This document shows positions 1 to 60,780 of a DNA stretch of 60,780 nucleotides, in pieces. The notes under the pieces are model-generated. The model saw only the letters and a list, made by a program, of their open reading frames with translations. It had not been told where the DNA came from and did no database searches. The position numbers and the translations under genes are program-made. This DNA comes from Gemmatimonadaceae bacterium (GTDB lineage: Bacteria; Gemmatimonadota; Gemmatimonadetes; Gemmatimonadales; Gemmatimonadaceae), in contig JADZDM010000011.1 in the NCBI GenBank assembly GCA_020851035.1, positions 1 to 60,780 on the forward strand. Reading direction: 5' to 3'. Position 1 is the stretch's first letter. Every line of letters starts with the position of its first letter.

Positions 1-241
1 ACCGAGTCGGACGATCCGCTCGTGTCCCGGCTGTCCTGCCAAGGGCACCGCCGGGTAGCGATGATCGGTGGCGATAACCGCTGAACGCATCTAAGTGGGA
101 AACGCCCCCCAAGATGAATTGTCCCTGATGCCTTGAGCATCCTGAAGGGCCGGAGGAGACGACTCCGTCGATAGGCCGCCCGTGGACGTGGAGCAATCCA
201 TTCCGAGCGCAGCGGTCCTAATCGCCCGTGCGGCTTGACTC
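1..241 (+). rRNA. 23S ribosomal RNA, 3' end (partial)
   Basis: This is the last ~240 nt of large-subunit rRNA, cut by the window start. Recognisable conserved stretches are GATAACCGCTGAACGCATCT near 73-92, ATAGGCCGCCCGTGG near 171 and CCTAATCGCCCGTGCGGCTT near the 3' end. Gene order 23S then 5S on the plus strand shows the distal end of a ribosomal RNA operon. The 3' boundary is set by analogy with E. coli and may be off by a few bases. Confidence 0.93.
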
Positions 242-369
242 CCATTACTGTGACCGTGCAACGCAAAAGAACGGTCACTTACGCAACTCCGGTTGCGTCG
301 CCAATCGCGAAATCTGCGACTGTGGTTCCATAGACCTACGATCAACTGCCTTCATCACTTGACTTTGTA
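242..369 (+). other. 23S-5S intergenic spacer
   Basis: About 130 nt separate the two rRNAs. I see no tRNA or open reading frame in it. It should be removed during rRNA processing. Confidence 0.7.
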
Positions 370-488
370 CGCTGGCGACTAGAGCGTCGGGGCCACACCC
401 GTTCCCATTCCGAACACGGTCGTTAAGCCCGACAGCGCCGATGGTACTCCGGCCGCGAGGTCGCGGGAGAGTAGGCCGTCGCCGGCAC
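370..488 (+). rRNA. rrf: 5S ribosomal RNA
   Basis: The sequence contains the hallmark 5S loop region CCCATTCCGAACACGG. The terminal helix forms between GCTGGCGAC at 371-379 and GTCGCCGGC at 478-486, with one G-U pair. Length (~119 nt) fits the family. It lies directly upstream of a strong intrinsic terminator, so it closes the rRNA operon. Confidence 0.93.
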
Positions 489-496
489 CTTGTGCG

Positions 497-529
497 AAAC
501 CCCCGGTTGCTTCACGCAACCGGGGGTTT
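497..529 (+). terminator. Intrinsic terminator of the rRNA operon
   Basis: A perfect 14-bp stem (AAACCCCCGGTTGC at 497-510 with its complement at 516-529) closes a 5-nt loop. The right arm ends in TTT. It lies 9 nt past the end of 5S rRNA and isolates the rRNA operon from era. Confidence 0.9.
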
Positions 530-609
530 AGTGTGTTCATTATCCTCACCATGGCCGCCCGGCACCACGCGCCGCCTGCCACCCAGCCCACACCGCCAGG
601 CCGCGACCC

Positions 610-1530
610 ATGGATGCCCTCGACCACTCCACGATCCCCCCCACACCCACCGCCACGCGCGCCGGACACGTCGCACTCGTCGGCAAACCCAACGCCGGCA
701 AGTCCACGCTCCTCAACCGGCTGCTCGGCCTCAAGCTCGCCATCACCAGCCCGAAGCCCCAGTCCACCCGCGTCTCGGCCGTCGGCATCGTTTCCACCGA
801 CGACTGCCAGATGATCCTGCTCGACACCCCGGGACTTCTCGACCCGAGCTACACGCTCCAGCGCAGCATGCTCGCCAGCGCCATCGCCTCCCTCAGGGAT
901 GCCGATGTCGCCGTCTACGTCCACGACGCCACCAACGGCCCGCCCCCCGCGCTCGAGACGCTCCTCCCACCCGGCACCCCGCTGCCCGCACGCCGCGTCA
1001 CCTTCGCCAACAAGGGAGACCTGCTCAATGACGGCAACCGCGCCACCCTCGAGGCCATCCCCGGCGTCGTGGTCGGCTCGGCGGAACACGGGGACGGCGT
1101 CGATCGCCTCCTCGCGCAGGTCGCCGACATGCTCCCCCTCTCCCCGTTCCTCTACCCCGCGGACGAACTGAGCACGCAACCCGTCCGGTTCTTCGCGGCC
1201 GAGGCCATTCGGGAGTCGGCGCTGGCCATCCTGCATGAGGAAGTGCCGTACGGCATCTTCGTGGACATCGAGGAATTCCGCGAGAACCGGAAGCCGCACT
1301 ACATCCGCGCCGTCCTCTACGTCGAGCGGGACAGCCAGAAGGGGATCGTCCTCGGCGCGAAGGGACGCACGATCCGGGAGATCGGCACCGCGTCCAGGAT
1401 CCTCATCGAGAAACTTGTCGAGACCGCGGTGTACCTCGACCTGTGGGTGAAGGTCATGCCGGACTGGCGCAAGGACGCCGTGGCCCTTCGGCGCTTCGGA
1501 TTCACCGTACCTCACGAGGGAGGCGCATGA
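610..1530 (+). CDS. era: GTPase Era
   Basis: Era is an essential GTPase that binds 16S rRNA and acts in 30S subunit assembly. The 306-residue protein is close to the usual ~300. Visible motifs are the P-loop GKPNAGKS at residues 25-32, DTPG at 72-75, NKGD near residue 135 and a C-terminal KH RNA-binding domain with VLGAKGRTIREIG. The start ATG at 610 leaves about 17 residues before the first GTPase strand. Era opens a new operon right after the rRNA terminator and overlaps the next gene by 4 bases (ATGA). No convincing promoter is visible in the 80-base gap. Confidence 0.96.
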   Translation: MDALDHSTIPPTPTATRAGHVALVGKPNAGKSTLLNRLLGLKLAITSPKPQSTRVSAVGIVSTDDCQMILLDTPGLLDPSYTLQRSMLASAIASLRDADVAVYVHDATNGPPPALETLLPPGTPLPARRVTFANKGDLLNDGNRATLEAIPGVVVGSAEHGDGVDRLLAQVADMLPLSPFLYPADELSTQPVRFFAAEAIRESALAILHEEVPYGIFVDIEEFRENRKPHYIRAVLYVERDSQKGIVLGAKGRTIREIGTASRILIEKLVETAVYLDLWVKVMPDWRKDAVALRRFGFTVPHEGGA

Positions 1531-1742
1531 CCCCGACACGTCCGGCAGGTCAGGGCGCCATGGCCAGCGGCGGACTTCCCGACGCCCTGCTCGCCATTCT
1601 CCGGTGCCCGAAGTGCAAGGGCCAGGTGCGGGTGGTGACGCGCGATGGGGGGGCCGCGCTGGAGTGCCCGGCGTGCCGGCTGCAGTATGCCATCCGTGAC
1701 GGCATCCCGATCATGCTCGTGGACGACGCCCGCCAGGTCTGA
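1527..1742 (+). CDS. Trm112-family zinc-ribbon protein
   Basis: This is a 71-residue protein of the Trm112/YcaR (UPF0434) family. Two CxxC pairs, CPKC and CPAC, should bind one zinc. The ending YAIRDGIPIMLVDDA is the typical family C-terminus. Eukaryotic and archaeal Trm112 activates methyltransferases; the bacterial role is unclear. The start at 1527 forms an ATGA overlap with era, so translation is probably coupled. Confidence 0.88.
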   Translation: MTPTRPAGQGAMASGGLPDALLAILRCPKCKGQVRVVTRDGGAALECPACRLQYAIRDGIPIMLVDDARQV

Positions 1743-1788
1743 TCTTACGGTCCAGCTTGCCTCAGGGTCGCTGAATCGTCCTCACCCG

Positions 1789-2796
1789 ATGATGCTGTCT
1801 CCGTCAGTACCCCCCGTGGCTCCAGAGCCGACCGACGTTCTCGTGACCGGGAACGTGCCGGCCGCGCTGTTGCCCGTGCTCACCGCGTGGGCCGACGCGC
1901 GGCACCTGCCGCTGACGGTGCTGCCGGGTGCCGCGGTTCGCGAGACGGCGCGGCGGGCCGATGGCGTACCCGCCATGATCATCGTCGGCGCCGAGGGCGA
2001 TGACGCCGGGGCCGAGACACTCGTCGGTGAGTTGAAGCGTGACGGCCGGCTGCAGGCAGTGCCGGCCGTGATGGTGATCACTGCGGCCGGTGGCGGTCTG
2101 GCCGCCCGGTGGCTGGACGCGGGGGCTGACGAGGTGATCGCGTCGGGAGTGGACGGCAGCGAGATGCGGGCGCGGCTCGACGCGGCCCTCCGGCGCTCGC
2201 GCCGGGATGTCCAGGTGAATCCCTCCACGCGCCTGGCCGGGGCGGATGCCCTGGCCTGTGCGATCGCGGAGCGGATTGACCAGCGCGTGCTGTTTGCAGC
2301 ATGTTACGCCGATCTCGACCATTTCAAGGAGTTCAATGACCGGTACGGCTATGCCATGGGGGATGACGTCATCCGCACCGTGGCGCGGCTGCTGGTCGAC
2401 GTCGTCGACGAGGTGTCTGGCGCGGCGGGCTTCGTCGGGCACATTGGGGGCGATGACTTCCTGTTCCTGGTTCCCCTGGCGGATGTCGCGCCGGCCTGTG
2501 ATCGGATCGTGCGGGGCGCGGACGAGATCCTCCCGCTCCGCTACTCTGCACATGACAGGCAAGCCGGCTACTTTTTCGGCAAGGATCGTCGGGGACGGCT
2601 GGACCGCGTGCCGCTGATGACCCTGTCGGTTGGTGTGGTCACGAACGAGCGTCGCCACTTTTCCTGCGCGGTGCAGGTCAGTGAGCTCGCGACGGAAATG
2701 AAGACGTATGCCAAGACATTGCCCGGTTCGGTCTGGGCAATGGACCGCCGCTCGGACAGCGAGCCGGTCACCCTACCCGAGGAGAAGCTCCCGTGA
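1789..2796 (+). CDS. Degenerate GGDEF-domain protein with receiver-like N-terminus
   Basis: The 335-residue protein has an N-terminal half shaped like a response-regulator receiver (ending in LDAGADEVIASG...MRARLDAALRRS) and a C-terminal GGDEF domain. The usual substrate region is intact (YADLDHFKEFNDRYGYAMGDD), but the signature reads GGDDF. No RxxD inhibitory site precedes it. It may be a cyclic-di-GMP synthase or a GTP-binding, non-cyclising sensor. The receiver half shows no obvious phospho-acceptor Asp. Start is one of two adjacent ATGs (1789 or 1792). The stop overlaps the next gene (GTGA). Confidence 0.8.
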   Translation: MMLSPSVPPVAPEPTDVLVTGNVPAALLPVLTAWADARHLPLTVLPGAAVRETARRADGVPAMIIVGAEGDDAGAETLVGELKRDGRLQAVPAVMVITAAGGGLAARWLDAGADEVIASGVDGSEMRARLDAALRRSRRDVQVNPSTRLAGADALACAIAERIDQRVLFAACYADLDHFKEFNDRYGYAMGDDVIRTVARLLVDVVDEVSGAAGFVGHIGGDDFLFLVPLADVAPACDRIVRGADEILPLRYSAHDRQAGYFFGKDRRGRLDRVPLMTLSVGVVTNERRHFSCAVQVSELATEMKTYAKTLPGSVWAMDRRSDSEPVTLPEEKLP

Positions 2797-3851
2797 ACGT
2801 GACGTGTCAGGACTGTCGGTCTGTCTTCCGCGTGGACCCGGCCAAGGTGCCACCGAACGGCGTCCGGGCGCGGTGCAGCGTCTGCGGAGCGATCATCCGG
2901 ATCTCTGTCGGCGTCACGACGCCGCTGACGAATCCGTCGCTCACACCACGCGTGACGACGCCGGTGCGCTCGCAGCCGGTTGCGCCGACGCCCGCCGGCT
3001 TGCCGGGCATCGGGCGGCCGACGCCGATGGCGCAGCCTCCGGTGCCTGCGCCGGTGAGCATCCCGGTGCCACGCTTCCCGACGCCGCTCGCGACGCCTGC
3101 CCTGGTCGTCCCGCCGGCGCCGATGCCCGTGCGCGAGCCGACACCCGAGCCGCTGCCGTCGATTGCGATGGAGACGCCGGCGGGGCTGCCGTCCATCGAC
3201 ACCACGGTCGAGGACGTGTCGCGGGCGTTGCCGCCGCTCGACCAGACCTTCGGCGAACCCACGCCCGAGACGTCGCTGCCGGTGGTGCCGCCGGCTCCGG
3301 TGATGGAGCCCGCACCGGTCCCCGTGCGGCCGATGAATCCGACGCCGCTCACGCCGCTGCCGTCGATTCCCGCGCCGCTCGAGTCGCTGCGGCCGCTGGC
3401 GCCGGAACCGGCACCGCTGCCGATGATTGCGGCTGAGCCCGTGTACGCCGCGCCGACCCCGGTTCAGGCGCCGCGGCCGCTGGTGCCGCCGCCACCGCCG
3501 TCGCCGGGCCAGCTCATCACGTCGGCACCGGCCGCCGCGGCCGCGCCGTCGCCGATGCTCACGCCGTCGGGTGATGCCACGAAGCGCGTCATCAACCCGT
3601 TCCTGCGGAGCGACCCGCTCACGCGGGCCAAGCGCCTGGCGCGTGCACTGGTCTCGGACATGGTCGCGTACCAGCCGGCCAAGCGTGCGGATGGCCTGGC
3701 CAACGGCACGCTGAAGCAGCTCTTCCGCGACGAGATCCGGAAGAGCTACGACGAGTATGTGGAGCAGGTGGGGCGCGACGTCGCCGAGTCGACCGCGTTC
3801 TTCCAGGACGCGCTGAACGAGGTCCTGGCGGAGGGGCAGCGCGTCTTCTGA
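2793..3851 (+). CDS. Zinc-ribbon (MJ0042-type) protein with long Pro-rich linker
   Basis: The 352-residue protein starts with a zinc finger of the MJ0042 type (CQDC...CSVC within the first ~33 residues). About 210 residues rich in Pro, Ala, Thr and Val follow, clearly disordered. A folded helical C-terminal ~95 residues follows (NPFLRSDPLTRAKRLARALVSDM onward). No enzyme motif is visible. Such proteins occur in myxobacteria and allied lineages, without an assigned function that I know. GTG start at 2793 overlaps the GGDEF gene by 4 bases, so the two may work together. It is the last gene before a terminator. Confidence 0.75.
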   Translation: MNVTCQDCRSVFRVDPAKVPPNGVRARCSVCGAIIRISVGVTTPLTNPSLTPRVTTPVRSQPVAPTPAGLPGIGRPTPMAQPPVPAPVSIPVPRFPTPLATPALVVPPAPMPVREPTPEPLPSIAMETPAGLPSIDTTVEDVSRALPPLDQTFGEPTPETSLPVVPPAPVMEPAPVPVRPMNPTPLTPLPSIPAPLESLRPLAPEPAPLPMIAAEPVYAAPTPVQAPRPLVPPPPPSPGQLITSAPAAAAAPSPMLTPSGDATKRVINPFLRSDPLTRAKRLARALVSDMVAYQPAKRADGLANGTLKQLFRDEIRKSYDEYVEQVGRDVAESTAFFQDALNEVLAEGQRVF

Positions 3852-3915
3852 CCACGCCGGGCATGGAGAACCCATGTCCGTGCGGCTAGTTTTCGGTCTC
3901 GCGCAGTCGCGCGCC

Positions 3916-3955
3916 GAGCCGTCCTCCCGACCTCGGGGGGACGGCTCTCGTCTTT
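3916..3955 (+). terminator. Intrinsic terminator after the zinc-ribbon gene
   Basis: A two-part hairpin pairs GAGCCGTCC (3916-3924) with GGACGGCTC (3939-3947), enclosing a second stem CCCGA/TCGGG. A T-rich run TCGTCTTTCTTCT follows. It ends the era operon and sits 23 bases upstream of prfB, so it could also act as a prfB leader attenuator. Confidence 0.8.
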
Positions 3956-3977
3956 CTTCTCGCTCCTTCGGCTTCCT

Positions 3978-5094
3978 ATGGCAGACCTCGCACAGTTGAA
4001 CACCCAACTCGCCACGGATGCCGAACGTCTCGACGAGCTCCGGAGGTATCTTTGACATCGAGAGCCAGCGGGAACGCCTGACGGCGCTCGAGGCCCAGAT
4101 GTCGGAGCCGTCGTTCTGGGACAACCAGGAGAAGGCGCAGGTGGTGGTGCAGCAGGTCAAGGTGTACAAGCAGTGGGTCGAGCCCTTCGACGGACTCGTG
4201 CGCCGGATCGCCGATGCGCGCGAGATGGCCGAGCTGCTGTCGCTCGAGCCCGACGAGGCGATGGCGAACGACCTCGCGCGGGACGCGGAGGCGGCGCGTG
4301 AGCAGATCGCCGCCTATGAGCTGCGGTCGTTGCTGCGCGGCCCCGACGACCATCGCGCGGCACAGCTCGAGATCTCGGCCGGCGCCGGCGGCACCGAGGC
4401 ACAGGACTGGGCGCAGATGCTCATGCGGATGTACACGCGGTGGGCGGAGCGGAAGGGGTACTCGATCGAGGTGCTCGACCTGAGCGAGGGTGAGGAGGCG
4501 GGTATCAAGGGCGCCGTGCTCGAGATCACGGGCGAGTACGCGTTCGGCTTCCTGCGCCCGGAGGCCGGGGTGCACCGGCTGGTGCGCATCTCGCCGTTCG
4601 ATTCCCAGGCCCGGCGCCACACGAGCTTCGCGTCGGTGTTCGTGTACCCGGTGGTCGATGACGAGATCAACATCGAGATCCGCGAGGAGGACCTGCGCAT
4701 CGATGTCTATCGCGCATCGGGCGCTGGCGGCCAGCACGTGAACAAGACCTCGTCGGCGGTGCGTATCACTCACCTTCCCAGCGGCGTCGTCACCGCGTCG
4801 CAGGCCGAGCGGTCGCAGTTCAAGAACAAGGCGACGGCCATGAAGCAGCTCAAGAACCGGCTGTACCAGATCGAGGCCGACAAGCAGGCGGCGGCGAAGG
4901 CCGCGCTGGACGCGGGCAAGATGGACGTCTCGTTCGGCAGCCAGATCCGGAGCTACGTCTTCCAGCCGTACACGATGGTGAACGACCACCGCACCGAGCT
5001 GAAGATTCCCGACGTGATGAAGGTGATGGACGGCGCGATCGACCCGTTCATCGAGGCGTACCTGAAGATCGCCGGCGAGCCGGCGAAGACGTGA
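3978..5094 (+). CDS. prfB: Peptide chain release factor 2 (programmed +1 frameshift)
   Basis: RF2 recognises UGA and UAA stop codons and triggers release of the finished peptide. Translation begins at ATG 3978, reads 25 codons to an in-frame TGA at 4053-4055, then must shift +1 and continue at GAC 4054. The joined product is 371 residues, matching the usual ~365. Visible motifs are the SPF stop-codon tripeptide (VRISPFDSQ) and the GGQ catalytic loop (GAGGQHVNKTSSAVR). The distal part read alone would begin at an ATG at 4018 and have a false N-terminus. lysS follows 28 bases downstream. Confidence 0.95.
4041..4056 (+). promoter_or_regulatory. prfB: RF2 autoregulatory frameshift site
   Basis: The sequence CGGAGG TAT CTT TGA C holds the canonical parts: an internal Shine-Dalgarno-like CGGAGG, a slippery CTT codon and an in-frame TGA followed by C. 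Low RF2 lets the ribosome slip from CTT to TTT and read GAC; high RF2 terminates after 25 residues. This feedback is well established for E. coli prfB; here it is read directly from the sequence. Confidence 0.95.
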
Positions 5095-5122
5095 CCTGCG
5101 ATCCCACCCGCGCCCGACGCCC

Positions 5123-6643
5123 GTGAACCAGCCCGCGAACAATCCCGCGCACCACGAAGAACTGAGCCAGGTGCTGCTCGACCGTCGCGCGTCGCTCGAC
5201 CGCCTCGTCGCGAGCGGCGTGCCGCCATTTGCGTACGCGTACGACCGCACGCACCTCACGTCCGACGCCCGCGCGCTGCTGCCCGAGGGCGCGGAGACCG
5301 GCCCGGCGGTGCGCATCGCCGGCCGCCTCGTCTCGCTGCGCTCGAAGGGCAAGACGGCCTTCGCGCACGTGAGCGATGCCAGTGGCCGGCTGCAGGCGTA
5401 CTTCCGCCGCGACGAGATGCCCGCGGCCGAGTGGGCGGTGTTCGAGGAGCTGCACCTGGGTGACATCGTCGGCGTGGCCGGCACCCTGATGCGCACGCGC
5501 ACGGGCGAGGTCACCGTGCAGTGCACCGCGCTCACGCTGCTGGCGAAGACGCTGCGCCCGCTGCCGTTCGCCAAGGAGCAGGTGGTGGACGGGGAGCTGA
5601 AGCGCTACTCGGGCTTCACCGATCCCGAGCAGCGGTACCGGCAGCGCTACGACGACCTCGCGGTGCACCCGGAAGTCCGCGCGAACTTCTATGCGCGCGC
5701 CCGCATGACGTCTGCCATCCGCCGCTTCCTCGACGGCCTCGGCTACCTCGAGGTCGAGACGCCGGTGCTCCAGCCGCTCTATGGCGGCGCCGCCGCGCGG
5801 CCGTTCACCACGCACCACAACGCGCTCGACATGCCGCTGTTCCTCCGGATCGCGGATGAGCTGTACCTGAAGCGGCTGATCGTGGGCGGCTTCGACCGTG
5901 TCTACGAGATCGGGCATGACTTCCGCAACGAGGGCATCGACCGGACGCACAACCCGGAGTTCACGATGCTCGAGTTCTACGAGGCGTATGCCGACTACGG
6001 CGTGATGATGGACCGGGTCGAGCAGCTGATCGTGGCGGCGGCGGATGCCGTGCGTGCCACGCCCGGCATCGACGCGGCCACGGTGCCGGCGTTCAGCACG
6101 CCCTTCCGTCGCATCGAGTGGGTGCCGTCGCTCAGCGCAGGCCTGGGCCGCGACGTCCTCGCGATGACCGACGCCGAGCTGGTGCAGGCGGCGAAGGCGG
6201 ACGGCGTCGAGGCGCCGGAGTCGCTGAGCCGCCCGAAGCTGATGGACGAGCTGTTCCAGGTGCACGTGGAGCGGACGATCACGACCCCGACGTTCGTGCT
6301 CGACTACCCCGTCGAACTCTCGCCGCTGGCGAAGCCGAAGCGCGGCAACCCGGCGCTCACCGAGCGGTTCGAGCTGTTCGCCGACGGGCGGGAGATGGCC
6401 AACGCGTTCTCGGAGCTGAACGACCCGATCGACCAGCGGCAGCGCTTCGAGGCGCAGGCACGCCTGAAGGCGGCCGGTGACGACGAGGCCACCGGCGTGG
6501 ACGAGGACTACCTGCGCGCCATGGAATACGGCATGCCGCCGACGGGTGGCGTCGGGATCGGCATCGACCGGCTGCTCATGTACCTGACCGGCACGCCGCA
6601 CATCCGCGACGTGATCCTGTTTCCCGCCATGCGCCCTGAATGA
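5123..6643 (+). CDS. lysS: Lysyl-tRNA synthetase, class II
   Basis: This enzyme charges tRNA-Lys with lysine using ATP. The 506-residue length is normal. An N-terminal OB-fold anticodon domain (AVRIAGRLVSLRSKGKTAFAHVSD) is followed by the class II catalytic core. Motif 2 is VYEIGHDFRNEGIDRTHNPEF and motif 3 is GVGIGIDRLLMYLTG near the C-terminus. GTG start at 5123 lies 28 bases after prfB. The stop overlaps the start of the next gene (ATGA). Confidence 0.96.
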   Translation: MNQPANNPAHHEELSQVLLDRRASLDRLVASGVPPFAYAYDRTHLTSDARALLPEGAETGPAVRIAGRLVSLRSKGKTAFAHVSDASGRLQAYFRRDEMPAAEWAVFEELHLGDIVGVAGTLMRTRTGEVTVQCTALTLLAKTLRPLPFAKEQVVDGELKRYSGFTDPEQRYRQRYDDLAVHPEVRANFYARARMTSAIRRFLDGLGYLEVETPVLQPLYGGAAARPFTTHHNALDMPLFLRIADELYLKRLIVGGFDRVYEIGHDFRNEGIDRTHNPEFTMLEFYEAYADYGVMMDRVEQLIVAAADAVRATPGIDAATVPAFSTPFRRIEWVPSLSAGLGRDVLAMTDAELVQAAKADGVEAPESLSRPKLMDELFQVHVERTITTPTFVLDYPVELSPLAKPKRGNPALTERFELFADGREMANAFSELNDPIDQRQRFEAQARLKAAGDDEATGVDEDYLRAMEYGMPPTGGVGIGIDRLLMYLTGTPHIRDVILFPAMRPE

Positions 6644-7896
6644 TCCGTCTCGAGATCGGCATCGCCTGGCGGTACCTCCGCAGCCGTCGCGGATCGCAGT
6701 TGCTGAGCCTCATCAGCATCATCGCGATGGGCGGCGTGGTGGTGGGCGTCAGCGCGCTGATCCTGGTGCTGGGCGTGATGAACGGCCTGCAGAAGGACCT
6801 CCGGGAGAAGATCCTCATCGGCAGCCCGGACCTGCGGGTGCTGACGGTCGGTGACGACCTCACCATGACGGACTGGGAGCCGGTGCTGGCGAAGGTCCGG
6901 GCCCAGCCGGGGGTGGTGTCGGCGCAGCCGTTCGTGATCAAGGATGCCCTCATCACGAAGGGCAACGACTACGCGGAGCCGATCAAGGTCGTCGGCATGC
7001 CGTCGCAGCGGAACGGTGCGCCCGACGTGACGCAGATCCGGCAGTACGTGAAGAGCGGCGACTTCAGCTTCGTGGCGAAGGACGACACACTGCCCGGCAT
7101 CGTGATCGGGCAGAAGCTGGCGGAGCGCCTCAACGCGTGGCCGGGCCAGGTGATGGTGCTGCTCACGATCCCGGGCCAGCTGAAGCTCTCGACCGCGATG
7201 GGTGGCTTCGTCGCGCCGATGGTGCGCAAGTACGTGATCACCGGCATTTTCGAGACCGGCATGTACGAGTACGACAGCGGCTATGCGTACATGGCGCTCG
7301 CCTCCGCCCAGGACCTCGCGGGCCTCGGCCTGCGCGTGACCGGAATCGACGTGCGCACCCCCGATCGCTGGCAGGCGCCGATCGTGGCACAGCAACTTGC
7401 CGAGACGCTGGGCTTCCCGTATCGCACCATGGACTGGCAGGAGCAGAACCGCTCGCTCTTCCAGGCCCTGCAGCTCGAGAAGCTCGCGATGGGCGTGATC
7501 CTGCTGCTGATCGTGCTGGTGGCGGCCTTCAACATCGTGAGCACGCTCACGATGGTGGTGACCGACAAGACGCGCGAGATCGGGATCCTGAAGGCGATGG
7601 GCATGCGGGCGGCCTCGATCCGGCGGATCTTCCTGTGGCAGGGCGCCGCGATCGGGCTGGTGGGCACCAGCCTCGGCGTGGCGCTCGGCCTGCTGGGTGC
7701 GTGGGCGCTGTCGCGCTTCAAGCTGATCGAACTGGATCCGTCGGTGTACTTCATCGACAAGCTGCCGATCCAGATCGAGCTCACCGACGTTGCGCTGATC
7801 ACCGCGGCGAGCCTGTTGATCGCCATGCTCGCCACGCTCTGGCCGGCGCGGCAGGCGTCGCGGCTGTTCCCGGTCGAGGCGATCCGGCATGAATAG
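6640..7896 (+). CDS. Lipoprotein-releasing ABC transporter permease (LolC/LolE family)
   Basis: This is the membrane subunit of an exporter that frees lipoproteins from the inner membrane for transfer to the outer membrane. The 418-residue protein has the family N-terminus (IAWRYLRSRRGSQLLSLISIIAMGG), one N-terminal membrane segment, a large periplasmic domain (~50-270) and three C-terminal segments in an FtsX-type domain (TREIGILKAMGM). Only one permease gene is present, so the complex may be a homodimer, as in LolF-type systems. It overlaps lysS and the ATPase gene downstream. Confidence 0.9.
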   Translation: MIRLEIGIAWRYLRSRRGSQLLSLISIIAMGGVVVGVSALILVLGVMNGLQKDLREKILIGSPDLRVLTVGDDLTMTDWEPVLAKVRAQPGVVSAQPFVIKDALITKGNDYAEPIKVVGMPSQRNGAPDVTQIRQYVKSGDFSFVAKDDTLPGIVIGQKLAERLNAWPGQVMVLLTIPGQLKLSTAMGGFVAPMVRKYVITGIFETGMYEYDSGYAYMALASAQDLAGLGLRVTGIDVRTPDRWQAPIVAQQLAETLGFPYRTMDWQEQNRSLFQALQLEKLAMGVILLLIVLVAAFNIVSTLTMVVTDKTREIGILKAMGMRAASIRRIFLWQGAAIGLVGTSLGVALGLLGAWALSRFKLIELDPSVYFIDKLPIQIELTDVALITAASLLIAMLATLWPARQASRLFPVEAIRHE

Positions 7897-8611
7897 CCGT
7901 GCCGTGGACGCACCGGTGCTCGAGGCGACGAGCGTGGTGAAGGAGTACGTCGGGGGCGACGGCTCCACACTGCGCATCCTCGACGGCGCGTCGCTGACGA
8001 TCCACCGCGGCGAGATGGTGGCCATCATCGGGGAGAGCGGGGCGGGGAAGAGCACGCTCCTGCACATCCTGGGTGCGCTGGACCAGCCGTCGTCGGGGAG
8101 CGTCCGCATTGCGGGCCGCGAGGTCCTCGGGCAGCCGGAGGAGGTGCTGGCGGACATCCGGAACCGGTCGGTCGGCTTCGTGTTCCAGTTCCACCACCTG
8201 TTGCGCGAGTTCAGCGCCATCGAGAACGTGATGATGCCGCTGCTGATCGCGGGGCGCCGGCCGGCGGAGGTGCGCGAGCGCGCGCTGGGCCTGCTGGACT
8301 CGGTGGGACTGCAGGCGCGGGCGCACCACCTTCCCTCGGCGCTGTCCGGCGGCGAGCAGCAACGGGTGGCGGTGGCACGCGCGCTGGCGCCCGAGCCGGC
8401 GCTGCTGCTGGCCGACGAACCCTCGGGGAACCTCGATCGCGGGAACGCCGAGCGCATGCACGCGCTTTTCTCCACACTGGCCGCAACGCATGGTGTCGGT
8501 GTGGTGGTGGTGACGCACAACCGGGCACTGGCCGCGCGCGCCAATCGCGTGCTGCGCATGGATGGCGGCCGGATCGTGGAGTCATCCGCGATGGCTGAGG
8601 AGGTGGGCTGA
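7889..8611 (+). CDS. lolD: Lipoprotein-releasing ABC transporter ATPase (LolD)
   Basis: The 240-residue ATPase powers the neighbouring LolC/E-type permease. It shows Walker A GESGAGKST near residue 50, the signature LSGGEQQRVAVARAL and Walker B LLLADEPSGNLD. The sequence around NRSVGFVFQFHHLL is typical of the LolD/MacB group. ATG 7889 overlaps the permease gene by 8 bases, and the stop shares one base with the next start. Confidence 0.93.
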   Translation: MNSRAVDAPVLEATSVVKEYVGGDGSTLRILDGASLTIHRGEMVAIIGESGAGKSTLLHILGALDQPSSGSVRIAGREVLGQPEEVLADIRNRSVGFVFQFHHLLREFSAIENVMMPLLIAGRRPAEVRERALGLLDSVGLQARAHHLPSALSGGEQQRVAVARALAPEPALLLADEPSGNLDRGNAERMHALFSTLAATHGVGVVVVTHNRALAARANRVLRMDGGRIVESSAMAEEVG

Positions 8612-9099
8612 TGGTCTGCGATGCATGTGGCGAGCGGGATGCCGTGGTGCACCTGACGCAGGTGGTGGACGAGACCATGACGCAGGTGCACCTCTGCGAG
8701 CAGTGTGCGGCCGAGAAGGGGGTGGAGACGACGGTCACGTCGGCGAAGACGCCGCTGACGGCCCTCCTGCAGAGCGTGCAGCAGCAGATGGCCGGCAACC
8801 CGTCGGACCAGGCGCGCTGCGCCTTCTGCCAGGCGACCTACAAGGATTTCCGGGCGTCGGGGCGGCTGGGCTGTGCGCGGTGCTACGGCACGTTCGAGCC
8901 GCAGCTTCGGGACCTGCTGCAGCGCGTGCATGGCGCGACGCGTCACACCGGCCTGGCCTACGGGCCGCCGGCCCCGGACCAGCTCCAGCGGGCCTCCACG
9001 GTGCTCGAGCTCCGCGAGCAGCTGCGCCGTGCGATCGAGCTCGAGCAGTTCGAGCAGGCGGCGAAGCTGCGGGACCGGCTGAAGGAGGTGGCGGAGTGA
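8611..9099 (+). CDS. mcsA: McsA-like activator of protein-arginine kinase
   Basis: The 162-residue protein has four CxxC zinc-binding pairs (CDAC, CEQC, CAFC, CARC) and a C-terminal UVR domain (LREQLRRAIELEQFEQAAKLRDRLKEV). In Bacillus, McsA binds and activates the arginine kinase McsB. The immediate downstream genes are mcsB and clpC, which supports the assignment. Its stop overlaps mcsB by 4 bases (GTGA). Confidence 0.92.
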   Translation: MVCDACGERDAVVHLTQVVDETMTQVHLCEQCAAEKGVETTVTSAKTPLTALLQSVQQQMAGNPSDQARCAFCQATYKDFRASGRLGCARCYGTFEPQLRDLLQRVHGATRHTGLAYGPPAPDQLQRASTVLELREQLRRAIELEQFEQAAKLRDRLKEVAE

Positions 9100-10181
9100 T
9101 CGACTTCACGCTGCTCCCGGATGGCGGGACGCGCTGGCTGGACGGCTCCGGCGAGCATCCGGAGATCGTGTTGTCGACCCGGGTCCGGCTGGCCCGGAAC
9201 GTGGAGGGATTCGCGTTCACGACCCGCGCCCGCGATGGGGAGCGGCTCCGGGTGCTCGGCCAGCTCCGCGATGCGATGCCGAAGGTGCCATCGCTCCGGG
9301 GCGGGGTGATCCTCCGGGTGGATGAGCTGGCGACCCCGGACCGTCAGCTGTTGCACGAGCGGCACCTGGTGAGCCGCGAGCTTGCCGGGCTGGACGGGAC
9401 GCTCGCCGTTCGGACAGGTGCGGCGCTGCTGCTGGCCGATGACGTTTCGGTGATGGTCAACGAGGAGGATCACCTGCGGCTGCAGGCGATGCGCTCCGGG
9501 TTCGACCCCGCGGGGGCGTTCGGCGCGGCGACGGCGCTGGATGACGAGCTCGGCCGTCACGTGCCGTATGCGTGGCACGGCGAGTTCGGGTTCCTGACGG
9601 CCTGTCCCACGAACACGGGCACGGGGCTCCGGGCGTCGGTGCTGATCCACCTGCCGGGGCTGGTGCTGACCAAGGAGATCTCGAAGGTCCTGGCCGGCCT
9701 CCAGCAGATGGGCCTGACCTATCGGGGTTTGTACGGCGAGGGGTCGGAGGTGGTCGGGAACTACTTCCAGGTGAGCAACCAGACGACACTGGGGAAGAGC
9801 GAGGGGGAGTTGCTGGACCAGCTCTCGCGCGTCGTCCGCCATGTGGTGGAGCGGGAGGAGGAGGCCCGCCATGTGCTGCTCCGGGATGCCGGGTATATCA
9901 TTGAGGACAAGCTCTGGCGGGCGTACGGGACGTTGCGGTATGCACGAAGCCTCACCTTCGACGAGGCGATGAACTACCTCAGTGGGGTCCGGCTCGCGCT
10001 GAGCCTGAAACTCCTGGGGTCACCGAGTGTCTATACGCTCAACAAGCTCCTGATTCATTGCCAGGCGGCGCACGTGGCGCAGTACGACGGCCGTGCCACG
10101 TTGTCGGATGGTGATGCCAGCGTGGCGCGTGCACGGTTTGTCCGGGATGCACTCGCTGCCGACGTGGGATCGCACGGATGA
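9096..10181 (+). CDS. mcsB: Protein-arginine kinase McsB
   Basis: McsB phosphorylates arginine side chains and thereby marks proteins for ClpC-ClpP degradation. The 361-residue protein has the phosphagen kinase fold motifs STRVRLARN (about residues 27-35), NEEDHLR (about 122), the catalytic Cys loop CPTNTGTG (about 170) and GNYFQVSNQTTLGKSE. GTG 9096 is preferred because it gives a GTGA overlap with mcsA and the expected N-terminus; reading further upstream would run through mcsA in another frame. It lies between mcsA and clpC. Confidence 0.94.
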   Translation: MIDFTLLPDGGTRWLDGSGEHPEIVLSTRVRLARNVEGFAFTTRARDGERLRVLGQLRDAMPKVPSLRGGVILRVDELATPDRQLLHERHLVSRELAGLDGTLAVRTGAALLLADDVSVMVNEEDHLRLQAMRSGFDPAGAFGAATALDDELGRHVPYAWHGEFGFLTACPTNTGTGLRASVLIHLPGLVLTKEISKVLAGLQQMGLTYRGLYGEGSEVVGNYFQVSNQTTLGKSEGELLDQLSRVVRHVVEREEEARHVLLRDAGYIIEDKLWRAYGTLRYARSLTFDEAMNYLSGVRLALSLKLLGSPSVYTLNKLLIHCQAAHVAQYDGRATLSDGDASVARARFVRDALAADVGSHG

Positions 10182-10212
10182 TCGGCCACCGACTGCCGAA
10201 CCAGAGGTCAGC

Positions 10213-12726
10213 ATGAACGGGTACAACTTCACCGAGCGCGTACGGAAGGTGCTTGCCATGGCCCGCGAGGAAGCGGCGCGCCTGCACCACGAGTACGTCG
10301 GCACCGAGCACATTCTTCTCGGCTTGATCCGCGAGGGCGAGGGGGTGGCAGCCGCCGTGCTGCAGAGCCTCAACGTCGACCTCGACGAGATCCAGCAGAA
10401 GATCGAGGACACGGTGAAGAAGGGGAAGGCGGCGCAAGCCACCGGCCCGGACCTGCCGTACACCTCGCGCGCCAAGAAAGTCCTGGAGCTGGCGATGAGC
10501 GAGGCCCGCGAGCTCAATCACAGCTACGTCGGCACCGAGCACCTGCTGCTTGGCCTGCTCCGTGAGGAGAAGGGCATTGCGGCGCAGGTGCTGACGGAGA
10601 GCGGCGTGAACCTCGACGCCGCGCGCGCCGAGACGCTGCGCCTGCTGGGCACCGAGATGCCGCAGGGTGGCACCCCGACGGCGCAGGCCGGTGGCGGCAC
10701 GGCGCCGGGCGGCGCCCCGAGTGGCGGGAGCGCGAAGGCCGAGAAGAAGTCGAAGACCCCGGCCCTCGACCACTTCTGCCGTGACCTGACGGCGCTGGCC
10801 GCCGAGGGGGCCCTCGACCCGACCATCGGGCGCGCGAAGGAGATCGAGCGCGTGATGGAGGTCCTGTCCCGACGCAAGAAGAACAACCCGGTCCTCATCG
10901 GCGAACCCGGCGTCGGCAAGACGGCGATCGTCGAGGGCCTCGCGCAGCTGATCTCGGGCGGGAACTGCCCGGACAACCTGCGGGACAACCGCGTCCTCTC
11001 GCTGGACATGGCGGCGGTGATCGCCGGCACCAAGTACCGCGGCCAGTTCGAGGAGCGCCTGAAGGCGGTCATGAACGAGATCGCGCAGAACAAGAACGTG
11101 ATCCTGTTCATCGACGAGCTGCACACGCTCGTCGGCGCGGGCGCGGCCGAGGGGGCGATCGATGCCAGCAACATGCTCAAGCCCGCGCTGGCGCGTGGTG
11201 AGCTGCAGTGCGTCGGCGCGTCCACGCTCAACGAGTACCGGAAGTACATCGAGAAGGACGGGGCGCTCGAGCGCCGCTTCCAGACCGTGATCGTGGATCC
11301 GCCGTCGGTGGACGAGACGGTGGACATCCTGAAGGGGCTGCGCAAGAAGTACGAGGACCACCATCGGGTGACGATCCCCGACACGACGCTGCTGGCGGCG
11401 GCGAAGCTGTCCGAGCGCTACATCACCGACCGGTTCCTGCCCGACAAGGCGATCGACGTGATCGACGAGGCGGGGGCGCGGGCACGGCTGGCGGCCCAGG
11501 TGCCGCCGGCAGACGTGGCCGACCTCCGCGGGCAGCTGGACCAGGTGAACGTGGACAAGGAAGGGGCGGTGCGCGACCAGAACTTCGAGAAGGCCGCCTC
11601 GCTGCGCGACCGCGAGCGTGAGCTGCAGGCGGAGATCCGGCAGCGCCAGGAGGAGTGGGAGCAGCGCCGGCAGTCGTTCCGGCCGGTGCTCGGTGAGGAG
11701 GAGATCTCCTTCATCGTGAGCCGCTGGACGGGCATTCCCGTCACCCGCCTGCAGGAGGCCGAGACGGCCCGCCTGCTGCGGATGGAAGAGGAGATGCACG
11801 CGCAGGTGGTCGGGCAGGAGGAGGCGATCAAGTCGCTGGCCCGCTCGATCCGCCGGAGCCGCGCCGGCCTGAAGGACCCGAACCGGCCGATCGGCAGCTT
11901 CATCTTCTGCGGCCCGACCGGCGTCGGCAAGACCGAGGTGGCGCGCCAGCTGGCGAAGTTCCTGTTCGCCGACGCCTCGGCGCTGATCCGCGTGGACATG
12001 AGCGAGTACATGGAGAAGTTCTCCGTCTCGCGGCTGATCGGTGCGCCCCCGGGCTACGTCGGCTACGAGGACAGTGGCACGCTCACGAAGGCCATCCGCC
12101 GCAAGCCGTACAGCGTGATCCTGCTCGACGAGATCGAGAAGGCGCACCCGGACGTGTTCAACATCCTGCTGCAGGTGCTGGATGAAGGGCACCTGACCGA
12201 CAACTACGGCCGCGTGATCGACTTCAAGAACACCGTCGTGATCATGACCAGCAACGTCGGCGCGAAGGAGATCACGAAGGGCAAGGCGCTCGGCTTCGGC
12301 ACCATGGACAGCCGCGGCAGCTTCGAGCGGATCTCGGAGAAGGTGAAGGAGGAGCTGCAGCACACCTTCAACCCCGAGTTCCTGAACCGCCTCGACGACG
12401 TGATCGTGTTCCACCAGCTGAGCAAGGAGCACATCGCGAAGATCGTGGGCGTGATGCTCCGCGAGGTGCAGAAGCGGCTGTCGGACGAGGAGCTGACACT
12501 GAAGCTCACCGACGCCGGGAGCGAGTTCCTGGCGAAGCACGGCTTCGACGAGATGTACGGCGCCCGTCCGCTGAAGCGGGCGATCCAGCGCTACATCGAG
12601 GACCCGCTCTCGGAGAAGATCCTCCTGGGCGAGTTCTCGAAGGGCGACGAGATCGACGTCGACGTGGCCGAAGACGGCACCCGGCTGCAGTTCCGGGTGA
12701 GTGCCAGCGCCACGCCGGCCGCCTGA
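10213..12726 (+). CDS. clpC: ATP-dependent Clp protease ATP-binding subunit ClpC
   Basis: ClpC is a Hsp100 unfoldase that feeds substrates, including arginine-phosphorylated proteins, into ClpP. The 837-residue protein has two N-terminal Clp repeats ([11 protein letters not shown] and [11 protein letters not shown]). Its first AAA module has Walker A GEPGVGKT near residue 230. A UVR-containing middle domain ([19 protein letters not shown]) is diagnostic for ClpC against ClpA or ClpB. A second AAA module has GPTGVGKT near 567. The start ATG 10213 begins at [14 protein letters not shown], the usual N-terminus. A strong hairpin follows. Confidence 0.96.
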
Positions 12727-12768
12727 GTCCGGGGGGGGCGGGACAACTGAAATGGGCGTTTCGTGAAA

Positions 12769-12803
12769 CAGCCGGTCGGGTCGCGGGTAGACCCGACCGG
12801 CTG
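12769..12803 (+). terminator. Intrinsic terminator after clpC
   Basis: A perfect 14-bp stem (CAGCCGGTCGGGTC at 12769-12782, complement at 12790-12803) encloses a 7-nt loop. A modest T-rich stretch (ACATTTTC) follows some 8 bases later. It separates the clpC operon from bamA, which begins only 22 bases downstream. Confidence 0.75.
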
Positions 12804-12815
12804 ACCCGTTACATT
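12788..12815 (+). promoter_or_regulatory. Candidate bamA promoter overlapping the terminator
   Basis: TAGACC (12788-12793) and TACATT (12810-12815), 16 bases apart, resemble -35 and -10 boxes. The -35 lies inside the terminator stem. A start point near 12822 would give an almost leaderless bamA message. This is weak evidence based only on consensus similarity. Confidence 0.3.
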
Positions 12816-12825
12816 TTCCCTGCTT

Positions 12826-15288
12826 ATGCCCGTTTTCCGTCACTCCGCGGCCGCCATCGTGGCAGCCGTCCTCTGCCTCCCCTTCTCCCGCGCCACGGCG
12901 CAGCAGGAGGCCGGCCCGGGCGCGTGCGCCCTTCCCGACTCGGTGGCGGTGGAGGGCAACCTCCGCATCACCAATGACCAGGTGCTCTCGGATGCCGAGC
13001 TGGGGTCGGGCGTCGCGCTCAACTTCAAGAGCATCCAGAAGGCGATCCGGCAGCTCTATGCGACGGGCAACTTCAGTGACGTGCGCGTCGGCTGCCGGGT
13101 GCACGACGGGCCGCCGATCCTGGCCACCATCGTCCTCGGGGTGACCGAGCGGCCGCTGCTCGGCGACGTGGACGTCACCGGCGGTGACCGGATCCCGACC
13201 CGCACGCTCAAGGACAAGGTCGACCTGCTGATCGGCCGCCCGGTGGACGCGGCGCTGGTGGCGAAGACCAAGCAGCGCCTCGACTCGATCTACGAGGCGG
13301 CGGGCTACTACCTGGCGCGCGTGACGGTCGACACCGTGATGATGGGCGACCAGCGTGCCAAGGTGACCTTCCGCGTCTCCGAGGGGCGCCGCCTCGCGGT
13401 CAGCGGCGTGCGCGTGCAGGGGTTGCGGAACCTCGCGCCGGCCGACGTCGTCGCGACGATGAAGACGAAGCCCGAGGGCTTCCTCTGGTTCCGGAAGGGC
13501 GAGTTCGACGAGGACAACTTCGCCGGCGACCTCACCGAGCGGATCCCGGAGCTGCTCGGCAAGCAGGGCTTCATCGATGGCGTGGTGGAGCGGGACACGC
13601 TGATCGTGGACCGCGAGCGAGGCAAGGGGATGATCGAGCTGCAGGTGCGCGAGGGGCCGCGCTATGCACTCGGATCGTTCGAGGCGCTCGGCAACCGGCG
13701 GTTCTCCACCGAGGAGATCCAGCGGCTCTATCCGTTCCAGGAGCAGTCGGTGTCACTGACGGAGCGGGCGAGGGCGCTGCTGCGCCGGCGCGGCCCGTCG
13801 CTGCCGCCGAACACCTTCGACCAGGGGCGCTGGGACGAGGGGACGCGCAAGGTGCAGACGGCGTACAGCAACGAGGGCTACATCTACGCCCGCGTGCGCC
13901 CGATCGTCGACCGCGATTCCACCAACGGCCGGCACGTCGCGAACCTGCGCTGGGAGATCGAGGAGGGGCAGCCGGCGATCGTGAACCGGGTGGAGATCCT
14001 TGGCAACGACCACACGGTCGAGAGCTGCATCCGGAACGCGCTGCTGATCGTGACGGGCGACGTGTTCAACCAGGATCGGCTGATCCGCTCCTACCAGAAC
14101 CTCGGCAACCTCGGCTTCTTCGAGACGCCGGTGCCGAACCCGGACACGCGCCCGGACTCGACGGGGGACGTGGACATCATCTTCCGGGTGAAGGAGAAGC
14201 AGACCGGCAACGTGAACTTCGGTGCCTCGGCGGGCCAGGGGCTGGGCGTGGGTGGCTTCATCGGCCTCCAGCAGCCCAACCTCTTCGGCCGCTGCAAGTC
14301 CGGCTCGCTCAACTGGAACTTCGGCCGCTACCAGAACAACTTCCAGGCGTCGTACACGGACCCGCAGATCCGCCTGTCGCAGGTGTCGGGGACGGTGAAC
14401 GCGTACCGCACGCAGAACCGCTACCAGGGCATCGGTGGCTTCTCGAACTTCAACGGCGGCTTCGGCCAGCCGATCCAGACCGGCTTCAGCCTCCAGCTCG
14501 GCTTCCCGGTGCCGCAGTCGCCCTACACGCGCCTCTTCGTCTCCTACGGCCTCGAGAGCGTGCGCTTCGGGAGCTCCGGGTTCCTCGGTGAGCAGGCGCT
14601 GCTCTACAGCGGGTCGAACGTGCGCAGCTACGTCGGGGCCACGGTGGGCTATGACACGCGGGTGGACCTGCCGTTCGCCTCGGCCGGCGCGCAGCGCACC
14701 TTCACGGCGCAGTTCAACGGGCTCGGTGGCACGTCGCGGTTCCAGCGGTACTCGATCGACCTGAAGAACTACGCCACGCTGGCGCAGTTCGGGGGCAGCA
14801 AGCCCGGTTCGCAGCCGATGAAGGTGGTGGCCGGCCTGTCGGTGCGCTCGGGCGCGGTGCTCGGCAGCGCGGGCGCATTCCGGTTCACGCAGCAGTTCAA
14901 CATGGGCGGCGTGCAGTACGGCGAGCCGCTGCGCGGCTATCCCGAGTTCTCGATCACGCCCGACGGCTTCCTGCCGGATGCGACCAGCAACGCGGCCGCG
15001 TACAACAACCCGGGTGCCGCGTTCTTCTCGAGCACGGCGGAGATCGGGCTCCGGCTCAACTCGATGTTCTACGTGAACGGCTTCTTCGATGCCGGCAACG
15101 TGTACCGCCGCGTGCAGCAGTTCGATCCGACGCGCCTCTTCCGCGGCGCCGGCTTCGGCCTCTCCACCGTCACCCCGCTGGGCCCGCTTGGCCTCGACTG
15201 GGCATACGGCATGGATCGCGTGGATTCGTTCGGCCGTCCGGCACCCGCCTGGCAGCTGCATTTCCGCCTCGGCGGTCAATCGTTCTGA
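12826..15288 (+). CDS. bamA: Outer membrane protein assembly factor BamA
   Basis: BamA is the core of the complex that inserts beta-barrel proteins into the outer membrane. The 820-residue protein begins with a signal peptide (cleavage near ATAQQEAG, residue ~25). POTRA repeats follow through about residue 450, then the C-terminal beta-barrel. The conserved loop-6 motif appears as LRGYPEFS. The chain ends in an aromatic residue (GGQSF), the outer-membrane sorting signal. It heads the envelope operon, followed directly by skp and the lpx genes. Confidence 0.94.
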   Translation: MPVFRHSAAAIVAAVLCLPFSRATAQQEAGPGACALPDSVAVEGNLRITNDQVLSDAELGSGVALNFKSIQKAIRQLYATGNFSDVRVGCRVHDGPPILATIVLGVTERPLLGDVDVTGGDRIPTRTLKDKVDLLIGRPVDAALVAKTKQRLDSIYEAAGYYLARVTVDTVMMGDQRAKVTFRVSEGRRLAVSGVRVQGLRNLAPADVVATMKTKPEGFLWFRKGEFDEDNFAGDLTERIPELLGKQGFIDGVVERDTLIVDRERGKGMIELQVREGPRYALGSFEALGNRRFSTEEIQRLYPFQEQSVSLTERARALLRRRGPSLPPNTFDQGRWDEGTRKVQTAYSNEGYIYARVRPIVDRDSTNGRHVANLRWEIEEGQPAIVNRVEILGNDHTVESCIRNALLIVTGDVFNQDRLIRSYQNLGNLGFFETPVPNPDTRPDSTGDVDIIFRVKEKQTGNVNFGASAGQGLGVGGFIGLQQPNLFGRCKSGSLNWNFGRYQNNFQASYTDPQIRLSQVSGTVNAYRTQNRYQGIGGFSNFNGGFGQPIQTGFSLQLGFPVPQSPYTRLFVSYGLESVRFGSSGFLGEQALLYSGSNVRSYVGATVGYDTRVDLPFASAGAQRTFTAQFNGLGGTSRFQRYSIDLKNYATLAQFGGSKPGSQPMKVVAGLSVRSGAVLGSAGAFRFTQQFNMGGVQYGEPLRGYPEFSITPDGFLPDATSNAAAYNNPGAAFFSSTAEIGLRLNSMFYVNGFFDAGNVYRRVQQFDPTRLFRGAGFGLSTVTPLGPLGLDWAYGMDRVDSFGRPAPAWQLHFRLGGQSF

Positions 15289-15311
15289 TCATTCTTCCTG
15301 TGGAGTCAGCA

Positions 15312-15986
15312 ATGCGTGTCGTGAGTCGGATGGTGGCTGGTGGTGTGCTGCTGGCGTCGGTGGCCGGCGTGGCGGTGGCGCAGGGTGCCGCGCCCGCCGT
15401 GACGCCCCCGGCCGCCGCGGTGAAGGTGGCATACCTGAACTCCAACCAGGTGCTCGAGGGCGCTCCCGGGCGCGCCGAGGCGCTGGCGCAGTTCGAGAAG
15501 GAGACGCTCCCGATGCGCACGCAGATGCAGCGCATGCAGGACTCGCTGCAGGGCATCATCGGCGAGTACCAGAAGGCGGCGCCGCAGCTCACGCCGGCCC
15601 AGCGGGCGCAGCGTGAGTCGGTGCTCGGCGCGAAGCAGCAGGAATTCCAGCAGCGCGCCCAGGAGATGCAGCAGGCTGCCCAGGCCCGCCAGGAGGAGCT
15701 GATGGCGCCGATCATGGAGCAGGTGAACAAGGTGATCCAGGACGTGCGCGCCGAGGACGGCTATGCCTTCATCTTCGACGCGGGTGCCCAGGTGCCGTTC
15801 ATCGTGTCGGCGGACAAGAACCTCGACATCACGTCCCGCGTCATCGACCGGCTGAAGTCGCTGGGCGCGCCGAAGCTGCCGGCACCGATCACGCTCGGTG
15901 CCCCGCCGGCCACGGCCCCGACGACGGCCCGGCCCGCGGCCGGCCCGGTCGCGACGCCCGCCGGTGTGACGCGCCCGCGTCCGTAA
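15312..15986 (+). CDS. skp: OmpH/Skp-family periplasmic chaperone
   Basis: The 224-residue protein has a signal peptide ([21 protein letters not shown]) and a long charged helical middle rich in Gln and Glu, typical of Skp tentacles that hold unfolded outer membrane proteins. The opening of the mature part, [16 protein letters not shown], is the family hallmark. ATG 15312 is preferred over GTG 15300 because a GGAG at 15302-15305 sits at good spacing. The bamA-skp-lpxD order is conserved in many diderms. Confidence 0.9.
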
Positions 15987-15990
15987 GCCG

Positions 15991-17046
15991 GTGACCGTGG
16001 CGGAGGGAAGCGCGGGAAAGCCAGCTGCGCAGACCGCCGCCGCCATCGCGGCGGCCGTCGGCGGGTCGCTCGAGGGGAATGCCGGGCACGAAGTGACGCG
16101 CGTGGCAGGGCTCGACGTCGCCGACGGCGCGTCATTGTCGTTCCTCGCGGCGGCGCGCTATGCCGGTGAGGCGGCGGCCTCGCGGGCCGGTGTCGTGCTC
16201 GTGACGCCGGCGCTGGCCGGCCACGTGGCGCATGCACCGGCGCGCATCCTCGTCGCGGCCCCGCAGTTGGCGATGCTCGCCGCACTGCCGCTGCTGCACC
16301 CCGCAGCGCCGCCGGAGCCGGGCGTGCATGCCAGCGCCGTCGTCGGGGCCCGGGTGCGGCTCGGCGACGGCGTCTCGATCGGTCCGCGCGCCGTGATCGG
16401 TGACGACGCCGTGATCGGGGCGCGCTCCCGCATCGGTGCCGGCGTGGTGCTTGGCGCCGGTGTGATCCTCGGCGAGGACTGCATCCTGCATGCGAACGTG
16501 ACCGCCTACACCGGCGCCGTGCTCGGTGATCGGGTGCAGGTGCAGTCGGGCGCCGTGCTGGCTGGCGACGGCTTCGGCTATGTCTTCCATGCCGGCGCGC
16601 ACCAGAAGATCCCGCACGTGGGGCGGTGCGTGCTGGAGTCGGACGTGGAGATCGGGGCGAACAGCACCATCGACCGCGGGAGCGTCGGTGACACCGTGAT
16701 CGGTGCGGGCACCAAGATCGACAACCTCGTGATGGTCGGCCACAACGTGCGGATGGGCCAGCGTTGCCTGGTGATGTCGCAGGCCGGCATCTCCGGCTCC
16801 ACACGCATCGGGGACGGCGTGATCATCGCCGGCCAGGCCGGCCTCGCCGGGCACCTCAGCGTCGGCAGCGGTGCGCGGCTGGCGGCGCAGGCCGGCGTGA
16901 TCGGCGACGTGCCGGCGGGGGAGACCTGGAGCGGCTACCCCGCGCGCCCGCACCGGGAGGCGCTGCGCGCACAGGCCGCGTTGTTCAAGCTGCCGGCCCT
17001 GCTGCGGACCCTGGCGGCCGGCCGGAAGGACGGCGAGACGTCGTGA
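15991..17046 (+). CDS. lpxD: UDP-3-O-acylglucosamine N-acyltransferase
   Basis: LpxD adds the amide-linked acyl chain in the third step of lipid A synthesis. The 351-residue protein has an N-terminal uridine-binding domain and a long left-handed beta-helix of hexapeptide repeats ([23 protein letters not shown]). The catalytic His lies in [16 protein letters not shown] 15991 is used; a second in-frame GTG lies two codons downstream. The stop overlaps lpxC-fabZ by 4 bases (GTGA). Confidence 0.94.
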
Positions 17047-18320
17047 GCGCCGTCCGCCGGCAGACCATCCGCACCCCCGTCACCGTGCACGGCGTCGGTG
17101 TGCACCTCGGCCAGCCGGTCGCGCTGCGATTCGAGCCGGCGGCGCCGCGCGCAGGCGTCTCGTTCGTGCGCGGCGACCGGCCAGGCTCGGCGCCGGTCGC
17201 CGCCCACGCCTCGGTGGCGCAGTTCGCCGACCGTCGCACGCAGCTTGGCCTGGGTGACGCCGCCTTCCACACCGTGGAGCACGTGCTGGCCGCCGTCGCC
17301 GCACTGCAGGTGGACGACCTGCGCATCGTGATGGACGCGCCGGAGCCGCCGATCGGCGACGGGAGTGCGCGGCCGTTCGTGGAGGCGCTGCTGCAGGCGG
17401 GGCTCGTGGAGCATGGCGGTGCGGCCCGCTACCTCACGGTGACCGAGCCGATCCGGGTGGTCGACGGCGAGTCCACATACGAGGCGGCGCCCGCCCCCGG
17501 CCTCGACCTCGAGGTCACGATCGCCTTTCCGCATCCGCTGATCGGCGAGCAGGCCACCCGCCTGACGGTCACGCCGGCCAGCTTCACCCGGGAGCTGGCC
17601 GGCGCCCGGACGTTCGGTTTCGTGCACGAGGTGGAAGCGTTGCGCGCCGCCGGCTTGATTCAGGGGGCGAGCACGGCGAATGCGGTGGTGCTCGATGCGA
17701 ATGGCCTGGTGGAGACGACGCTCCGCTGGCCCGACGAGTTCGTGCGCCACAAGGCGCTTGATTGTGTTGGAGACCTGGCGCTGGCCGGCGCACGGGTCCG
17801 CGGCCACATCCGCGCCCATCGACCGAGCCACAAGGGCACGTTGCTGTTCGTCCGCGAGCTGCTCCGGACCGCACACGAGGAGACCACGGTGCTGAACATC
17901 GAAGAGATCATGCAGGTGCTGCCGCACCGCTACCCGTTCCTGCTCGTGGACCGGATCCTGGAGCTGGAGGAGGGCAAGCGCGTGGTCGGCATGAAGAACG
18001 TCACGATCAACGAGCCGTTCTTCCAGGGGCACTTTCCCGGGCACCCGATCATGCCCGGCGTCCTGATCGTCGAGGCGATGGCGCAGGTGGGCGGCATGCT
18101 GATGCTCGGCGGGGTGGCGGAACCGGCCTCGAAGGTCGTGTACTTCGCGAGCCTGGACAACGTGAAGTTCCGCAAGCCGGTGCGCCCGGGTGACCAGCTC
18201 CGCTTCGAGCTCGACGTGATCCAGATCCGCGGGACGCTCTGCAAGATGCACGGTGTCGCGAAGGTGGATGGCGAGGTCGTGTGCGAGGCCGACATGGCGG
18301 CCGTGGTGCGGCCCCGATGA
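17043..18320 (+). CDS. lpxC-fabZ: Bifunctional LpxC deacetylase / FabZ dehydratase
   Basis: One 425-residue chain joins two enzymes. Residues ~1-280 are LpxC, the zinc deacetylase that commits UDP-acyl-GlcNAc to lipid A: zinc ligand motifs HTVEH (about 76-80) and [13 protein letters not shown], and the catalytic RPSHKG. Residues ~285-425 are FabZ, the hydroxyacyl-ACP dehydratase of fatty acid elongation: [13 protein letters not shown] and the active-site [13 protein letters not shown]. No stop or frameshift separates them. The fusion is known in Bacteroidetes and relatives. GTG 17043 overlaps lpxD; the stop overlaps lpxA. Confidence 0.95.
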
Positions 18321-19108
18321 CCGGGACGCAGGCGGTCGGCACCATCCATCCCACGGCCATCATCGCGCCGTCGGCGGTGCTCGGTGAACGGGTGGAGATC
18401 GGCCCCTATGCCTACGTCGGCGACGAGTGCGTGGTCGGCGACGGGTGCGTGATCGCGATGCGCGCGACGCTCGAGCGCAACGTGCACCTCGCCGCCGGCG
18501 TGAAGGTCGGCATCGGCTCGGTGCTCGGCGGCGACCCGCAGGACCTGAAGTACAAGGGCGAGCACACGACGGTGGAGATCGGCGAGAACACCGTGATCCG
18601 CGAGTACTCCACGATCAACCGCGGCACCAGCCATTCGCAGAAGACGTCGGTGGGCAGCGGCACCTTCCTCATGTCGTACGTCCACCTCGCGCACGACTGC
18701 CAGATCGGCAACGGGGTGATCATCGGCAACGGCACGCAGCTCGCCGGCCACGTGAACATCGACGACCGCGCGATCGTGTCGGGGCTGGTCGCGGTGCACC
18801 AGTTCGCGCGCATCGGCCGCCACTCGTTCGTGGGCGGCTGCTCGCGGGTGGCGAAGGACGTGCCGCCCTACCTGAAGGCGGTCGGCAACCCGGTGAAGCT
18901 CTACGGCCTGAACTCGGTCGGCCTCCAGCGGAGCGGCTTCGACGACGCGATCGTGCGCGAGCTCAAGCGCGCCTACCGCCTGGTCTTCCGCTCGGAGCTC
19001 AACGTCTCGCAGGCCATCGGCCGCGCGCGCGCCGAGCTGCAGGGCTTCCCGGAGGTGCTCGCGTTCCTCACGTTCATCGAGGAGAGTGAGCGGGGGATCG
19101 GCTTCTGA
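18317..19108 (+). CDS. lpxA: UDP-N-acetylglucosamine acyltransferase
   Basis: LpxA performs the first acylation of lipid A synthesis. The 263-residue protein matches the family length. Hexapeptide repeats form the beta-helix ([22 protein letters not shown]), and the catalytic His lies in [12 protein letters not shown]. The characteristic segments [11 protein letters not shown] and VGLQRSGF are intact. ATG 18317 gives an ATGA overlap with the FabZ end. Its stop overlaps the proposed CTG start of the next gene. Confidence 0.95.
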
Positions 19109-20100
19109 CGCTCCGCATCGGGGTCGCCGGCGCCGGGGGACTCGGCCAGCACCATGTGCGGATCCTGCGCGACCTGCCGGGCATCACGTTCGCGGGGTTC
19201 CATGACGCCGACCCGGCTCGCGCGGTGACGATCGCCGGTGAGCTGGGCGTGCCGTCGCACCCGTCGTTGGCATCGCTGATCGAGGCGAGTGATGCGGTGA
19301 GCTGCGTGGTGCCCACCAGGGCACACCACGCGGTCGGGATGGCGATCCTCGCGGCCGGCAGGCACCTGTTCGTGGAGAAGCCGATCGCCGCCACCCTCGA
19401 CGAGGCGGATGCGCTGGTGGCTGCCGCCGCCCAGGCCGGCGTGCTGGTGCAGGTGGGCCACGTGGAGCGATTCAACCGCGCGGTGCGCGCCGCGTGGCCG
19501 TACCTCGCCGACCCGCTCTTCGTGCAGAGTGACCGGCTCGCACCGTACACCCCGCGCGGCGCGGACGTGGCGGTGGTGCTGGACCTGATGATCCACGACA
19601 TCGACCTCGTGACGACGATCGTCGGGAGCCCGGTGGTGGACGTGAGTGCGGTGGGCGTGCCGGTGCTGACCGACACGCTCGACATCGCCAACGCCCGCCT
19701 GGAGTTCGCGAGCGGCGCGGTGGCGACGATCACCGCCAGCCGCGTCTCGCGCGACCGGACGCGCAAGCTGCGCATCTTTCAGCGCAGCGGCTACGTGTCG
19801 CTGGACCTGGGCACCGGCGCCGGGATGTTCTTCCGCATGCGCGCGGACATCGACCCGCGCGACCTGGCGGCGCAGGCCACGTCGCTCGAGCAGTTCGTGG
19901 AGCCGGTGCCGCTGCTGGCGCCCGAGGGTGAGCCGCTGAAGCTGGAGCTCGAGAGCTTCGTGGCGGCGATCCGCGGTGAGCAGGCCGTGGTGGTGAGCGG
20001 CGCAGCCGGGCGCGAGGCGCTGTCGACGGCACTCCGCATCGTGACCGACATCGATCGACATGCGACGCGGCTCCGCGGTGGTGCGTTGAGGCCGGCGTGA
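19105..20100 (+). CDS. Gfo/Idh/MocA dehydrogenase, GnnA-like, proposed CTG start
   Basis: This NAD(P)-dependent sugar dehydrogenase lies between lpxA and lpxB. The nucleotide-binding motif (VAGAGGLGQHHVR) starts only a few codons after the lpxA stop. The first ordinary start codon, GTG 19156, would delete it, and no ATG, GTG or TTG lies between an upstream stop (19087-19089) and that GTG. I therefore propose CTG at 19105, forming a CTGA overlap with lpxA, with GGGGG at 19092-19096 as ribosome site. Length is then 331 residues. The EKP motif (HLFVEKPIA) of the family is present. In Acidithiobacillus, GnnA at this position oxidises UDP-GlcNAc at C3; no GnnB aminotransferase is seen here. Confidence 0.85.
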   Translation: MTLRIGVAGAGGLGQHHVRILRDLPGITFAGFHDADPARAVTIAGELGVPSHPSLASLIEASDAVSCVVPTRAHHAVGMAILAAGRHLFVEKPIAATLDEADALVAAAAQAGVLVQVGHVERFNRAVRAAWPYLADPLFVQSDRLAPYTPRGADVAVVLDLMIHDIDLVTTIVGSPVVDVSAVGVPVLTDTLDIANARLEFASGAVATITASRVSRDRTRKLRIFQRSGYVSLDLGTGAGMFFRMRADIDPRDLAAQATSLEQFVEPVPLLAPEGEPLKLELESFVAAIRGEQAVVVSGAAGREALSTALRIVTDIDRHATRLRGGALRPA

Positions 20101-21215
20101 CCCCGCCGGAGGTCATGATCGTCGCCGGCGAGCCCTCGGGCGACATGCATGCGGCGGCGATGGTGCAGGCGCTGCGGGTCCGGCGGCCCGACCTGCACCT
20201 GGTGGGCGTGGGGGGTGGCCGCCTCGATGCCGAGGGCGTCGAGCTGCTGGAGCGGGCGGAGAAGATCGCAGTCGTCGGCTTCGTCGAGGTGCTCCGGCAC
20301 CTGCCGATCCTCCGGCGCCTGATGGCCGCCCTCACGGCCCGCCTCGACACGGGACGCGTGAAGCTGGTGGTGCTCATCGACTACCCGGGTTTCAACATGC
20401 GCGTGGCCCGTGAGGCGCGGCGGCGCGGGATCCCGGTGTTGTACTACATCACGCCGCAGGTGTGGGCGTGGCACAAGAGCCGGGTGAAGGACCTGCGCCA
20501 GACGGTGACGAAGGCGGCGGTCATCCTGCCCTTCGAGGAAGCGCTGCTCCGCGACGCGGGGATCGACGCGACGTTCGTCGGCTCGCCACTGATCGATGCC
20601 ACGCAGCAGCTGCCGACGCGTGCCGCGGCATGCGCGAGCCTCGGCCTCGACGCGGCGCGACCGGTGCTGGCGCTCTTCCCGGGCAGTCGCGCCGGCGAGA
20701 TCGGGCGACACCTCGCGGATTTCGTGGCGACCGCGCAGGCGATCGTGGCGCAGCGTCCCGGGGTGCAGGTGATCGTGAGCGCGCCACCGAGCATCACACT
20801 CGACCCCGCGGCGTGCCCGTTCCCGGTGGTGCGCGACCAGTCGCACACCGTCTTCCGCGCCGCGACGGCGGCGATGTGCAAGAGCGGCACGACGACGCTC
20901 GAGGCCGCGCTCTGCGGCTGCCCGCTGGTGGTGGCCTATCGCACCAGCCCGGTCACGTACGCGATCGCGAAGCGGCTGGTGACGCTGCCGGACATCGCGC
21001 TCGTGAACATCGTCGCCGGGCGGCGCGTGGCTCCGGAGTTCATCCAGGGTGAGCTGACTGCCACCCGGGTCGCGCCGGCGCTGCTGCCGCTGCTGGATGA
21101 CGCCGCACCGGAGCGGGCCGCGATGCTCGCGAGTCTTGCCGAGGTGCGCACCCGCATGGGCGCGCCCGGGGCGGCTGTGCGGGTGGCGGCGATGGTCGAC
21201 GAGCTGGTCGCGTGA
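20097..21215 (+). CDS. lpxB: Lipid-A-disaccharide synthase
   Basis: LpxB joins UDP-diacylglucosamine and lipid X to make the lipid A disaccharide. The 372-residue protein has the family N-terminus (VMIVAGEPSGDMHAA), the conserved YYITPQVWAWHKSR and the UDP-binding loop LFPGSRAGEI. GTG 20097 overlaps the upstream gene (GTGA), and the stop overlaps the acyltransferase gene the same way. Confidence 0.95.
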   Translation: MTPPEVMIVAGEPSGDMHAAAMVQALRVRRPDLHLVGVGGGRLDAEGVELLERAEKIAVVGFVEVLRHLPILRRLMAALTARLDTGRVKLVVLIDYPGFNMRVAREARRRGIPVLYYITPQVWAWHKSRVKDLRQTVTKAAVILPFEEALLRDAGIDATFVGSPLIDATQQLPTRAAACASLGLDAARPVLALFPGSRAGEIGRHLADFVATAQAIVAQRPGVQVIVSAPPSITLDPAACPFPVVRDQSHTVFRAATAAMCKSGTTTLEAALCGCPLVVAYRTSPVTYAIAKRLVTLPDIALVNIVAGRRVAPEFIQGELTATRVAPALLPLLDDAAPERAAMLASLAEVRTRMGAPGAAVRVAAMVDELVA

Positions 21216-21895
21216 CGGCGCCGGTGCCGGTGCCGGTGGAGCAGGGCGACGCCCGGTCGCTCGCCGATGCGCGGCGCGCACGCTGGCTCTCGCTCGTCGG
21301 CACGTGGGTGATCCGGCTGCTGGGCGTGACGTGGCGCGTGCGCATGATCGACGCCGGCCCGGTGGATCGCCTGCGGCATGACGGGCAGCCGGTCGCACTG
21401 CTGCTCTGGCACGGCCAGCTGCTGCCGCTGCTGTACGTGATGCGATTCCAGTCGATCGCCTGCCTGATCAGCACGCACAGGGATGGGGAGCTGATCGCGC
21501 AGGTGGCGAAGCGCCTCGGGTGCAAGCTGGTGCGCGGAAGTTCCTCGCGCGGTGCCGACCGTGCGCTGCTGGGCCTCGTGCGCGCGATGAAGGACGGGTT
21601 CACGGTGGCCGTGACGCCGGACGGTCCGCGCGGCCCGTACCGCACGTTCGCTGCGGGCTCGCTGGTGGCGGCGCACCGCGCCGGCGCGCCGGTGGTGGCG
21701 TTCGGCGTGCACGCCTCGCGTGCCTGGCACCTCAGGAGCTGGGACCGGTTCATGATCCCGAAGCCGTTCGCGCGGCTCACGATCGTGTTCGATGCGCCGG
21801 TGCGCGTGCCGGGCGAGTCGGCACGTGATGCGGCCGACGCGGTGCCGATGTTCATCGACCGCATGGCGGCGGTGGCTGCACGTGCCGCTGACTGA
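21212..21895 (+). CDS. DUF374-family acyltransferase-like protein
   Basis: The 227-residue protein belongs to the DUF374 branch of the lysophospholipid acyltransferase superfamily. It shows the modified catalytic block LLLWHGQLLPLLY and the downstream VTPDGPRGPYRTFAAG. There is one hydrophobic N-terminal segment (~27-40). Its position between lpxB and lpxK suggests it attaches a secondary acyl chain to lipid A or a precursor, replacing an LpxL-type enzyme. That role is inferred from context. GTG 21212 overlaps lpxB by 4 bases. Confidence 0.8.
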   Translation: MTAPVPVPVEQGDARSLADARRARWLSLVGTWVIRLLGVTWRVRMIDAGPVDRLRHDGQPVALLLWHGQLLPLLYVMRFQSIACLISTHRDGELIAQVAKRLGCKLVRGSSSRGADRALLGLVRAMKDGFTVAVTPDGPRGPYRTFAAGSLVAAHRAGAPVVAFGVHASRAWHLRSWDRFMIPKPFARLTIVFDAPVRVPGESARDAADAVPMFIDRMAAVAARAAD

Positions 21896-22910
21896 TCTCG
21901 CCGAGCGCCTCTGGTATGGCGACGGCGTCGGCGCGCGCGTCGTGCGCGGCCTGCTCGCGCCGCTGGGTGCGATGTACGGTGGCGTGGTCGCCGCGCGCAA
22001 CACCCGCTTCGATGATGCACCGGCCGCCCTTGGGCCGATTCCCGCCGTCTCGATCGGCAACCTCACGGTCGGTGGCACCGGCAAGACGCCGGTGAGCGCG
22101 TACTTCGCGCGCCGACTGCGCGAGGCAGGTGCGACACCGGCGATCGTGATGCGTGGCTACGGCACCGACGAGGTGCTGGTGCACGGTGCGCTGAACCCCG
22201 GCATCCGGGTGGTGGCGAATCCCGACCGCGTGCGTGGCGTCGAGGATGCCGCGGCCTCGGGCGCCGACGTCGCGATCCTGGATGATGCGTTCCAGCACCG
22301 GCGGGCGGCGCGCGTGGCCGACGTGGTGTTGTTGAGCGCCGATCGCTGGACGGGGGAGGTCCGCCTGCTGCCGGCGGGGCCATTCCGGGAGCCGCTCGCG
22401 TCACTGGGGCGGGCGAGGCTGGTGCTGGTGACCGTGAAGGCTGCCAGCCCCGACCGCATCGCGGCTGCGGTCGCTGCGGCGAGCCGGGTGACGAACTGGA
22501 CCGTAGTGACAGTCGATCTGGCCCCGGCGTCCTTTGTGCACGCGATCAGCGGGCAGCCTGCAGAGTCCGGAGCGTTCCGGGGCCGGCGGGTGCTCGCGGT
22601 GAGCGGCATCGGGGATCCGGGCGCGTTCCACGCGCAGCTGGGCCGGATGGGGGTCGTGGTCGAGCCGCTGGTGTATGCGGATCACCACGAGTTCACGGAC
22701 ACCGACGTCAACCACATCGCGGAGCGTTCGGCGGGTGTCGATGCGGTGGTGTGCACGTTGAAGGATGCGGTGAAGCTCGGCCGTCACTGGCCGGACTCGG
22801 CAGTGCCCCTGTGGTATCTTTCACAATTGGTCATTCCGCGCGACGGTGCCGGAGAGCTGGATGCCATCATCCAGACGGTGCTCGCAGCGCGGCGGAACTG
22901 GCCACCCTGA
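21882..22910 (+). CDS. lpxK: Tetraacyldisaccharide 4'-kinase
   Basis: LpxK phosphorylates the 4' position of the lipid A disaccharide at the inner membrane. The 342-residue protein has the P-loop SIGNLTVGGTGKTP near residue 55 and the conserved ILDDAFQHRR. GTG 21882 is chosen because it gives the usual short N-terminus before LAERLWYGDG; it overlaps the previous gene by 14 bases. It closes the lipid A operon. Confidence 0.92.
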   Translation: MPLTDLAERLWYGDGVGARVVRGLLAPLGAMYGGVVAARNTRFDDAPAALGPIPAVSIGNLTVGGTGKTPVSAYFARRLREAGATPAIVMRGYGTDEVLVHGALNPGIRVVANPDRVRGVEDAAASGADVAILDDAFQHRRAARVADVVLLSADRWTGEVRLLPAGPFREPLASLGRARLVLVTVKAASPDRIAAAVAAASRVTNWTVVTVDLAPASFVHAISGQPAESGAFRGRRVLAVSGIGDPGAFHAQLGRMGVVVEPLVYADHHEFTDTDVNHIAERSAGVDAVVCTLKDAVKLGRHWPDSAVPLWYLSQLVIPRDGAGELDAIIQTVLAARRNWPP

Positions 22911-22940
22911 CCTGACCTTCTCACGCTGGCGAGCTACTCC

Positions 22941-24248
22941 ATGGCGACCGACCTCCGGCTGCCGACGACGAATATCGTCCTTCCCGACAAGGACCGCTTC
23001 CTCGACGAGAGCAATCCGTTCGAGGCCATGATGTCGCGCTTCGACCGCGCGGCCGAGCTCCTCGACCTCGACCCCGGGATCTACAAGATCCTGCGCAACC
23101 CGGAAAAGCAGCTGATCGTCTCGATCCCCGTGCACATGGACAACGGGGACGTCGAGGTGTTCACCGGCTACCGCGTGCTCTACAACACGTCACGCGGGCC
23201 GGCCAAGGGCGGCATCCGCTTCGACATGCAGGTGAACCTCGAGGAAGTGAAGGCGCTGGCTGCGTGGATGACGTGGAAGTGCGCGGTGGTGAACCTGCCG
23301 TTCGGCGGCGCGAAGGGCGGCGTGATCTGCGACCCGTCGAACCTGAGCGTGGGTGAGCTCGAGCGCCTGACGCGCCGGTACACCTCGAACATCATCTCGC
23401 TGCTCGGCCCCGATTCCGACGTGCCGGCGCCGGACGTGAACACCAACGAGCGGGTGATGGCGTGGGTGATGGACACCTACTCCATGCACATGCGTCACAC
23501 CGCGTCGGCCGTCGTCACCGGCAAGCCGCTCGAGCTGGGCGGGTCGGCCGGTCGCAAGGAGGCGACGGGGCGCGGATGCATGCTCGTCACGCGCGAGGCG
23601 CTGAAGGAGCTGGGGATGCCCGTGCGTGGCACCACGGTGGCGGTGCAGGGCTTCGGCAACGTCGGCTCGACCGCGGCCATGCTGCTCGAGCGCGAAGGGT
23701 GCCGCGTGACGGCGATCAGTGACCGCACCGGCGGCTTCCACAACCCGCAGGGCATCGACGTGATGGCCGCGATCGAGTACGTGCGCCGCAATCGCGACCT
23801 CGAGGGCTTCATGGGCGGTGACCCGATCAGCAACGAGGAGCTGCTCACGCTGGACGTGGACGTGCTGGTGCCGGCCGCGATGGAGAACGTGATCACGTCG
23901 AAGAACGCCGCGAAGCTGCAGGCGAGGATCATCTGCGAGGGCGCCAACGGCCCGACCACTGCGGGGGCCGATGCGATCCTGGAGGAGAAGGGGATCTTCG
24001 TGATTCCCGACATCCTCGCCAATGCCGGCGGCGTGACGGTGTCGTACTTCGAGTGGGTGCAGAACCGCGGCGGCTACTACTGGACCGAGGAGACCGTGAA
24101 CTCCCGGCTGGAGGAGATCATGACCCGCAGCTTCACCGACGTGCGCGCGCTGGCGCGGCAGCACAAGGTGAACATGCGGACGGCAGCGTACATGCTGTCG
24201 ATCACGCGCGTGAGCACGGTGCACAAGCTGCGCGGCATCTACGCCTGA
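22941..24248 (+). CDS. Glu/Leu/Phe/Val-type glutamate dehydrogenase
   Basis: The enzyme interconverts glutamate and 2-oxoglutarate plus ammonia with NAD(P). The 435-residue length is typical. Visible are the substrate block [16 protein letters not shown] with the catalytic Lys (about 125), the [17 protein letters not shown] segment and the Rossmann motif VQGFGNVGS near residue 237. It starts 30 bases after lpxK with a weak ribosome site, so it may be the tail of that operon or have its own promoter. Coenzyme preference is not clear by eye. Confidence 0.92.
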
Positions 24249-24251
24249 GGC

Positions 24252-24716
24252 ATGGAGCTCGTCCTGGCGGTGGTCGGTCGCGCGCACGATGCGACGCTCG
24301 GGGCCGCCATCGCGGAGTACGAGAAGCGGGCGGCGCGGTACTGGCCGCTCGTGGTGCGCGAGGTGAAGGAGGCGGCGGGGCGGAGTGGCGCCCCCGCCGT
24401 CACGCGCCGCCAGGAAGGGGAGCGCCTGCTGGCGGCCTGTGCCCCACGGGGTGAGGTCGTGGCCTGCGACGAGCACGGCGCCGTGATGACCAGCACCGAC
24501 TTCGCCGCCTGGCTGGGCAAGCTCAGGGACACCGCCACCAGCGTCACCTTCGTGGTCGGCGGCGCGTACGGGCTGGATGACGCCGTGCGCCGCCGCGCGA
24601 CCCGGCAGCTGGCGGTCGCCCCGTGGACCCTGCCGCACGAGATGGCGCGCCTCGTCCTCACCGAGCAGCTCTACCGGGCCGGCACCATCCTCCGCGGCGA
24701 ACCGTACCACAAGTGA
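24252..24716 (+). CDS. rlmH: 23S rRNA (pseudouridine1915-N3)-methyltransferase
   Basis: RlmH methylates pseudouridine 1915 of 23S rRNA in assembled 70S ribosomes. The 154-residue SPOUT protein has the family signature VVGGAYGLDD and a C-terminal knot LPHEMARLVLTEQLYRAGTILRGEPYHK; the ending YHK is nearly universal. It begins 3 bases after the glutamate dehydrogenase stop. Confidence 0.94.
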   Translation: MELVLAVVGRAHDATLGAAIAEYEKRAARYWPLVVREVKEAAGRSGAPAVTRRQEGERLLAACAPRGEVVACDEHGAVMTSTDFAAWLGKLRDTATSVTFVVGGAYGLDDAVRRRATRQLAVAPWTLPHEMARLVLTEQLYRAGTILRGEPYHK

Positions 24717-24894
24717 CGCGCCGTGCGCTCGCGCCCGCCGGCGCTATCTTCGCAGGGCAGCGGTGGCGGCGCGAGGGCGCGCGACACCGGATCCCGGTCG
24801 TTGCACGGAGGTTCGACGTGGTGTTGCTCGGCGGCGCGGTGCGCCACAACTGTCCGGTGCCAGCCGGTGGAACGCCGGTGGCGGAGATCGCCCG

Positions 24895-26442
24895 ATGTCG
24901 ATGACCCCGGTGGTGGAGCGGGTGCCGCTCGGCCTCGGGCCCCTGGCCGCCGCCGTGCGCGCCGGCACGCTCCCGGCGGGCAACCTCGAGCTGATCCCGC
25001 GCGACCTGCGCTCGTGGCAGGAACAGATCGAGCTGGCACGCGAGCCGATGATGGGGCTCCGCTGGGCCGACACCCTGCGCGAGGCGCTCCGCCCCGCCGG
25101 CGCCGCTGCCGCCCGCCTCGCACGCGTGAGTGGCGGGCAGGGCGTGGTGGTCACCACCGGCCAGCAGCCGGGGCTCTTCGGCGGCCCGATGTACACGATC
25201 ATCAAGGCGCTGAGCGCGCTGGCGCTCGCGGACCGCATCGAGGCCGTGACCGGCGTGCCCACGGCGCCGATCTTCTGGGCGGCCACCGACGATGCGGACT
25301 TTGCTGAGGGCGCGCGCACCTGGCTGCCGGTGGGCGGTGCGTTGCAGGACGCCGTGATCGAGGGCGCGCCGCGCGAGGGCACCATGATGTCGCATGCCTT
25401 CCTCGGCGACATGGCCGTGCCCGCCGCGCTGTTGCGCCGGGCGGCTGCGGGGGCCGCCTGGCCGGAGTACATCCGCGCGGCCTGTGCGGCCTACCAGGAA
25501 GGCACCACGGTCGGCAACGCCTTCGTGGAACTCATGCGCGAGATCCTGATGCCGCTCGGCATCACGGTGCTGAATGCCGCGCACCCCAGCGTGCGACACC
25601 AATCGGCGCCATTGCTCCGTCGCGCCCTGGCCGAGGCGTCCGTGATCGATGCCGCGCTGCGCGAGCGCACGGCGGTGCTCCGTGGCGCGGGGTTCACGCC
25701 GCAGGTGGAACTGCTGCCGGACCGCTCGCTCGTGTTCGTGGTGCGCAACGGCGTGAAGGAACGCGCCTCGGTGTCGGGGGCGGCGGCGGTGCTCCCGCGG
25801 GTGTCGGATGACCTGCTGTCACCCAACGTGCTGCTGCGCCCCATCGTCGAGCGGGCGCTCCTGCCGACGGTGGCGTACATGGCAGGGCCGGGGGAGATGG
25901 CGTACTTCGCGCAGGTGAGCGCGGTGGCCGAGGCGTTGCGCGTGGCGTCCCCGCTCGCCCTGCCGCGCACCAGCCTGCGCGTGGTGACGCCCGAGGTGCA
26001 GGCCACGCTGGTGGCACACGGCCAGTCGCCGGAGGCGATGCGCGACACCCGCGCCCTCGTCCACACCCTCGCGGCCGATGCCACGCCGGATGCGGCGATG
26101 GACGCGCTCACTTCACTGCGCGCACAGATCCACCGCACCATCTCGGCACTGCGGACGGCAGGAACGACGCTGCCGCCGGCCGCGCTCGACGGTGCGGTGG
26201 CGCAGTTCACGCACCGTGCCGACCGGCTCGAACGGCGCGTGCTGGCCGCGACCAAGCGATCGATCGGCGAGCGGCTGCGACGCGTGGCGCAGGCACAGGC
26301 GTTCCTCTGGCCGCAGCAGGCCCCGCAGGAGCGCGTCGTGAACCCGCTGCCGTGGCTGGCGCGGCATGGCACGCCACTGCTGGATGCGATGCAGCAGGCC
26401 TGCGCGGAGGACGCGGCGACGCTGGTGCATGGCGGCGACTGA
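24895..26442 (+). CDS. bshC: Bacillithiol biosynthesis cysteine-adding enzyme BshC
   Basis: BshC adds cysteine to GlcN-malate in the last step of bacillithiol synthesis. The 515-residue protein has the family core TTGQQPGLFGGPMYTIIKALSALALA, a near-canonical FWAATDDADFAEG block and LLRPIVERALLPTVAYMAGPGEMAYFAQ. ATG 24895 is the first plausible start; the 178 bases upstream contain no gene I can support. The bshA and bshB genes are not in the window. It overlaps murJ by 14 bases. Confidence 0.9.
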   Translation: MSMTPVVERVPLGLGPLAAAVRAGTLPAGNLELIPRDLRSWQEQIELAREPMMGLRWADTLREALRPAGAAAARLARVSGGQGVVVTTGQQPGLFGGPMYTIIKALSALALADRIEAVTGVPTAPIFWAATDDADFAEGARTWLPVGGALQDAVIEGAPREGTMMSHAFLGDMAVPAALLRRAAAGAAWPEYIRAACAAYQEGTTVGNAFVELMREILMPLGITVLNAAHPSVRHQSAPLLRRALAEASVIDAALRERTAVLRGAGFTPQVELLPDRSLVFVVRNGVKERASVSGAAAVLPRVSDDLLSPNVLLRPIVERALLPTVAYMAGPGEMAYFAQVSAVAEALRVASPLALPRTSLRVVTPEVQATLVAHGQSPEAMRDTRALVHTLAADATPDAAMDALTSLRAQIHRTISALRTAGTTLPPAALDGAVAQFTHRADRLERRVLAATKRSIGERLRRVAQAQAFLWPQQAPQERVVNPLPWLARHGTPLLDAMQQACAEDAATLVHGGD

Positions 26443-28066
26443 CGCTGCGCCGTCGACACCGCCGCCGGCGCCGCCGCGTCCGGGGCTGCGGGACTCCGGC
26501 GCCGTGCTGGTCGCTGCCGGCACGCTGGTCAGCCGGATCCTCGGGTTCACGCGTGACGCGGTGATCGCGCACGTGCTCGGGACCTCCACCGCCGCCGACG
26601 CACTCCGCGCCGCGCTGCGGATCCCGAACCTGATGCAGAACCTGTTCGGCGAAGGGGCACTCTCGGCGTCGTTCATCCCGGTGTACGCCAGGCTGCGCAC
26701 CGGGCAGCAGGACGAGGAGGCGGTGCGGGTGGCGGGCGCGGTGTTCACCCTCCTGGCACTCCTGTCGTCGGTGCTGGTGCTGGTCGGGGTGACCTGGTCG
26801 GCCGAGCTGGTGGCGCTGCTCACCCCCGGCTTCGCGGCGGGCACGCGCGCGATCACCACGGCGCTGGTGCGGCTCATGTTCCCGGGCGTGGGCCTGCTGG
26901 TGCTGTCGGCCTGGTGCCTCGGGGTCCTCAACAGCCACCGCCGCTTCTTCCTGTCGTACGTCTCGCCGGCGGTGTGGAACCTGGCGATCATCGCGGCGGT
27001 GCTGACCGGCCCGCGCACCTCGCTCGAGGACGCGGCGCGGCTGGTGGCCTGGGGGGCGCTGGTGGGCAGCGCGCTGCAGTTCCTCGTGCAGCTGCCGGCG
27101 GTGCTGACGCTGGTGCGCGGCATGCGGCTGGACCCGGCGACGGACGATCCGCACGTGCGCACGGTGGCACGCAACTTCGGGCCGGCCCTGATGAGCCGCG
27201 GCGTGCTGCAGGTGAGCAGCTTCGTGGACCTGCAGTTCGCCACGATGCTCACGGCGGGCTCGGTGGCGGCGCTGGGCCTGGCCCAGTCGATCACGCTGCT
27301 GCCCGTGACGCTCTTCGGGTCGGCGATCACGGCGGCGGCACTGCCCGGCATGTCGTCGGTGCGGGGCGATGGTGACGTGCGCAACGCGGCCTTGCGGGAG
27401 CGGCTGGCGGCCAACCAGCGTCGCATCGCGTTCTTCATCGTGCCGTCGGCGGCGGCGTTCCTCGCGGTGGGCGACGCCATCGCGGCCGCACTCTATCGCT
27501 CGGGACGCTTCACGGCGGCGGACACGACCTGGCTCTGGGCGATCCTGGCCGGCGCATCGCTCGGCCTCCTCGCCTCGACGCTCGCGCGACTCTACAGCTC
27601 GGCCTTCTTCGCACTGCAGGACACGACGACGCCGTTTCGCTTCGCGCTGGTGCGCGTCGGCATCGGCATCGCGCTCGCGTACCTCCTGGGCGTGCGGCTG
27701 CCCGGCTGGATCGGGATCGATCCCCGGTGGGGCACCGCCGGACTCACGCTCGCGTCGGGGATCGCCGGGTGGAGCGAGTTCACGCTGCTGCGTCGCGGCC
27801 TGCGCGACCGGATCGGTGCGCTGCCGGCGGTGCTGCCGCTCCTGCTCCGGCTGTGGGGCTGCGCGCTGCTCGCTGCCGGCGTGACGTGGGCCGTGCGCGT
27901 GCCCTGGCTCGGGCGCAGCGGCGTGCCGCATCGACTGGAATCCGTGGCGCTGCTGGGCGTATTCGCCGTCACCTACGGCGTCGTGACACTCGCCACCGGC
28001 ATTCCGGAGGCCACCGCGCTCGTCGAGCGGATCCGTCGCCGGCGCGGCGGCGCTGCCACGCGGTAG
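26429..28066 (+). CDS. murJ: Lipid II flippase MurJ
   Basis: MurJ flips lipid II, the peptidoglycan precursor, across the inner membrane. The 545-residue protein has many hydrophobic segments and the family motifs LVSRILGFTRDAVIAHVLG, RIPNLMQNLFGEGALSASFIPVY and YSSAFFALQDTTTPFR. ATG 26429 overlaps bshC slightly and leaves a short cytoplasmic Pro-rich tail before the first membrane helix. Confidence 0.95.
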   Translation: MAATDAAPSTPPPAPPRPGLRDSGAVLVAAGTLVSRILGFTRDAVIAHVLGTSTAADALRAALRIPNLMQNLFGEGALSASFIPVYARLRTGQQDEEAVRVAGAVFTLLALLSSVLVLVGVTWSAELVALLTPGFAAGTRAITTALVRLMFPGVGLLVLSAWCLGVLNSHRRFFLSYVSPAVWNLAIIAAVLTGPRTSLEDAARLVAWGALVGSALQFLVQLPAVLTLVRGMRLDPATDDPHVRTVARNFGPALMSRGVLQVSSFVDLQFATMLTAGSVAALGLAQSITLLPVTLFGSAITAAALPGMSSVRGDGDVRNAALRERLAANQRRIAFFIVPSAAAFLAVGDAIAAALYRSGRFTAADTTWLWAILAGASLGLLASTLARLYSSAFFALQDTTTPFRFALVRVGIGIALAYLLGVRLPGWIGIDPRWGTAGLTLASGIAGWSEFTLLRRGLRDRIGALPAVLPLLLRLWGCALLAAGVTWAVRVPWLGRSGVPHRLESVALLGVFAVTYGVVTLATGIPEATALVERIRRRRGGAATR

Positions 28067-28083
28067 CTGCCGTAGATTCCGGG

Positions 28084-30051
28084 ATGCCTGGAATGCCCGA
28101 CATCGTGGCCGGCAAGCTCGCGCACCTGCCCGACTCGCCCGGGGTCTACCTCTGGAAGGACCGGGCGGGGCAGGTGCTGTACGTCGGCAAGGCGAAGAGC
28201 CTCCGCTCGCGCGTGCGCAGCTACTTCGCCAGCGACCACGAGGCCAGCGTCAAGACGCGGCACCTCGTGAACCAGGTTGCGGATGTCGAGACGATCGTGG
28301 TGCCCTCCGAGGCGCACGCGCTGATCCTCGAGAACAACCTGATCAAGGAGTACCGCCCGCGGTTCAACATCGCGCTCCGCGACGACAAGTCGTATCCGTA
28401 CATCAAGGTCACCGTGCAGGAGCCGTACCCGCGCGTGTTCGTCACGCGGCGCTTCCTCTCCGACGGCGCGCGGTATTTCGGTCCCTACACCGACGTCGGC
28501 GCCATGCGCCGCGCCCTGAACGTGGTGAAGCGGATCTTCACCGTGCGGTCGTGCCGGTACGACATGCCGGCCGAGATGCCGGAGCGTGCCTGCCTCGACT
28601 GGCACATCGGCCGCTGCAAGGCGCCGTGCATCGGGCTGCAGGCGCTGGACGACTATCGCGCGATGATCGGCGACGTGCTCCAGTTCCTCGACGGCCGCCC
28701 GCAGGACGTCACCCGGCGCGTGCGCGAGATGATGGAGCGCGCGGCAGCGAACCTCGAGTTCGAGCGGGCCGCCGAGCTGCGGGATGCCCTGCTCAAGCTG
28801 GAGACCATCGAGGAGCCGACCGCGGTCATGCAGGTGGAGGGCGGTGACCGTGACGTCGTCGGCTTCGCGCGCGACGGGGATGATGCCTGCGTCTCGATCC
28901 TCCGGATCCGTGACGGCAAGCTGCTGGCGCGCGACCACCGCTACCTCGCGAACGTGGAAGGGGAGCCGGATGATGCGATCCTGGTGGCCTACCTGCTGCA
29001 GCACTACCAGCACCAGTCGGAGCGCGCGCGCGAGCTGCTGCTGCCGTTCGAGCTGGCCGAGCTGGCGCTGGTCGAGGCGTCGCTGGACAGCTCGCGCCTG
29101 CGGGTGCCGCAGCGCGGCGCCAAGCGCGAGCTGCTGGACCTCGCGATGCAGAACGCGCGGCACCTGCTGGAGGAGATGAAGCTCACCACCGACGACAGCG
29201 ACGAGCGCGCCATCGATCCGGTCTACGACCTGCAGCGGGAGCTGGGCCTGTCGGTGGTGCCGCGCAGCTTCGTCTGCTTCGACATCTCGCATGCCCAGGG
29301 GCGCGACACCGTCGCGAGCATGGTCTGGTTCGAGAACGGGCGTCCGAAGCGCGCCGAGTACCGCAAGTTCAAGGTCGAGGGGGCCTGGGGCAACGACGAC
29401 TTCGCGTCGATGAACGAGGTCGTCACGCGGTACTTCTCGCGGCGCGCGTCCGAGGGCCATTCGCTGCCGGACCTCTGCGTGATCGATGGCGGGAAGGGCC
29501 AGCTGCATGCCGCGCAGGATGCGCTGGCCGCCATCGGTCTGGGGACCGTGCCGCTCGCCAGCCTCGCGAAGAAGGACGAGGAGGTGTTCCTGCCTGGCCG
29601 GAGTGAGTCGCTGCGGCTGTCGCGGCGGTCGCCCGGCCTGCGCCTGCTCCAGATGGCCCGCGACGAGGCACACCGGTTCGCGGTGACGTTCCAGCGCGCG
29701 CGGCGCACGAAGCGCACCGTCACCTCGCAGCTGCTCGAGATCCCCGGCGTCGGCCCCACGCGGCGCCGCGCGCTGCTGCACGCGTTCGGCAGCGTGCAGG
29801 GCGTGCGGGACGCGGGACTCGACGCCATCGCCGCGGTGCCGGGATTCTCGGCTGCCATGGCGCGGAAGGTCCTTGGCGGGCTTGGCGTGGAGTTGCCAGA
29901 GCTCCCTGCGCCGGTGGCGCCAGCACCTGGTGCTGACGCGCCCGGGCTGCCGTCTGCCGCCGTACCGCTCCCCGAGGTGACGTCGCCAGGCGAGCAGTCC
30001 GACGACCTGCCTCCCGATGCCGGACACACCCTCACCCGTGCACCCGAATGA
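28084..30051 (+). CDS. uvrC: Excinuclease ABC subunit C
   Basis: UvrC makes both incisions in nucleotide excision repair. The 655-residue protein has the GIY-YIG nuclease (GVYLWKDRAGQVLYVGKAKSLRSR), four Cys in the segment CRYDMPAEMPERACLDWHIGRCKAPC, a UVR motif (NLEFERAAELRDALLKLE), an RNase H-like nuclease (CFDISHAQGRDTVASMVWFENG) and C-terminal HhH motifs (IPGVGPTRRRALL). An added Pro/Ala-rich tail of ~45 residues is unusual. The start is ATG 28084, with a second ATG three codons on. Confidence 0.96.
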   Translation: MPGMPDIVAGKLAHLPDSPGVYLWKDRAGQVLYVGKAKSLRSRVRSYFASDHEASVKTRHLVNQVADVETIVVPSEAHALILENNLIKEYRPRFNIALRDDKSYPYIKVTVQEPYPRVFVTRRFLSDGARYFGPYTDVGAMRRALNVVKRIFTVRSCRYDMPAEMPERACLDWHIGRCKAPCIGLQALDDYRAMIGDVLQFLDGRPQDVTRRVREMMERAAANLEFERAAELRDALLKLETIEEPTAVMQVEGGDRDVVGFARDGDDACVSILRIRDGKLLARDHRYLANVEGEPDDAILVAYLLQHYQHQSERARELLLPFELAELALVEASLDSSRLRVPQRGAKRELLDLAMQNARHLLEEMKLTTDDSDERAIDPVYDLQRELGLSVVPRSFVCFDISHAQGRDTVASMVWFENGRPKRAEYRKFKVEGAWGNDDFASMNEVVTRYFSRRASEGHSLPDLCVIDGGKGQLHAAQDALAAIGLGTVPLASLAKKDEEVFLPGRSESLRLSRRSPGLRLLQMARDEAHRFAVTFQRARRTKRTVTSQLLEIPGVGPTRRRALLHAFGSVQGVRDAGLDAIAAVPGFSAAMARKVLGGLGVELPELPAPVAPAPGADAPGLPSAAVPLPEVTSPGEQSDDLPPDAGHTLTRAPE

Positions 30052-31217
30052 CGCCCGACTCCGCCGTACCCTGGAGCCTGTACTGCAGTGCCTGCGATGC
30101 CACCGCCTCCGGCGGGACGCTCGCTTCGCTCTGCCCGGCGTGCGGCCAGCCCTGGCTCACCGCCGTCACCCTGCCGCGTGACCGGCAGGCGGCGATCGAC
30201 GGCGCCGCGCGCGGGCTCTGGCGCTACCGCAGCGTGCTGCCGGTCCTGCCCGGTGAACCAGTCGTGGCGCTCGGTGAGGGGTGGACACCGATGCTGGAGG
30301 CCCCCGCACTGGCCGAGACCATCGGTGTCGGACGGCTCTGGATCAAGGATGAGGGACAGAACCCCACCGCCTCGTTCAAGGCGCGCGGGATGGCGCTGGC
30401 CATCACGCGCGCGCGCGCCCTGGGCGTGGCGGGTGTGACCGTGCCCACCGCGGGCAATGCCGGTGCCGCGCTCGCGGCGTACGCGGCTGCCGCCGGCGTG
30501 CCGGTTCGCGTCTACGCGCCGCGCACCACGCCGCCGCCGATCCTCGACACCGTGCTGGCATTCGGCGCGACACTGATCCTGGTGGATGGCCACATCGGCG
30601 ATGCGGGGCGCCTCGCGCGCGAGTATGCCGAGTCGAACGGCTGGTTCAACGTCGCCACGCTGCGGGAGCCGTACCGCGTTGAGGGGATGAAGACGATGGG
30701 CTATGAGATGGCGGAGCAACTCGGCTGGCGGCTGCCGGACGCCTTCATCTACCCGACGGGCGGCGGCGAGGGGACCATCGGCATCTGGAAGGCCATCGCG
30801 GAGATGCAGGGTGCGGGCTGGCTCGACCCGATGGAACGGCGGCCGAAGGTGGTGGTGGCGCAGTCGGCGGGGTGCGCCCCGATCGTGCGGGCGTTCGGGG
30901 CCGGTGAGGTGGCGGCGACGCCGTGGGTGGACCCGGTGACCTATGCGAGCGGATTGCGGGTACCATCGCCGCTGGGGGACCGGTTGCTGCTCCAGGCCCT
31001 GCGCGAGAGCGACGGCGCGGCGATTGCGATTCCCGATGACCGCACGCGGATCGAGACCGCCCGCCTGTCGGCAGCCACCGGCATCGACGCCGCACCGGAG
31101 GGTGGCTGTGCGCTGGCCACGCTGGTGGACCTCGTCGGGCGCGGCACGCTCGGGCGGGAGAGTGAAGTGGTGCTGTTCAACACCGGGAGCGGCGCCAGCT
31201 ACCGGTGGCGCGACTGA
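30048..31217 (+). CDS. thrC: Threonine synthase
   Basis: This PLP enzyme converts O-phosphohomoserine to threonine. The 389-residue protein begins with a zinc-ribbon-like segment (CSACDA...CPACGQ). The PLP lysine lies in NPTASFKARGM, and a phosphate loop TGGGEGT follows. Length and the N-terminal cysteine pair fit the short bacterial/archaeal type. ATG 30048 overlaps uvrC (ATGA). A related PLP lyase is possible but less likely. Confidence 0.85.
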   Translation: MTPDSAVPWSLYCSACDATASGGTLASLCPACGQPWLTAVTLPRDRQAAIDGAARGLWRYRSVLPVLPGEPVVALGEGWTPMLEAPALAETIGVGRLWIKDEGQNPTASFKARGMALAITRARALGVAGVTVPTAGNAGAALAAYAAAAGVPVRVYAPRTTPPPILDTVLAFGATLILVDGHIGDAGRLAREYAESNGWFNVATLREPYRVEGMKTMGYEMAEQLGWRLPDAFIYPTGGGEGTIGIWKAIAEMQGAGWLDPMERRPKVVVAQSAGCAPIVRAFGAGEVAATPWVDPVTYASGLRVPSPLGDRLLLQALRESDGAAIAIPDDRTRIETARLSAATGIDAAPEGGCALATLVDLVGRGTLGRESEVVLFNTGSGASYRWRD

Positions 31218-31221
31218 CGGA

Positions 31222-31238
31222 GCCGTCGTGGCGACGGC
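31222..31238 (+). terminator. Weak hairpin after thrC
   Basis: GCCGTCG (31222-31228) pairs with CGACGGC (31232-31238) across a 3-nt loop. The following bases (CCGCTATGTTT) hold few Ts, so it is only a possible terminator. Confidence 0.35.
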
Positions 31239-31292
31239 CCGCTATGTTTGATGGTTCTCAGGACGGACTTTCTGCGATGACGCATGGCAACG

Positions 31293-31320
31293 GTGAGCGC
31301 GGCGTGCCGAGCTCTACAAT
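31293..31320 (+). promoter_or_regulatory. Candidate promoter of the TPR gene
   Basis: A good -10 box TACAAT (31315-31320) stands 22 bases before the ATG. A poor -35 (GTGAGC, 31293-31298) lies 16 bases upstream. The short leader then holds the ribosome site GGAG at 31330-31333. Confidence 0.45.
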
Positions 31321-31342
31321 ACGAACTCTGGAGAAATTTCGC

Positions 31343-32911
31343 ATGGCTTTCTGGACCACACGGAGTGGCGCTCGGATCCTCGTCGCGCTGGCGATGGCCG
31401 GTGGCTCGCTTGGTGCGCAGGCCGCAGCCAAGTGTGACCTGAACCTCCAGTCGCACCCGAAGCTGCTCACGGCCGGGCTGGTGTTCAACGGGATCTTCAA
31501 GGCCACCGCCACGCCGGCGGACAAGGCCAAGGGCCTCGCCTCGACCGTGAAGGCCCTCACGGACGACGTGACCGGCTTTCCGGCCAACGTGCAGCCCAGT
31601 CGCAACTTCCTGCTCGGCCAGACCTTCCTCGTCTGGCTCGACCAGCCGGGCATCGGCCTCTCCGAGAACCGCGCGAAGATCGGCTACACCGCCGATCCCA
31701 CCGGCACCATCGACCTCGCCGCGGCGCTCGACTCCGCGTTCGACGCCATCCGCGCCGTGAAGCCGGAGTGCTCCGACTCGCTCAAGCTCTACACGAACGG
31801 GCTCTGGGGGCAGCTGATCAACAAGGCCGTGAACTTCACGAACTCGCAGCAGCTCGACTCGGCGGCGCTCTACGCGCAGCGCTCGCTCCTGTTCGACGAT
31901 CGCCAGTACTACGCATACAACATCATGTCGAACATCGCCATCGTGAAGGACGACACGGCGGGGATGATCGAGTGGTTCAACAAGACGATCGACGTCACGA
32001 GTGCCTCGAAGGACACGGCCGTGCTGAAGGTGCGCGACAACATCCTCCAGAACCTCGGGGCCCTGTACACGAATGCGGCGTCGACCGCGACCGGGGCGCA
32101 GAAGGACTCGATGACGAAGGCCGCGGTCGCGACGTACCAGCGGTACCTGGCGCTGTACCCGAACGATCTGTCCACCAAGCTGCGCATCATGCGCATGTCG
32201 GGCACCACGCTCGACAGCGCCGGTGCGACGCGCTTCGTGGACGAGGTGCTGTCGAACGTCGCTGCCGTGAACGACGCCCAGCTCACCGACGCTGGCGCCG
32301 AGCTGACGAAGAACAAGCTGTACGTGCCGGGGCTCCGCCTGTTCGAGGCGGCCCTGAAGAAGAACCCGTACAGCCGCGATGGCCTGTACAACTCGGCCGT
32401 GGCGCTGAACAACCTCGAGCGCTTCGACGAGATCCGCCCGTTCTTCGCCCGGCTGAAGGAGATCGACCCGAACAACACCGGCATCTACCAGCTTGCGCGG
32501 AACGTGCAGCAGTCGAAGAAGCTGGCCGTGCAGACCCGTGCCAACCGCGGCGTGCGCCCGCGCCCGGGCCAGACGATCATGCTGAACCCGGCACAGCAGG
32601 CGCAGATCAAGGTCATCAACGACTCGCTGGTGTACTTCACGTCGGTCGCACAGGCGATGTCCCCCACCGTGGACGTCCGCAGCTTCTCGGTGACCGGTGA
32701 CGGTGCGAGCTTTGGCGCGGTGGTGCAGGTGCCGCCGGACAAGCCGGCCGCTGCGTTCAGCATCGTGGTGGAGTTCATCGACGCCGCCGGCGCGGTGGTG
32801 GCCACCCAGACCGTGCAGACGAAGCAGATCGACGCCGGCGGGTTCGACCAGGTGTCGGCGGCGGGGAAGGGGGCGAGCATCGTGGCCTTCCGGTACCGCG
32901 TCGCGAAGTAG
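31343..32911 (+). CDS. Secreted tetratricopeptide-repeat protein, function unknown
   Basis: The 522-residue protein has a signal peptide (MAFWTTRSGARILVALAMAGG, cleavage near GAQA-AA). Helical repeats of TPR type span roughly residues 120-400 (for example LYAQRSLLFDDRQYYAYNIMSNIAIVKDD and LYNSAVALNNLERFDEIRPFFARLKEIDP). A beta-rich C-terminal ~90 residues follows. There are few Cys and no catalytic motif. The start is ATG 31343, supported by GGAG 10-13 bases upstream, a candidate promoter and the signal peptide. A role as a periplasmic scaffold is possible but not shown. Confidence 0.75.
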   Translation: MAFWTTRSGARILVALAMAGGSLGAQAAAKCDLNLQSHPKLLTAGLVFNGIFKATATPADKAKGLASTVKALTDDVTGFPANVQPSRNFLLGQTFLVWLDQPGIGLSENRAKIGYTADPTGTIDLAAALDSAFDAIRAVKPECSDSLKLYTNGLWGQLINKAVNFTNSQQLDSAALYAQRSLLFDDRQYYAYNIMSNIAIVKDDTAGMIEWFNKTIDVTSASKDTAVLKVRDNILQNLGALYTNAASTATGAQKDSMTKAAVATYQRYLALYPNDLSTKLRIMRMSGTTLDSAGATRFVDEVLSNVAAVNDAQLTDAGAELTKNKLYVPGLRLFEAALKKNPYSRDGLYNSAVALNNLERFDEIRPFFARLKEIDPNNTGIYQLARNVQQSKKLAVQTRANRGVRPRPGQTIMLNPAQQAQIKVINDSLVYFTSVAQAMSPTVDVRSFSVTGDGASFGAVVQVPPDKPAAAFSIVVEFIDAAGAVVATQTVQTKQIDAGGFDQVSAAGKGASIVAFRYRVAK

Positions 32912-32932
32912 CGAAAGCGGGGGCGGTGAAGT

Positions 32933-32965
32933 GCCGGAAGTCCATGCGATTGCTTGACTTCCGGC
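32933..32965 (+). terminator. Hairpin after the TPR gene
   Basis: GCCGGAAGTC (32933-32942) pairs with GACTTCCGGC (32956-32965) over a 13-nt loop. No T run follows, and the right arm overlaps a promoter-like TTGACT, so it may be a terminator or an operator. Confidence 0.5.
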
Positions 32966-32982
32966 CCCTCATCTCCTAGCTT
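32954..32982 (+). promoter_or_regulatory. Candidate promoter of the PDZ/DUF512 gene
   Basis: TTGACT (32954-32959) and TAGCTT (32977-32982) are separated by 17 bases. Transcription would begin near 32989, after the ATG at 32985, which excludes that codon as start and supports ATG 33063. Confidence 0.55.
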
Positions 32983-33062
32983 CCATGAGCCGCGCCCCCG
33001 GTCTCCGCGGGGCGCGGCTTCGTGTTGCAGGGTGGGTCCGGCAGGGGTCGACGGAGGAGTGC

Positions 33063-34364
33063 ATGGTGCGTGTGGCGGCCGTCGAGGACGGGCAGCTCGG
33101 GGCGTCTCTGGGAATCGTGCGCGGCACCGAGCTGCGCGCGGTCAACGGGCGCCCGATCGAGGATTTCCTCGACTGGGAGTTCCTGACCGCCGACGAGGAG
33201 TTCACGGTGGACGTGCGCCAGCCTGACGGCAGCGAGCACTCGTGGCGCGTCGTGCGGCCGGAAGGGGCGTCGCTCGGGCTCGAGCTCGAGCCGCCGACGG
33301 TGCGCCGCTGCGCCAACCGCTGCGAGTTCTGCTTCATCGAGGGGCTGCCCAAGGGACTGCGCAAGCCGCTCTACATCCGCGACGACGACTACCGCCTCTC
33401 GTTCGCGTACGGGAACTTCGCGACGCTGTCGAACGTGAAGGAGCGCGACATCGCCCGCATCATCGAGTACCGGCTCTCGCCGCTGTACGTCTCGGTGCAT
33501 GCGACGCCATGGGAGGCGCGGAAGGTGCTGCTCAACAACCCGCGGGTCCCCGACATCCTCGGTCAGCTGACCGCCCTGGCGGCCGGCGGCATCCAGTTCC
33601 ACGGGCAGATGGTGATCGTGCCCGGGCTGACCGACGGCGCGGTGCTGGAGCAGTCCCTCACCGACCTCTGGGACATGCACGAGGCGGTGATCTCGGTGGC
33701 GCTGGTGCCGGTGGGGCTGACGCAGTTCTCGCACCTCTACACCGGACGCAGCATGGACCAGGACGCGGCGCGCGCGCTGCTCGACATCGTCGAGCGCTGG
33801 GCGGCCCGCGGCCTCCGCGAACGTGGTGATCGCTGGGTCTACGGCTCAGACGAGCTCTACCTGCTGTCCGGGGCGCCGCTGCCCGACGCGGAGCACTACG
33901 GCGACTTTCCGCAGATCGAGAACGGGGTCGGTGCGGTCGCCTCGCTGCGCGAGCGCGTGGCCGCCGGGCTCTCGCGCCTGCCGCGCCTGGAGGGCCGGCG
34001 CATCGCGGTCGTGACCGGCACCAGCATGGCGCCGCTCCTGCCACCGCTGCTCGAGCGCCTGGCCGCCGCCACCGGCGCCAGCTTCGAGCTGCTGCCCATC
34101 GACAACGCCCTGTTCGGCCCGACGACCACCACCGCCGGGCTGCTCACCAGCGACGATTTCCGTCGCGCGCTGGCCGGTCGCACCGGCTTCGATCTCGCGC
34201 TGATCCCGGCCGAGAGCATCAACGAGAACGGCGTCTTCCTCGATGACACGAGCTTCGTGTCGCTGCGCGAGGAGTTCCCGTTCCCGGTGTATCCATCGTA
34301 CGATTTCATCGACGTGCTGGAGGCGGAACCAGCCGTCGGTTCGTCATTCAGGAGTGCTGCGTGA
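33063..34364 (+). CDS. PDZ/radical-SAM-like DUF512 protein
   Basis: The 433-residue protein starts with a PDZ-like domain (VEDGQLGASLGIVRGTELRAVNGRPI). A cysteine cluster follows, CANRCEFCF (CX3CX2C), which should bind an Fe-S cluster as in radical SAM enzymes. A DUF512 C-terminal domain completes it. ATG 33063 is preferred over 32985 because GGAGGAG lies at 33053-33059 and a promoter-like pair lies between them. The function is unknown; the family commonly sits beside der, as here. It overlaps der by 4 bases (GTGA). Confidence 0.85.
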   Translation: MVRVAAVEDGQLGASLGIVRGTELRAVNGRPIEDFLDWEFLTADEEFTVDVRQPDGSEHSWRVVRPEGASLGLELEPPTVRRCANRCEFCFIEGLPKGLRKPLYIRDDDYRLSFAYGNFATLSNVKERDIARIIEYRLSPLYVSVHATPWEARKVLLNNPRVPDILGQLTALAAGGIQFHGQMVIVPGLTDGAVLEQSLTDLWDMHEAVISVALVPVGLTQFSHLYTGRSMDQDAARALLDIVERWAARGLRERGDRWVYGSDELYLLSGAPLPDAEHYGDFPQIENGVGAVASLRERVAAGLSRLPRLEGRRIAVVTGTSMAPLLPPLLERLAAATGASFELLPIDNALFGPTTTTAGLLTSDDFRRALAGRTGFDLALIPAESINENGVFLDDTSFVSLREEFPFPVYPSYDFIDVLEAEPAVGSSFRSAA

Positions 34365-35677
34365 GTATCCCAATCGTTGCCCTGGTCGGCCGTCCGAACG
34401 TGGGCAAGTCGGCGTTGTACAATCGCATCATCGGTGACCGGAATGCGGCCATCGTGAGCGAGGTGGCCGGCACCACCCGTGACCGCCACTTCGGGCGTGC
34501 CACCTGGAACGGCCGCGACTTCTGGCTGGTCGACACCGGCGGCCTGCCCGAGGACACCCTCGACCCGATGGACGTCGAGATCAAGCGCCAGGTGAAGGAG
34601 GCCATCGCCGAGGCCGACCTGCTGCTCTTCGTCACCGACGCGAAGCTCGGCCTGGTGCCGAGCGACGTGAAGGTGGCGGACCTGATGCGCGAGAGCGGCA
34701 AGCCGTGGCTGCTGGTCGCGAACAAGTGCGACGAGTTCGGCACCATCGCACACTACGAGTTCTACTCGCTCGGCGCGGGTGATCCGTTCCCCGTCTCGGC
34801 GCAGAACAGCGCGGGGATCGGTGACTTGCTGGACGCCGTCACGGAGCAGCTCCCGGAGGGCCTCGAGGAGGAGCCGGACGCGCTGCGGGTCGCGGTCATC
34901 GGGCGGCCGAACGTGGGCAAGTCGTCGATCGTGAACCGGCTGCTCGGGGAGGACCGCCTCGTCGTCACCGACGTGGCCGGCACCACGCGCGACGCCATCG
35001 ACAGCCCCATGCTGTACCACGGGCGGCGGCTGATCTTCGTGGACACGGCGGGACTCCGGCGCCCGACGCGAGTGGATGACGGCATCGAGTTCTACTCGAC
35101 ACTGCGCACCCGGCGCGCGATCGAGCGCGCCGAGATCTGCGTGCTGGTGCTGGACGCCACGCTCGGCCTCGAGAACCAGGACCTGAAGATCGCCTCGCTG
35201 GCCTTCGAGGAGGCGGGCCGCGGCCTGATCGTCGTGGTGAACAAGTGGGACGCGAAGGAGGAGAAGGGCGACAAGTCCGCCGCCCACTTCCAGCGCGATG
35301 CCGGTGAGAAGGTGCCGTACCTGAAGTTCGTGCCGTTCGTGTTCACGTCGGCCCTCACCGGCCAGCGCGTGACGAAGATCCTCGACCTCATCCTGCAGGT
35401 CGAGGCGGAACGGGAGAAGCGGATCTCGACGTCCGAAGTGAACCAGACCCTCGAGGAGCTGGTGGCGCGCCGCCAGCCGCCCCAGGCGGCCGGCCGCGAG
35501 ATCAAGCTGAAGTACGCCACCCAGGTCGAGGTGTCCCCGCCGGCCATCGGCGTCTGGGGCAACCACCCCGAGCTCGTGCAGGAGCACTACGTGCGCTACC
35601 TGCACAACGGGTTCCGCGCGGCCTACGGCTTCACCGGCAACCCGCTGCGCATCCTCATGAAGCGGAAGGGCGACTGA
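34361..35677 (+). CDS. der: Ribosome biogenesis GTPase Der (EngA)
   Basis: Der acts in 50S subunit maturation. The 438-residue protein has two tandem GTPase domains, each with the P-loop GRPNVGKS (near residues 10 and 184) and a VAGTTRD switch. A C-terminal KH-like domain ends in the basic GNPLRILMKRKGD. It shares its last base with the first base of plsY. Confidence 0.96.
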   Translation: MSIPIVALVGRPNVGKSALYNRIIGDRNAAIVSEVAGTTRDRHFGRATWNGRDFWLVDTGGLPEDTLDPMDVEIKRQVKEAIAEADLLLFVTDAKLGLVPSDVKVADLMRESGKPWLLVANKCDEFGTIAHYEFYSLGAGDPFPVSAQNSAGIGDLLDAVTEQLPEGLEEEPDALRVAVIGRPNVGKSSIVNRLLGEDRLVVTDVAGTTRDAIDSPMLYHGRRLIFVDTAGLRRPTRVDDGIEFYSTLRTRRAIERAEICVLVLDATLGLENQDLKIASLAFEEAGRGLIVVVNKWDAKEEKGDKSAAHFQRDAGEKVPYLKFVPFVFTSALTGQRVTKILDLILQVEAEREKRISTSEVNQTLEELVARRQPPQAAGREIKLKYATQVEVSPPAIGVWGNHPELVQEHYVRYLHNGFRAAYGFTGNPLRILMKRKGD

Positions 35678-36315
35678 TGCATCCCGTGGCCGGCCTCGTG
35701 GTGGCGTACCTCGTCGGCTCGATCCCGTCGGCGTTCCTCGCCGGGAAGGCGAAGGGCGTGGACCTGCGGACGGTGGGCAGCGGCAACCTCGGCGCCACCA
35801 ACGTCTTCCGCACCCTCGGCTGGAAGATCGGGCTCACGGTTTACATCGCCGACTGCCTGAAGGGCTTCCTGCCGGTGGCGCTGCTGCCGGGGGCAACCGG
35901 GACGTCCGAGATCGGCTGGCGGATCGGCTACGGCATCGCCGCCATCATGGGCCACGTGAAGCCCGTCTTCCTGCTGGGCAAGGGCGGGGGCAAGGGCGTG
36001 GCGACGGCCTCCGGCGTGTTCCTGGCGCTGGCGCCGATGGCGATGGCCTTCGCGATGGTCAGCTTCGCGGCCGTCGTTGCCGCGTCGGGCTACGTGTCAC
36101 TCGGCTCGCTGGTCTCGGCCGTGGTCCTGGTGGCCGCCGTGGCCCTGCGTGGCACCGGTGGCGCGCCGCTCCTGGTGACCGTGTCGCTGGTGGCCGCGTT
36201 CGTGTTCTGGACGCATCGCGCGAACATCGGCCGGCTGCGCGACGGCACCGAGCACCGCTTCGGCAAGCGCGGGAAGAAGGCCGTCGGCGGTGCCGGCCAG
36301 GAGTCGGCGTCGTGA
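35677..36315 (+). CDS. plsY: Glycerol-3-phosphate acyltransferase PlsY
   Basis: PlsY transfers acyl groups from acyl-phosphate to glycerol-3-phosphate in membrane lipid synthesis. The 212-residue membrane protein shows the three conserved loops: SIPSAFLAG, GSGNLGATNVFRTLG and GHVKPVFLLGKGGGKGVAT. About five hydrophobic segments are present. It overlaps gpsA by 4 bases, pairing it with the enzyme that supplies its substrate. Confidence 0.94.
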   Translation: MHPVAGLVVAYLVGSIPSAFLAGKAKGVDLRTVGSGNLGATNVFRTLGWKIGLTVYIADCLKGFLPVALLPGATGTSEIGWRIGYGIAAIMGHVKPVFLLGKGGGKGVATASGVFLALAPMAMAFAMVSFAAVVAASGYVSLGSLVSAVVLVAAVALRGTGGAPLLVTVSLVAAFVFWTHRANIGRLRDGTEHRFGKRGKKAVGGAGQESAS

Positions 36316-37307
36316 CGCGCGCGGCCGTGGTGGGCGCGGGCGCCTGGGGCACGGCGCTGGCCGACCTCGTTGCGCGCAACGGCAAGCGCACCGTCCTCTG
36401 GGCGCGAGAGGCCGATGTCGTGGCCGACGTGAACACGAACCACCGCAACACGCGGTTCCTGGCCGGCGCGGAGCTGGCCCCGCTGCTCACGGCCTCCGAC
36501 GACCTGGCGGCGGCGGTGGCCGACGCCTCCACCGTCACCTTCGTCGCGCCGTCACATGTGCTGCGCGGCGTGATCCGGAGCGCGGCGCACGCCGTGCGAA
36601 AGGACGCATTCCTGATCGTGGCCACCAAGGGCATCGAGCGTGACACCTTCGCGCTGATGACCGACATCGTCGCCGAGGAGCTGCCCGGCCGGCCGGTGGT
36701 GGCACTGTCGGGCCCCAGCTTCGCGGCCGAGGTGGCCCAGCGGCAGCCGACGGCCGTGGTGGCCGCCAGCCGCGACGAGGCGGCCGCGTTACACGCGCAG
36801 CGGCTCTTCGCGTCGCCGGAGTTCCGCGTCTACACGCAGCGCGACGTGGTGGGTGTGGAGCTCGGCGGCGCCCTCAAGAACGTGATGGCGGTCGCGACCG
36901 GCGTGCTCGACGGGCTCGGGCTCGGCTTCAACCCGCGGGCGGCCCTCATCACCCGCGGCCTGGCCGAGATGACCCGCCTGGGCGTGGCGCTGGGGGCGGA
37001 ACCGCTCACCTTCGCCGGCCTTGCCGGGATGGGTGACCTGGTGCTCACGTGCACCGGCTCGCTCAGCCGCAACCGCACGGTGGGGGTGGAGATCGGGCAG
37101 GGTCGCCCCGTGGACGAGGTGCTGCATGCCCGCGAGACCATTGCCGAAGGCGTGGTCACGACGCAGAGTGCACATGCGCTGGCGCTGGCGCGTGGGGTGG
37201 ACATGCCGATCGTGCGTTCGATGCACCGCATCCTCTTCGAGGCGATGCCGCCGCGAGATGCGATCACCGACCTGATGGCACGCGCGCTGCGTGCAGAGAG
37301 CGACTGA
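36312..37307 (+). CDS. gpsA: Glycerol-3-phosphate dehydrogenase [NAD(P)+]
   Basis: GpsA reduces dihydroxyacetone phosphate to glycerol-3-phosphate. The 331-residue protein has the nucleotide-binding GAGAWGTALA near residue 10, VALSGPSFAAEV and the catalytic region VELGGALKNVMAVATG. It follows plsY with a GTGA overlap. Its last base is shared with the MerR gene start. Confidence 0.95.
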   Translation: MTRAAVVGAGAWGTALADLVARNGKRTVLWAREADVVADVNTNHRNTRFLAGAELAPLLTASDDLAAAVADASTVTFVAPSHVLRGVIRSAAHAVRKDAFLIVATKGIERDTFALMTDIVAEELPGRPVVALSGPSFAAEVAQRQPTAVVAASRDEAAALHAQRLFASPEFRVYTQRDVVGVELGGALKNVMAVATGVLDGLGLGFNPRAALITRGLAEMTRLGVALGAEPLTFAGLAGMGDLVLTCTGSLSRNRTVGVEIGQGRPVDEVLHARETIAEGVVTTQSAHALALARGVDMPIVRSMHRILFEAMPPRDAITDLMARALRAESD

Positions 37308-37684
37308 TGGCTGTGGCATCGCGCGAGCCCGTCCAGGAGTTCTTCTCGATCGGCGAGGTGTGCTCGCTGACCGAGCTGAAGCCGCACGTGCTGCGCTACT
37401 GGGAAGGGCAGTTCCGCTTCCTGAATCCGGCCAAGAACCGGTCCGGCAACCGCGTGTACCAGCGGCGCGAGGTCGAGCTGATCCAGCTCGTCAAGCACCT
37501 GCTCTACACCGAGAAGTACACGATCGAGGGGGCCAAGCGGCGCGTGGATGAGCTCCGCAAGTCCAGCGACCTGCGGCCGAGCGCGCGCCAGGCACTGGAA
37601 GTCGCGACATGGACGAGCATCGAGACGGAACTGCGTGAGATCCTGCGTGACCTCACGGCACCGGTCACGCGCGCCGGCGGATGA
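37307..37684 (+). CDS. MerR-family transcriptional regulator
   Basis: The 125-residue protein has an N-terminal winged-helix of the MerR type (FFSIGEVCSLTELKPHVLRYWEGQF). The second wing reads NRSGNRVYQRREVELIQLVKHLLY, and a short helical dimerisation tail follows. No metal-binding Cys cluster is visible, so it is not a metal sensor by eye. It is co-translated with gpsA and the glycosyltransferase, a common arrangement; its target is unknown. Confidence 0.88.
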   Translation: MAVASREPVQEFFSIGEVCSLTELKPHVLRYWEGQFRFLNPAKNRSGNRVYQRREVELIQLVKHLLYTEKYTIEGAKRRVDELRKSSDLRPSARQALEVATWTSIETELREILRDLTAPVTRAGG

Positions 37685-38451
37685 TGGTGCGCGCGGCGTG
37701 CGTGATCCCCGCCTACGACGCGGCGGCCAGCATCGCCGACGTGGTGCGCGGGGTGCGCGCGAGTGCGCCGTCGCTGCTGGTCATCGTCGTGGACGACGGC
37801 TCGCAGGACGGCACGCAGGCCGCGGCGCTGGCGGCCGGCGCCGATGCCGTGCTCCGTCACGACCGGAACCGGGGCAAGGGACGCGCCCTGCTCACCGGCT
37901 TTGCGCATGCGTTCGCGCTGTCGCCGCGCATCGATGCCGTCGTGACGATGGATGCCGATGGCCAGCATGATCCCGCCGCGCTGCCGGCGCTGCTGATGGC
38001 ACTCGAGACGGCCGACCTCGTGCTTGGCGCGCGCCGCCGCCGCGGCACCTCGATGCCGCTGCACCGACGCCTCGCCAACGGCCTCTCCACCCGGGCCATC
38101 GCCTGGTGCGCCGGCCAGCCGGTGCGCGACGCCCAGTGCGGCTTCCGCGGCATCCGTCGCGCCCTCCTCGAACGGGTGCCGCACGTCGGGGAGCGCTACG
38201 AGGCCGAAACGGCGTTCGTCATTCGCGCCGCCCGCGCAGGCGCTATCATCGCAGAGACCGAAATCCCCACGCGCTACGGCCCGCCGAGCCACTTCCGCCC
38301 GCTGCGGGATGCGGCACGGGTCGTGGCCACCATCTGGTCCCACCGCCCATCCCGCTCGATCGCATGCGACTCCTCCTCACCAACGACGACGGCATCCTCG
38401 CCCATGGTCTCGACTGCCTGGTCCGCGCCGCCGAACCGCTGGGGGAGGTGA
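37681..38451 (+). CDS. GT2-family glycosyltransferase
   Basis: The 256-residue protein has the GT2 fold, with the nucleotide-sugar site VIPAYDAAASI, VVDDGSQDGT and a DADGQHDP metal motif (about residue 92). The last ~30 residues (SIACDSSSPTTTASSP...) are read across the start of surE in another frame and look like non-coding translation. The ancestral stop was probably lost. The donor and acceptor are unknown. Confidence 0.85.
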   Translation: MMVRAACVIPAYDAAASIADVVRGVRASAPSLLVIVVDDGSQDGTQAAALAAGADAVLRHDRNRGKGRALLTGFAHAFALSPRIDAVVTMDADGQHDPAALPALLMALETADLVLGARRRRGTSMPLHRRLANGLSTRAIAWCAGQPVRDAQCGFRGIRRALLERVPHVGERYEAETAFVIRAARAGAIIAETEIPTRYGPPSHFRPLRDAARVVATIWSHRPSRSIACDSSSPTTTASSPMVSTAWSAPPNRWGR

Positions 38452-39125
38452 CGGTTGTCGCCCCCGATCGCGAACAGAGCGCGACCAGCCACTCGCTGAC
38501 GCTGCACCACCCGCTGCGCCCCGTGCGACGCGGGGAGCGTCGCTGGCAGGTGGATGGCACGCCCACCGACTGTGCGATGCTCGCCATCGAGGCCCTGATG
38601 CCCGAGCGCCCGGACTTCGTGCTCAGCGGCATCAACCACGGCCACAACATGGGCGAGGACGTGCTGTATTCGGGAACCGTGGCGGCGGCCATGGAAGGGC
38701 TCTCGCTCGGTGTGCCGGCGATCGCCCTCAGCTTCGCCGGCGGCGACCTGCGCGCCGACATGACCAAGCTCGACGAGCTGGTGGCGCCGCTCACGGACCT
38801 GCTCGGTCACCTGATGTCGCTGGACATGCCGCGGGGGACGCTGCTGAACATCAACCTGCCGCCGCGGCGTGGCGAGGAGGTCGCGGGGGTCCGGCTGACA
38901 CGGCTCGGGCGCCGCGCCTACTCGAATGCGCTGGCGAAGATGCAGGACCCGTGGGGCCGTCCGATCTACTGGATCGGCGGCGGCTCCATTTCGTGGGAGG
39001 GCGACGCGGATTCGGACTTCCGTGCCGTACAGGACGGTTACATTAGCGTCACTCCCCTCCACCTCGACCTGACACACCACGCCATGCTCGACGCGTCGCA
39101 CACCTGGTGGCGAGCGCCCTCGTGA
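38364..39125 (+). CDS. surE: 5'/3'-nucleotidase SurE
   Basis: SurE removes phosphate from nucleotides and helps survival in stationary phase. The 253-residue protein starts with the canonical MRLLLTNDDGILAHGL, where the DD pair binds metal. SGINHGHNMGEDVLYSGTVAAA is intact. ATG 38364 gives this exact N-terminus although it lies 88 bases inside the preceding gene. surE and pcm neighbour each other in many bacteria. Confidence 0.95.
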   Translation: MRLLLTNDDGILAHGLDCLVRAAEPLGEVTVVAPDREQSATSHSLTLHHPLRPVRRGERRWQVDGTPTDCAMLAIEALMPERPDFVLSGINHGHNMGEDVLYSGTVAAAMEGLSLGVPAIALSFAGGDLRADMTKLDELVAPLTDLLGHLMSLDMPRGTLLNINLPPRRGEEVAGVRLTRLGRRAYSNALAKMQDPWGRPIYWIGGGSISWEGDADSDFRAVQDGYISVTPLHLDLTHHAMLDASHTWWRAPS

Positions 39126-39781
39126 CCGTGCACGAAATGCGCGGCCCGCGGCGTCGCCTGATCGAGACGCTGCAGGCGAACGGGATTCGGGACCTGGCCG
39201 TGCTGCGCGCCTTCGACGAGGTGCCGCGGCATCTTTTCGTGCCGACGGGCGTGAGTCACCGGGCGTATGAGGACAGCGCGCTGCCGATCGGCTCCGGCCA
39301 GACGATCTCGCAGCCGAGCATCCATGCGCTGTACCTGGATGTCCTCGGGCTGACGGGCCGGGAGCGCGTGCTCGAGGTGGGCACGGGATCGGGATTCCAG
39401 ACTGCGCTGCTGGCGCGACTGGCAGCGCAGGTGTTCACGATCGAGCGCGTGAACGCCCTGATGGATCGCGCGAAGGAGGTGCTGCGCAGCCTCGGCGTGA
39501 ACAACGTCTCGTTCCTCGTCGGTGACGGGACGATCGGGTGGCGCGAATACGGGCCCTACGACGCGATCCTCGTCGGTGCCGGCTCTCCGACGGTGCCGCA
39601 GCCACTCATCGACCAGCTGGCGGTGGGCGGTCGGCTGTTGTGCCCGGTGGGCGACCGGGCGAAGCAGGAGGTGGTGCTCGTCCGGCGCGACCTGAGTGGC
39701 ATCCGGACCACGACGATCACGGACGCGCGCTTCGTGCCGCTGGTCGGCACACACGGGTGGGTCGAGGGCGCGCCGACGTGA
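39122..39781 (+). CDS. pcm: Protein-L-isoaspartate O-methyltransferase
   Basis: Pcm repairs isoaspartyl damage using S-adenosylmethionine. The 219-residue protein has ALPIGSGQTISQPSIHALYLD and the SAM motif VLEVGTGSGFQTALLA. GTG 39122 gives a GTGA overlap with surE; GTG 39107 is possible but would overlap by 19 bases. The surE-pcm pair is a known damage-repair linkage. Confidence 0.93.
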   Translation: MTVHEMRGPRRRLIETLQANGIRDLAVLRAFDEVPRHLFVPTGVSHRAYEDSALPIGSGQTISQPSIHALYLDVLGLTGRERVLEVGTGSGFQTALLARLAAQVFTIERVNALMDRAKEVLRSLGVNNVSFLVGDGTIGWREYGPYDAILVGAGSPTVPQPLIDQLAVGGRLLCPVGDRAKQEVVLVRRDLSGIRTTTITDARFVPLVGTHGWVEGAPT

Positions 39782-40095
39782 CCGACGGGCTCGGCCGCAT
39801 CACTCCGACCGGCACCATCCTGCACATCATCGTGCACGGGAAGGTGCAGGGGGTCGGCTTCCGCTGGTTCGTGCGCACCGAGGCGCGCCGGCTTGGCCTG
39901 GCGGGGTGGGTGCGCAACCTGCCTGATGGCACGGTGGAGCTTCGCGCGTCGGGCATCGCACAGTTCCTCGCGGCGCTCGAGCAGGCCGTGCAGCGTGGAC
40001 CGGATGGCGCTGCCGTGACCCAGATCTCCCCGGTCGCGCAACCCACCCCGGATTCCCGCACCGACACGCCCTATCCCTTCATCATCCTGCGCTGA
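39778..40095 (+). CDS. Acylphosphatase
   Basis: The 105-residue enzyme hydrolyses acyl phosphates. The family motifs are clear: GKVQGVGFRWFV, with the catalytic Arg, and GWVRNLPDGTVEL, with the catalytic Asn. GTG 39778 overlaps pcm (GTGA). It is slightly longer than the usual ~90 residues because of an N-terminal extension. Confidence 0.9.
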   Translation: MTDGLGRITPTGTILHIIVHGKVQGVGFRWFVRTEARRLGLAGWVRNLPDGTVELRASGIAQFLAALEQAVQRGPDGAAVTQISPVAQPTPDSRTDTPYPFIILR

Positions 40096-40631
40096 TGCCC
40101 GCGTCCCACGAAGCGCAGGAACGCCTGCGCCCGCTGATCCGCGAAGTCCGGAACTATCCGATCCCGGGGATCAACTTCCGCGACATCACCCCGCTGCTTG
40201 GCGACGCCTCGGGCTTCGCGATGGCGGTGGTCGGGATGATCACGCCCTGGCGCGACGCGGGCATCACCCACGTGGTGGGCATGGAGAGTCGCGGGTTCAT
40301 GTTCGCCGCGCCGGTGGCGCTTGGCCTCAATGCGGGCTTTGTGCCGGTGCGGAAGCCGGGGAAGCTGCCGCGGACCGTCCTGCGCGAGGCGTACGCCCTG
40401 GAATACGGCACCGATGCCCTGGAGATGCACGCGGATGCGCTCCCGGAGGGGTCGCGGGTGCTGATCGTGGATGACGTGCTGGCGACGGGAGGCACCGCGC
40501 GGGCCGCTGCGCGCCTCGTGGAGAACGCCGGGGCGCTCCTGGTGGGATTCGGCTTCTGCATCAGCGTCGAGGCCCTGAACGGCCGTGCGGTGCTCGGCGC
40601 GGCGCGGGTCGAGACGCTGCTGGAGTACTGA
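40095..40631 (+). CDS. apt: Adenine phosphoribosyltransferase
   Basis: Apt salvages adenine to AMP using PRPP. The 178-residue protein has the typical N-terminus REVRNYPIPGINFRDITPLL, GMESRGFMFAAPVALGL and the PRPP loop VLIVDDVLATGGTARAA. ATG 40095 shares one base with the acylphosphatase stop. It is the last gene of the long plus-strand series. Confidence 0.95.
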   Translation: MPASHEAQERLRPLIREVRNYPIPGINFRDITPLLGDASGFAMAVVGMITPWRDAGITHVVGMESRGFMFAAPVALGLNAGFVPVRKPGKLPRTVLREAYALEYGTDALEMHADALPEGSRVLIVDDVLATGGTARAAARLVENAGALLVGFGFCISVEALNGRAVLGAARVETLLEY

Positions 40632-40646
40632 GCGGCGCGCCGCTGG

Positions 40647-40675
40647 CTGACGCCTCGGCGGGGGCACGTTAATTT
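40647..40675 (+). promoter_or_regulatory. Candidate tRNA-Arg promoter
   Basis: CTGACG (40647-40652) and TAATTT (40670-40675), 17 bases apart, lie just before the tRNA. A 14-bp palindrome AGCGGCGCGCCGCT (40631-40644), directly after apt, may serve as a weak terminator. Confidence 0.4.
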
Positions 40676-40683
40676 GCGGTTCG

Positions 40684-40757
40684 GCCCCCGTAGCTCAGGT
40701 GGATAGAGCAGCAGTTTCCTAAACTGTTGGCCGGGCGTTCGAGTCGCCCCGGGGGCA
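40684..40757 (+). tRNA. tRNA-Arg (anticodon CCU)
   Basis: A full cloverleaf folds: acceptor GCCCCCG with CGGGGGC, D arm GCTC/GAGC, anticodon stem GCAGT/ACTGT around loop TTCCTAA, T arm GGGCG/CGCCC around TTCGAGT. The anticodon is CCT, reading the rare AGG codon. CCA is not encoded. No duplicated 3' end was seen nearby, so I find no sign of an integrated element. Confidence 0.93.
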
Positions 40758-40785
40758 CTGCAGTCGGGAAGTCACGGCCGGCCGT

Positions 40786-40814
40786 GGGCACGGGAGCGGT
40801 CCGCTCGCGTGCCC
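40786..40814. terminator. Convergent hairpin between tRNA-Arg and the AMP-ligase gene
   Basis: GGGCACG-g-GAGCG-gtc-CGCTC-g-CGTGCCC forms a symmetrical hairpin. A separate perfect palindrome, CACGGCCGGCCGTG, lies at 40773-40786. The T run usual for intrinsic terminators is absent on both strands. Confidence 0.45.
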
Positions 40815-40822
40815 CGGCGGCG

Positions 40823-42187
40823 TCAGGGCTGCGGCAGCCGCTGCCGGTCGATCTCTCCCTTCGGCGTGCGCACCCAGCGGTCCGCCGGTACGAGGCGAAC
40901 CGCCTGCACCCACGACTGCAGCGTGCCGAGCCGCGCACGCACCGCCGCCTCCGCGCTCACGCCGTCAGCCGTGGAATGGAGCACGTCGATCGACCTGCCA
41001 TCGCCGCTGGTGAGCACCACCTCCGACACCTGCGGCAGCGCCTCGCGGATCGTGTGCTCGAGCGTCGCCACGTCGACCTGCGTGCCGTTCGCGAGCTTGA
41101 ACGACAGCGACGCCCGTCCGCGGTGCACGTACACGCCACCCTCGATCGTCACGCGGTCGTCGGTGCGGTGCCAACGGTCCGGATCGAGCGCGTGAAAGGA
41201 GCCGTGCTCCCACGTGCCGGCGCAGGCGTTCGGCCCCCGGAACGACAACACGCCGTCAGCCTCGATCCGTACCTCGCAGCCCACCGGACGCCCGAGGATG
41301 AACGGCCTGAACTCCCCGGGATCTCCGAGCATGATTCCCGGGCTCGCCTCGGTCTGCCCGTAGCCGACGCGCAGGCGCGTGCCCGCGAGGATGGGGACCA
41401 GGGCGGTGTCGATCGCCGCCCCGCCTACGATGCCGCCGTGCACGCGCCGCAGCAGCGCGAGCCCGTCGTCCTGGGCCGCGAGTCGCATGACCGTCAGCGG
41501 CACCATGCTCAGGTGCGTGACGTCCTGTGCCCGCGCGACGCCGACGATCGCGTCGGCCGTCCTGGCGGGCGCCGCCGTCACCACGATCCGCCGCGCACGC
41601 AGCAGTGCGGGCAGGAGCCCGAGCACCAGGCCGAACGCATGATGCCACGGCAGGATGCCGTGCACGCATTCTCCCTCGACCGCCAGGTGCGGCAAGTGGC
41701 TCGAGAGCACGGCGAGCACTCCGGTGTCGGAGAGGCCGATCCACCGCGCGCTGCCCATGGTGCCGGAACTGCGGAGCAGGAACGCGAGCGTGTCGGTGCG
41801 CTGCAGCGCACGCTGGGGCTGCAGCGGACTGCCGGGTGGCCCGCCCGTGCGCGCGGGAACGGCGACGTTCGGGTGCGACGAGTGCAGCGCCACCGCGAGC
41901 CGCGCATCGAGCTGGCCAAGCAATGGCACGACATCCTCACGCTCGGGCACGGGCGCGAGCGTGATGCCGTCGGCGAGCGTCGCCGCGAGCAGCTGCACGA
42001 ATGCCGCGCCGTTCGGCAGCGCGCAGACCACGCGGTCACCGCGCGCGATGCCGGCACGGCGCAGGGCGCGCGCCCAGTCGTTCGCGCCGTGGTGCAGCGC
42101 GGTGGCGGACAGGCGCACACCGTCCGCCACCAGGTCGGCGGCGCCCGGAGCCTCGAACATGTCCTGCAGTGCCGAGTTGCCTGACAT
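40823..42187 (-). CDS. AMP-dependent synthetase/ligase-like protein
   Basis: The 454-residue protein is an adenylate-forming enzyme (acyl- or aryl-CoA ligase type) but shorter than the usual 500-550. The phosphate loop reads LLRSSGTMGSARW, the A5 motif is VGYGQTEASPG, the A7-A8 region is HRTDDRVTIEGGVYVHRGRASLSFKLANG, and a C-terminal Lys lies in VRTPKGEIDRQ. The substrate is unknown. ATG at 42187 (MSGNSALQDMFEAPG) is the likely start. It is 67 bases downstream of gluQ-RS on the same strand. Confidence 0.75.
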   Translation of the reverse strand: MSGNSALQDMFEAPGAADLVADGVRLSATALHHGANDWARALRRAGIARGDRVVCALPNGAAFVQLLAATLADGITLAPVPEREDVVPLLGQLDARLAVALHSSHPNVAVPARTGGPPGSPLQPQRALQRTDTLAFLLRSSGTMGSARWIGLSDTGVLAVLSSHLPHLAVEGECVHGILPWHHAFGLVLGLLPALLRARRIVVTAAPARTADAIVGVARAQDVTHLSMVPLTVMRLAAQDDGLALLRRVHGGIVGGAAIDTALVPILAGTRLRVGYGQTEASPGIMLGDPGEFRPFILGRPVGCEVRIEADGVLSFRGPNACAGTWEHGSFHALDPDRWHRTDDRVTIEGGVYVHRGRASLSFKLANGTQVDVATLEHTIREALPQVSEVVLTSGDGRSIDVLHSTADGVSAEAAVRARLGTLQSWVQAVRLVPADRWVRTPKGEIDRQRLPQP

Positions 42188-42254
42188 CGTCACGTCGTCG
42201 CTGGATGCATGGGCGGAACGTACACCGGCACCGTGGCACCACGTGGCCCGCGTA

Positions 42255-43232
42255 TCAGCGCCAGCCGTCCCACAGCGACGCGAGGTCGCGGGCGCCGAGC
42301 GGCGACGGCGTCGCCTGCAGCCCACCGAGGAAGGCCGCATGACCCAGCGCCCGCTCGGCGCTCCACCCGGCGGCGCGGAGTTCACACAGTGCGGTGTCAC
42401 CTGTCGACTTGCTGAGCTTGGCGCCATCAGGGCGGGTCACGAGCGGATGGTGCAGCACGAGCGGCGCCACCGTCCGCCCGAGCATCCCGCCGAGTAGAAG
42501 CTGTCGCCCAGTGGAGTCGAGGAGGTCGTCGCCGCGGATGATGAGCCGGACGTCCTGCCGGATGTCGTCCACGACCACGGCGAACTGGTACGTCCAATGC
42601 CCGTTGCGGTCGCGCACGAGCAGGTCGCCGCACTGCGCCGCCGGCACTTGGTGCAGCGTGCCGTGTCGGAGGTCGTCGAACAAGACCACGCCGTCATCGA
42701 TGCGGACCCGCCGGGCCGGCGTCTCGTCGGCGGGCACCCGGGCCAGGCGGCAGGTGCCGGGATACCGGCGTTCCAGCGCGTCAGGACCGGTGCCATCGAC
42801 GGCGATCTGCCGGCGCGAGCAGCGGCAGGGATAGATCCTGCCATCGCGGTCGAGTGCATCGAGCGCGGCGTGGAATGGCGCGGGATCCGCGTGCTGCCGA
42901 AGGGGTGCAGGGAATCCCGCAGCGAGGTTGTCGCCATGCAGCCCCAGCCACTCCAGGTCCTCGAGGATGCCGCGGTCGAACTCGTCCCGCGCACGCAGGC
43001 GGTCGTGGTCCTCGATCCGAACCAGCACCAGGCCGCCGAAGGCGCGCGCGATACTCCAGACGAACACCGCGTTCACCGCATGTCCGAGGTGGAGCCGGCC
43101 GGTCGGCGCCGGGGCGAACCGCGTCCGCCAGCCTGGCTGGAGCGCCGCCCGCAGTCGCGCGCGCAGCGCCACGTGCGCAGCTTGGGGCAGGGCGGGGTTC
43201 ACGCCGCGCGAATCTGCGTGGCGCAGGACCAC
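42255..43232 (-). CDS. gluQ: Glutamyl-Q tRNA(Asp) synthetase
   Basis: GluQ-RS attaches glutamate to queuosine in tRNA-Asp. The 325-residue protein lacks the anticodon-binding domain of GltX and has RFAPAPTGRLHLGHAVNAV, RIEDHDR and KLSKSTGDT. A cysteine pair (CRCSRR) is typical of the zinc site. ATG 43232 is used; GTG 43202 is an alternative that fits the family start slightly better. It is divergent from the methyltransferase gene. Confidence 0.88.
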   Translation of the reverse strand: MVLRHADSRGVNPALPQAAHVALRARLRAALQPGWRTRFAPAPTGRLHLGHAVNAVFVWSIARAFGGLVLVRIEDHDRLRARDEFDRGILEDLEWLGLHGDNLAAGFPAPLRQHADPAPFHAALDALDRDGRIYPCRCSRRQIAVDGTGPDALERRYPGTCRLARVPADETPARRVRIDDGVVLFDDLRHGTLHQVPAAQCGDLLVRDRNGHWTYQFAVVVDDIRQDVRLIIRGDDLLDSTGRQLLLGGMLGRTVAPLVLHHPLVTRPDGAKLSKSTGDTALCELRAAGWSAERALGHAAFLGGLQATPSPLGARDLASLWDGWR

Positions 43233-43258
43233 ATCACAATGGCCAACCTCTCCAGCAC

Positions 43259-43870
43259 ATGGCGTACGACCAGGCGTACTTCGACAAGTGGTATCGCAGC
43301 CGCACCCATCGGGTCCGAACGCCGGCCCAGATCCGCCGCATCGTCGCGTTCACGGTGGCGGCGGCGGAGTACGTGCTCGACCGGCCGATCCGGACCGTGC
43401 TGGACGTGGGCGCCGGCGAGGGGCACTGGCAGCCGATCCTGCGGGCGCTCCGGCCGCGGCTCACCTACATCGGCGTCGAGCCGAGCCAGTATGCGGTCAG
43501 CCGGTACGGGCGCCGCCGCAACCTGCGACTCGGCTCGGTGGAGCGGCTGACCGAGCTGTCGCTGCACGAGGAGCATCCCGAGGGGTTCGACCTGGTCATC
43601 TGCTGCGGTGTGCTCAACTACGTGCCGGCGAAGCACATCGGTGCCGCGCTCGAGCAACTCCAGCTGCACACCGGGGGCCTGGCGTGGCTGGAACTGTTCA
43701 CGCGGGACGACGAGATCGAGGGCGACGTGGCCGAGCTGACGCCGCGCGCGCCGGCGTGGTACCGGGACCGGTTCTCGGACGCGGGCTACGTCCCCTGCGG
43801 CCTGCACCTGTACGCGCCGCTGGACCTGGCCGCCGGCCTGACGGCGTTCGAGACCGCGGCTCCGAGGTGA
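43259..43870 (+). CDS. Class I SAM-dependent methyltransferase
   Basis: The 203-residue protein has the SAM motif VLDVGAGEGHWQPIL near residue 45 and a post-motif GFDLVICCGVLNYVP. The substrate is unknown. It is divergent from gluQ-RS, with only ~26 bases between starts. A small hairpin follows at 43894. ATG 43259 is the chosen start. Confidence 0.8.
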   Translation: MAYDQAYFDKWYRSRTHRVRTPAQIRRIVAFTVAAAEYVLDRPIRTVLDVGAGEGHWQPILRALRPRLTYIGVEPSQYAVSRYGRRRNLRLGSVERLTELSLHEEHPEGFDLVICCGVLNYVPAKHIGAALEQLQLHTGGLAWLELFTRDDEIEGDVAELTPRAPAWYRDRFSDAGYVPCGLHLYAPLDLAAGLTAFETAAPR

Positions 43871-43893
43871 CCGGCCTTGACCGTCTCCAAAGG

Positions 43894-43911
43894 CGAGCGA
43901 ACGCTCGATTT
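43894..43911 (+). terminator. Small hairpin after the methyltransferase
   Basis: CGAGC/GCTCG with a 4-nt loop is followed by ATTTT, a short intrinsic terminator. Confidence 0.4.
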
Positions 43912-43987
43912 TGGTGTCCCGCCGCGACCCGGGTAAGCTGTCCGATCGCCAACTTCGCGGCATATTGGAACCAGCCGGCCTCAGCAC

Positions 43988-44019
43988 TTCCCACGATTAG
44001 AGCAAACTTATATAGTTTG
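43988..44019 (+). promoter_or_regulatory. AT-rich promoter with palindromic operator for the DUF1839-like gene
   Basis: TTCCCA (43988-43993) and TATAGT (44011-44016) form a -35/-10 pair with 17-base spacing. The -10 box lies inside the inverted repeat CAAACT-TATAT-AGTTTG (44003-44019), a likely repressor site. The local low GC stands out from its surroundings. Confidence 0.55.
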
Positions 44020-44133
44020 GTTGTTGTGTCGTCCTCCACCCAGAACGATCACACTCACGCGTATCCTGCCGACGCTGGCACTTGCGCACCCCACTTTCCG
44101 CAGTAAGGACGCGCTCGCTCGTCACGTGAGCGC

Positions 44134-45150
44134 ATGGGTGGAATCGTCTGTATGGCAGCGCGATCGGACTACGGTACGCAATCGGGATTCGTGGGATCAT
44201 CACGACTGGCCTGGCGCTCCTCGCATGCCTGGCACCAGGGTGAACGCGTCTGGAGCACCACCAACGCGCACGTCGACGTGTGGATCGAGTTGCTGCACGC
44301 GCTCGACCTGGAGCCGGCTCCGGTGCTCTTTCCGGCCCTCTGCGCCGACTTCGAGGGCGACCAGTGGACGATGCCCGGTGTCGCTGCCACCGACCTGTGG
44401 GCGACCTACGGCATCGCGGTCGAGGAACTCCGCGTCTGGCGCCCGCTGCTGGCGCACTTCGTGGAGCAGTTCGACCGCGGCAATGCGGTGCTGGTGGAGG
44501 TCGACGAGTTCCACCTGCCGGACATGATCGGCAGCACCTACCAGCGTGCGCACGAGAAGTCGGTCATCGCCGTCACCGGCTACGACCGGCACGCACACAC
44601 GCTGCGCTACATCCACGGCGCATTCGGCGGTTCGGTCGGCGGTGAGGATCTCGACGCGCTGCTGGAAGCCGGCATCGGGAGTGCCCAGCTGCCGCCGACC
44701 GCCCGCGTGGTCAAGCTCGACCGCCTCACCCCGCGCTCCGCTTCCGAGCGGGCACAGGTCGGCATCGCACTCGCGCGCTTCCACGCCACTCGGCTGCCGG
44801 CCAGGAATCCGGTGCGAGGCTTTGCCGATGCCCTGCGGCCGCACAGCGGCTGGCTCTCCGGCGGTGATGCGGAGCACTACCAGCGCTGGGCCTTCGCCAC
44901 GCTCCACCAGTGCGGGGCGAGCTTCGAGATCGGCGCCGATGTGTGCGCCTGGCTCGCGCAGCATGGCGAGCCGGTGATGGGTGCGGTGCCGCACCTGCGC
45001 ATGGTGTCACAGGCGGCGCGCGCCCTGCACCAGCGCCTCGTGCGGGTGCCGCAGTCGGGACGGATGCCCGACGTGTCGCAGACGGTGGACGACATGGCGC
45101 GCTCGTGGGACGATGCGATGGCGATCCTCCGTCCGCACTTCGCGAAGTAG
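44134..45150 (+). CDS. DUF1839-like protein
   Basis: The 338-residue protein resembles the uncharacterised DUF1839 family: HVDVWIELLHALDLEP, ADFEGDQWTMP, YGIAVEELRVWRPLLAHFVEQ and VLVEVDEFHLPDMIGSTYQRAH are recognisable. The fold around ...VEVD...LP...H... recalls BtrH-type acyl or aminoacyl transferases. My memory of the family is that a Cys follows the first Asn of TNCYVDLWIE; here it reads TNAHVDVWIE, so a catalytic Cys may be lost. The start is uncertain between ATG 44134 and ATG 44152; typical relatives have a shorter N-terminus. It is preceded by an AT-rich operator-like promoter and followed by a convergent terminator. Confidence 0.65.
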   Translation: MGGIVCMAARSDYGTQSGFVGSSRLAWRSSHAWHQGERVWSTTNAHVDVWIELLHALDLEPAPVLFPALCADFEGDQWTMPGVAATDLWATYGIAVEELRVWRPLLAHFVEQFDRGNAVLVEVDEFHLPDMIGSTYQRAHEKSVIAVTGYDRHAHTLRYIHGAFGGSVGGEDLDALLEAGIGSAQLPPTARVVKLDRLTPRSASERAQVGIALARFHATRLPARNPVRGFADALRPHSGWLSGGDAEHYQRWAFATLHQCGASFEIGADVCAWLAQHGEPVMGAVPHLRMVSQAARALHQRLVRVPQSGRMPDVSQTVDDMARSWDDAMAILRPHFAK

Positions 45151-45199
45151 GCAGCGCGCCGGCGGGCTGGTCGTGGCTGGCGCTGGTCCGGCGACGTGA

Positions 45200-45228
45200 G
45201 CGGGGCCTGCGCACCGTGCAGGCCCCGC
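45200..45228. terminator. Convergent hairpin terminator
   Basis: GCGGGGCCTGC (45200-45210) pairs with GCAGGCCCCGC (45218-45228) over a short loop. It lies between the plus-strand DUF1839-like gene and the minus-strand aminotransferase and can serve both. Flanking T runs are weak. Confidence 0.6.
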
Positions 45229-45255
45229 GTCACATGCGCCGTGTCGTCGACGGTG

Positions 45256-46356
45256 TCAGCGGCCGAGCTGCCGCGTGATCACGTCGCGCACCACGCCAAG
45301 CACGCGCGTCACGCCCTCGGGCGTGTGATCCCCCATGTGGCCGATGCGGATCGTCCGGTCCCTGAGCGCACCATAGCCTGACCCGATCATGTATCCCGCC
45401 GCGGCGACGCCCGCGGCCACTCCCGGTCCCGTGAGGGTCGCCGGCAGCGTCACGCAGGTCACGGTCGGCGAGCGCCCGTCCGCCACCGCCAGCACACCAA
45501 GCGCGGGATCGAGCTCGCGCGACAGCTGCTCGGCCCACGCGATCGTGATCGCCTGCATCTCGCGGTGACGCGCCGCGCGCTGCGCGATTCCCTCGTCGCT
45601 GATCGCGGCCACCTGCGCGGCGAGGGCGTAGAAGAGCGAGATCGCCGGGGTCTGCGGCGTCTGGTGCTTCGCCGCGTAGTTGTCGATCTCGACGAGGTCG
45701 AAGTAGGTGCCGCGGTCCGCGTTCGCCGCCGCCGACTCGATGAACGCCTGGCTGGCCACGCCGAGCGCCAGGCCGGGCGGGAGCGCGAGCGCCTTCTGCG
45801 AGCCGGTGAAGACGAAGTCGAGCTGCCATGCATCGGTCTCGAGCGGCGCACCACCGCAGCCGGTGACGCTGTCGACGAGGATCACGGCACCATGCGCATG
45901 GGCCGCGCGGGCAATGCCCTCGATGTCGTTGAAGGCGCCGGTCGATGTCTCCGACTGCGCGACTGTCACGACCTTGGCCCCGCTCGCCTGCAGCAGCGCG
46001 TACACCCGTTCGGCGGTGTGGTGCATGCCGGGCGGGACGTCGTCGCGCACCACGGTGCGACCGCAGCTGCCGGCCACCTGCGCGAAGCGCTCCGAGAAGG
46101 CACCCATCACCAGTGACAGGACGGTGCCCGGCGGGGCGCTGCGGATCGCCGCTTCCATCAGCCCCGTGGCCGACGACGTCGACATGTACACCGGCCGCGT
46201 GGTGCGGAAGATCGGCCGCATGCCATTGTCACACCGGGCGTAGATCTGCTCGAACCCGGCACTGCGGTGCGGCATCATCGGCCGCGCCATCTCCTGCAGG
46301 ATCTCCGGGCGCACCTCGGTGGGGCCGGGAAGGAAGAACGTGCCGTTGGTGAGCAT
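45256..46356 (-). CDS. Class V aminotransferase, probable phosphoserine aminotransferase
   Basis: The 366-residue PLP enzyme belongs to the class V group (alanine-glyoxylate / serine-pyruvate type). Family features are FLPGPTEVRPEILQEMARPMMPHRS, VDSVTGCGGAPLE and the PLP Lys in FTGSQKALALPPGLALG. Placed in an operon with serA and serB, it most likely makes phosphoserine from 3-phosphohydroxypyruvate, in place of the usual SerC. It is the last gene of that operon and shares one base with serB. Confidence 0.82.
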   Translation of the reverse strand: MLTNGTFFLPGPTEVRPEILQEMARPMMPHRSAGFEQIYARCDNGMRPIFRTTRPVYMSTSSATGLMEAAIRSAPPGTVLSLVMGAFSERFAQVAGSCGRTVVRDDVPPGMHHTAERVYALLQASGAKVVTVAQSETSTGAFNDIEGIARAAHAHGAVILVDSVTGCGGAPLETDAWQLDFVFTGSQKALALPPGLALGVASQAFIESAAANADRGTYFDLVEIDNYAAKHQTPQTPAISLFYALAAQVAAISDEGIAQRAARHREMQAITIAWAEQLSRELDPALGVLAVADGRSPTVTCVTLPATLTGPGVAAGVAAAGYMIGSGYGALRDRTIRIGHMGDHTPEGVTRVLGVVRDVITRQLGR

Positions 46357-47003
46357 CAGTGGGCGTGGACGATGGTGGAGAGTGCCGTGAACGAGTCCGC
46401 CTCGCCCGCGGCCAGTGCGACGACGTTGGCGCGGCGGGCCACACCGGTGAAGGCGATGAAGTGATCGACGATGCCGGCCAGCTCGGCATCGGTGGCGCCG
46501 TCGCCCGCAGCGAGAACGGGACGGGGCAGTCGGAGCGACTGGACGACCAGTGGCTTGCCGCCGGCCCGCGCCAGCACCGCCGGCTCCCGCACGTGCGCCG
46601 CGACGCCGTCGTCGTCGTAGGTGACGTCGACGGCATGTACCCGGTCGCGCGGGACGCCGAGCCAGTCCGCGAGCGGCAGCAGCGCATCGCGAAGCCCGCC
46701 GCTGACGAGGTCCACCCGCACGCCCTCGGCCTGCCAGGCCGCGATCGCCTCGCGCGCGCCGGGCAGCACGGTCGCGATGTACTCGCGCCCGAGTGCTGCC
46801 AGCTCGTCCCGTGTCGGCCGGATGATGGCGAGCCGGCGCCCATAGACCTCGCCGAGCGTGATCCGGCCATCCATCGCGTCCGAGGTCAGCGCCACGATCA
46901 GGCGGCTCACGCTCGCGTCGCGCAGCCCGGCCAGCCAGTCGATGCCCTCGATCGCCGAGACGGTCGAGTCGACGTCGAGCACGACCGACTGGAACGCGGT
47001 CAC
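46356..47003 (-). CDS. serB: Phosphoserine phosphatase (HAD family)
   Basis: The 215-residue HAD phosphatase shows the nucleophile motif DVDSTVSAIEG near residue 10, a conserved Ser in DLVSGGLRDALLP and the metal motif AAGDGATDAELAG. This is the SerB pattern. It removes phosphate from phosphoserine, the final step of serine synthesis. GTG start at 47003 overlaps the upstream oxidase gene by 4 bases. Confidence 0.88.
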   Translation of the reverse strand: MTAFQSVVLDVDSTVSAIEGIDWLAGLRDASVSRLIVALTSDAMDGRITLGEVYGRRLAIIRPTRDELAALGREYIATVLPGAREAIAAWQAEGVRVDLVSGGLRDALLPLADWLGVPRDRVHAVDVTYDDDGVAAHVREPAVLARAGGKPLVVQSLRLPRPVLAAGDGATDAELAGIVDHFIAFTGVARRANVVALAAGEADSFTALSTIVHAH

Positions 47004-48373
47004 AGGATGTTGCCCGGTGCGAGCAGGCCGTGCGGGTCCAGCTCGTGCTTCACGGCGCGCATGAGGGCACGCTGCGTGGGTGACACCTGCAGCGGAAGCC
47101 AGCGCGCCTTGACCTTGCCGATGCCATGTTCCGCCGCCACCGTGCCGCCGAGTCTGATCACCTCGCGCAGTGTCTCGCCGACGGCATCGGTGATCCGCTC
47201 GAGTTCCGCGGCATCGCGGGCGATGAAGTTCTGGTGCGGATGCCCGTTGCCGGCGTGTCCGAACGTCACCGGCTGTTCCAGTCCGCGTGACTCGACGGCC
47301 GCCTGTGACGCTGCCAGCGCCCGGCCCAGCAGCCGGTACGGCACCGCCCAGTCGGTGGACACGCGGCGCCCGCCCGAGGCCCGGTGCGGGGCCGCGCGTT
47401 CGTGCATCGTGGCCGGCACGGCATGCCGCAGGCGCCGCGCGTCACGGAGTGCCGCCTCACCATCGTAGACGCGGATGTCGTCCTCCGCGGCGTGATGGGC
47501 ATGCGCCAGCGCGAGCCAGTCGTCGAGCGGCGGTTCATCGCCGTCGCGGCCGGAGAGTTCCGTGTAGATGAGCGCGGACGCCCCGGCAGCCCAGCCCGGA
47601 TCCTGCGCCGCCGCGCGCGCGATGGCGAATGCACCGGCATCGAGGAACTCGAGGCATCGTGGCGCGAGTGCCGCCGACTCACGCGCCGCGACCACGAACG
47701 CCAGCGCGTCGCCGATGGTGGGGAAGGGGATCGCGAGCCCGATCACCCACGCGGGCAGGTCGAGCAGCGCCAGCTCGGCCTCGAGGATCACGCCAAGCGT
47801 GCCCTCGCTGCCCACGAACCAGTCGACCAGGTCGTGCACCGGCGCGTAACCCACGGTGTTCTTCTCGAGCGCCGTGCGCCGGAGTTCCAGCACCTCGCCG
47901 GTCACGAGGGCGACGGTCAGGCCACGCACGTGCGGCCGGATGGCGCCGTAGCGCAACGACCGTGCGCCGGAGGCATTGCACGCGATGGCGCCACCGACGG
48001 TGCAGTCCTCCTCACTCGTGGGGTCAGGCGCCAGCAGCCATCCCTCCGACGCCAGGCGGCGCTTGAGCGGGCCAAGCAGCTCGCCGGGAGCCACGCGCAC
48101 CGTGCGTGTGCTGGCATCGACGTCGTGCACACCGGTGAGGCCGCGCAGCGAGAGCAGCATGCCGCGATCGGTGAGGGAGGCGGCCGTGGTGCTCGTCTGG
48201 CCGCCGGCCGCGGTCACCGGGACGCGGTCCCGCTGCGCCTCGGCGAGCAGCGCCACGACCTCGTCACGCGTGCCCGGGCGGGCGACGGACTCGGGAACGA
48301 GCTCGAGCCCCGAGGCATCGCGACTGACGCTCTCGCGCACACCGGCGTCGGTCGTCACGCACGGGAGCGTCAT
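47000..48373 (-). CDS. FAD-linked 2-hydroxyacid dehydrogenase, probable D-2-hydroxyglutarate dehydrogenase
   Basis: The 457-residue protein has an FAD_binding_4 domain (PVTAAGGQTSTTAASL, CTVGGAIACNASGARSLRYG) and an FAD-oxidase C-terminal domain (FGHAGNGHPHQNF, AAEHGIGKVKARWLP). This is the GlcD/D-lactate/D-2-hydroxyglutarate group. Located between serA and serB, it could oxidise D-2-hydroxyglutarate made by SerA, a coupling shown in Pseudomonas stutzeri; this is an inference from neighbours. ATG 48373 starts 7 bases after the serA stop. Confidence 0.85.
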   Translation of the reverse strand: MTLPCVTTDAGVRESVSRDASGLELVPESVARPGTRDEVVALLAEAQRDRVPVTAAGGQTSTTAASLTDRGMLLSLRGLTGVHDVDASTRTVRVAPGELLGPLKRRLASEGWLLAPDPTSEEDCTVGGAIACNASGARSLRYGAIRPHVRGLTVALVTGEVLELRRTALEKNTVGYAPVHDLVDWFVGSEGTLGVILEAELALLDLPAWVIGLAIPFPTIGDALAFVVAARESAALAPRCLEFLDAGAFAIARAAAQDPGWAAGASALIYTELSGRDGDEPPLDDWLALAHAHHAAEDDIRVYDGEAALRDARRLRHAVPATMHERAAPHRASGGRRVSTDWAVPYRLLGRALAASQAAVESRGLEQPVTFGHAGNGHPHQNFIARDAAELERITDAVGETLREVIRLGGTVAAEHGIGKVKARWLPLQVSPTQRALMRAVKHELDPHGLLAPGNIL

Positions 48374-48380
48374 CCGCAGG

Positions 48381-50009
48381 TCACGCCGCGGGGGTGCTGT
48401 CGCCACCACCAAAGCGCACGATCGTGGCCGTGCGGACATCGGGCAGCGCCAAGAGCGTCGCGCGCAGCGCCGGCGCCACCACGCCATCCACCGAGATCGC
48501 GGCCAGCGCCTCACCACCCTGCGCCAGTCGCGCCTGGTGGTACTCGGCGATGTTCACGTGTGCGTCGCCAAGCACGGTGCCGACGCGCCCGATCACGCCG
48601 GGCACGTCGTTGTTGGTGAGCACGATCATCGTCTGCCGTGGCGTGACGTCGACATGGAACGCGCCGATGCGCATCACGCGCGCCGTGCCGCCCTTCGGGG
48701 CCATCGCCGCCACGCCGATCTCACGCACGCCGCCACCGAGCGACAGGTCGATCGTGGCCGCCTGGTCGGCGCCGGTGAGCTCGCCGATCGACAGCTCGAT
48801 GCCACGGGCCTCCGCCATCGCGCGGGCATTGATCAGGTTCAGGCGGCCGTCGTCGATCACGCCCTCGAGGATCCCGGCGCAGGCGGCGGACAGCAGTGCC
48901 GCACCGGCGCCGACGAGGTCGGGACTCACGCGCAGGCGCACGCGCTGGATGATGCTGATCCCCTGGTCCAGCAGCAGGGCGCGCGCGATCGCCGCGGCGC
49001 GCTGGGACATCAGCAACGCCGGCTGCAGCTCCTTCCATTCGGTGCCGGAGACCGTCGCCACGTTGAGCGAGCGCGTGAGTTCTCCATGGAGCAGCGCATC
49101 GCGCACGGCCTCGCAGACATCGACCGCCACGTTGCGCTGTGCCTCGGCCGTCGACGCCCCGAGGTGCGGCGTGAGCAGCACGTTCGGCAGCGTGCGCAGC
49201 AGGTGCTCGGCCGGCAACGGCTCCTGCGCGAAGGCGTCGATGCATGCACCGCGCAGCAGCCCCGATTGCAGCGCCTGCGCCAGTGCCGTGTCATCCACGA
49301 TCCCGCCGCGCGCCAGGTTGCAGAGCACTGCGCCGCCCGGCAGGCGCGCGAGTTCGCGGCGGCCGAACATCCCCGTGGTCTCGGCGGTCAGCGGCGTGTG
49401 GATCGTGAGGATGTCCGCCTCAGCCAGCAGCACCTCGAGTGACGGTGCCCGCTGGATGCGCAGCGCGCGGAACCGCTCGTCACCGACGTACGGATCGTAC
49501 CCGATGACGTCCATGCCGAAGGCCAGCGCCCGGGTGGCAACCTCGGAGCCGATGCGTCCGACGCCGACGATGCCCAGCGTGCGACCCTTCAGCTCACTGC
49601 CCAGCAGCGCCGATCGATCCCAGCGTCCGGCGTGCATGGACGTGTCGGCGCGCACGATGTGCCGGAACAGCGCGAGCAGGGAACCGAAGAGCAACTCCGC
49701 GACCGCGACGGTGTTGCCGGCCGGCGCATTGATGACCGCGATGCCGAGCTCGGTCGCAGTGGCCATGTCGACGTTGTCCACGCCGACCCCCGCACGACCC
49801 ACCACGCGGAGGCGGGCGCCGGCGCGGAGGAGGTCGCGGCTGATGCGCGTCGCGCTGCGGCCGACGATCGCGTCGTAGTCAGGGATCCGCGTCAGCAGGT
49901 CGGCCGCGGGAAGGGTCGGGACTTCGTCCACCTGCAGTCGCGGTTCTGCGAGCAGCAGCGCAAGTCCATCGGGGTCGACTTCATCCGTCACAAGCACGCG
50001 ATAGCGCAT
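48381..50009 (-). CDS. serA: D-3-phosphoglycerate dehydrogenase
   Basis: SerA opens serine synthesis by oxidising 3-phosphoglycerate. The 542-residue protein is the long type: catalytic/NAD domain (VGRAGVGVDNVD, LGIVGVGRIGSEVA, catalytic LARGGIVDD, FAQEP and TPHLGAST), an intervening domain, and a C-terminal ACT domain (MIVLTNNDVPGVIGRVGTVLGDAHVNIAEY) that usually gives serine feedback. It heads the operon serA-oxidase-serB-aminotransferase on the minus strand. Confidence 0.95.
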   Translation of the reverse strand: MRYRVLVTDEVDPDGLALLLAEPRLQVDEVPTLPAADLLTRIPDYDAIVGRSATRISRDLLRAGARLRVVGRAGVGVDNVDMATATELGIAVINAPAGNTVAVAELLFGSLLALFRHIVRADTSMHAGRWDRSALLGSELKGRTLGIVGVGRIGSEVATRALAFGMDVIGYDPYVGDERFRALRIQRAPSLEVLLAEADILTIHTPLTAETTGMFGRRELARLPGGAVLCNLARGGIVDDTALAQALQSGLLRGACIDAFAQEPLPAEHLLRTLPNVLLTPHLGASTAEAQRNVAVDVCEAVRDALLHGELTRSLNVATVSGTEWKELQPALLMSQRAAAIARALLLDQGISIIQRVRLRVSPDLVGAGAALLSAACAGILEGVIDDGRLNLINARAMAEARGIELSIGELTGADQAATIDLSLGGGVREIGVAAMAPKGGTARVMRIGAFHVDVTPRQTMIVLTNNDVPGVIGRVGTVLGDAHVNIAEYHQARLAQGGEALAAISVDGVVAPALRATLLALPDVRTATIVRFGGGDSTPAA

Positions 50010-50096
50010 GCGGCTCCAGGGCAGAGTGGGGAATCGCGCGCCTCGCGCGCAACAGGAGGAAATCTATCAAGCCCGGCAATGGTCGCGGTGCACAAA

Positions 50097-50125
50097 CAAA
50101 GAGCCCCCGGCGGATGGCCGGGGGC
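50097..50125 (-). terminator. Intrinsic terminator of the NlpC/P60 gene
   Basis: On the minus strand GCCCCCGGC pairs with GCCGGGGGC (50103-50125) over a 5-nt loop. TCTTTGTTTG follows on that strand. It separates the NlpC gene from serA, which is also on the minus strand. Confidence 0.8.
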
Positions 50126-50149
50126 GGGTGGTTGCGGTGGCGCGCGGTG

Positions 50150-50926
50150 TCAGGGAATCGGCGCGGACTTGTCCGTGGTCGTGTCGGCATCGGCCACGAG
50201 GCGGACGGCGCCACGGAAACGGCGCGCACGCGGGTCGAGCAGGCTCTCCACCACACCGACGCCGGGGCGGCTGGCGTGCACGTAGCGTCCGTTCCCGGAA
50301 TAGATCGCGATGTGCGTGATCCGGCGGCCGGTGCCGAACGTGAGCAGGTCGCCCGGCTTCATGCGATCGAGATCGCGGCCGACGCTGATCCCGGTGTACG
50401 CCTGCTCGTTGGCGGTACGGGGCAGGCTGACGTTCAGCCACGACATCACGTACTTCACCAGGCCGCTGCAGTCGAAGGCGCGACCGGGGATCTCGGCGCC
50501 CCAGACGTACGGAGTCCCGATCTGCTGGCGCGCGACGGAGACGATGGAATCGCGCAGCTGGTCGGCCGATTCCGAGACGAACGACGCCTGCGCCACCACC
50601 GGGACGACCGGGCCGAGGTTGCGGACGACGGCCCGGCGGCCGCGACGGCTGGTGACCCGCCGCCGGCCGGACGACGCCCGGCTCGCCTTGCCGCGACGGG
50701 ATGCTGCCTTCGCCCGGGAGGGACGTGCCTGACGGGCGGTGCGGCTGGCGCGCGCCCTGACGCGCGGCTTCGGCTTCGGCTTGGCCATGCTGACGCTCGC
50801 GGCGACCGATCCGGCGCTCGCGCGTTCGGCCTCGAGCATGGTCGGCGCCGAGAGCGTGGCCGCGACCATCGCGATCAGCGGCAACAGGCGGCGCACGGCG
50901 CGGGCGAGGGAGATCGGCATTGGCAT
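50150..50926 (-). CDS. NlpC/P60-family peptidoglycan hydrolase
   Basis: The 258-residue protein has a signal peptide (MPMPISLARAVRRLLPLIAMVA), a very basic linker rich in Arg, Lys, Ala and Pro (~45-110), and a C-terminal NlpC/P60 domain. The catalytic Cys is in AFDCSGLVKYV and the His in ITHIAIYSG. It likely cuts peptide stems in the periplasm. ATG 50926 is chosen for the signal peptide; upstream ATGs at 50950 and 51004 are possible. Confidence 0.85.
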   Translation of the reverse strand: MPMPISLARAVRRLLPLIAMVAATLSAPTMLEAERASAGSVAASVSMAKPKPKPRVRARASRTARQARPSRAKAASRRGKASRASSGRRRVTSRRGRRAVVRNLGPVVPVVAQASFVSESADQLRDSIVSVARQQIGTPYVWGAEIPGRAFDCSGLVKYVMSWLNVSLPRTANEQAYTGISVGRDLDRMKPGDLLTFGTGRRITHIAIYSGNGRYVHASRPGVGVVESLLDPRARRFRGAVRLVADADTTTDKSAPIP

Positions 50927-51253
50927 GGAGGTAAGGGTACCTGAACGCATCACCGAGCACAGCGGACTCTCGACGACTCCTTTTGCAGCGACCTGACCAG
51001 ACACTCAGGTCCGGACATGACGCGTCCGGTCGCCCGGAAAGGGACGCGTCGCCGTCGCCTGGGGTCACGTGCGGGCGGGTCGCTCCCGCGCAGGCGAGTC
51101 ACGGCACAGCCCTTCGGGGCAGAAAGCCGGCGCTGCCGCTTGTCGTGGCCGTCTGGACCTGCGAACTTATCCGGCTGTAGCTGGACCGCCCCCGTTCGGC
51201 GGTCGTACTGCCTCGGGGCCCGGCTGGCGCCCCTCGTCTCCAGACCTGTCACG
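50927..51253. other. Divergent intergenic region, no gene seen
   Basis: This 327-base stretch separates the divergent NlpC and YfgM-like genes. It holds a hairpin GACCGCC/GGCGGTC at 51184-51204, about 50 bases upstream of the plus-strand ATG. I could not find a convincing promoter pair on either strand. Open frames here are not supported by motifs. Confidence 0.5.
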
Positions 51254-51883
51254 ATGTCGGATTTCGAAGAAAGCGGGCTCGACTCGGCTGCCACCTGGTT
51301 CAAGGCGAACCAGAAGCCCGTGTCCCTGGCCCTCGGTGGCCTGGTGGTCGCGGTCGCGGCGATCTTCATCTGGCAGAAGTCGGCCGAGACGAAGATCCAG
51401 AATGCCGAGCGCGCGTTTTTCCAGGCGCAGACGGCGACTGCGCAAAACCCGGCCAACGCCGTGACCGAGTTGGAGAAGGTGGCGACGCGCTATGCGGGTA
51501 CCTCGGCTGGCGACCGGGCGGCGCTGCTGGCCGCGCAGTCGCTGCTCTCGCAGGGGAAGACGCCGGAGGCCATGAAGCGTCTGGATGCGCTGGTGGCCGG
51601 TGGCGGGGCATCACGGCTGGGCTCGACACTGCAGACGCTGCTCGCCGCGGCGTACGAGAACCAGAACAAGCCGGCCGAGGCCGCCAAGGCGTATCTCGCG
51701 GCGGCCGCAGTGAGCCAGGGCGATGCGAAGATCCAGCGCCAGGCTGACGCGGCGCGCGCCTTCATGGCGGCTGGCAACACGGTCGAGGCGATGAAGCTCT
51801 GGACCGAGCTGGCGAAGGACGAGAGCGGCCCATTGGCTGCGGAAGCGCACGTCCGGCTCGGCGAGCTGGCCGTCAAGCAGTAA
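51254..51883 (+). CDS. YfgM-like membrane-anchored TPR protein
   Basis: The 209-residue protein has a short cytoplasmic start, one membrane segment (VSLALGGLVVAVAAIFIW) and periplasmic tetratricopeptide repeats (LEKVATRYAGTSAGDRAALLAAQSLLSQGKTPEAMKRLDAL and similar). This is the architecture of YfgM, which binds periplasmic chaperones and the Sec translocon in E. coli. ATG 51254 is the clear start; longer readings add a low-complexity basic tail. Confidence 0.78.
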   Translation: MSDFEESGLDSAATWFKANQKPVSLALGGLVVAVAAIFIWQKSAETKIQNAERAFFQAQTATAQNPANAVTELEKVATRYAGTSAGDRAALLAAQSLLSQGKTPEAMKRLDALVAGGGASRLGSTLQTLLAAAYENQNKPAEAAKAYLAAAAVSQGDAKIQRQADAARAFMAAGNTVEAMKLWTELAKDESGPLAAEAHVRLGELAVKQ

Positions 51884-51966
51884 CCGAGGCCGCACACGGC
51901 CGTTCAGCGCGATGCTGCGCATCACGTAGACGGGGCGGCTGTGAGGTCAGGGCACGGAAATCGAAG

Positions 51967-52009
51967 AGCCACCGGCTGCGCGCACCGCAGTCCGGTGGCT
52001 ACTGTTTTT
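51967..52009. terminator. Strong terminator between convergent genes
   Basis: AGCCACCGG pairs with CCGGTGGCT, with an inner CTGCG/CGCAG stem and a 5-nt loop. ACTGTTTTT follows on the plus strand. It ends the YfgM-like gene; the stop codon of the minus-strand secreted protein lies in its right arm, so it probably serves both. Confidence 0.88.
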
Positions 52010-52907
52010 CCGTCATGCCGAGCTTCACCGGCTGCTCCAGGAATGCGCGTGCGCCAGCCACCTCGAACCGGGTGGACGGAATGGCGGTGCCGTCGGCGAT
52101 GAGCAGCAGCTTCTGGACGCTCGCCTCCGCAGCACCAAGCGTCGCCGGAAGCCAGTTGCCGGCCAGCGCCCGGTTTCCTGATCGGGTCTCGAGCACCACG
52201 ATGTGCTGTCCCCGGCCAGCGGGGACGGCCGGCTGCCGGGCATAGAGGCAGAGGTCAAGGGCGTCCGGATCAGCCGGGACCGAAAGGCCGGCGCCGGCAA
52301 GGCTCCGGGCCATGAAGGCAGACATCCAGATGCACGGCGTGCCCGAGGCGTCGTCGCGCGGAAGGCCGGTCGGATCATACGGACGGCGGGGCCGGCTGCA
52401 TTGGGTTGAGCGGACCGCCTCCGTCCGGAGCGTGATGTCAGGCGGCTCGGGGTTGGTGAGGTCGACCAGGTTGCCGATCAGCGTCGTGCCGCCATAGATC
52501 CGGGACGTGCAGCCGAGCTCGATCGCCACGCTGTAGCGCCGGATCTGGCGCGGGGTGCAGCCGGCGGTCGGGTCTGGCCAGATGGTGGCGGTGGTGGTGT
52601 AGATGGCGTAGTTCGGGCCGTCGAAGAGCTCCTCGATGCGGATGATGTCGACCGCGCCGAGCTCGGCGTCGCTCGGCAGTGGTGGGGCGACCTCAGGCAG
52701 GTGCTTGACGACCTGGCACGCCGAGACCGCCATGAGGATGTTCTCGCGGAAGGCCGGCGCATGGGCGTGGCCGGCGCGGACGGTGCGGATGCGGGCTGGC
52801 GGCTGTGCCTGGGTCTGGGCCTGAGCCTGCACGGTGAGGGTGCCGGCGGTGGCCGTCAGGGCGATGGCGAGGCGGGACAGGTGGATACGAAAGGCGGCGG
52901 TGGTCAC
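51999..52907 (-). CDS. Secreted protein with six cysteines, function unknown
   Basis: The 302-residue protein has a signal peptide (HLSRLAIALTATAGTLTVQA) followed by a Gln/Ala repeat (QAQAQTQAQ). The mature part has six Cys, so up to three disulfides, and no motif I recognise. GTG 52907 is favoured because it begins just before the signal peptide; an ATG at 52970 would add 21 residues. It lies 205 bases from the dif-like site. Confidence 0.6.
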   Translation of the reverse strand: MTTAAFRIHLSRLAIALTATAGTLTVQAQAQTQAQPPARIRTVRAGHAHAPAFRENILMAVSACQVVKHLPEVAPPLPSDAELGAVDIIRIEELFDGPNYAIYTTTATIWPDPTAGCTPRQIRRYSVAIELGCTSRIYGGTTLIGNLVDLTNPEPPDITLRTEAVRSTQCSRPRRPYDPTGLPRDDASGTPCIWMSAFMARSLAGAGLSVPADPDALDLCLYARQPAVPAGRGQHIVVLETRSGNRALAGNWLPATLGAAEASVQKLLLIADGTAIPSTRFEVAGARAFLEQPVKLGMTEKQ

Positions 52908-53408
52908 GTCGTTCCGGTGCGGCAAAGGCTGCGTCGTGACATGTCGGTCGTGCGACGGTCGAGGCGTCACGGGCGCGGGTGTTGGGCTCCTGCGACGGAC
53001 GCGTCGAGTGTCGGGATGTTAAGCGCATCGCGGTCATGGATTTGTGGCGAGCTCTTCGGACATTCTGACCGGCCTTCTTCTGTCGCTTGGGGGCCGCGCG
53101 GCGATTCGTTTTACTTCTTATAAGAAGTATTATGTAAACTACACAGCGTGGAAAAGTGTGGAGAACTGCCTGTTTCGGGCTCCCGCTGTGGAAAGCCGGC
53201 AAGGTTGCTCACAAAATCGCCACCACACCGCCAGACAGTTCCGCCGTCTACCCCTGCCACTCTGGCGTCGCACTCGCGCCACTCCCGGCACAGTTTTCCG
53301 CCAAGCGGATCCCTCGGAATTGACGCGCCAGGCCGTGACGCCGGAGTGCCAGAATCGGCCCGCACGACCGCGCGAAACGTGGTCAGTTCCCGGGCCGGAA
53401 ATCGCTGC
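52908..53408. other. Gene-poor region containing the dif-like site
   Basis: No supported gene occurs in this 501-base stretch. The part around 53100-53165 is AT-rich, unlike the rest of the window. It contains the dif-like site and three TGTGGA-type 9-mers (CGTGGAAAA at 53147, TGTGGAGAA at 53157, TGTGGAAAG at 53187). Short open frames across it are not convincing. Confidence 0.65.
53113..53140. other. dif: dif-like XerC/XerD recombination site
   Basis: The site reads as an 11-base arm ACTTCTTATAA, a 6-base centre GAAGTA and an 11-base arm TTATGTAAACT. The right (XerD-type) arm equals the Bacillus subtilis dif arm as I recall it and matches the E. coli arm TTATGTTAAAT at 9 of 11 positions. 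The left arm matches the B. subtilis ACTTCCTAGAA at 9 of 11. Chromosome dimers are resolved at dif in the terminus. The site lies in a gene-free AT-rich spot, with genes on both sides mainly pointing at it. Confidence 0.85.
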
Positions 53409-54275
53409 TCAGCGGTGCGCGCGCAGCACGCCCTCGAACACCAGCCGACCCTCGCCGGCGAGCTCGCTCCACGCCCACTCCGGCGCCTCCGGAAACCGCA
53501 CCGACAGCGTGCGGCCGCTGGCCGTTTCCAGCCGCACCGGACCGCCGGAATCCGCCTCGCCCCATGCCACGAGACACGCCGCCGTCGCGACGGATCCGGT
53601 CCCACAGGCCAGCGTCTCAGCCTCGACGCCGCGCTCGTAGGTCCGGATGGCCCACGCCGCCCCTGCGCCGGCGTCTGCGCCCTGCCCGGCACGGCGGCTC
53701 ACGAAGTTCACGTTCGCGCCGGCCGGCTGGCGTGACGGCACCTGCCGCAACGCTCGTCCGCGCCCGAACACGTCGACCGCCGCCACGTCGTGCACCCGCA
53801 CCACCAGGTGCGGCACACCCACGACGGCGTAGCCCAGCCGCAACTCACCGGTCTCGAGCGCCTCGGCGGCATCGGTCTCGAGCGCCTGGACGGCGGCCAG
53901 CCGCACGGCCGCACCGCCTGCGGCGTCGATCGAGGCGTCGATGAGTCCGGCGTCTGACCTGAACCGGAATCGCTCCTCCCGACCCGCAAGGCCAAGCAGG
54001 ACGGCACTTTGCGCCGCGCAGAGTGAGGCGTTTCCGCAGAGCGATGCCCGGGAGCCGTCAGCGTTGTAGTACCGGATCGAGAACCGGGCATCGGGATCGT
54101 CGCCGATGAAGACGACGCCATCGGCACCCACACCAAGGTGAGGCGCGCACAGCGCTGCGATCTCAGCCGTTGATTCGAGGGCGTCCTGCCCCGGCGCCGT
54201 GCCACGGGAGTCCAGGAACACGAAGTCGTTCCCCGACCCGGACATCTTCCAGAACCGACGCCCGGCACCCGTCAT
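53409..54275 (-). CDS. dapF: Diaminopimelate epimerase
   Basis: DapF converts LL- to meso-diaminopimelate for lysine and peptidoglycan. The 288-residue protein has FWKMSGSGNDFVFLD, the first catalytic Cys in SLCGNASLC (variant of CGNG) and the second in ACGTGSVATAA. ATG 54275 gives the usual N-terminus; the longer frame upstream lies over the glycosyltransferase. The start shares one base with the upstream stop. It is the last gene of the minus-strand operon, nearest to dif. Confidence 0.92.
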   Translation of the reverse strand: MTGAGRRFWKMSGSGNDFVFLDSRGTAPGQDALESTAEIAALCAPHLGVGADGVVFIGDDPDARFSIRYYNADGSRASLCGNASLCAAQSAVLLGLAGREERFRFRSDAGLIDASIDAAGGAAVRLAAVQALETDAAEALETGELRLGYAVVGVPHLVVRVHDVAAVDVFGRGRALRQVPSRQPAGANVNFVSRRAGQGADAGAGAAWAIRTYERGVEAETLACGTGSVATAACLVAWGEADSGGPVRLETASGRTLSVRFPEAPEWAWSELAGEGRLVFEGVLRAHR

Positions 54276-55027
54276 CAGACCCGCCCGGTGATCGACCACC
54301 ACCGCAGCCGCCAGACCATCCAGATCGCCTCCCGCACGATCCGCTTCGACATCTTGCTCTCCCCCTCGGTCCGGTCGGTGAAGACGATCGGGATCTCCTC
54401 GATCCGGAAGCCCTTCTTCCACGCCCGGAAGCTCACCTCGATCTGGAAGGCGTAGCCGTTCGAGCGCACGTCGTCGAGGTCGATCGCCTCGAGCACCTCG
54501 CGCCGGAAGCACTTGAAGCCGCCGGTGGCGTCGAAGAGCTGCAGGCCGGTGACCATGCGGGCGTAGATGTTGGCCGAGTAGCTCAGGATCAGGCGCGCCA
54601 TCGGCCAGTTGACGACCGTCACCTTGCCGTTGCGGTAGCGCGAGCCGAGCACGAGGTCGGCATCCTGGATCGCCGTCAGGAACTGCGGCAGGTGCGCCGG
54701 GTCGTGGGAGAAATCGGCGTCCATCTCGAAGACGTACGCGAAATCCCGCGCCAGCGCCCACTTGAAGCCGGCCAGGTACGCGGTGCCCAGCCCCATCTTC
54801 TTCGGCCGGTGCAGCGCGTGCACGCGGTCATTGACCGCCGCGATCGCATCGACGATCGCCCCGGTGCCGTCGGGCGAGCCGTCGTCCACGATCAGCACCG
54901 AGATCCGCGGGTCCTGGGCCAGGGCCGACTCGATGATCTTCGCGACGTTCTCACGCTCGTTGTACGTCGGGACGATGACGAGGGCGCGCTGCCCTGCTCC
55001 GCCGCCGGTGGCGTGCGGCGCGGTCAC
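54275..55027 (-). CDS. Polyprenol monophosphomannose synthase-like glycosyltransferase
   Basis: The 250-residue GT2 enzyme resembles bacterial dolichol/polyprenol-phosphate mannosyltransferases: VIVPTYNERENV, LIVDDGSPDGTG, FEMDADFSHDP and GSRYRNG. No C-terminal membrane segment is visible. It would make a polyprenol-phosphate sugar for later transfer. GTG 55027 overlaps the YfhO-like gene by 4 bases. Confidence 0.87.
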   Translation of the reverse strand: MTAPHATGGGAGQRALVIVPTYNERENVAKIIESALAQDPRISVLIVDDGSPDGTGAIVDAIAAVNDRVHALHRPKKMGLGTAYLAGFKWALARDFAYVFEMDADFSHDPAHLPQFLTAIQDADLVLGSRYRNGKVTVVNWPMARLILSYSANIYARMVTGLQLFDATGGFKCFRREVLEAIDLDDVRSNGYAFQIEVSFRAWKKGFRIEEIPIVFTDRTEGESKMSKRIVREAIWMVWRLRWWSITGRV

Positions 55028-57417
55028 GCGGTCGTCGTCCGGCGCCCGGTGGCGATGCCGCCGGCGAGGAGCACCAGCGCCACGCCGAGCGCGATGAGGG
55101 TGACGAGCTTGCCGCGTTCGTAGCTGGCCGACGCGAACCGGAGCTCGACCGTCCTGGCGCCGGCGGGCAGCGGCACGCCGATCAGCGAGTACATCGCGCG
55201 CGAGGCGGTGGCGGGCTTGCCATCCACGGTTGCCGTCCAGCCGGGATAGAAGTTCTCCGACACGACGAGCGCCGAGCCGGCCGGTGCGGGCTGGCCGAGC
55301 GTGATGGAGATCGCACCGGGATCGTAGCGGGTGACCGTGACCGGCAGGTCGAGCGGGGCGGGTGGCGCCTTCAGCTCCACGGCGGGGACGTCGGCGCTGT
55401 CGTTGAAGATCGCGACCGAGTGCACCGGGAAGCGCGGGTCGAGCACGGTGGTCAGCGTCACGCTGTCGGCGGCCTTGATCATGGCCGGTGCCACCCAGGC
55501 GGCGCGATTGTCGCCGGGCAGTTCGTAGAGGTAGACCATCGAGCCGTGCGCATTGCGCGCCGGACCGGCCACCAGCTTCGACTCGGGGACCGGGAACTTG
55601 TCCGGCGTGGCGTCGGTGAGGAAGAAGCGCACGTTCGCGAGCGCCCAGAAATTCGGGTTGCCGAGTTGCGGGCGACCCTCCATCTCGCTGCCGGTGAGGT
55701 CGTCGTAGCGACGCAGCTCGTTGCCGTGGTAGCCGACGGCCTGCCGGATGCCGTGCGCCATCAGGCCGCTGTAGCGCAGCCCCGGATCGCGCGGGAGGCT
55801 GGTGCCGGTGATCGGCATGTCGAGCACGCGACCGGGATTGTTGACGGTCGCCTTCTTCATATAGTCGATCGTCGCGTCGCTGGCGAAGCTGACCTTCGCC
55901 GGCGGGACGAACTTCCAGTAGTCGCGCAGCAGCGACACCTGGTCGAGCGTGACAACGGCGATGAAGGCCCAGCCCGCGACCCTCGCCGTCAGCGCGGCAC
56001 GCGCCGAGAGCAGGGCGATGCCGAGTGCGAGCGCTGCGAACACCATCGCGCGGATGGTGCCGGTGAGCAGGTCGCTGGCATTCGCATCGACCAGCTGCGC
56101 CACCTCCGGTGCCGCCAGCGCGCCGGCGATGCTGTTCAGGATGCCCGTGACGCCAAGGACGAGCAGCACGCCGATCGCACTCCCGACGCCGATCAGGAAG
56201 CGACGCGAGGCCGCGTGCGCGATGAGCCCCTGTGCGCCGAGGCCTGCCAGCACTGCGAGGGCGAAGGTCGCCATGAAGAAGACGGTGCTGGGCGCGCGGA
56301 AGAACTTGCTCCCCGGGACCACCGCGTAGATGAGCTGGTAGAACGGCGTCTCGCCGCCGAGGGCCCAGAGCGTGAAGAAGATCGCAATGCCGCCGAAGAA
56401 CAGGGTGTTCCGGTCGCGCACCTTGGTGCGCAATGCGGCCAGCACCAGCACCCAGACCGCAGCGCCGACGTACTCGCTGTGGTCATGGATGCGGTTCGGG
56501 CCCCAGTACTTTCCCACGAACTTCCCCGTGAACTCGGGGATGATGGTGTTCATCAGCTCGACGATCGGGAACGAGAACGACGTGGCGAAGTCGTAGCCGC
56601 GGCCGCCGGCGCGCGGCGAGAACGGCGTGTACTCCATCACCGGGAGGTACTGGATGGCGCTGATCGCGAGGCCGAGCACCACCGCGCCGAGTGCGAACGC
56701 AAGGCGGCGCATCGCGACCGGCTTCTCCGGACTCGCGTCGCCCAGGCCGTAGGCAACGAACAGCCCGAACAGGCCGGCACCGACCAGCATGTAGCTCATG
56801 AGCTGCGGGTGTGGGCTGAGCATGCCCAGGCCGACGACGAGTGCCAGTCCGCCCCACGCCCAGCGCCGCCCGTCACGCACGCCACGCAGCACGCAGAGCA
56901 GTGCCAGCGGCAGCATCGCGCCGACGAAGATCTTGCCGTCATGGCCGGGGTGCACGTACGAACCGTTCCAGCCGCTCAGCATGTAGGCGATGCCACCGAC
57001 CAGCGCGCCGGCGAAGGTCAGGCCGAGTGCGCGCAGGAACACGTATGTGGCATAGCCGCCGAGGATGTAGTGCAGGATCATGCCCCACGTCATCGCGACG
57101 TCGGTCGGCATGGCCAGCCGCATGAAGGCGGTGGGATAGAAGATGTCGCCGTGCATCCCGCCCACGTACGGCATGCCGCCGAAGAGGTACGGGTTCCAGA
57201 GCGCGAAGCCGCCGGTGGCGCGCAGCACCTGGGCGCCGAATTCGCGGAAGGAGTAGCCGGCGATGTACTGGTCGCTGCGCGCGTTGACGAGGAACTGTCC
57301 GCTCAGCGCCGGATAGGCCAGCAGCATCGTGCCGACGATGCAGACCGCGAGCGCGAGCAGCCAGGCGTTGCGGGGCGCGAGCGCGTCGGGCAGGGTCGAG
57401 TCAGGCTGTCGGGCCAT
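55024..57417 (-). CDS. YfhO-family membrane protein
   Basis: The 797-residue protein has many membrane helices, an early periplasmic loop (NARSDQYIAGYSFREFGAQVLR) and a soluble C-terminal part with VSENFYPGWTATVDGKPA. This pattern marks the YfhO family, which in Gram-positive bacteria is linked to glycosylation of lipoteichoic acid. Here it sits between two glycosyltransferase genes, which suggests a polyprenol-sugar-dependent transfer. The substrate is unknown. It overlaps the next gene upstream by 17 bases. Confidence 0.85.
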   Translation of the reverse strand: MARQPDSTLPDALAPRNAWLLALAVCIVGTMLLAYPALSGQFLVNARSDQYIAGYSFREFGAQVLRATGGFALWNPYLFGGMPYVGGMHGDIFYPTAFMRLAMPTDVAMTWGMILHYILGGYATYVFLRALGLTFAGALVGGIAYMLSGWNGSYVHPGHDGKIFVGAMLPLALLCVLRGVRDGRRWAWGGLALVVGLGMLSPHPQLMSYMLVGAGLFGLFVAYGLGDASPEKPVAMRRLAFALGAVVLGLAISAIQYLPVMEYTPFSPRAGGRGYDFATSFSFPIVELMNTIIPEFTGKFVGKYWGPNRIHDHSEYVGAAVWVLVLAALRTKVRDRNTLFFGGIAIFFTLWALGGETPFYQLIYAVVPGSKFFRAPSTVFFMATFALAVLAGLGAQGLIAHAASRRFLIGVGSAIGVLLVLGVTGILNSIAGALAAPEVAQLVDANASDLLTGTIRAMVFAALALGIALLSARAALTARVAGWAFIAVVTLDQVSLLRDYWKFVPPAKVSFASDATIDYMKKATVNNPGRVLDMPITGTSLPRDPGLRYSGLMAHGIRQAVGYHGNELRRYDDLTGSEMEGRPQLGNPNFWALANVRFFLTDATPDKFPVPESKLVAGPARNAHGSMVYLYELPGDNRAAWVAPAMIKAADSVTLTTVLDPRFPVHSVAIFNDSADVPAVELKAPPAPLDLPVTVTRYDPGAISITLGQPAPAGSALVVSENFYPGWTATVDGKPATASRAMYSLIGVPLPAGARTVELRFASASYERGKLVTLIALGVALVLLAGGIATGRRTTTA

Positions 57418-58351
57418 CGGGTGTCGAAATGGTGGGACTGCGGCGCAACGAGGACCCGGGGAGGAAGACGAGCCCCGGGAGAATTTCCAGCACGGTCAGC
57501 CAGATGCGGGACGCGGCGGCCAGCACGGCGGCGTCAGCGGGCGTCGCCAGCCGGAGCGAGATGAGCAGCCCGGTGAGGGCCGTCTCCCGGACACCGATGC
57601 CGCCGGGCACGAACAACGCCAGGAATCCGAGCAGGTACGACGCCGTGTAAACTGCCAGCACCGCCATCGAGATGCCACCGCCATGGCCGAGCAGGGCCCC
57701 CCAGAACAGCCCGAACCCGATGCCGTAGGCCACCCATGCGGTGAGATTCGCCGCGAAGACGAGGACCAGGGTGCCGCGCGTGAGGTGCGGCATGGCGGGC
57801 ATCGGTCGCCGGACGAGCCGTGTCGCGGCCTGCACGGCCCAGGCGAGCAGCGGCGGCCCCACGACCAGCCCTGCCGCGGTGGCGGCGAGCACCACCCATG
57901 CGGCCAGGCGCAGGGCGGGTGTGGTGGCGAAGAGCTCCCCCGCCCCGCCCAGTGCCACGACCGCGAAGCCGGCGGCGATGTTCACCAGCTGCATGATGAT
58001 CGCGGAGCCGGTCGCGGCGAGTGGCGAGGCGCCGGCATCGCGCGCGAGCAGCGCCATGGCGCCGATCGACCAGAGCTTGCCCGGCACGTACTTCCCGAGG
58101 CTCGAGACGAACCAGATGCGCGTGGCGTCGAGGGCGCCGAGCGGGCTGCTCCACGCGCGCAGCAGGCGTCGCCACGCCGCGATCAGGACGGCATAGCCGG
58201 CGGCGACACAGGTGCTGGCGATGGCGATGCCACCCCAGGACGGGTGGAGCCCGAGCAGGCTGGCCCGGATGTCCACCCACTGCCGTCGCACGAACCAGAG
58301 CGCGAGCCCCGCGAACGCCACCGCCACCGTGACGCGCAGTGCGGAGCGCAC
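57401..58351 (-). CDS. Flippase-like / lysylphosphatidylglycerol synthase TM-type membrane protein
   Basis: The 316-residue protein has about eight membrane helices and the family patterns IWFVSSLGKYVPGKLWSIGAM and LFVPGGIGVRETALTGLL of the UPF0104/MprF transmembrane family. No catalytic domain is fused. In polysaccharide clusters such proteins are thought to move lipid-linked sugars. The start is GTG 58351, one base past the upstream stop; GTG 58363 is an alternative. Confidence 0.82.
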   Translation of the reverse strand: MRSALRVTVAVAFAGLALWFVRRQWVDIRASLLGLHPSWGGIAIASTCVAAGYAVLIAAWRRLLRAWSSPLGALDATRIWFVSSLGKYVPGKLWSIGAMALLARDAGASPLAATGSAIIMQLVNIAAGFAVVALGGAGELFATTPALRLAAWVVLAATAAGLVVGPPLLAWAVQAATRLVRRPMPAMPHLTRGTLVLVFAANLTAWVAYGIGFGLFWGALLGHGGGISMAVLAVYTASYLLGFLALFVPGGIGVRETALTGLLISLRLATPADAAVLAAASRIWLTVLEILPGLVFLPGSSLRRSPTISTPDGPTA

Positions 58352-58352
58352 C

Positions 58353-59534
58353 TCACCGCGCACGCACCATCCCGCGGCGTGCCGACTCGTAGACGGCGCG
58401 ATAGCGCTCGGCGACGGCTGCCGGCGACACGAGTGCGACCATGGCCGTGCGGCCCGCGACGCCCATGGCGTCACGCCGCGCCGGCGCGCTGATGATCGCG
58501 CGGACGGCGTCGGCCCACGGCGCCGGGTCGTCGAAGGTGGCCAGCAGCGCACCGTTCTCGCCGTCGCGGACGATGTCGGGCAGCCCACCGGACCGGGTGG
58601 CGATCACCGGTGTCTCGCAAAGCAGCGACTCGGCGGCCACCATGCCGAACCCCTCGTCGCGCGACGGGACGAGCGTGCACGAGGCCTGCGCATACAGCGA
58701 CGGCATCACCTCGCGCGGCAGCTGTCCGTGCCAGGCGATGCGGTGCGCGATGCCGAGTTGCGCGCCGAGGGCGCGCAGCGAGCCGGCGTCCGGGCCGTCA
58801 CCAACGACGTCGAGGTGCACCTCCTCGGGCAGCGCGGCCAGCGCGCGCAGCAGCACGGCGGGGTTCTTCTGGGCGTTGAGCCGGCCCACGAACAGGATCC
58901 GGGCGGGCGTGGCGCGGATGGCGGCCTGTGCGCAGAATGCGACGATATCCGACGGCATCGGGGCGACGGTGACCGGCGCCGGCGTGAGCGGGCGGAGGCG
59001 TAGCGCGAGCCACTGGCTGACGGTCGTCACCGCGGCCGCGCGCCCGAGGGCGAACGACGCGAGGGAGGCGGTCATCCCGGTGGCCATCCGCGCGTCGCTG
59101 CCGTGCGAGGTGACGACCATCGGCACGCGGGCGCGCGCCGCGGTGCGCCCGATGGCGAGGGCGGCGGGGAACCACCAGTGGGCGTGCACGATGTCGATGT
59201 CGCCGCTGGCGAGGCGGAAGCGCGTGGCGCGGCGCATGGCGCCGATCATGCGCAGCATCGACCGCTTGCCGCGCGCGCTCGCCTTCACCTGCTCCGCCAT
59301 CGTGCCGGTGTAGGCGAGGGTCTCGTCGGCGTCGGCCCCGTAGCGCACGCGCTGGACGGTGATGCCGTCGACGGCGTCGCGCTCGGGGAGGCCGCGCGCG
59401 TGCGGCGCGATCACCTCGACGGTGATGTCGACGGTGGCGAGCGCCCGGGCGAGGTCGAGCAGGAAGCCGCCCGCCGCATCGCCGCTGCTGCGCGGGAAGT
59501 TGTGCGTGACGAACAGGACGCGTCGGACGGTCAC
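58353..59534 (-). CDS. Glycosyltransferase family 4
   Basis: The 393-residue protein has the GT4 (GT-B fold) pattern: N-terminal VLFVTHNFPRSSGDAAGGFLLDLARAL, a central VHAHWWFPAAL, ILFVGRLNAQKNPAVLLRAL and the donor site PSRDEGFGMVAAESLLCETPVIAT. GTG 59534 overlaps the next gene upstream by 4 bases. The substrate is unknown; a cell-envelope polysaccharide is likely. Confidence 0.88.
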   Translation of the reverse strand: MTVRRVLFVTHNFPRSSGDAAGGFLLDLARALATVDITVEVIAPHARGLPERDAVDGITVQRVRYGADADETLAYTGTMAEQVKASARGKRSMLRMIGAMRRATRFRLASGDIDIVHAHWWFPAALAIGRTAARARVPMVVTSHGSDARMATGMTASLASFALGRAAAVTTVSQWLALRLRPLTPAPVTVAPMPSDIVAFCAQAAIRATPARILFVGRLNAQKNPAVLLRALAALPEEVHLDVVGDGPDAGSLRALGAQLGIAHRIAWHGQLPREVMPSLYAQASCTLVPSRDEGFGMVAAESLLCETPVIATRSGGLPDIVRDGENGALLATFDDPAPWADAVRAIISAPARRDAMGVAGRTAMVALVSPAAVAERYRAVYESARRGMVRAR

Positions 59535-60529
59535 GACGCGGCGGTCTGGTGCCTCTCGTCCAGCTGGCGGCGGATCTCGCGAAGCTCCGCCCGCTGCACC
59601 GCGATCATCTCCCCCACGAAGCCGCCGGTGAACAGCACCGAGCCGACGATGATGCAGGTCTCGATGAGGTTGAGCATCGGGCGGAAGCCGACGCCGGCGA
59701 AGATGCGGATGCCGAGGGCGACGATGCCGGTGAGCACGCCGATGAAGAACAGCGCGGCGCCGATGAGCCCGAAGAACAGCAGCGGCTTGCGTCCGAAGCG
59801 GAGCTCGAACCACACCGAGAGCATGTCGAGCACGCCGACGGGAATCCGGCCGATGCCGAACTTGGAGCGGCCGGCGTGGCGCGGGTACAGCGGCACCGGG
59901 ATCTCGGTGACGGTGAAGCCCTCGAAGTGTGCGATCACGATCATGTACCGGTGCCAGTCGGGGCGCACCGGGAGCGCCTCCATGATCTCGCGGCGGTACG
60001 CCTTGACGCTGTTGAGGTCCTTCACCGGCACGTCGAAGAGCGAGCGGCTGAGCCAGTTGTAGATCTTGCTGACGAAGGCCTTCTCGTACTTCCCCTCCTT
60101 GAAGCCGGTGACCATGTCGGCCTGGTCGGCGAGGATGGGCGCGACGAGGCGCGGGATGTCGGCGGGCATGAACTGCAGGTCGGCGGGATAGAACACCAGC
60201 ACGTCGCCGCGTGCGTTGAGCCAGCCGGTGCGCAGGGCGTCGGCGATCCCGCGCTGCGTGCGGTGCCGCACGGCACGCAGGAAGGGGTACTGTGCCTGCA
60301 GGCGCTGCAGCACGGCCCAGGAGTCGTCGGAGGAGCCGTCCTCGATGACCACGACCTCGTACCGGGTGTCGCTGCCGCGGAACGCCTCGGCCGCCTTCTC
60401 CATGAAGAGCGGCAGGTTCTCGGCCTCGTCCTTGGCCGGCACGAGCACACTCACGTCGACGGGGCGCGCCCCGGCGGCGAGGGCGGCGCGCGCCGCCGGC
60501 CGTGTACTGACGGTCGTGCCGGCGGTCAT
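59531..60529 (-). CDS. GT2 glycosyltransferase with C-terminal membrane helices
   Basis: The 332-residue protein has a GT2 domain (VLVPAKDEAENLPLFMEKA, VVIEDGSSDDSW, FYPADLQFMP) and two C-terminal hydrophobic segments (LLFFGLIGAALFFIGVLTGI and IIVGSVLFTGGFVGEM). This resembles undecaprenyl- or dolichol-phosphate sugar transferases. Its start overlaps the rpoN stop by 3 bases. Confidence 0.87.
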   Translation of the reverse strand: MTAGTTVSTRPAARAALAAGARPVDVSVLVPAKDEAENLPLFMEKAAEAFRGSDTRYEVVVIEDGSSDDSWAVLQRLQAQYPFLRAVRHRTQRGIADALRTGWLNARGDVLVFYPADLQFMPADIPRLVAPILADQADMVTGFKEGKYEKAFVSKIYNWLSRSLFDVPVKDLNSVKAYRREIMEALPVRPDWHRYMIVIAHFEGFTVTEIPVPLYPRHAGRSKFGIGRIPVGVLDMLSVWFELRFGRKPLLFFGLIGAALFFIGVLTGIVALGIRIFAGVGFRPMLNLIETCIIVGSVLFTGGFVGEMIAVQRAELREIRRQLDERHQTAAS

Positions 60530-60780
60530 ACGCGTTTCCGCATGCGCGCCGAGAGCACGCCGAGCTGGTCGCGGTACTTGGCGACGGTGCGGCGGGCGAT
60601 CACGACGCCGCCCTGCTTGAGGATGTCCACGATGGCCTGGTCGGTGAGCGGGTCCTTCGCGTCCTCGGCATCGACCAGCTTCTTGATCTGGTCCTTGATG
60701 CCGCGCGCCGAGACGTCGTCGCCGTCGGTGGTGGAGAGGCCGGAGGAGAAGAAGAACTTGAGCGGCAGCACGCCGCGCGG
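60526..60780 (-). CDS. rpoN: RNA polymerase sigma-54 factor, C-terminus (partial)
   Basis: The fragment shows the final ~84 residues of sigma-54. The RpoN box ARRTVAKYR, which recognises the -24 promoter element, lies ~22 residues from the end, preceded by PLKFFFSSG and LTDQAIVDILKQGG. The 5' end of the gene lies beyond the window. Sigma-54 serves promoters that need ATP-driven activators. It is the most upstream gene seen of the minus-strand cluster. Confidence 0.93.
   Translation of the reverse strand, partial: PRGVLPLKFFFSSGLSTTDGDDVSARGIKDQIKKLVDAEDAKDPLTDQAIVDILKQGGVVIARRTVAKYRDQLGVLSARMRKRV

Follow-up and report, generated by a model that had tools for sequence, protein, structure and literature searches.

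A DnaA-box-like doublet lies at a fixed distance from the XerD arm of dif in a Gemmatimonadaceae bacterium and much of its class

The dif locus and its surroundings

The stretch of DNA analyzed here (60,780 nucleotides, hereafter the window) is one complete contig of the 34-contig draft genome of a Gemmatimonadaceae bacterium. When its sequence was re-read, positions 53113–53140 were found to be ACTTCTTATAA-GAAGTA-TTATGTAAACT, which is the 11-6-11 layout of known dif sites (Table 1); both the coordinates and the letters given in the initial annotation, which had been made from the sequence alone, proved exact. The 28-mer matched only once in the 4.97-Mb, 34-contig genome when up to three mismatches were permitted (reversed control: 0), and no better dif match was found elsewhere in it at this threshold. 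The site is intergenic; on the right, dapF ends at 53409 (− strand), and on the left lies an unnamed ORF (51999–52970, − strand). As had been described, the surrounding patch is gene-free and AT-rich, its AT content of 61% over 70 bp ranking within the top 13 of 60,710 such segments. The genes on both sides had been said to mainly face the site. This is true of the right side, where every Pfam-supported gene is on the − strand, but only in part of the left side, where most genes up to ~47 kb are on the + strand, the − strand nevertheless holding three of the nearest four.

Table 1. Features of the dif locus and their positions in the window.
Feature	Position	Strand	Remarks
dif, 28-bp XerCD recombination site	53113..53140	+	Single in genome; core conserved in phylum
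XerC-binding arm ACTTCTTATAA	53113..53123	+	Assigned from relatives; one base off the common ACTTCGTATAA
Perfect 16-bp palindrome ACTTCTTATAAGAAGT	53113..53128	.	Spans XerC arm plus five bases of the center; confined to own genus
6-bp central region GAAGTA	53124..53129	+	Identical in two same-genus genomes; variable elsewhere
XerD-binding arm TTATGTAAACT	53130..53140	+	Near-invariant in family; TTATGTTAAGT in sister families
DnaA-box-like element 1, TTTTCCACG	53147..53155	−	GTGGA start at offset 7–8 in 19/38 family dif loci
Doublet GTGGAAAAGTGTGGAGAA	53148..53165	+	Sole exact GTGGANAANNGTGGANAA in genome
DnaA-box-like element 2, TTCTCCACA	53157..53165	−	Best-conserved copy; TGTGGANAA at offset 16 or 17
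Third, weaker copy TGTGGAAAG	53187..53195	−	Present in both same-genus relatives too
dapF (diaminopimelate epimerase)	53409..54284	−	TIGR00652, 159.9 bits over cut-off; start approximate
Family-2 glycosyltransferase, beyond dapF	54275..55027	−	PF00535

In most of the phylum, dif adjoins dapF and the family-2 glycosyltransferase gene (53409–55027 in the window; dif loci L002–L212): among the ~73 dif loci tested, the former was present at 54 and the latter at 58. In sister families, the end of dapF lies within tens of bases of dif.

The first 16 bases of the site do form a perfect palindrome, as had been pointed out, but the emphasis put on it was misplaced. It results from a G-to-T difference in the XerC arm together with the center GAAGTA, and among the dif sites read it was confined to the bacterium's own genus. 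By itself it is unremarkable, because the window contains four perfect 16-base palindromes (at 33277, 41796, 53113, and 60482). A role for it, considered as a candidate explanation, is thus unsupported.

XerC and XerD bind the arms of dif, FtsK at the closing septum activates them, and recombination between sister dif sites resolves chromosome dimers. In the search for xerC and xerD that had been proposed along with the annotation, the XerD gene of this genome scored 352 bits over the cut-off. A XerC-like gene is encoded whose best match was to TIGR02224; a truncated piece of it scored 260 bits, which is below the cut-off. An FtsK-gamma domain is encoded as well (92 bits). The xerC-like gene (G000:C10 near 161191, L043) comes after a trmFO-like frame, an arrangement familiar from Bacillota.

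The position of dif relative to the replication terminus was read from near-complete relatives with long contigs, GC skew being measured on sampled stretches. In each of these seven relatives, skew was lower to the right of dif than to its left, clearly in three (G023, G074, and G005) and weakly, though in the same direction, in the remaining four. In G023, which consists of a single contig with dnaA at base 125, skew was predominantly positive ahead of dif and predominantly negative past it, and genes pointed at dif in 16 of 17 cases within the left 20 kb and in 16 of 18 within the right 20 kb. In another relative (G017), the distance from dif to dnaA amounts to 48% of the contig.

Conservation of dif in Gemmatimonadota

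The genome had been suspected to be of Gemmatimonadota type, and this was borne out by a contig of the same genus (JACMLX010000193.1, Gemmatimonadaceae bacterium ES-bin-51), which contains the identical 28 bases. With the arms fixed and three mismatches permitted, 25 of 60 genomes matched. The core CKTATAANNNNNNTTATGTNAA was present without mismatch, and nearly always as one copy, in 162 of 298 Gemmatimonadota genomes (reversed control: 0), most of the genomes compared being drafts and related genomes or loci not being independent of each other. Genomes negative for the pattern need not be devoid of dif, because variants outside it, for example CCGATAA in genus g24, later turned up through the flank. 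An additional element on the XerC side (TGTCGC/GCGCCA) appeared suggestive in 26 loci, but was not upheld in 93.

The right arm had been recognized as a Bacillus-type arm, and it does match; 14 Bacillota contigs contain both arms of the window site together without a single difference, though around other centers. The weight placed on this likeness was again misplaced, TTATGTAAACT being the usual XerD arm of Gemmatimonadaceae and ACTTCTTATAA being one base off the common ACTTCGTATAA. Acquisition of the arms by transfer from Bacillota was rejected, as same-family sites are only one base off while centers and flanks of the Bacillota sites differ. Lineage-level drift accounts for both the Bacillus-type arms and the palindrome. 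A Firmicutes dif profile is known to fit several phyla, and dif in Gemmatimonadetes was predicted already in 2011 (Kono et al; PMC3025954); the dif site of the window itself is therefore ordinary.

Dif-like sites are common on mobile elements, which would allow the site to be read as a Xer site brought in by an integrated phage or plasmid rather than as chromosomal dif. Each genome has one site, however, the dapF-glycosyltransferase surroundings are conserved, the skew of relatives switches at it, and viral contigs contained no match to dif plus box. This conservation refutes a phage or plasmid origin, the probability of which is negligible. Uniqueness in the genome, presence of the core in more than half of the phylum's genomes searched, and the encoded Xer and FtsK-gamma genes all support the original assignment: positions 53113–53140 are the chromosomal dif site of this Gemmatimonadaceae bacterium.

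A DnaA-box-like doublet on the XerD side

Aligning the site with those of related genomes, as had also been suggested, not only demonstrated its conservation but revealed a second conserved feature in the flank. Seven base pairs past the XerD arm, and thus beyond the coordinates annotated initially, lies the doublet GTGGAAAA-GT-GTGGAGAA (53148–53165). It consists of two head-to-tail TGTGGANAA-like elements (equal to TTNTCCACA, a DnaA box) spaced 10 bp apart. Within 40 bp 3′ of the XerD arm, TGTGGANAA was present at 55 of 111 dif loci, compared with a mean of 0.09 and a maximum of 3 for 200 permuted 9-mers. Its offset from the XerD arm was 16 or 17 in 53 of the 57 occurrences at these 111 loci. 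Of the 40 loci of families f2 and f3, 38 have GTGGA beginning at offset 17, most positions around it carrying little information; the element is present in families f4 and f6, too, and many dif loci retain one box only. Across much of the class, dif has a conserved DnaA-box-like pair at a fixed distance from the XerD arm. That the doublet is tied to dapF rather than to dif was rejected, as its distance to dapF varies while its spacing to dif is fixed.

The flank comparison covered Gemmatimonadota, Bacillota, and E. coli. On the XerD side, the element was absent from most of family f5 and from the single f7 and f11 genomes, and it was found neither at the 14 Bacillota dif sites nor at E. coli dif. 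Given these absences, XerCD recombination does not generally require it. At several f5 loci and genera (L134–L148), TTNTCCACA was present on the XerC side instead, likewise reading towards dif.

A one-sided, oriented doublet beside dif at the skew switch, which in a few f5 genomes sits on the opposite side and still reads towards dif, is reminiscent of a polar, Ter-like replication-fork barrier that holds forks at dif with the help of DnaA or another protein. Such a barrier would, however, not require a constant base distance to dif, and one site per terminus was found rather than oppositely oriented sets, which makes this explanation improbable.

To search independently of the dif position, 148 genomes of the family were probed with the doublet GTGGANAANNGTGGANAA. 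It occurred at 38 places (reversed control: 0), 22 of which lie 6–7 bp after the end of dif (7 bp, or 6 bp in one case); eight of these 22 were at known dif coordinates and 14 were read out. The blind probe also recovered dif variants that fall outside the dif pattern. The genome of the window has a single doublet, the one at dif. Sixteen of the 38 places, which include some beside parB and recA, are not at dif, and the protein that would bind the doublet should therefore act elsewhere as well.

Regarding these other places, the doublet is located directly beside parB in several genera (L185–L188, L191, and L193; near 2284–3030), mostly ~15–35 kb from dnaN. In genus g23 (L189, L190, and L192), it is located between recA and a YraN-like/ftsK neighborhood.

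Relation of the doublet to DnaA

The 9-mer of the doublet matches the DnaA box of the clade, as judged from where it accumulates: 46 kb around dnaA contained 17 copies of TTNTCCACA, compared with five in 400 kb sampled from the G023 chromosome, a 29-fold enrichment, and permuted 9-mers averaged 0.44 at the dnaA loci. The DnaA protein of the genome contains the C-terminal DNA-binding domain. The frequent location of other doublets beside parB, close to the origin, also speaks for a link to DnaA. As the same 9-mers cluster at dnaA, DnaA is the likeliest binder, and the doublet is probably bound by it; some other protein recognizing TTNTCCACA could take its place.

The same counts bear on the possibility that the motif is a KOPS-like sequence orienting FtsK, with which its reading towards dif from either side would agree. 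Five occurrences in the 400 kb sampled are far too rare for this, and all five run in the strand direction opposite to that of the dif copy. Without the frequent, strand-skewed distribution of such sequences, this interpretation was rejected and is considered highly improbable.

Proposed function

Taken together, the locus is read here as dif with an accessory site that is phased to the XerD arm and probably bound by DnaA, an interpretation that we consider fairly probable, with DnaA binding and a regulatory role both inferred. In its general part, the mechanism would be the established one, with XerC and XerD on the two arms and FtsK-activated recombination of sister dif sites resolving chromosome dimers. 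In addition, a protein on the doublet would act stereospecifically with the Xer-dif complex; a bound protein acting in this manner is suggested because the spacing is fixed while the neighboring bases diverge. It might touch XerD or sterically gate it, in the way known for the accessory proteins of cer and psi (PMC5357621). With DnaA as the accessory factor, dimer resolution, or other roles of XerD at the terminus, would perhaps be coupled to the state of replication. The control may be activation or restraint, both of which fit the sequence.

The boxes could also have no effect on Xer recombination, dif being plain and the doublet a separate site in the terminus that titrates or regulates DnaA in the manner of datA or DARS. 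E. coli is well known to have clusters of DnaA boxes outside oriC (PMC4585315), and the doublets by parB and recA/ftsK would be in line with such a function. A titration site, however, needs no phasing, whereas TGTGGANAA keeps an offset of 16 or 17 relative to the XerD arm (53/57) across several families with diverged flanks; this speaks against the alternative, which we regard as unlikely. A broader version of the accessory-site reading can be put forward only tentatively and is rather doubtful: that most of the Gemmatimonadota families sampled have a composite dif, at which DnaA adjacent to XerD would license or block dimer resolution, or other tasks of XerD at the terminus, and thereby directly couple replication initiation to terminus processing.

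Chromosomal dif is usually viewed as a bare 28-bp site under the control of FtsK. The site described here resembles the chromosomal dif/XerCD systems of E. coli and B. subtilis (PMC3025954) in its 28 bp, the 11-6-11 layout, its occurrence once per chromosome, its location near the GC-skew switch as read from relatives, and the encoded XerC, XerD, and FtsK. Compared with dif of E. coli and of the Bacillota examined, it has in addition a doublet of DnaA-box-like elements in phase with the XerD arm. The plasmid sites cer (ColE1) and psi (pSC101) likewise combine a Xer core with an adjoining site for accessory proteins, and the fixed phase of such an arrangement was also found here; they rely on ArgR/PepA or ArcA/PepA, and their accessory sequences are long, ~180 bp at cer (PMC5357621). 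In contrast, the present site is chromosomal, and its DnaA-type motif lies within ~25 bp of the XerD arm. With datA and DARS of E. coli (PMC4585315), it shares a DnaA-box-like cluster away from oriC, but the doublet is fixed to dif at base-pair spacing, and there was no sign of DnaA nucleotide switching. No relevant account of DnaA boxes adjoining dif was found in the open-access literature. Dif had already been predicted for the phylum, and the phased DnaA-box-like doublet is the unexpected part.

If the accessory-site reading is true, some bacteria would control dif through an accessory protein, which might even be the initiator of replication, and initiation and termination of the chromosome cycle would be physically linked. 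In combination, doublet and dif also serve to mark the terminus precisely in draft genomes of the poorly studied Gemmatimonadota.

A further protein related to DnaA was observed. It comprises 639 amino acids (L194:1287–3206, − strand; G000:C7) and has two tandem DnaA-type ATPase domains without the DNA-binding domain of DnaA; twin DnaA matches in one frame were seen in several relatives, too.
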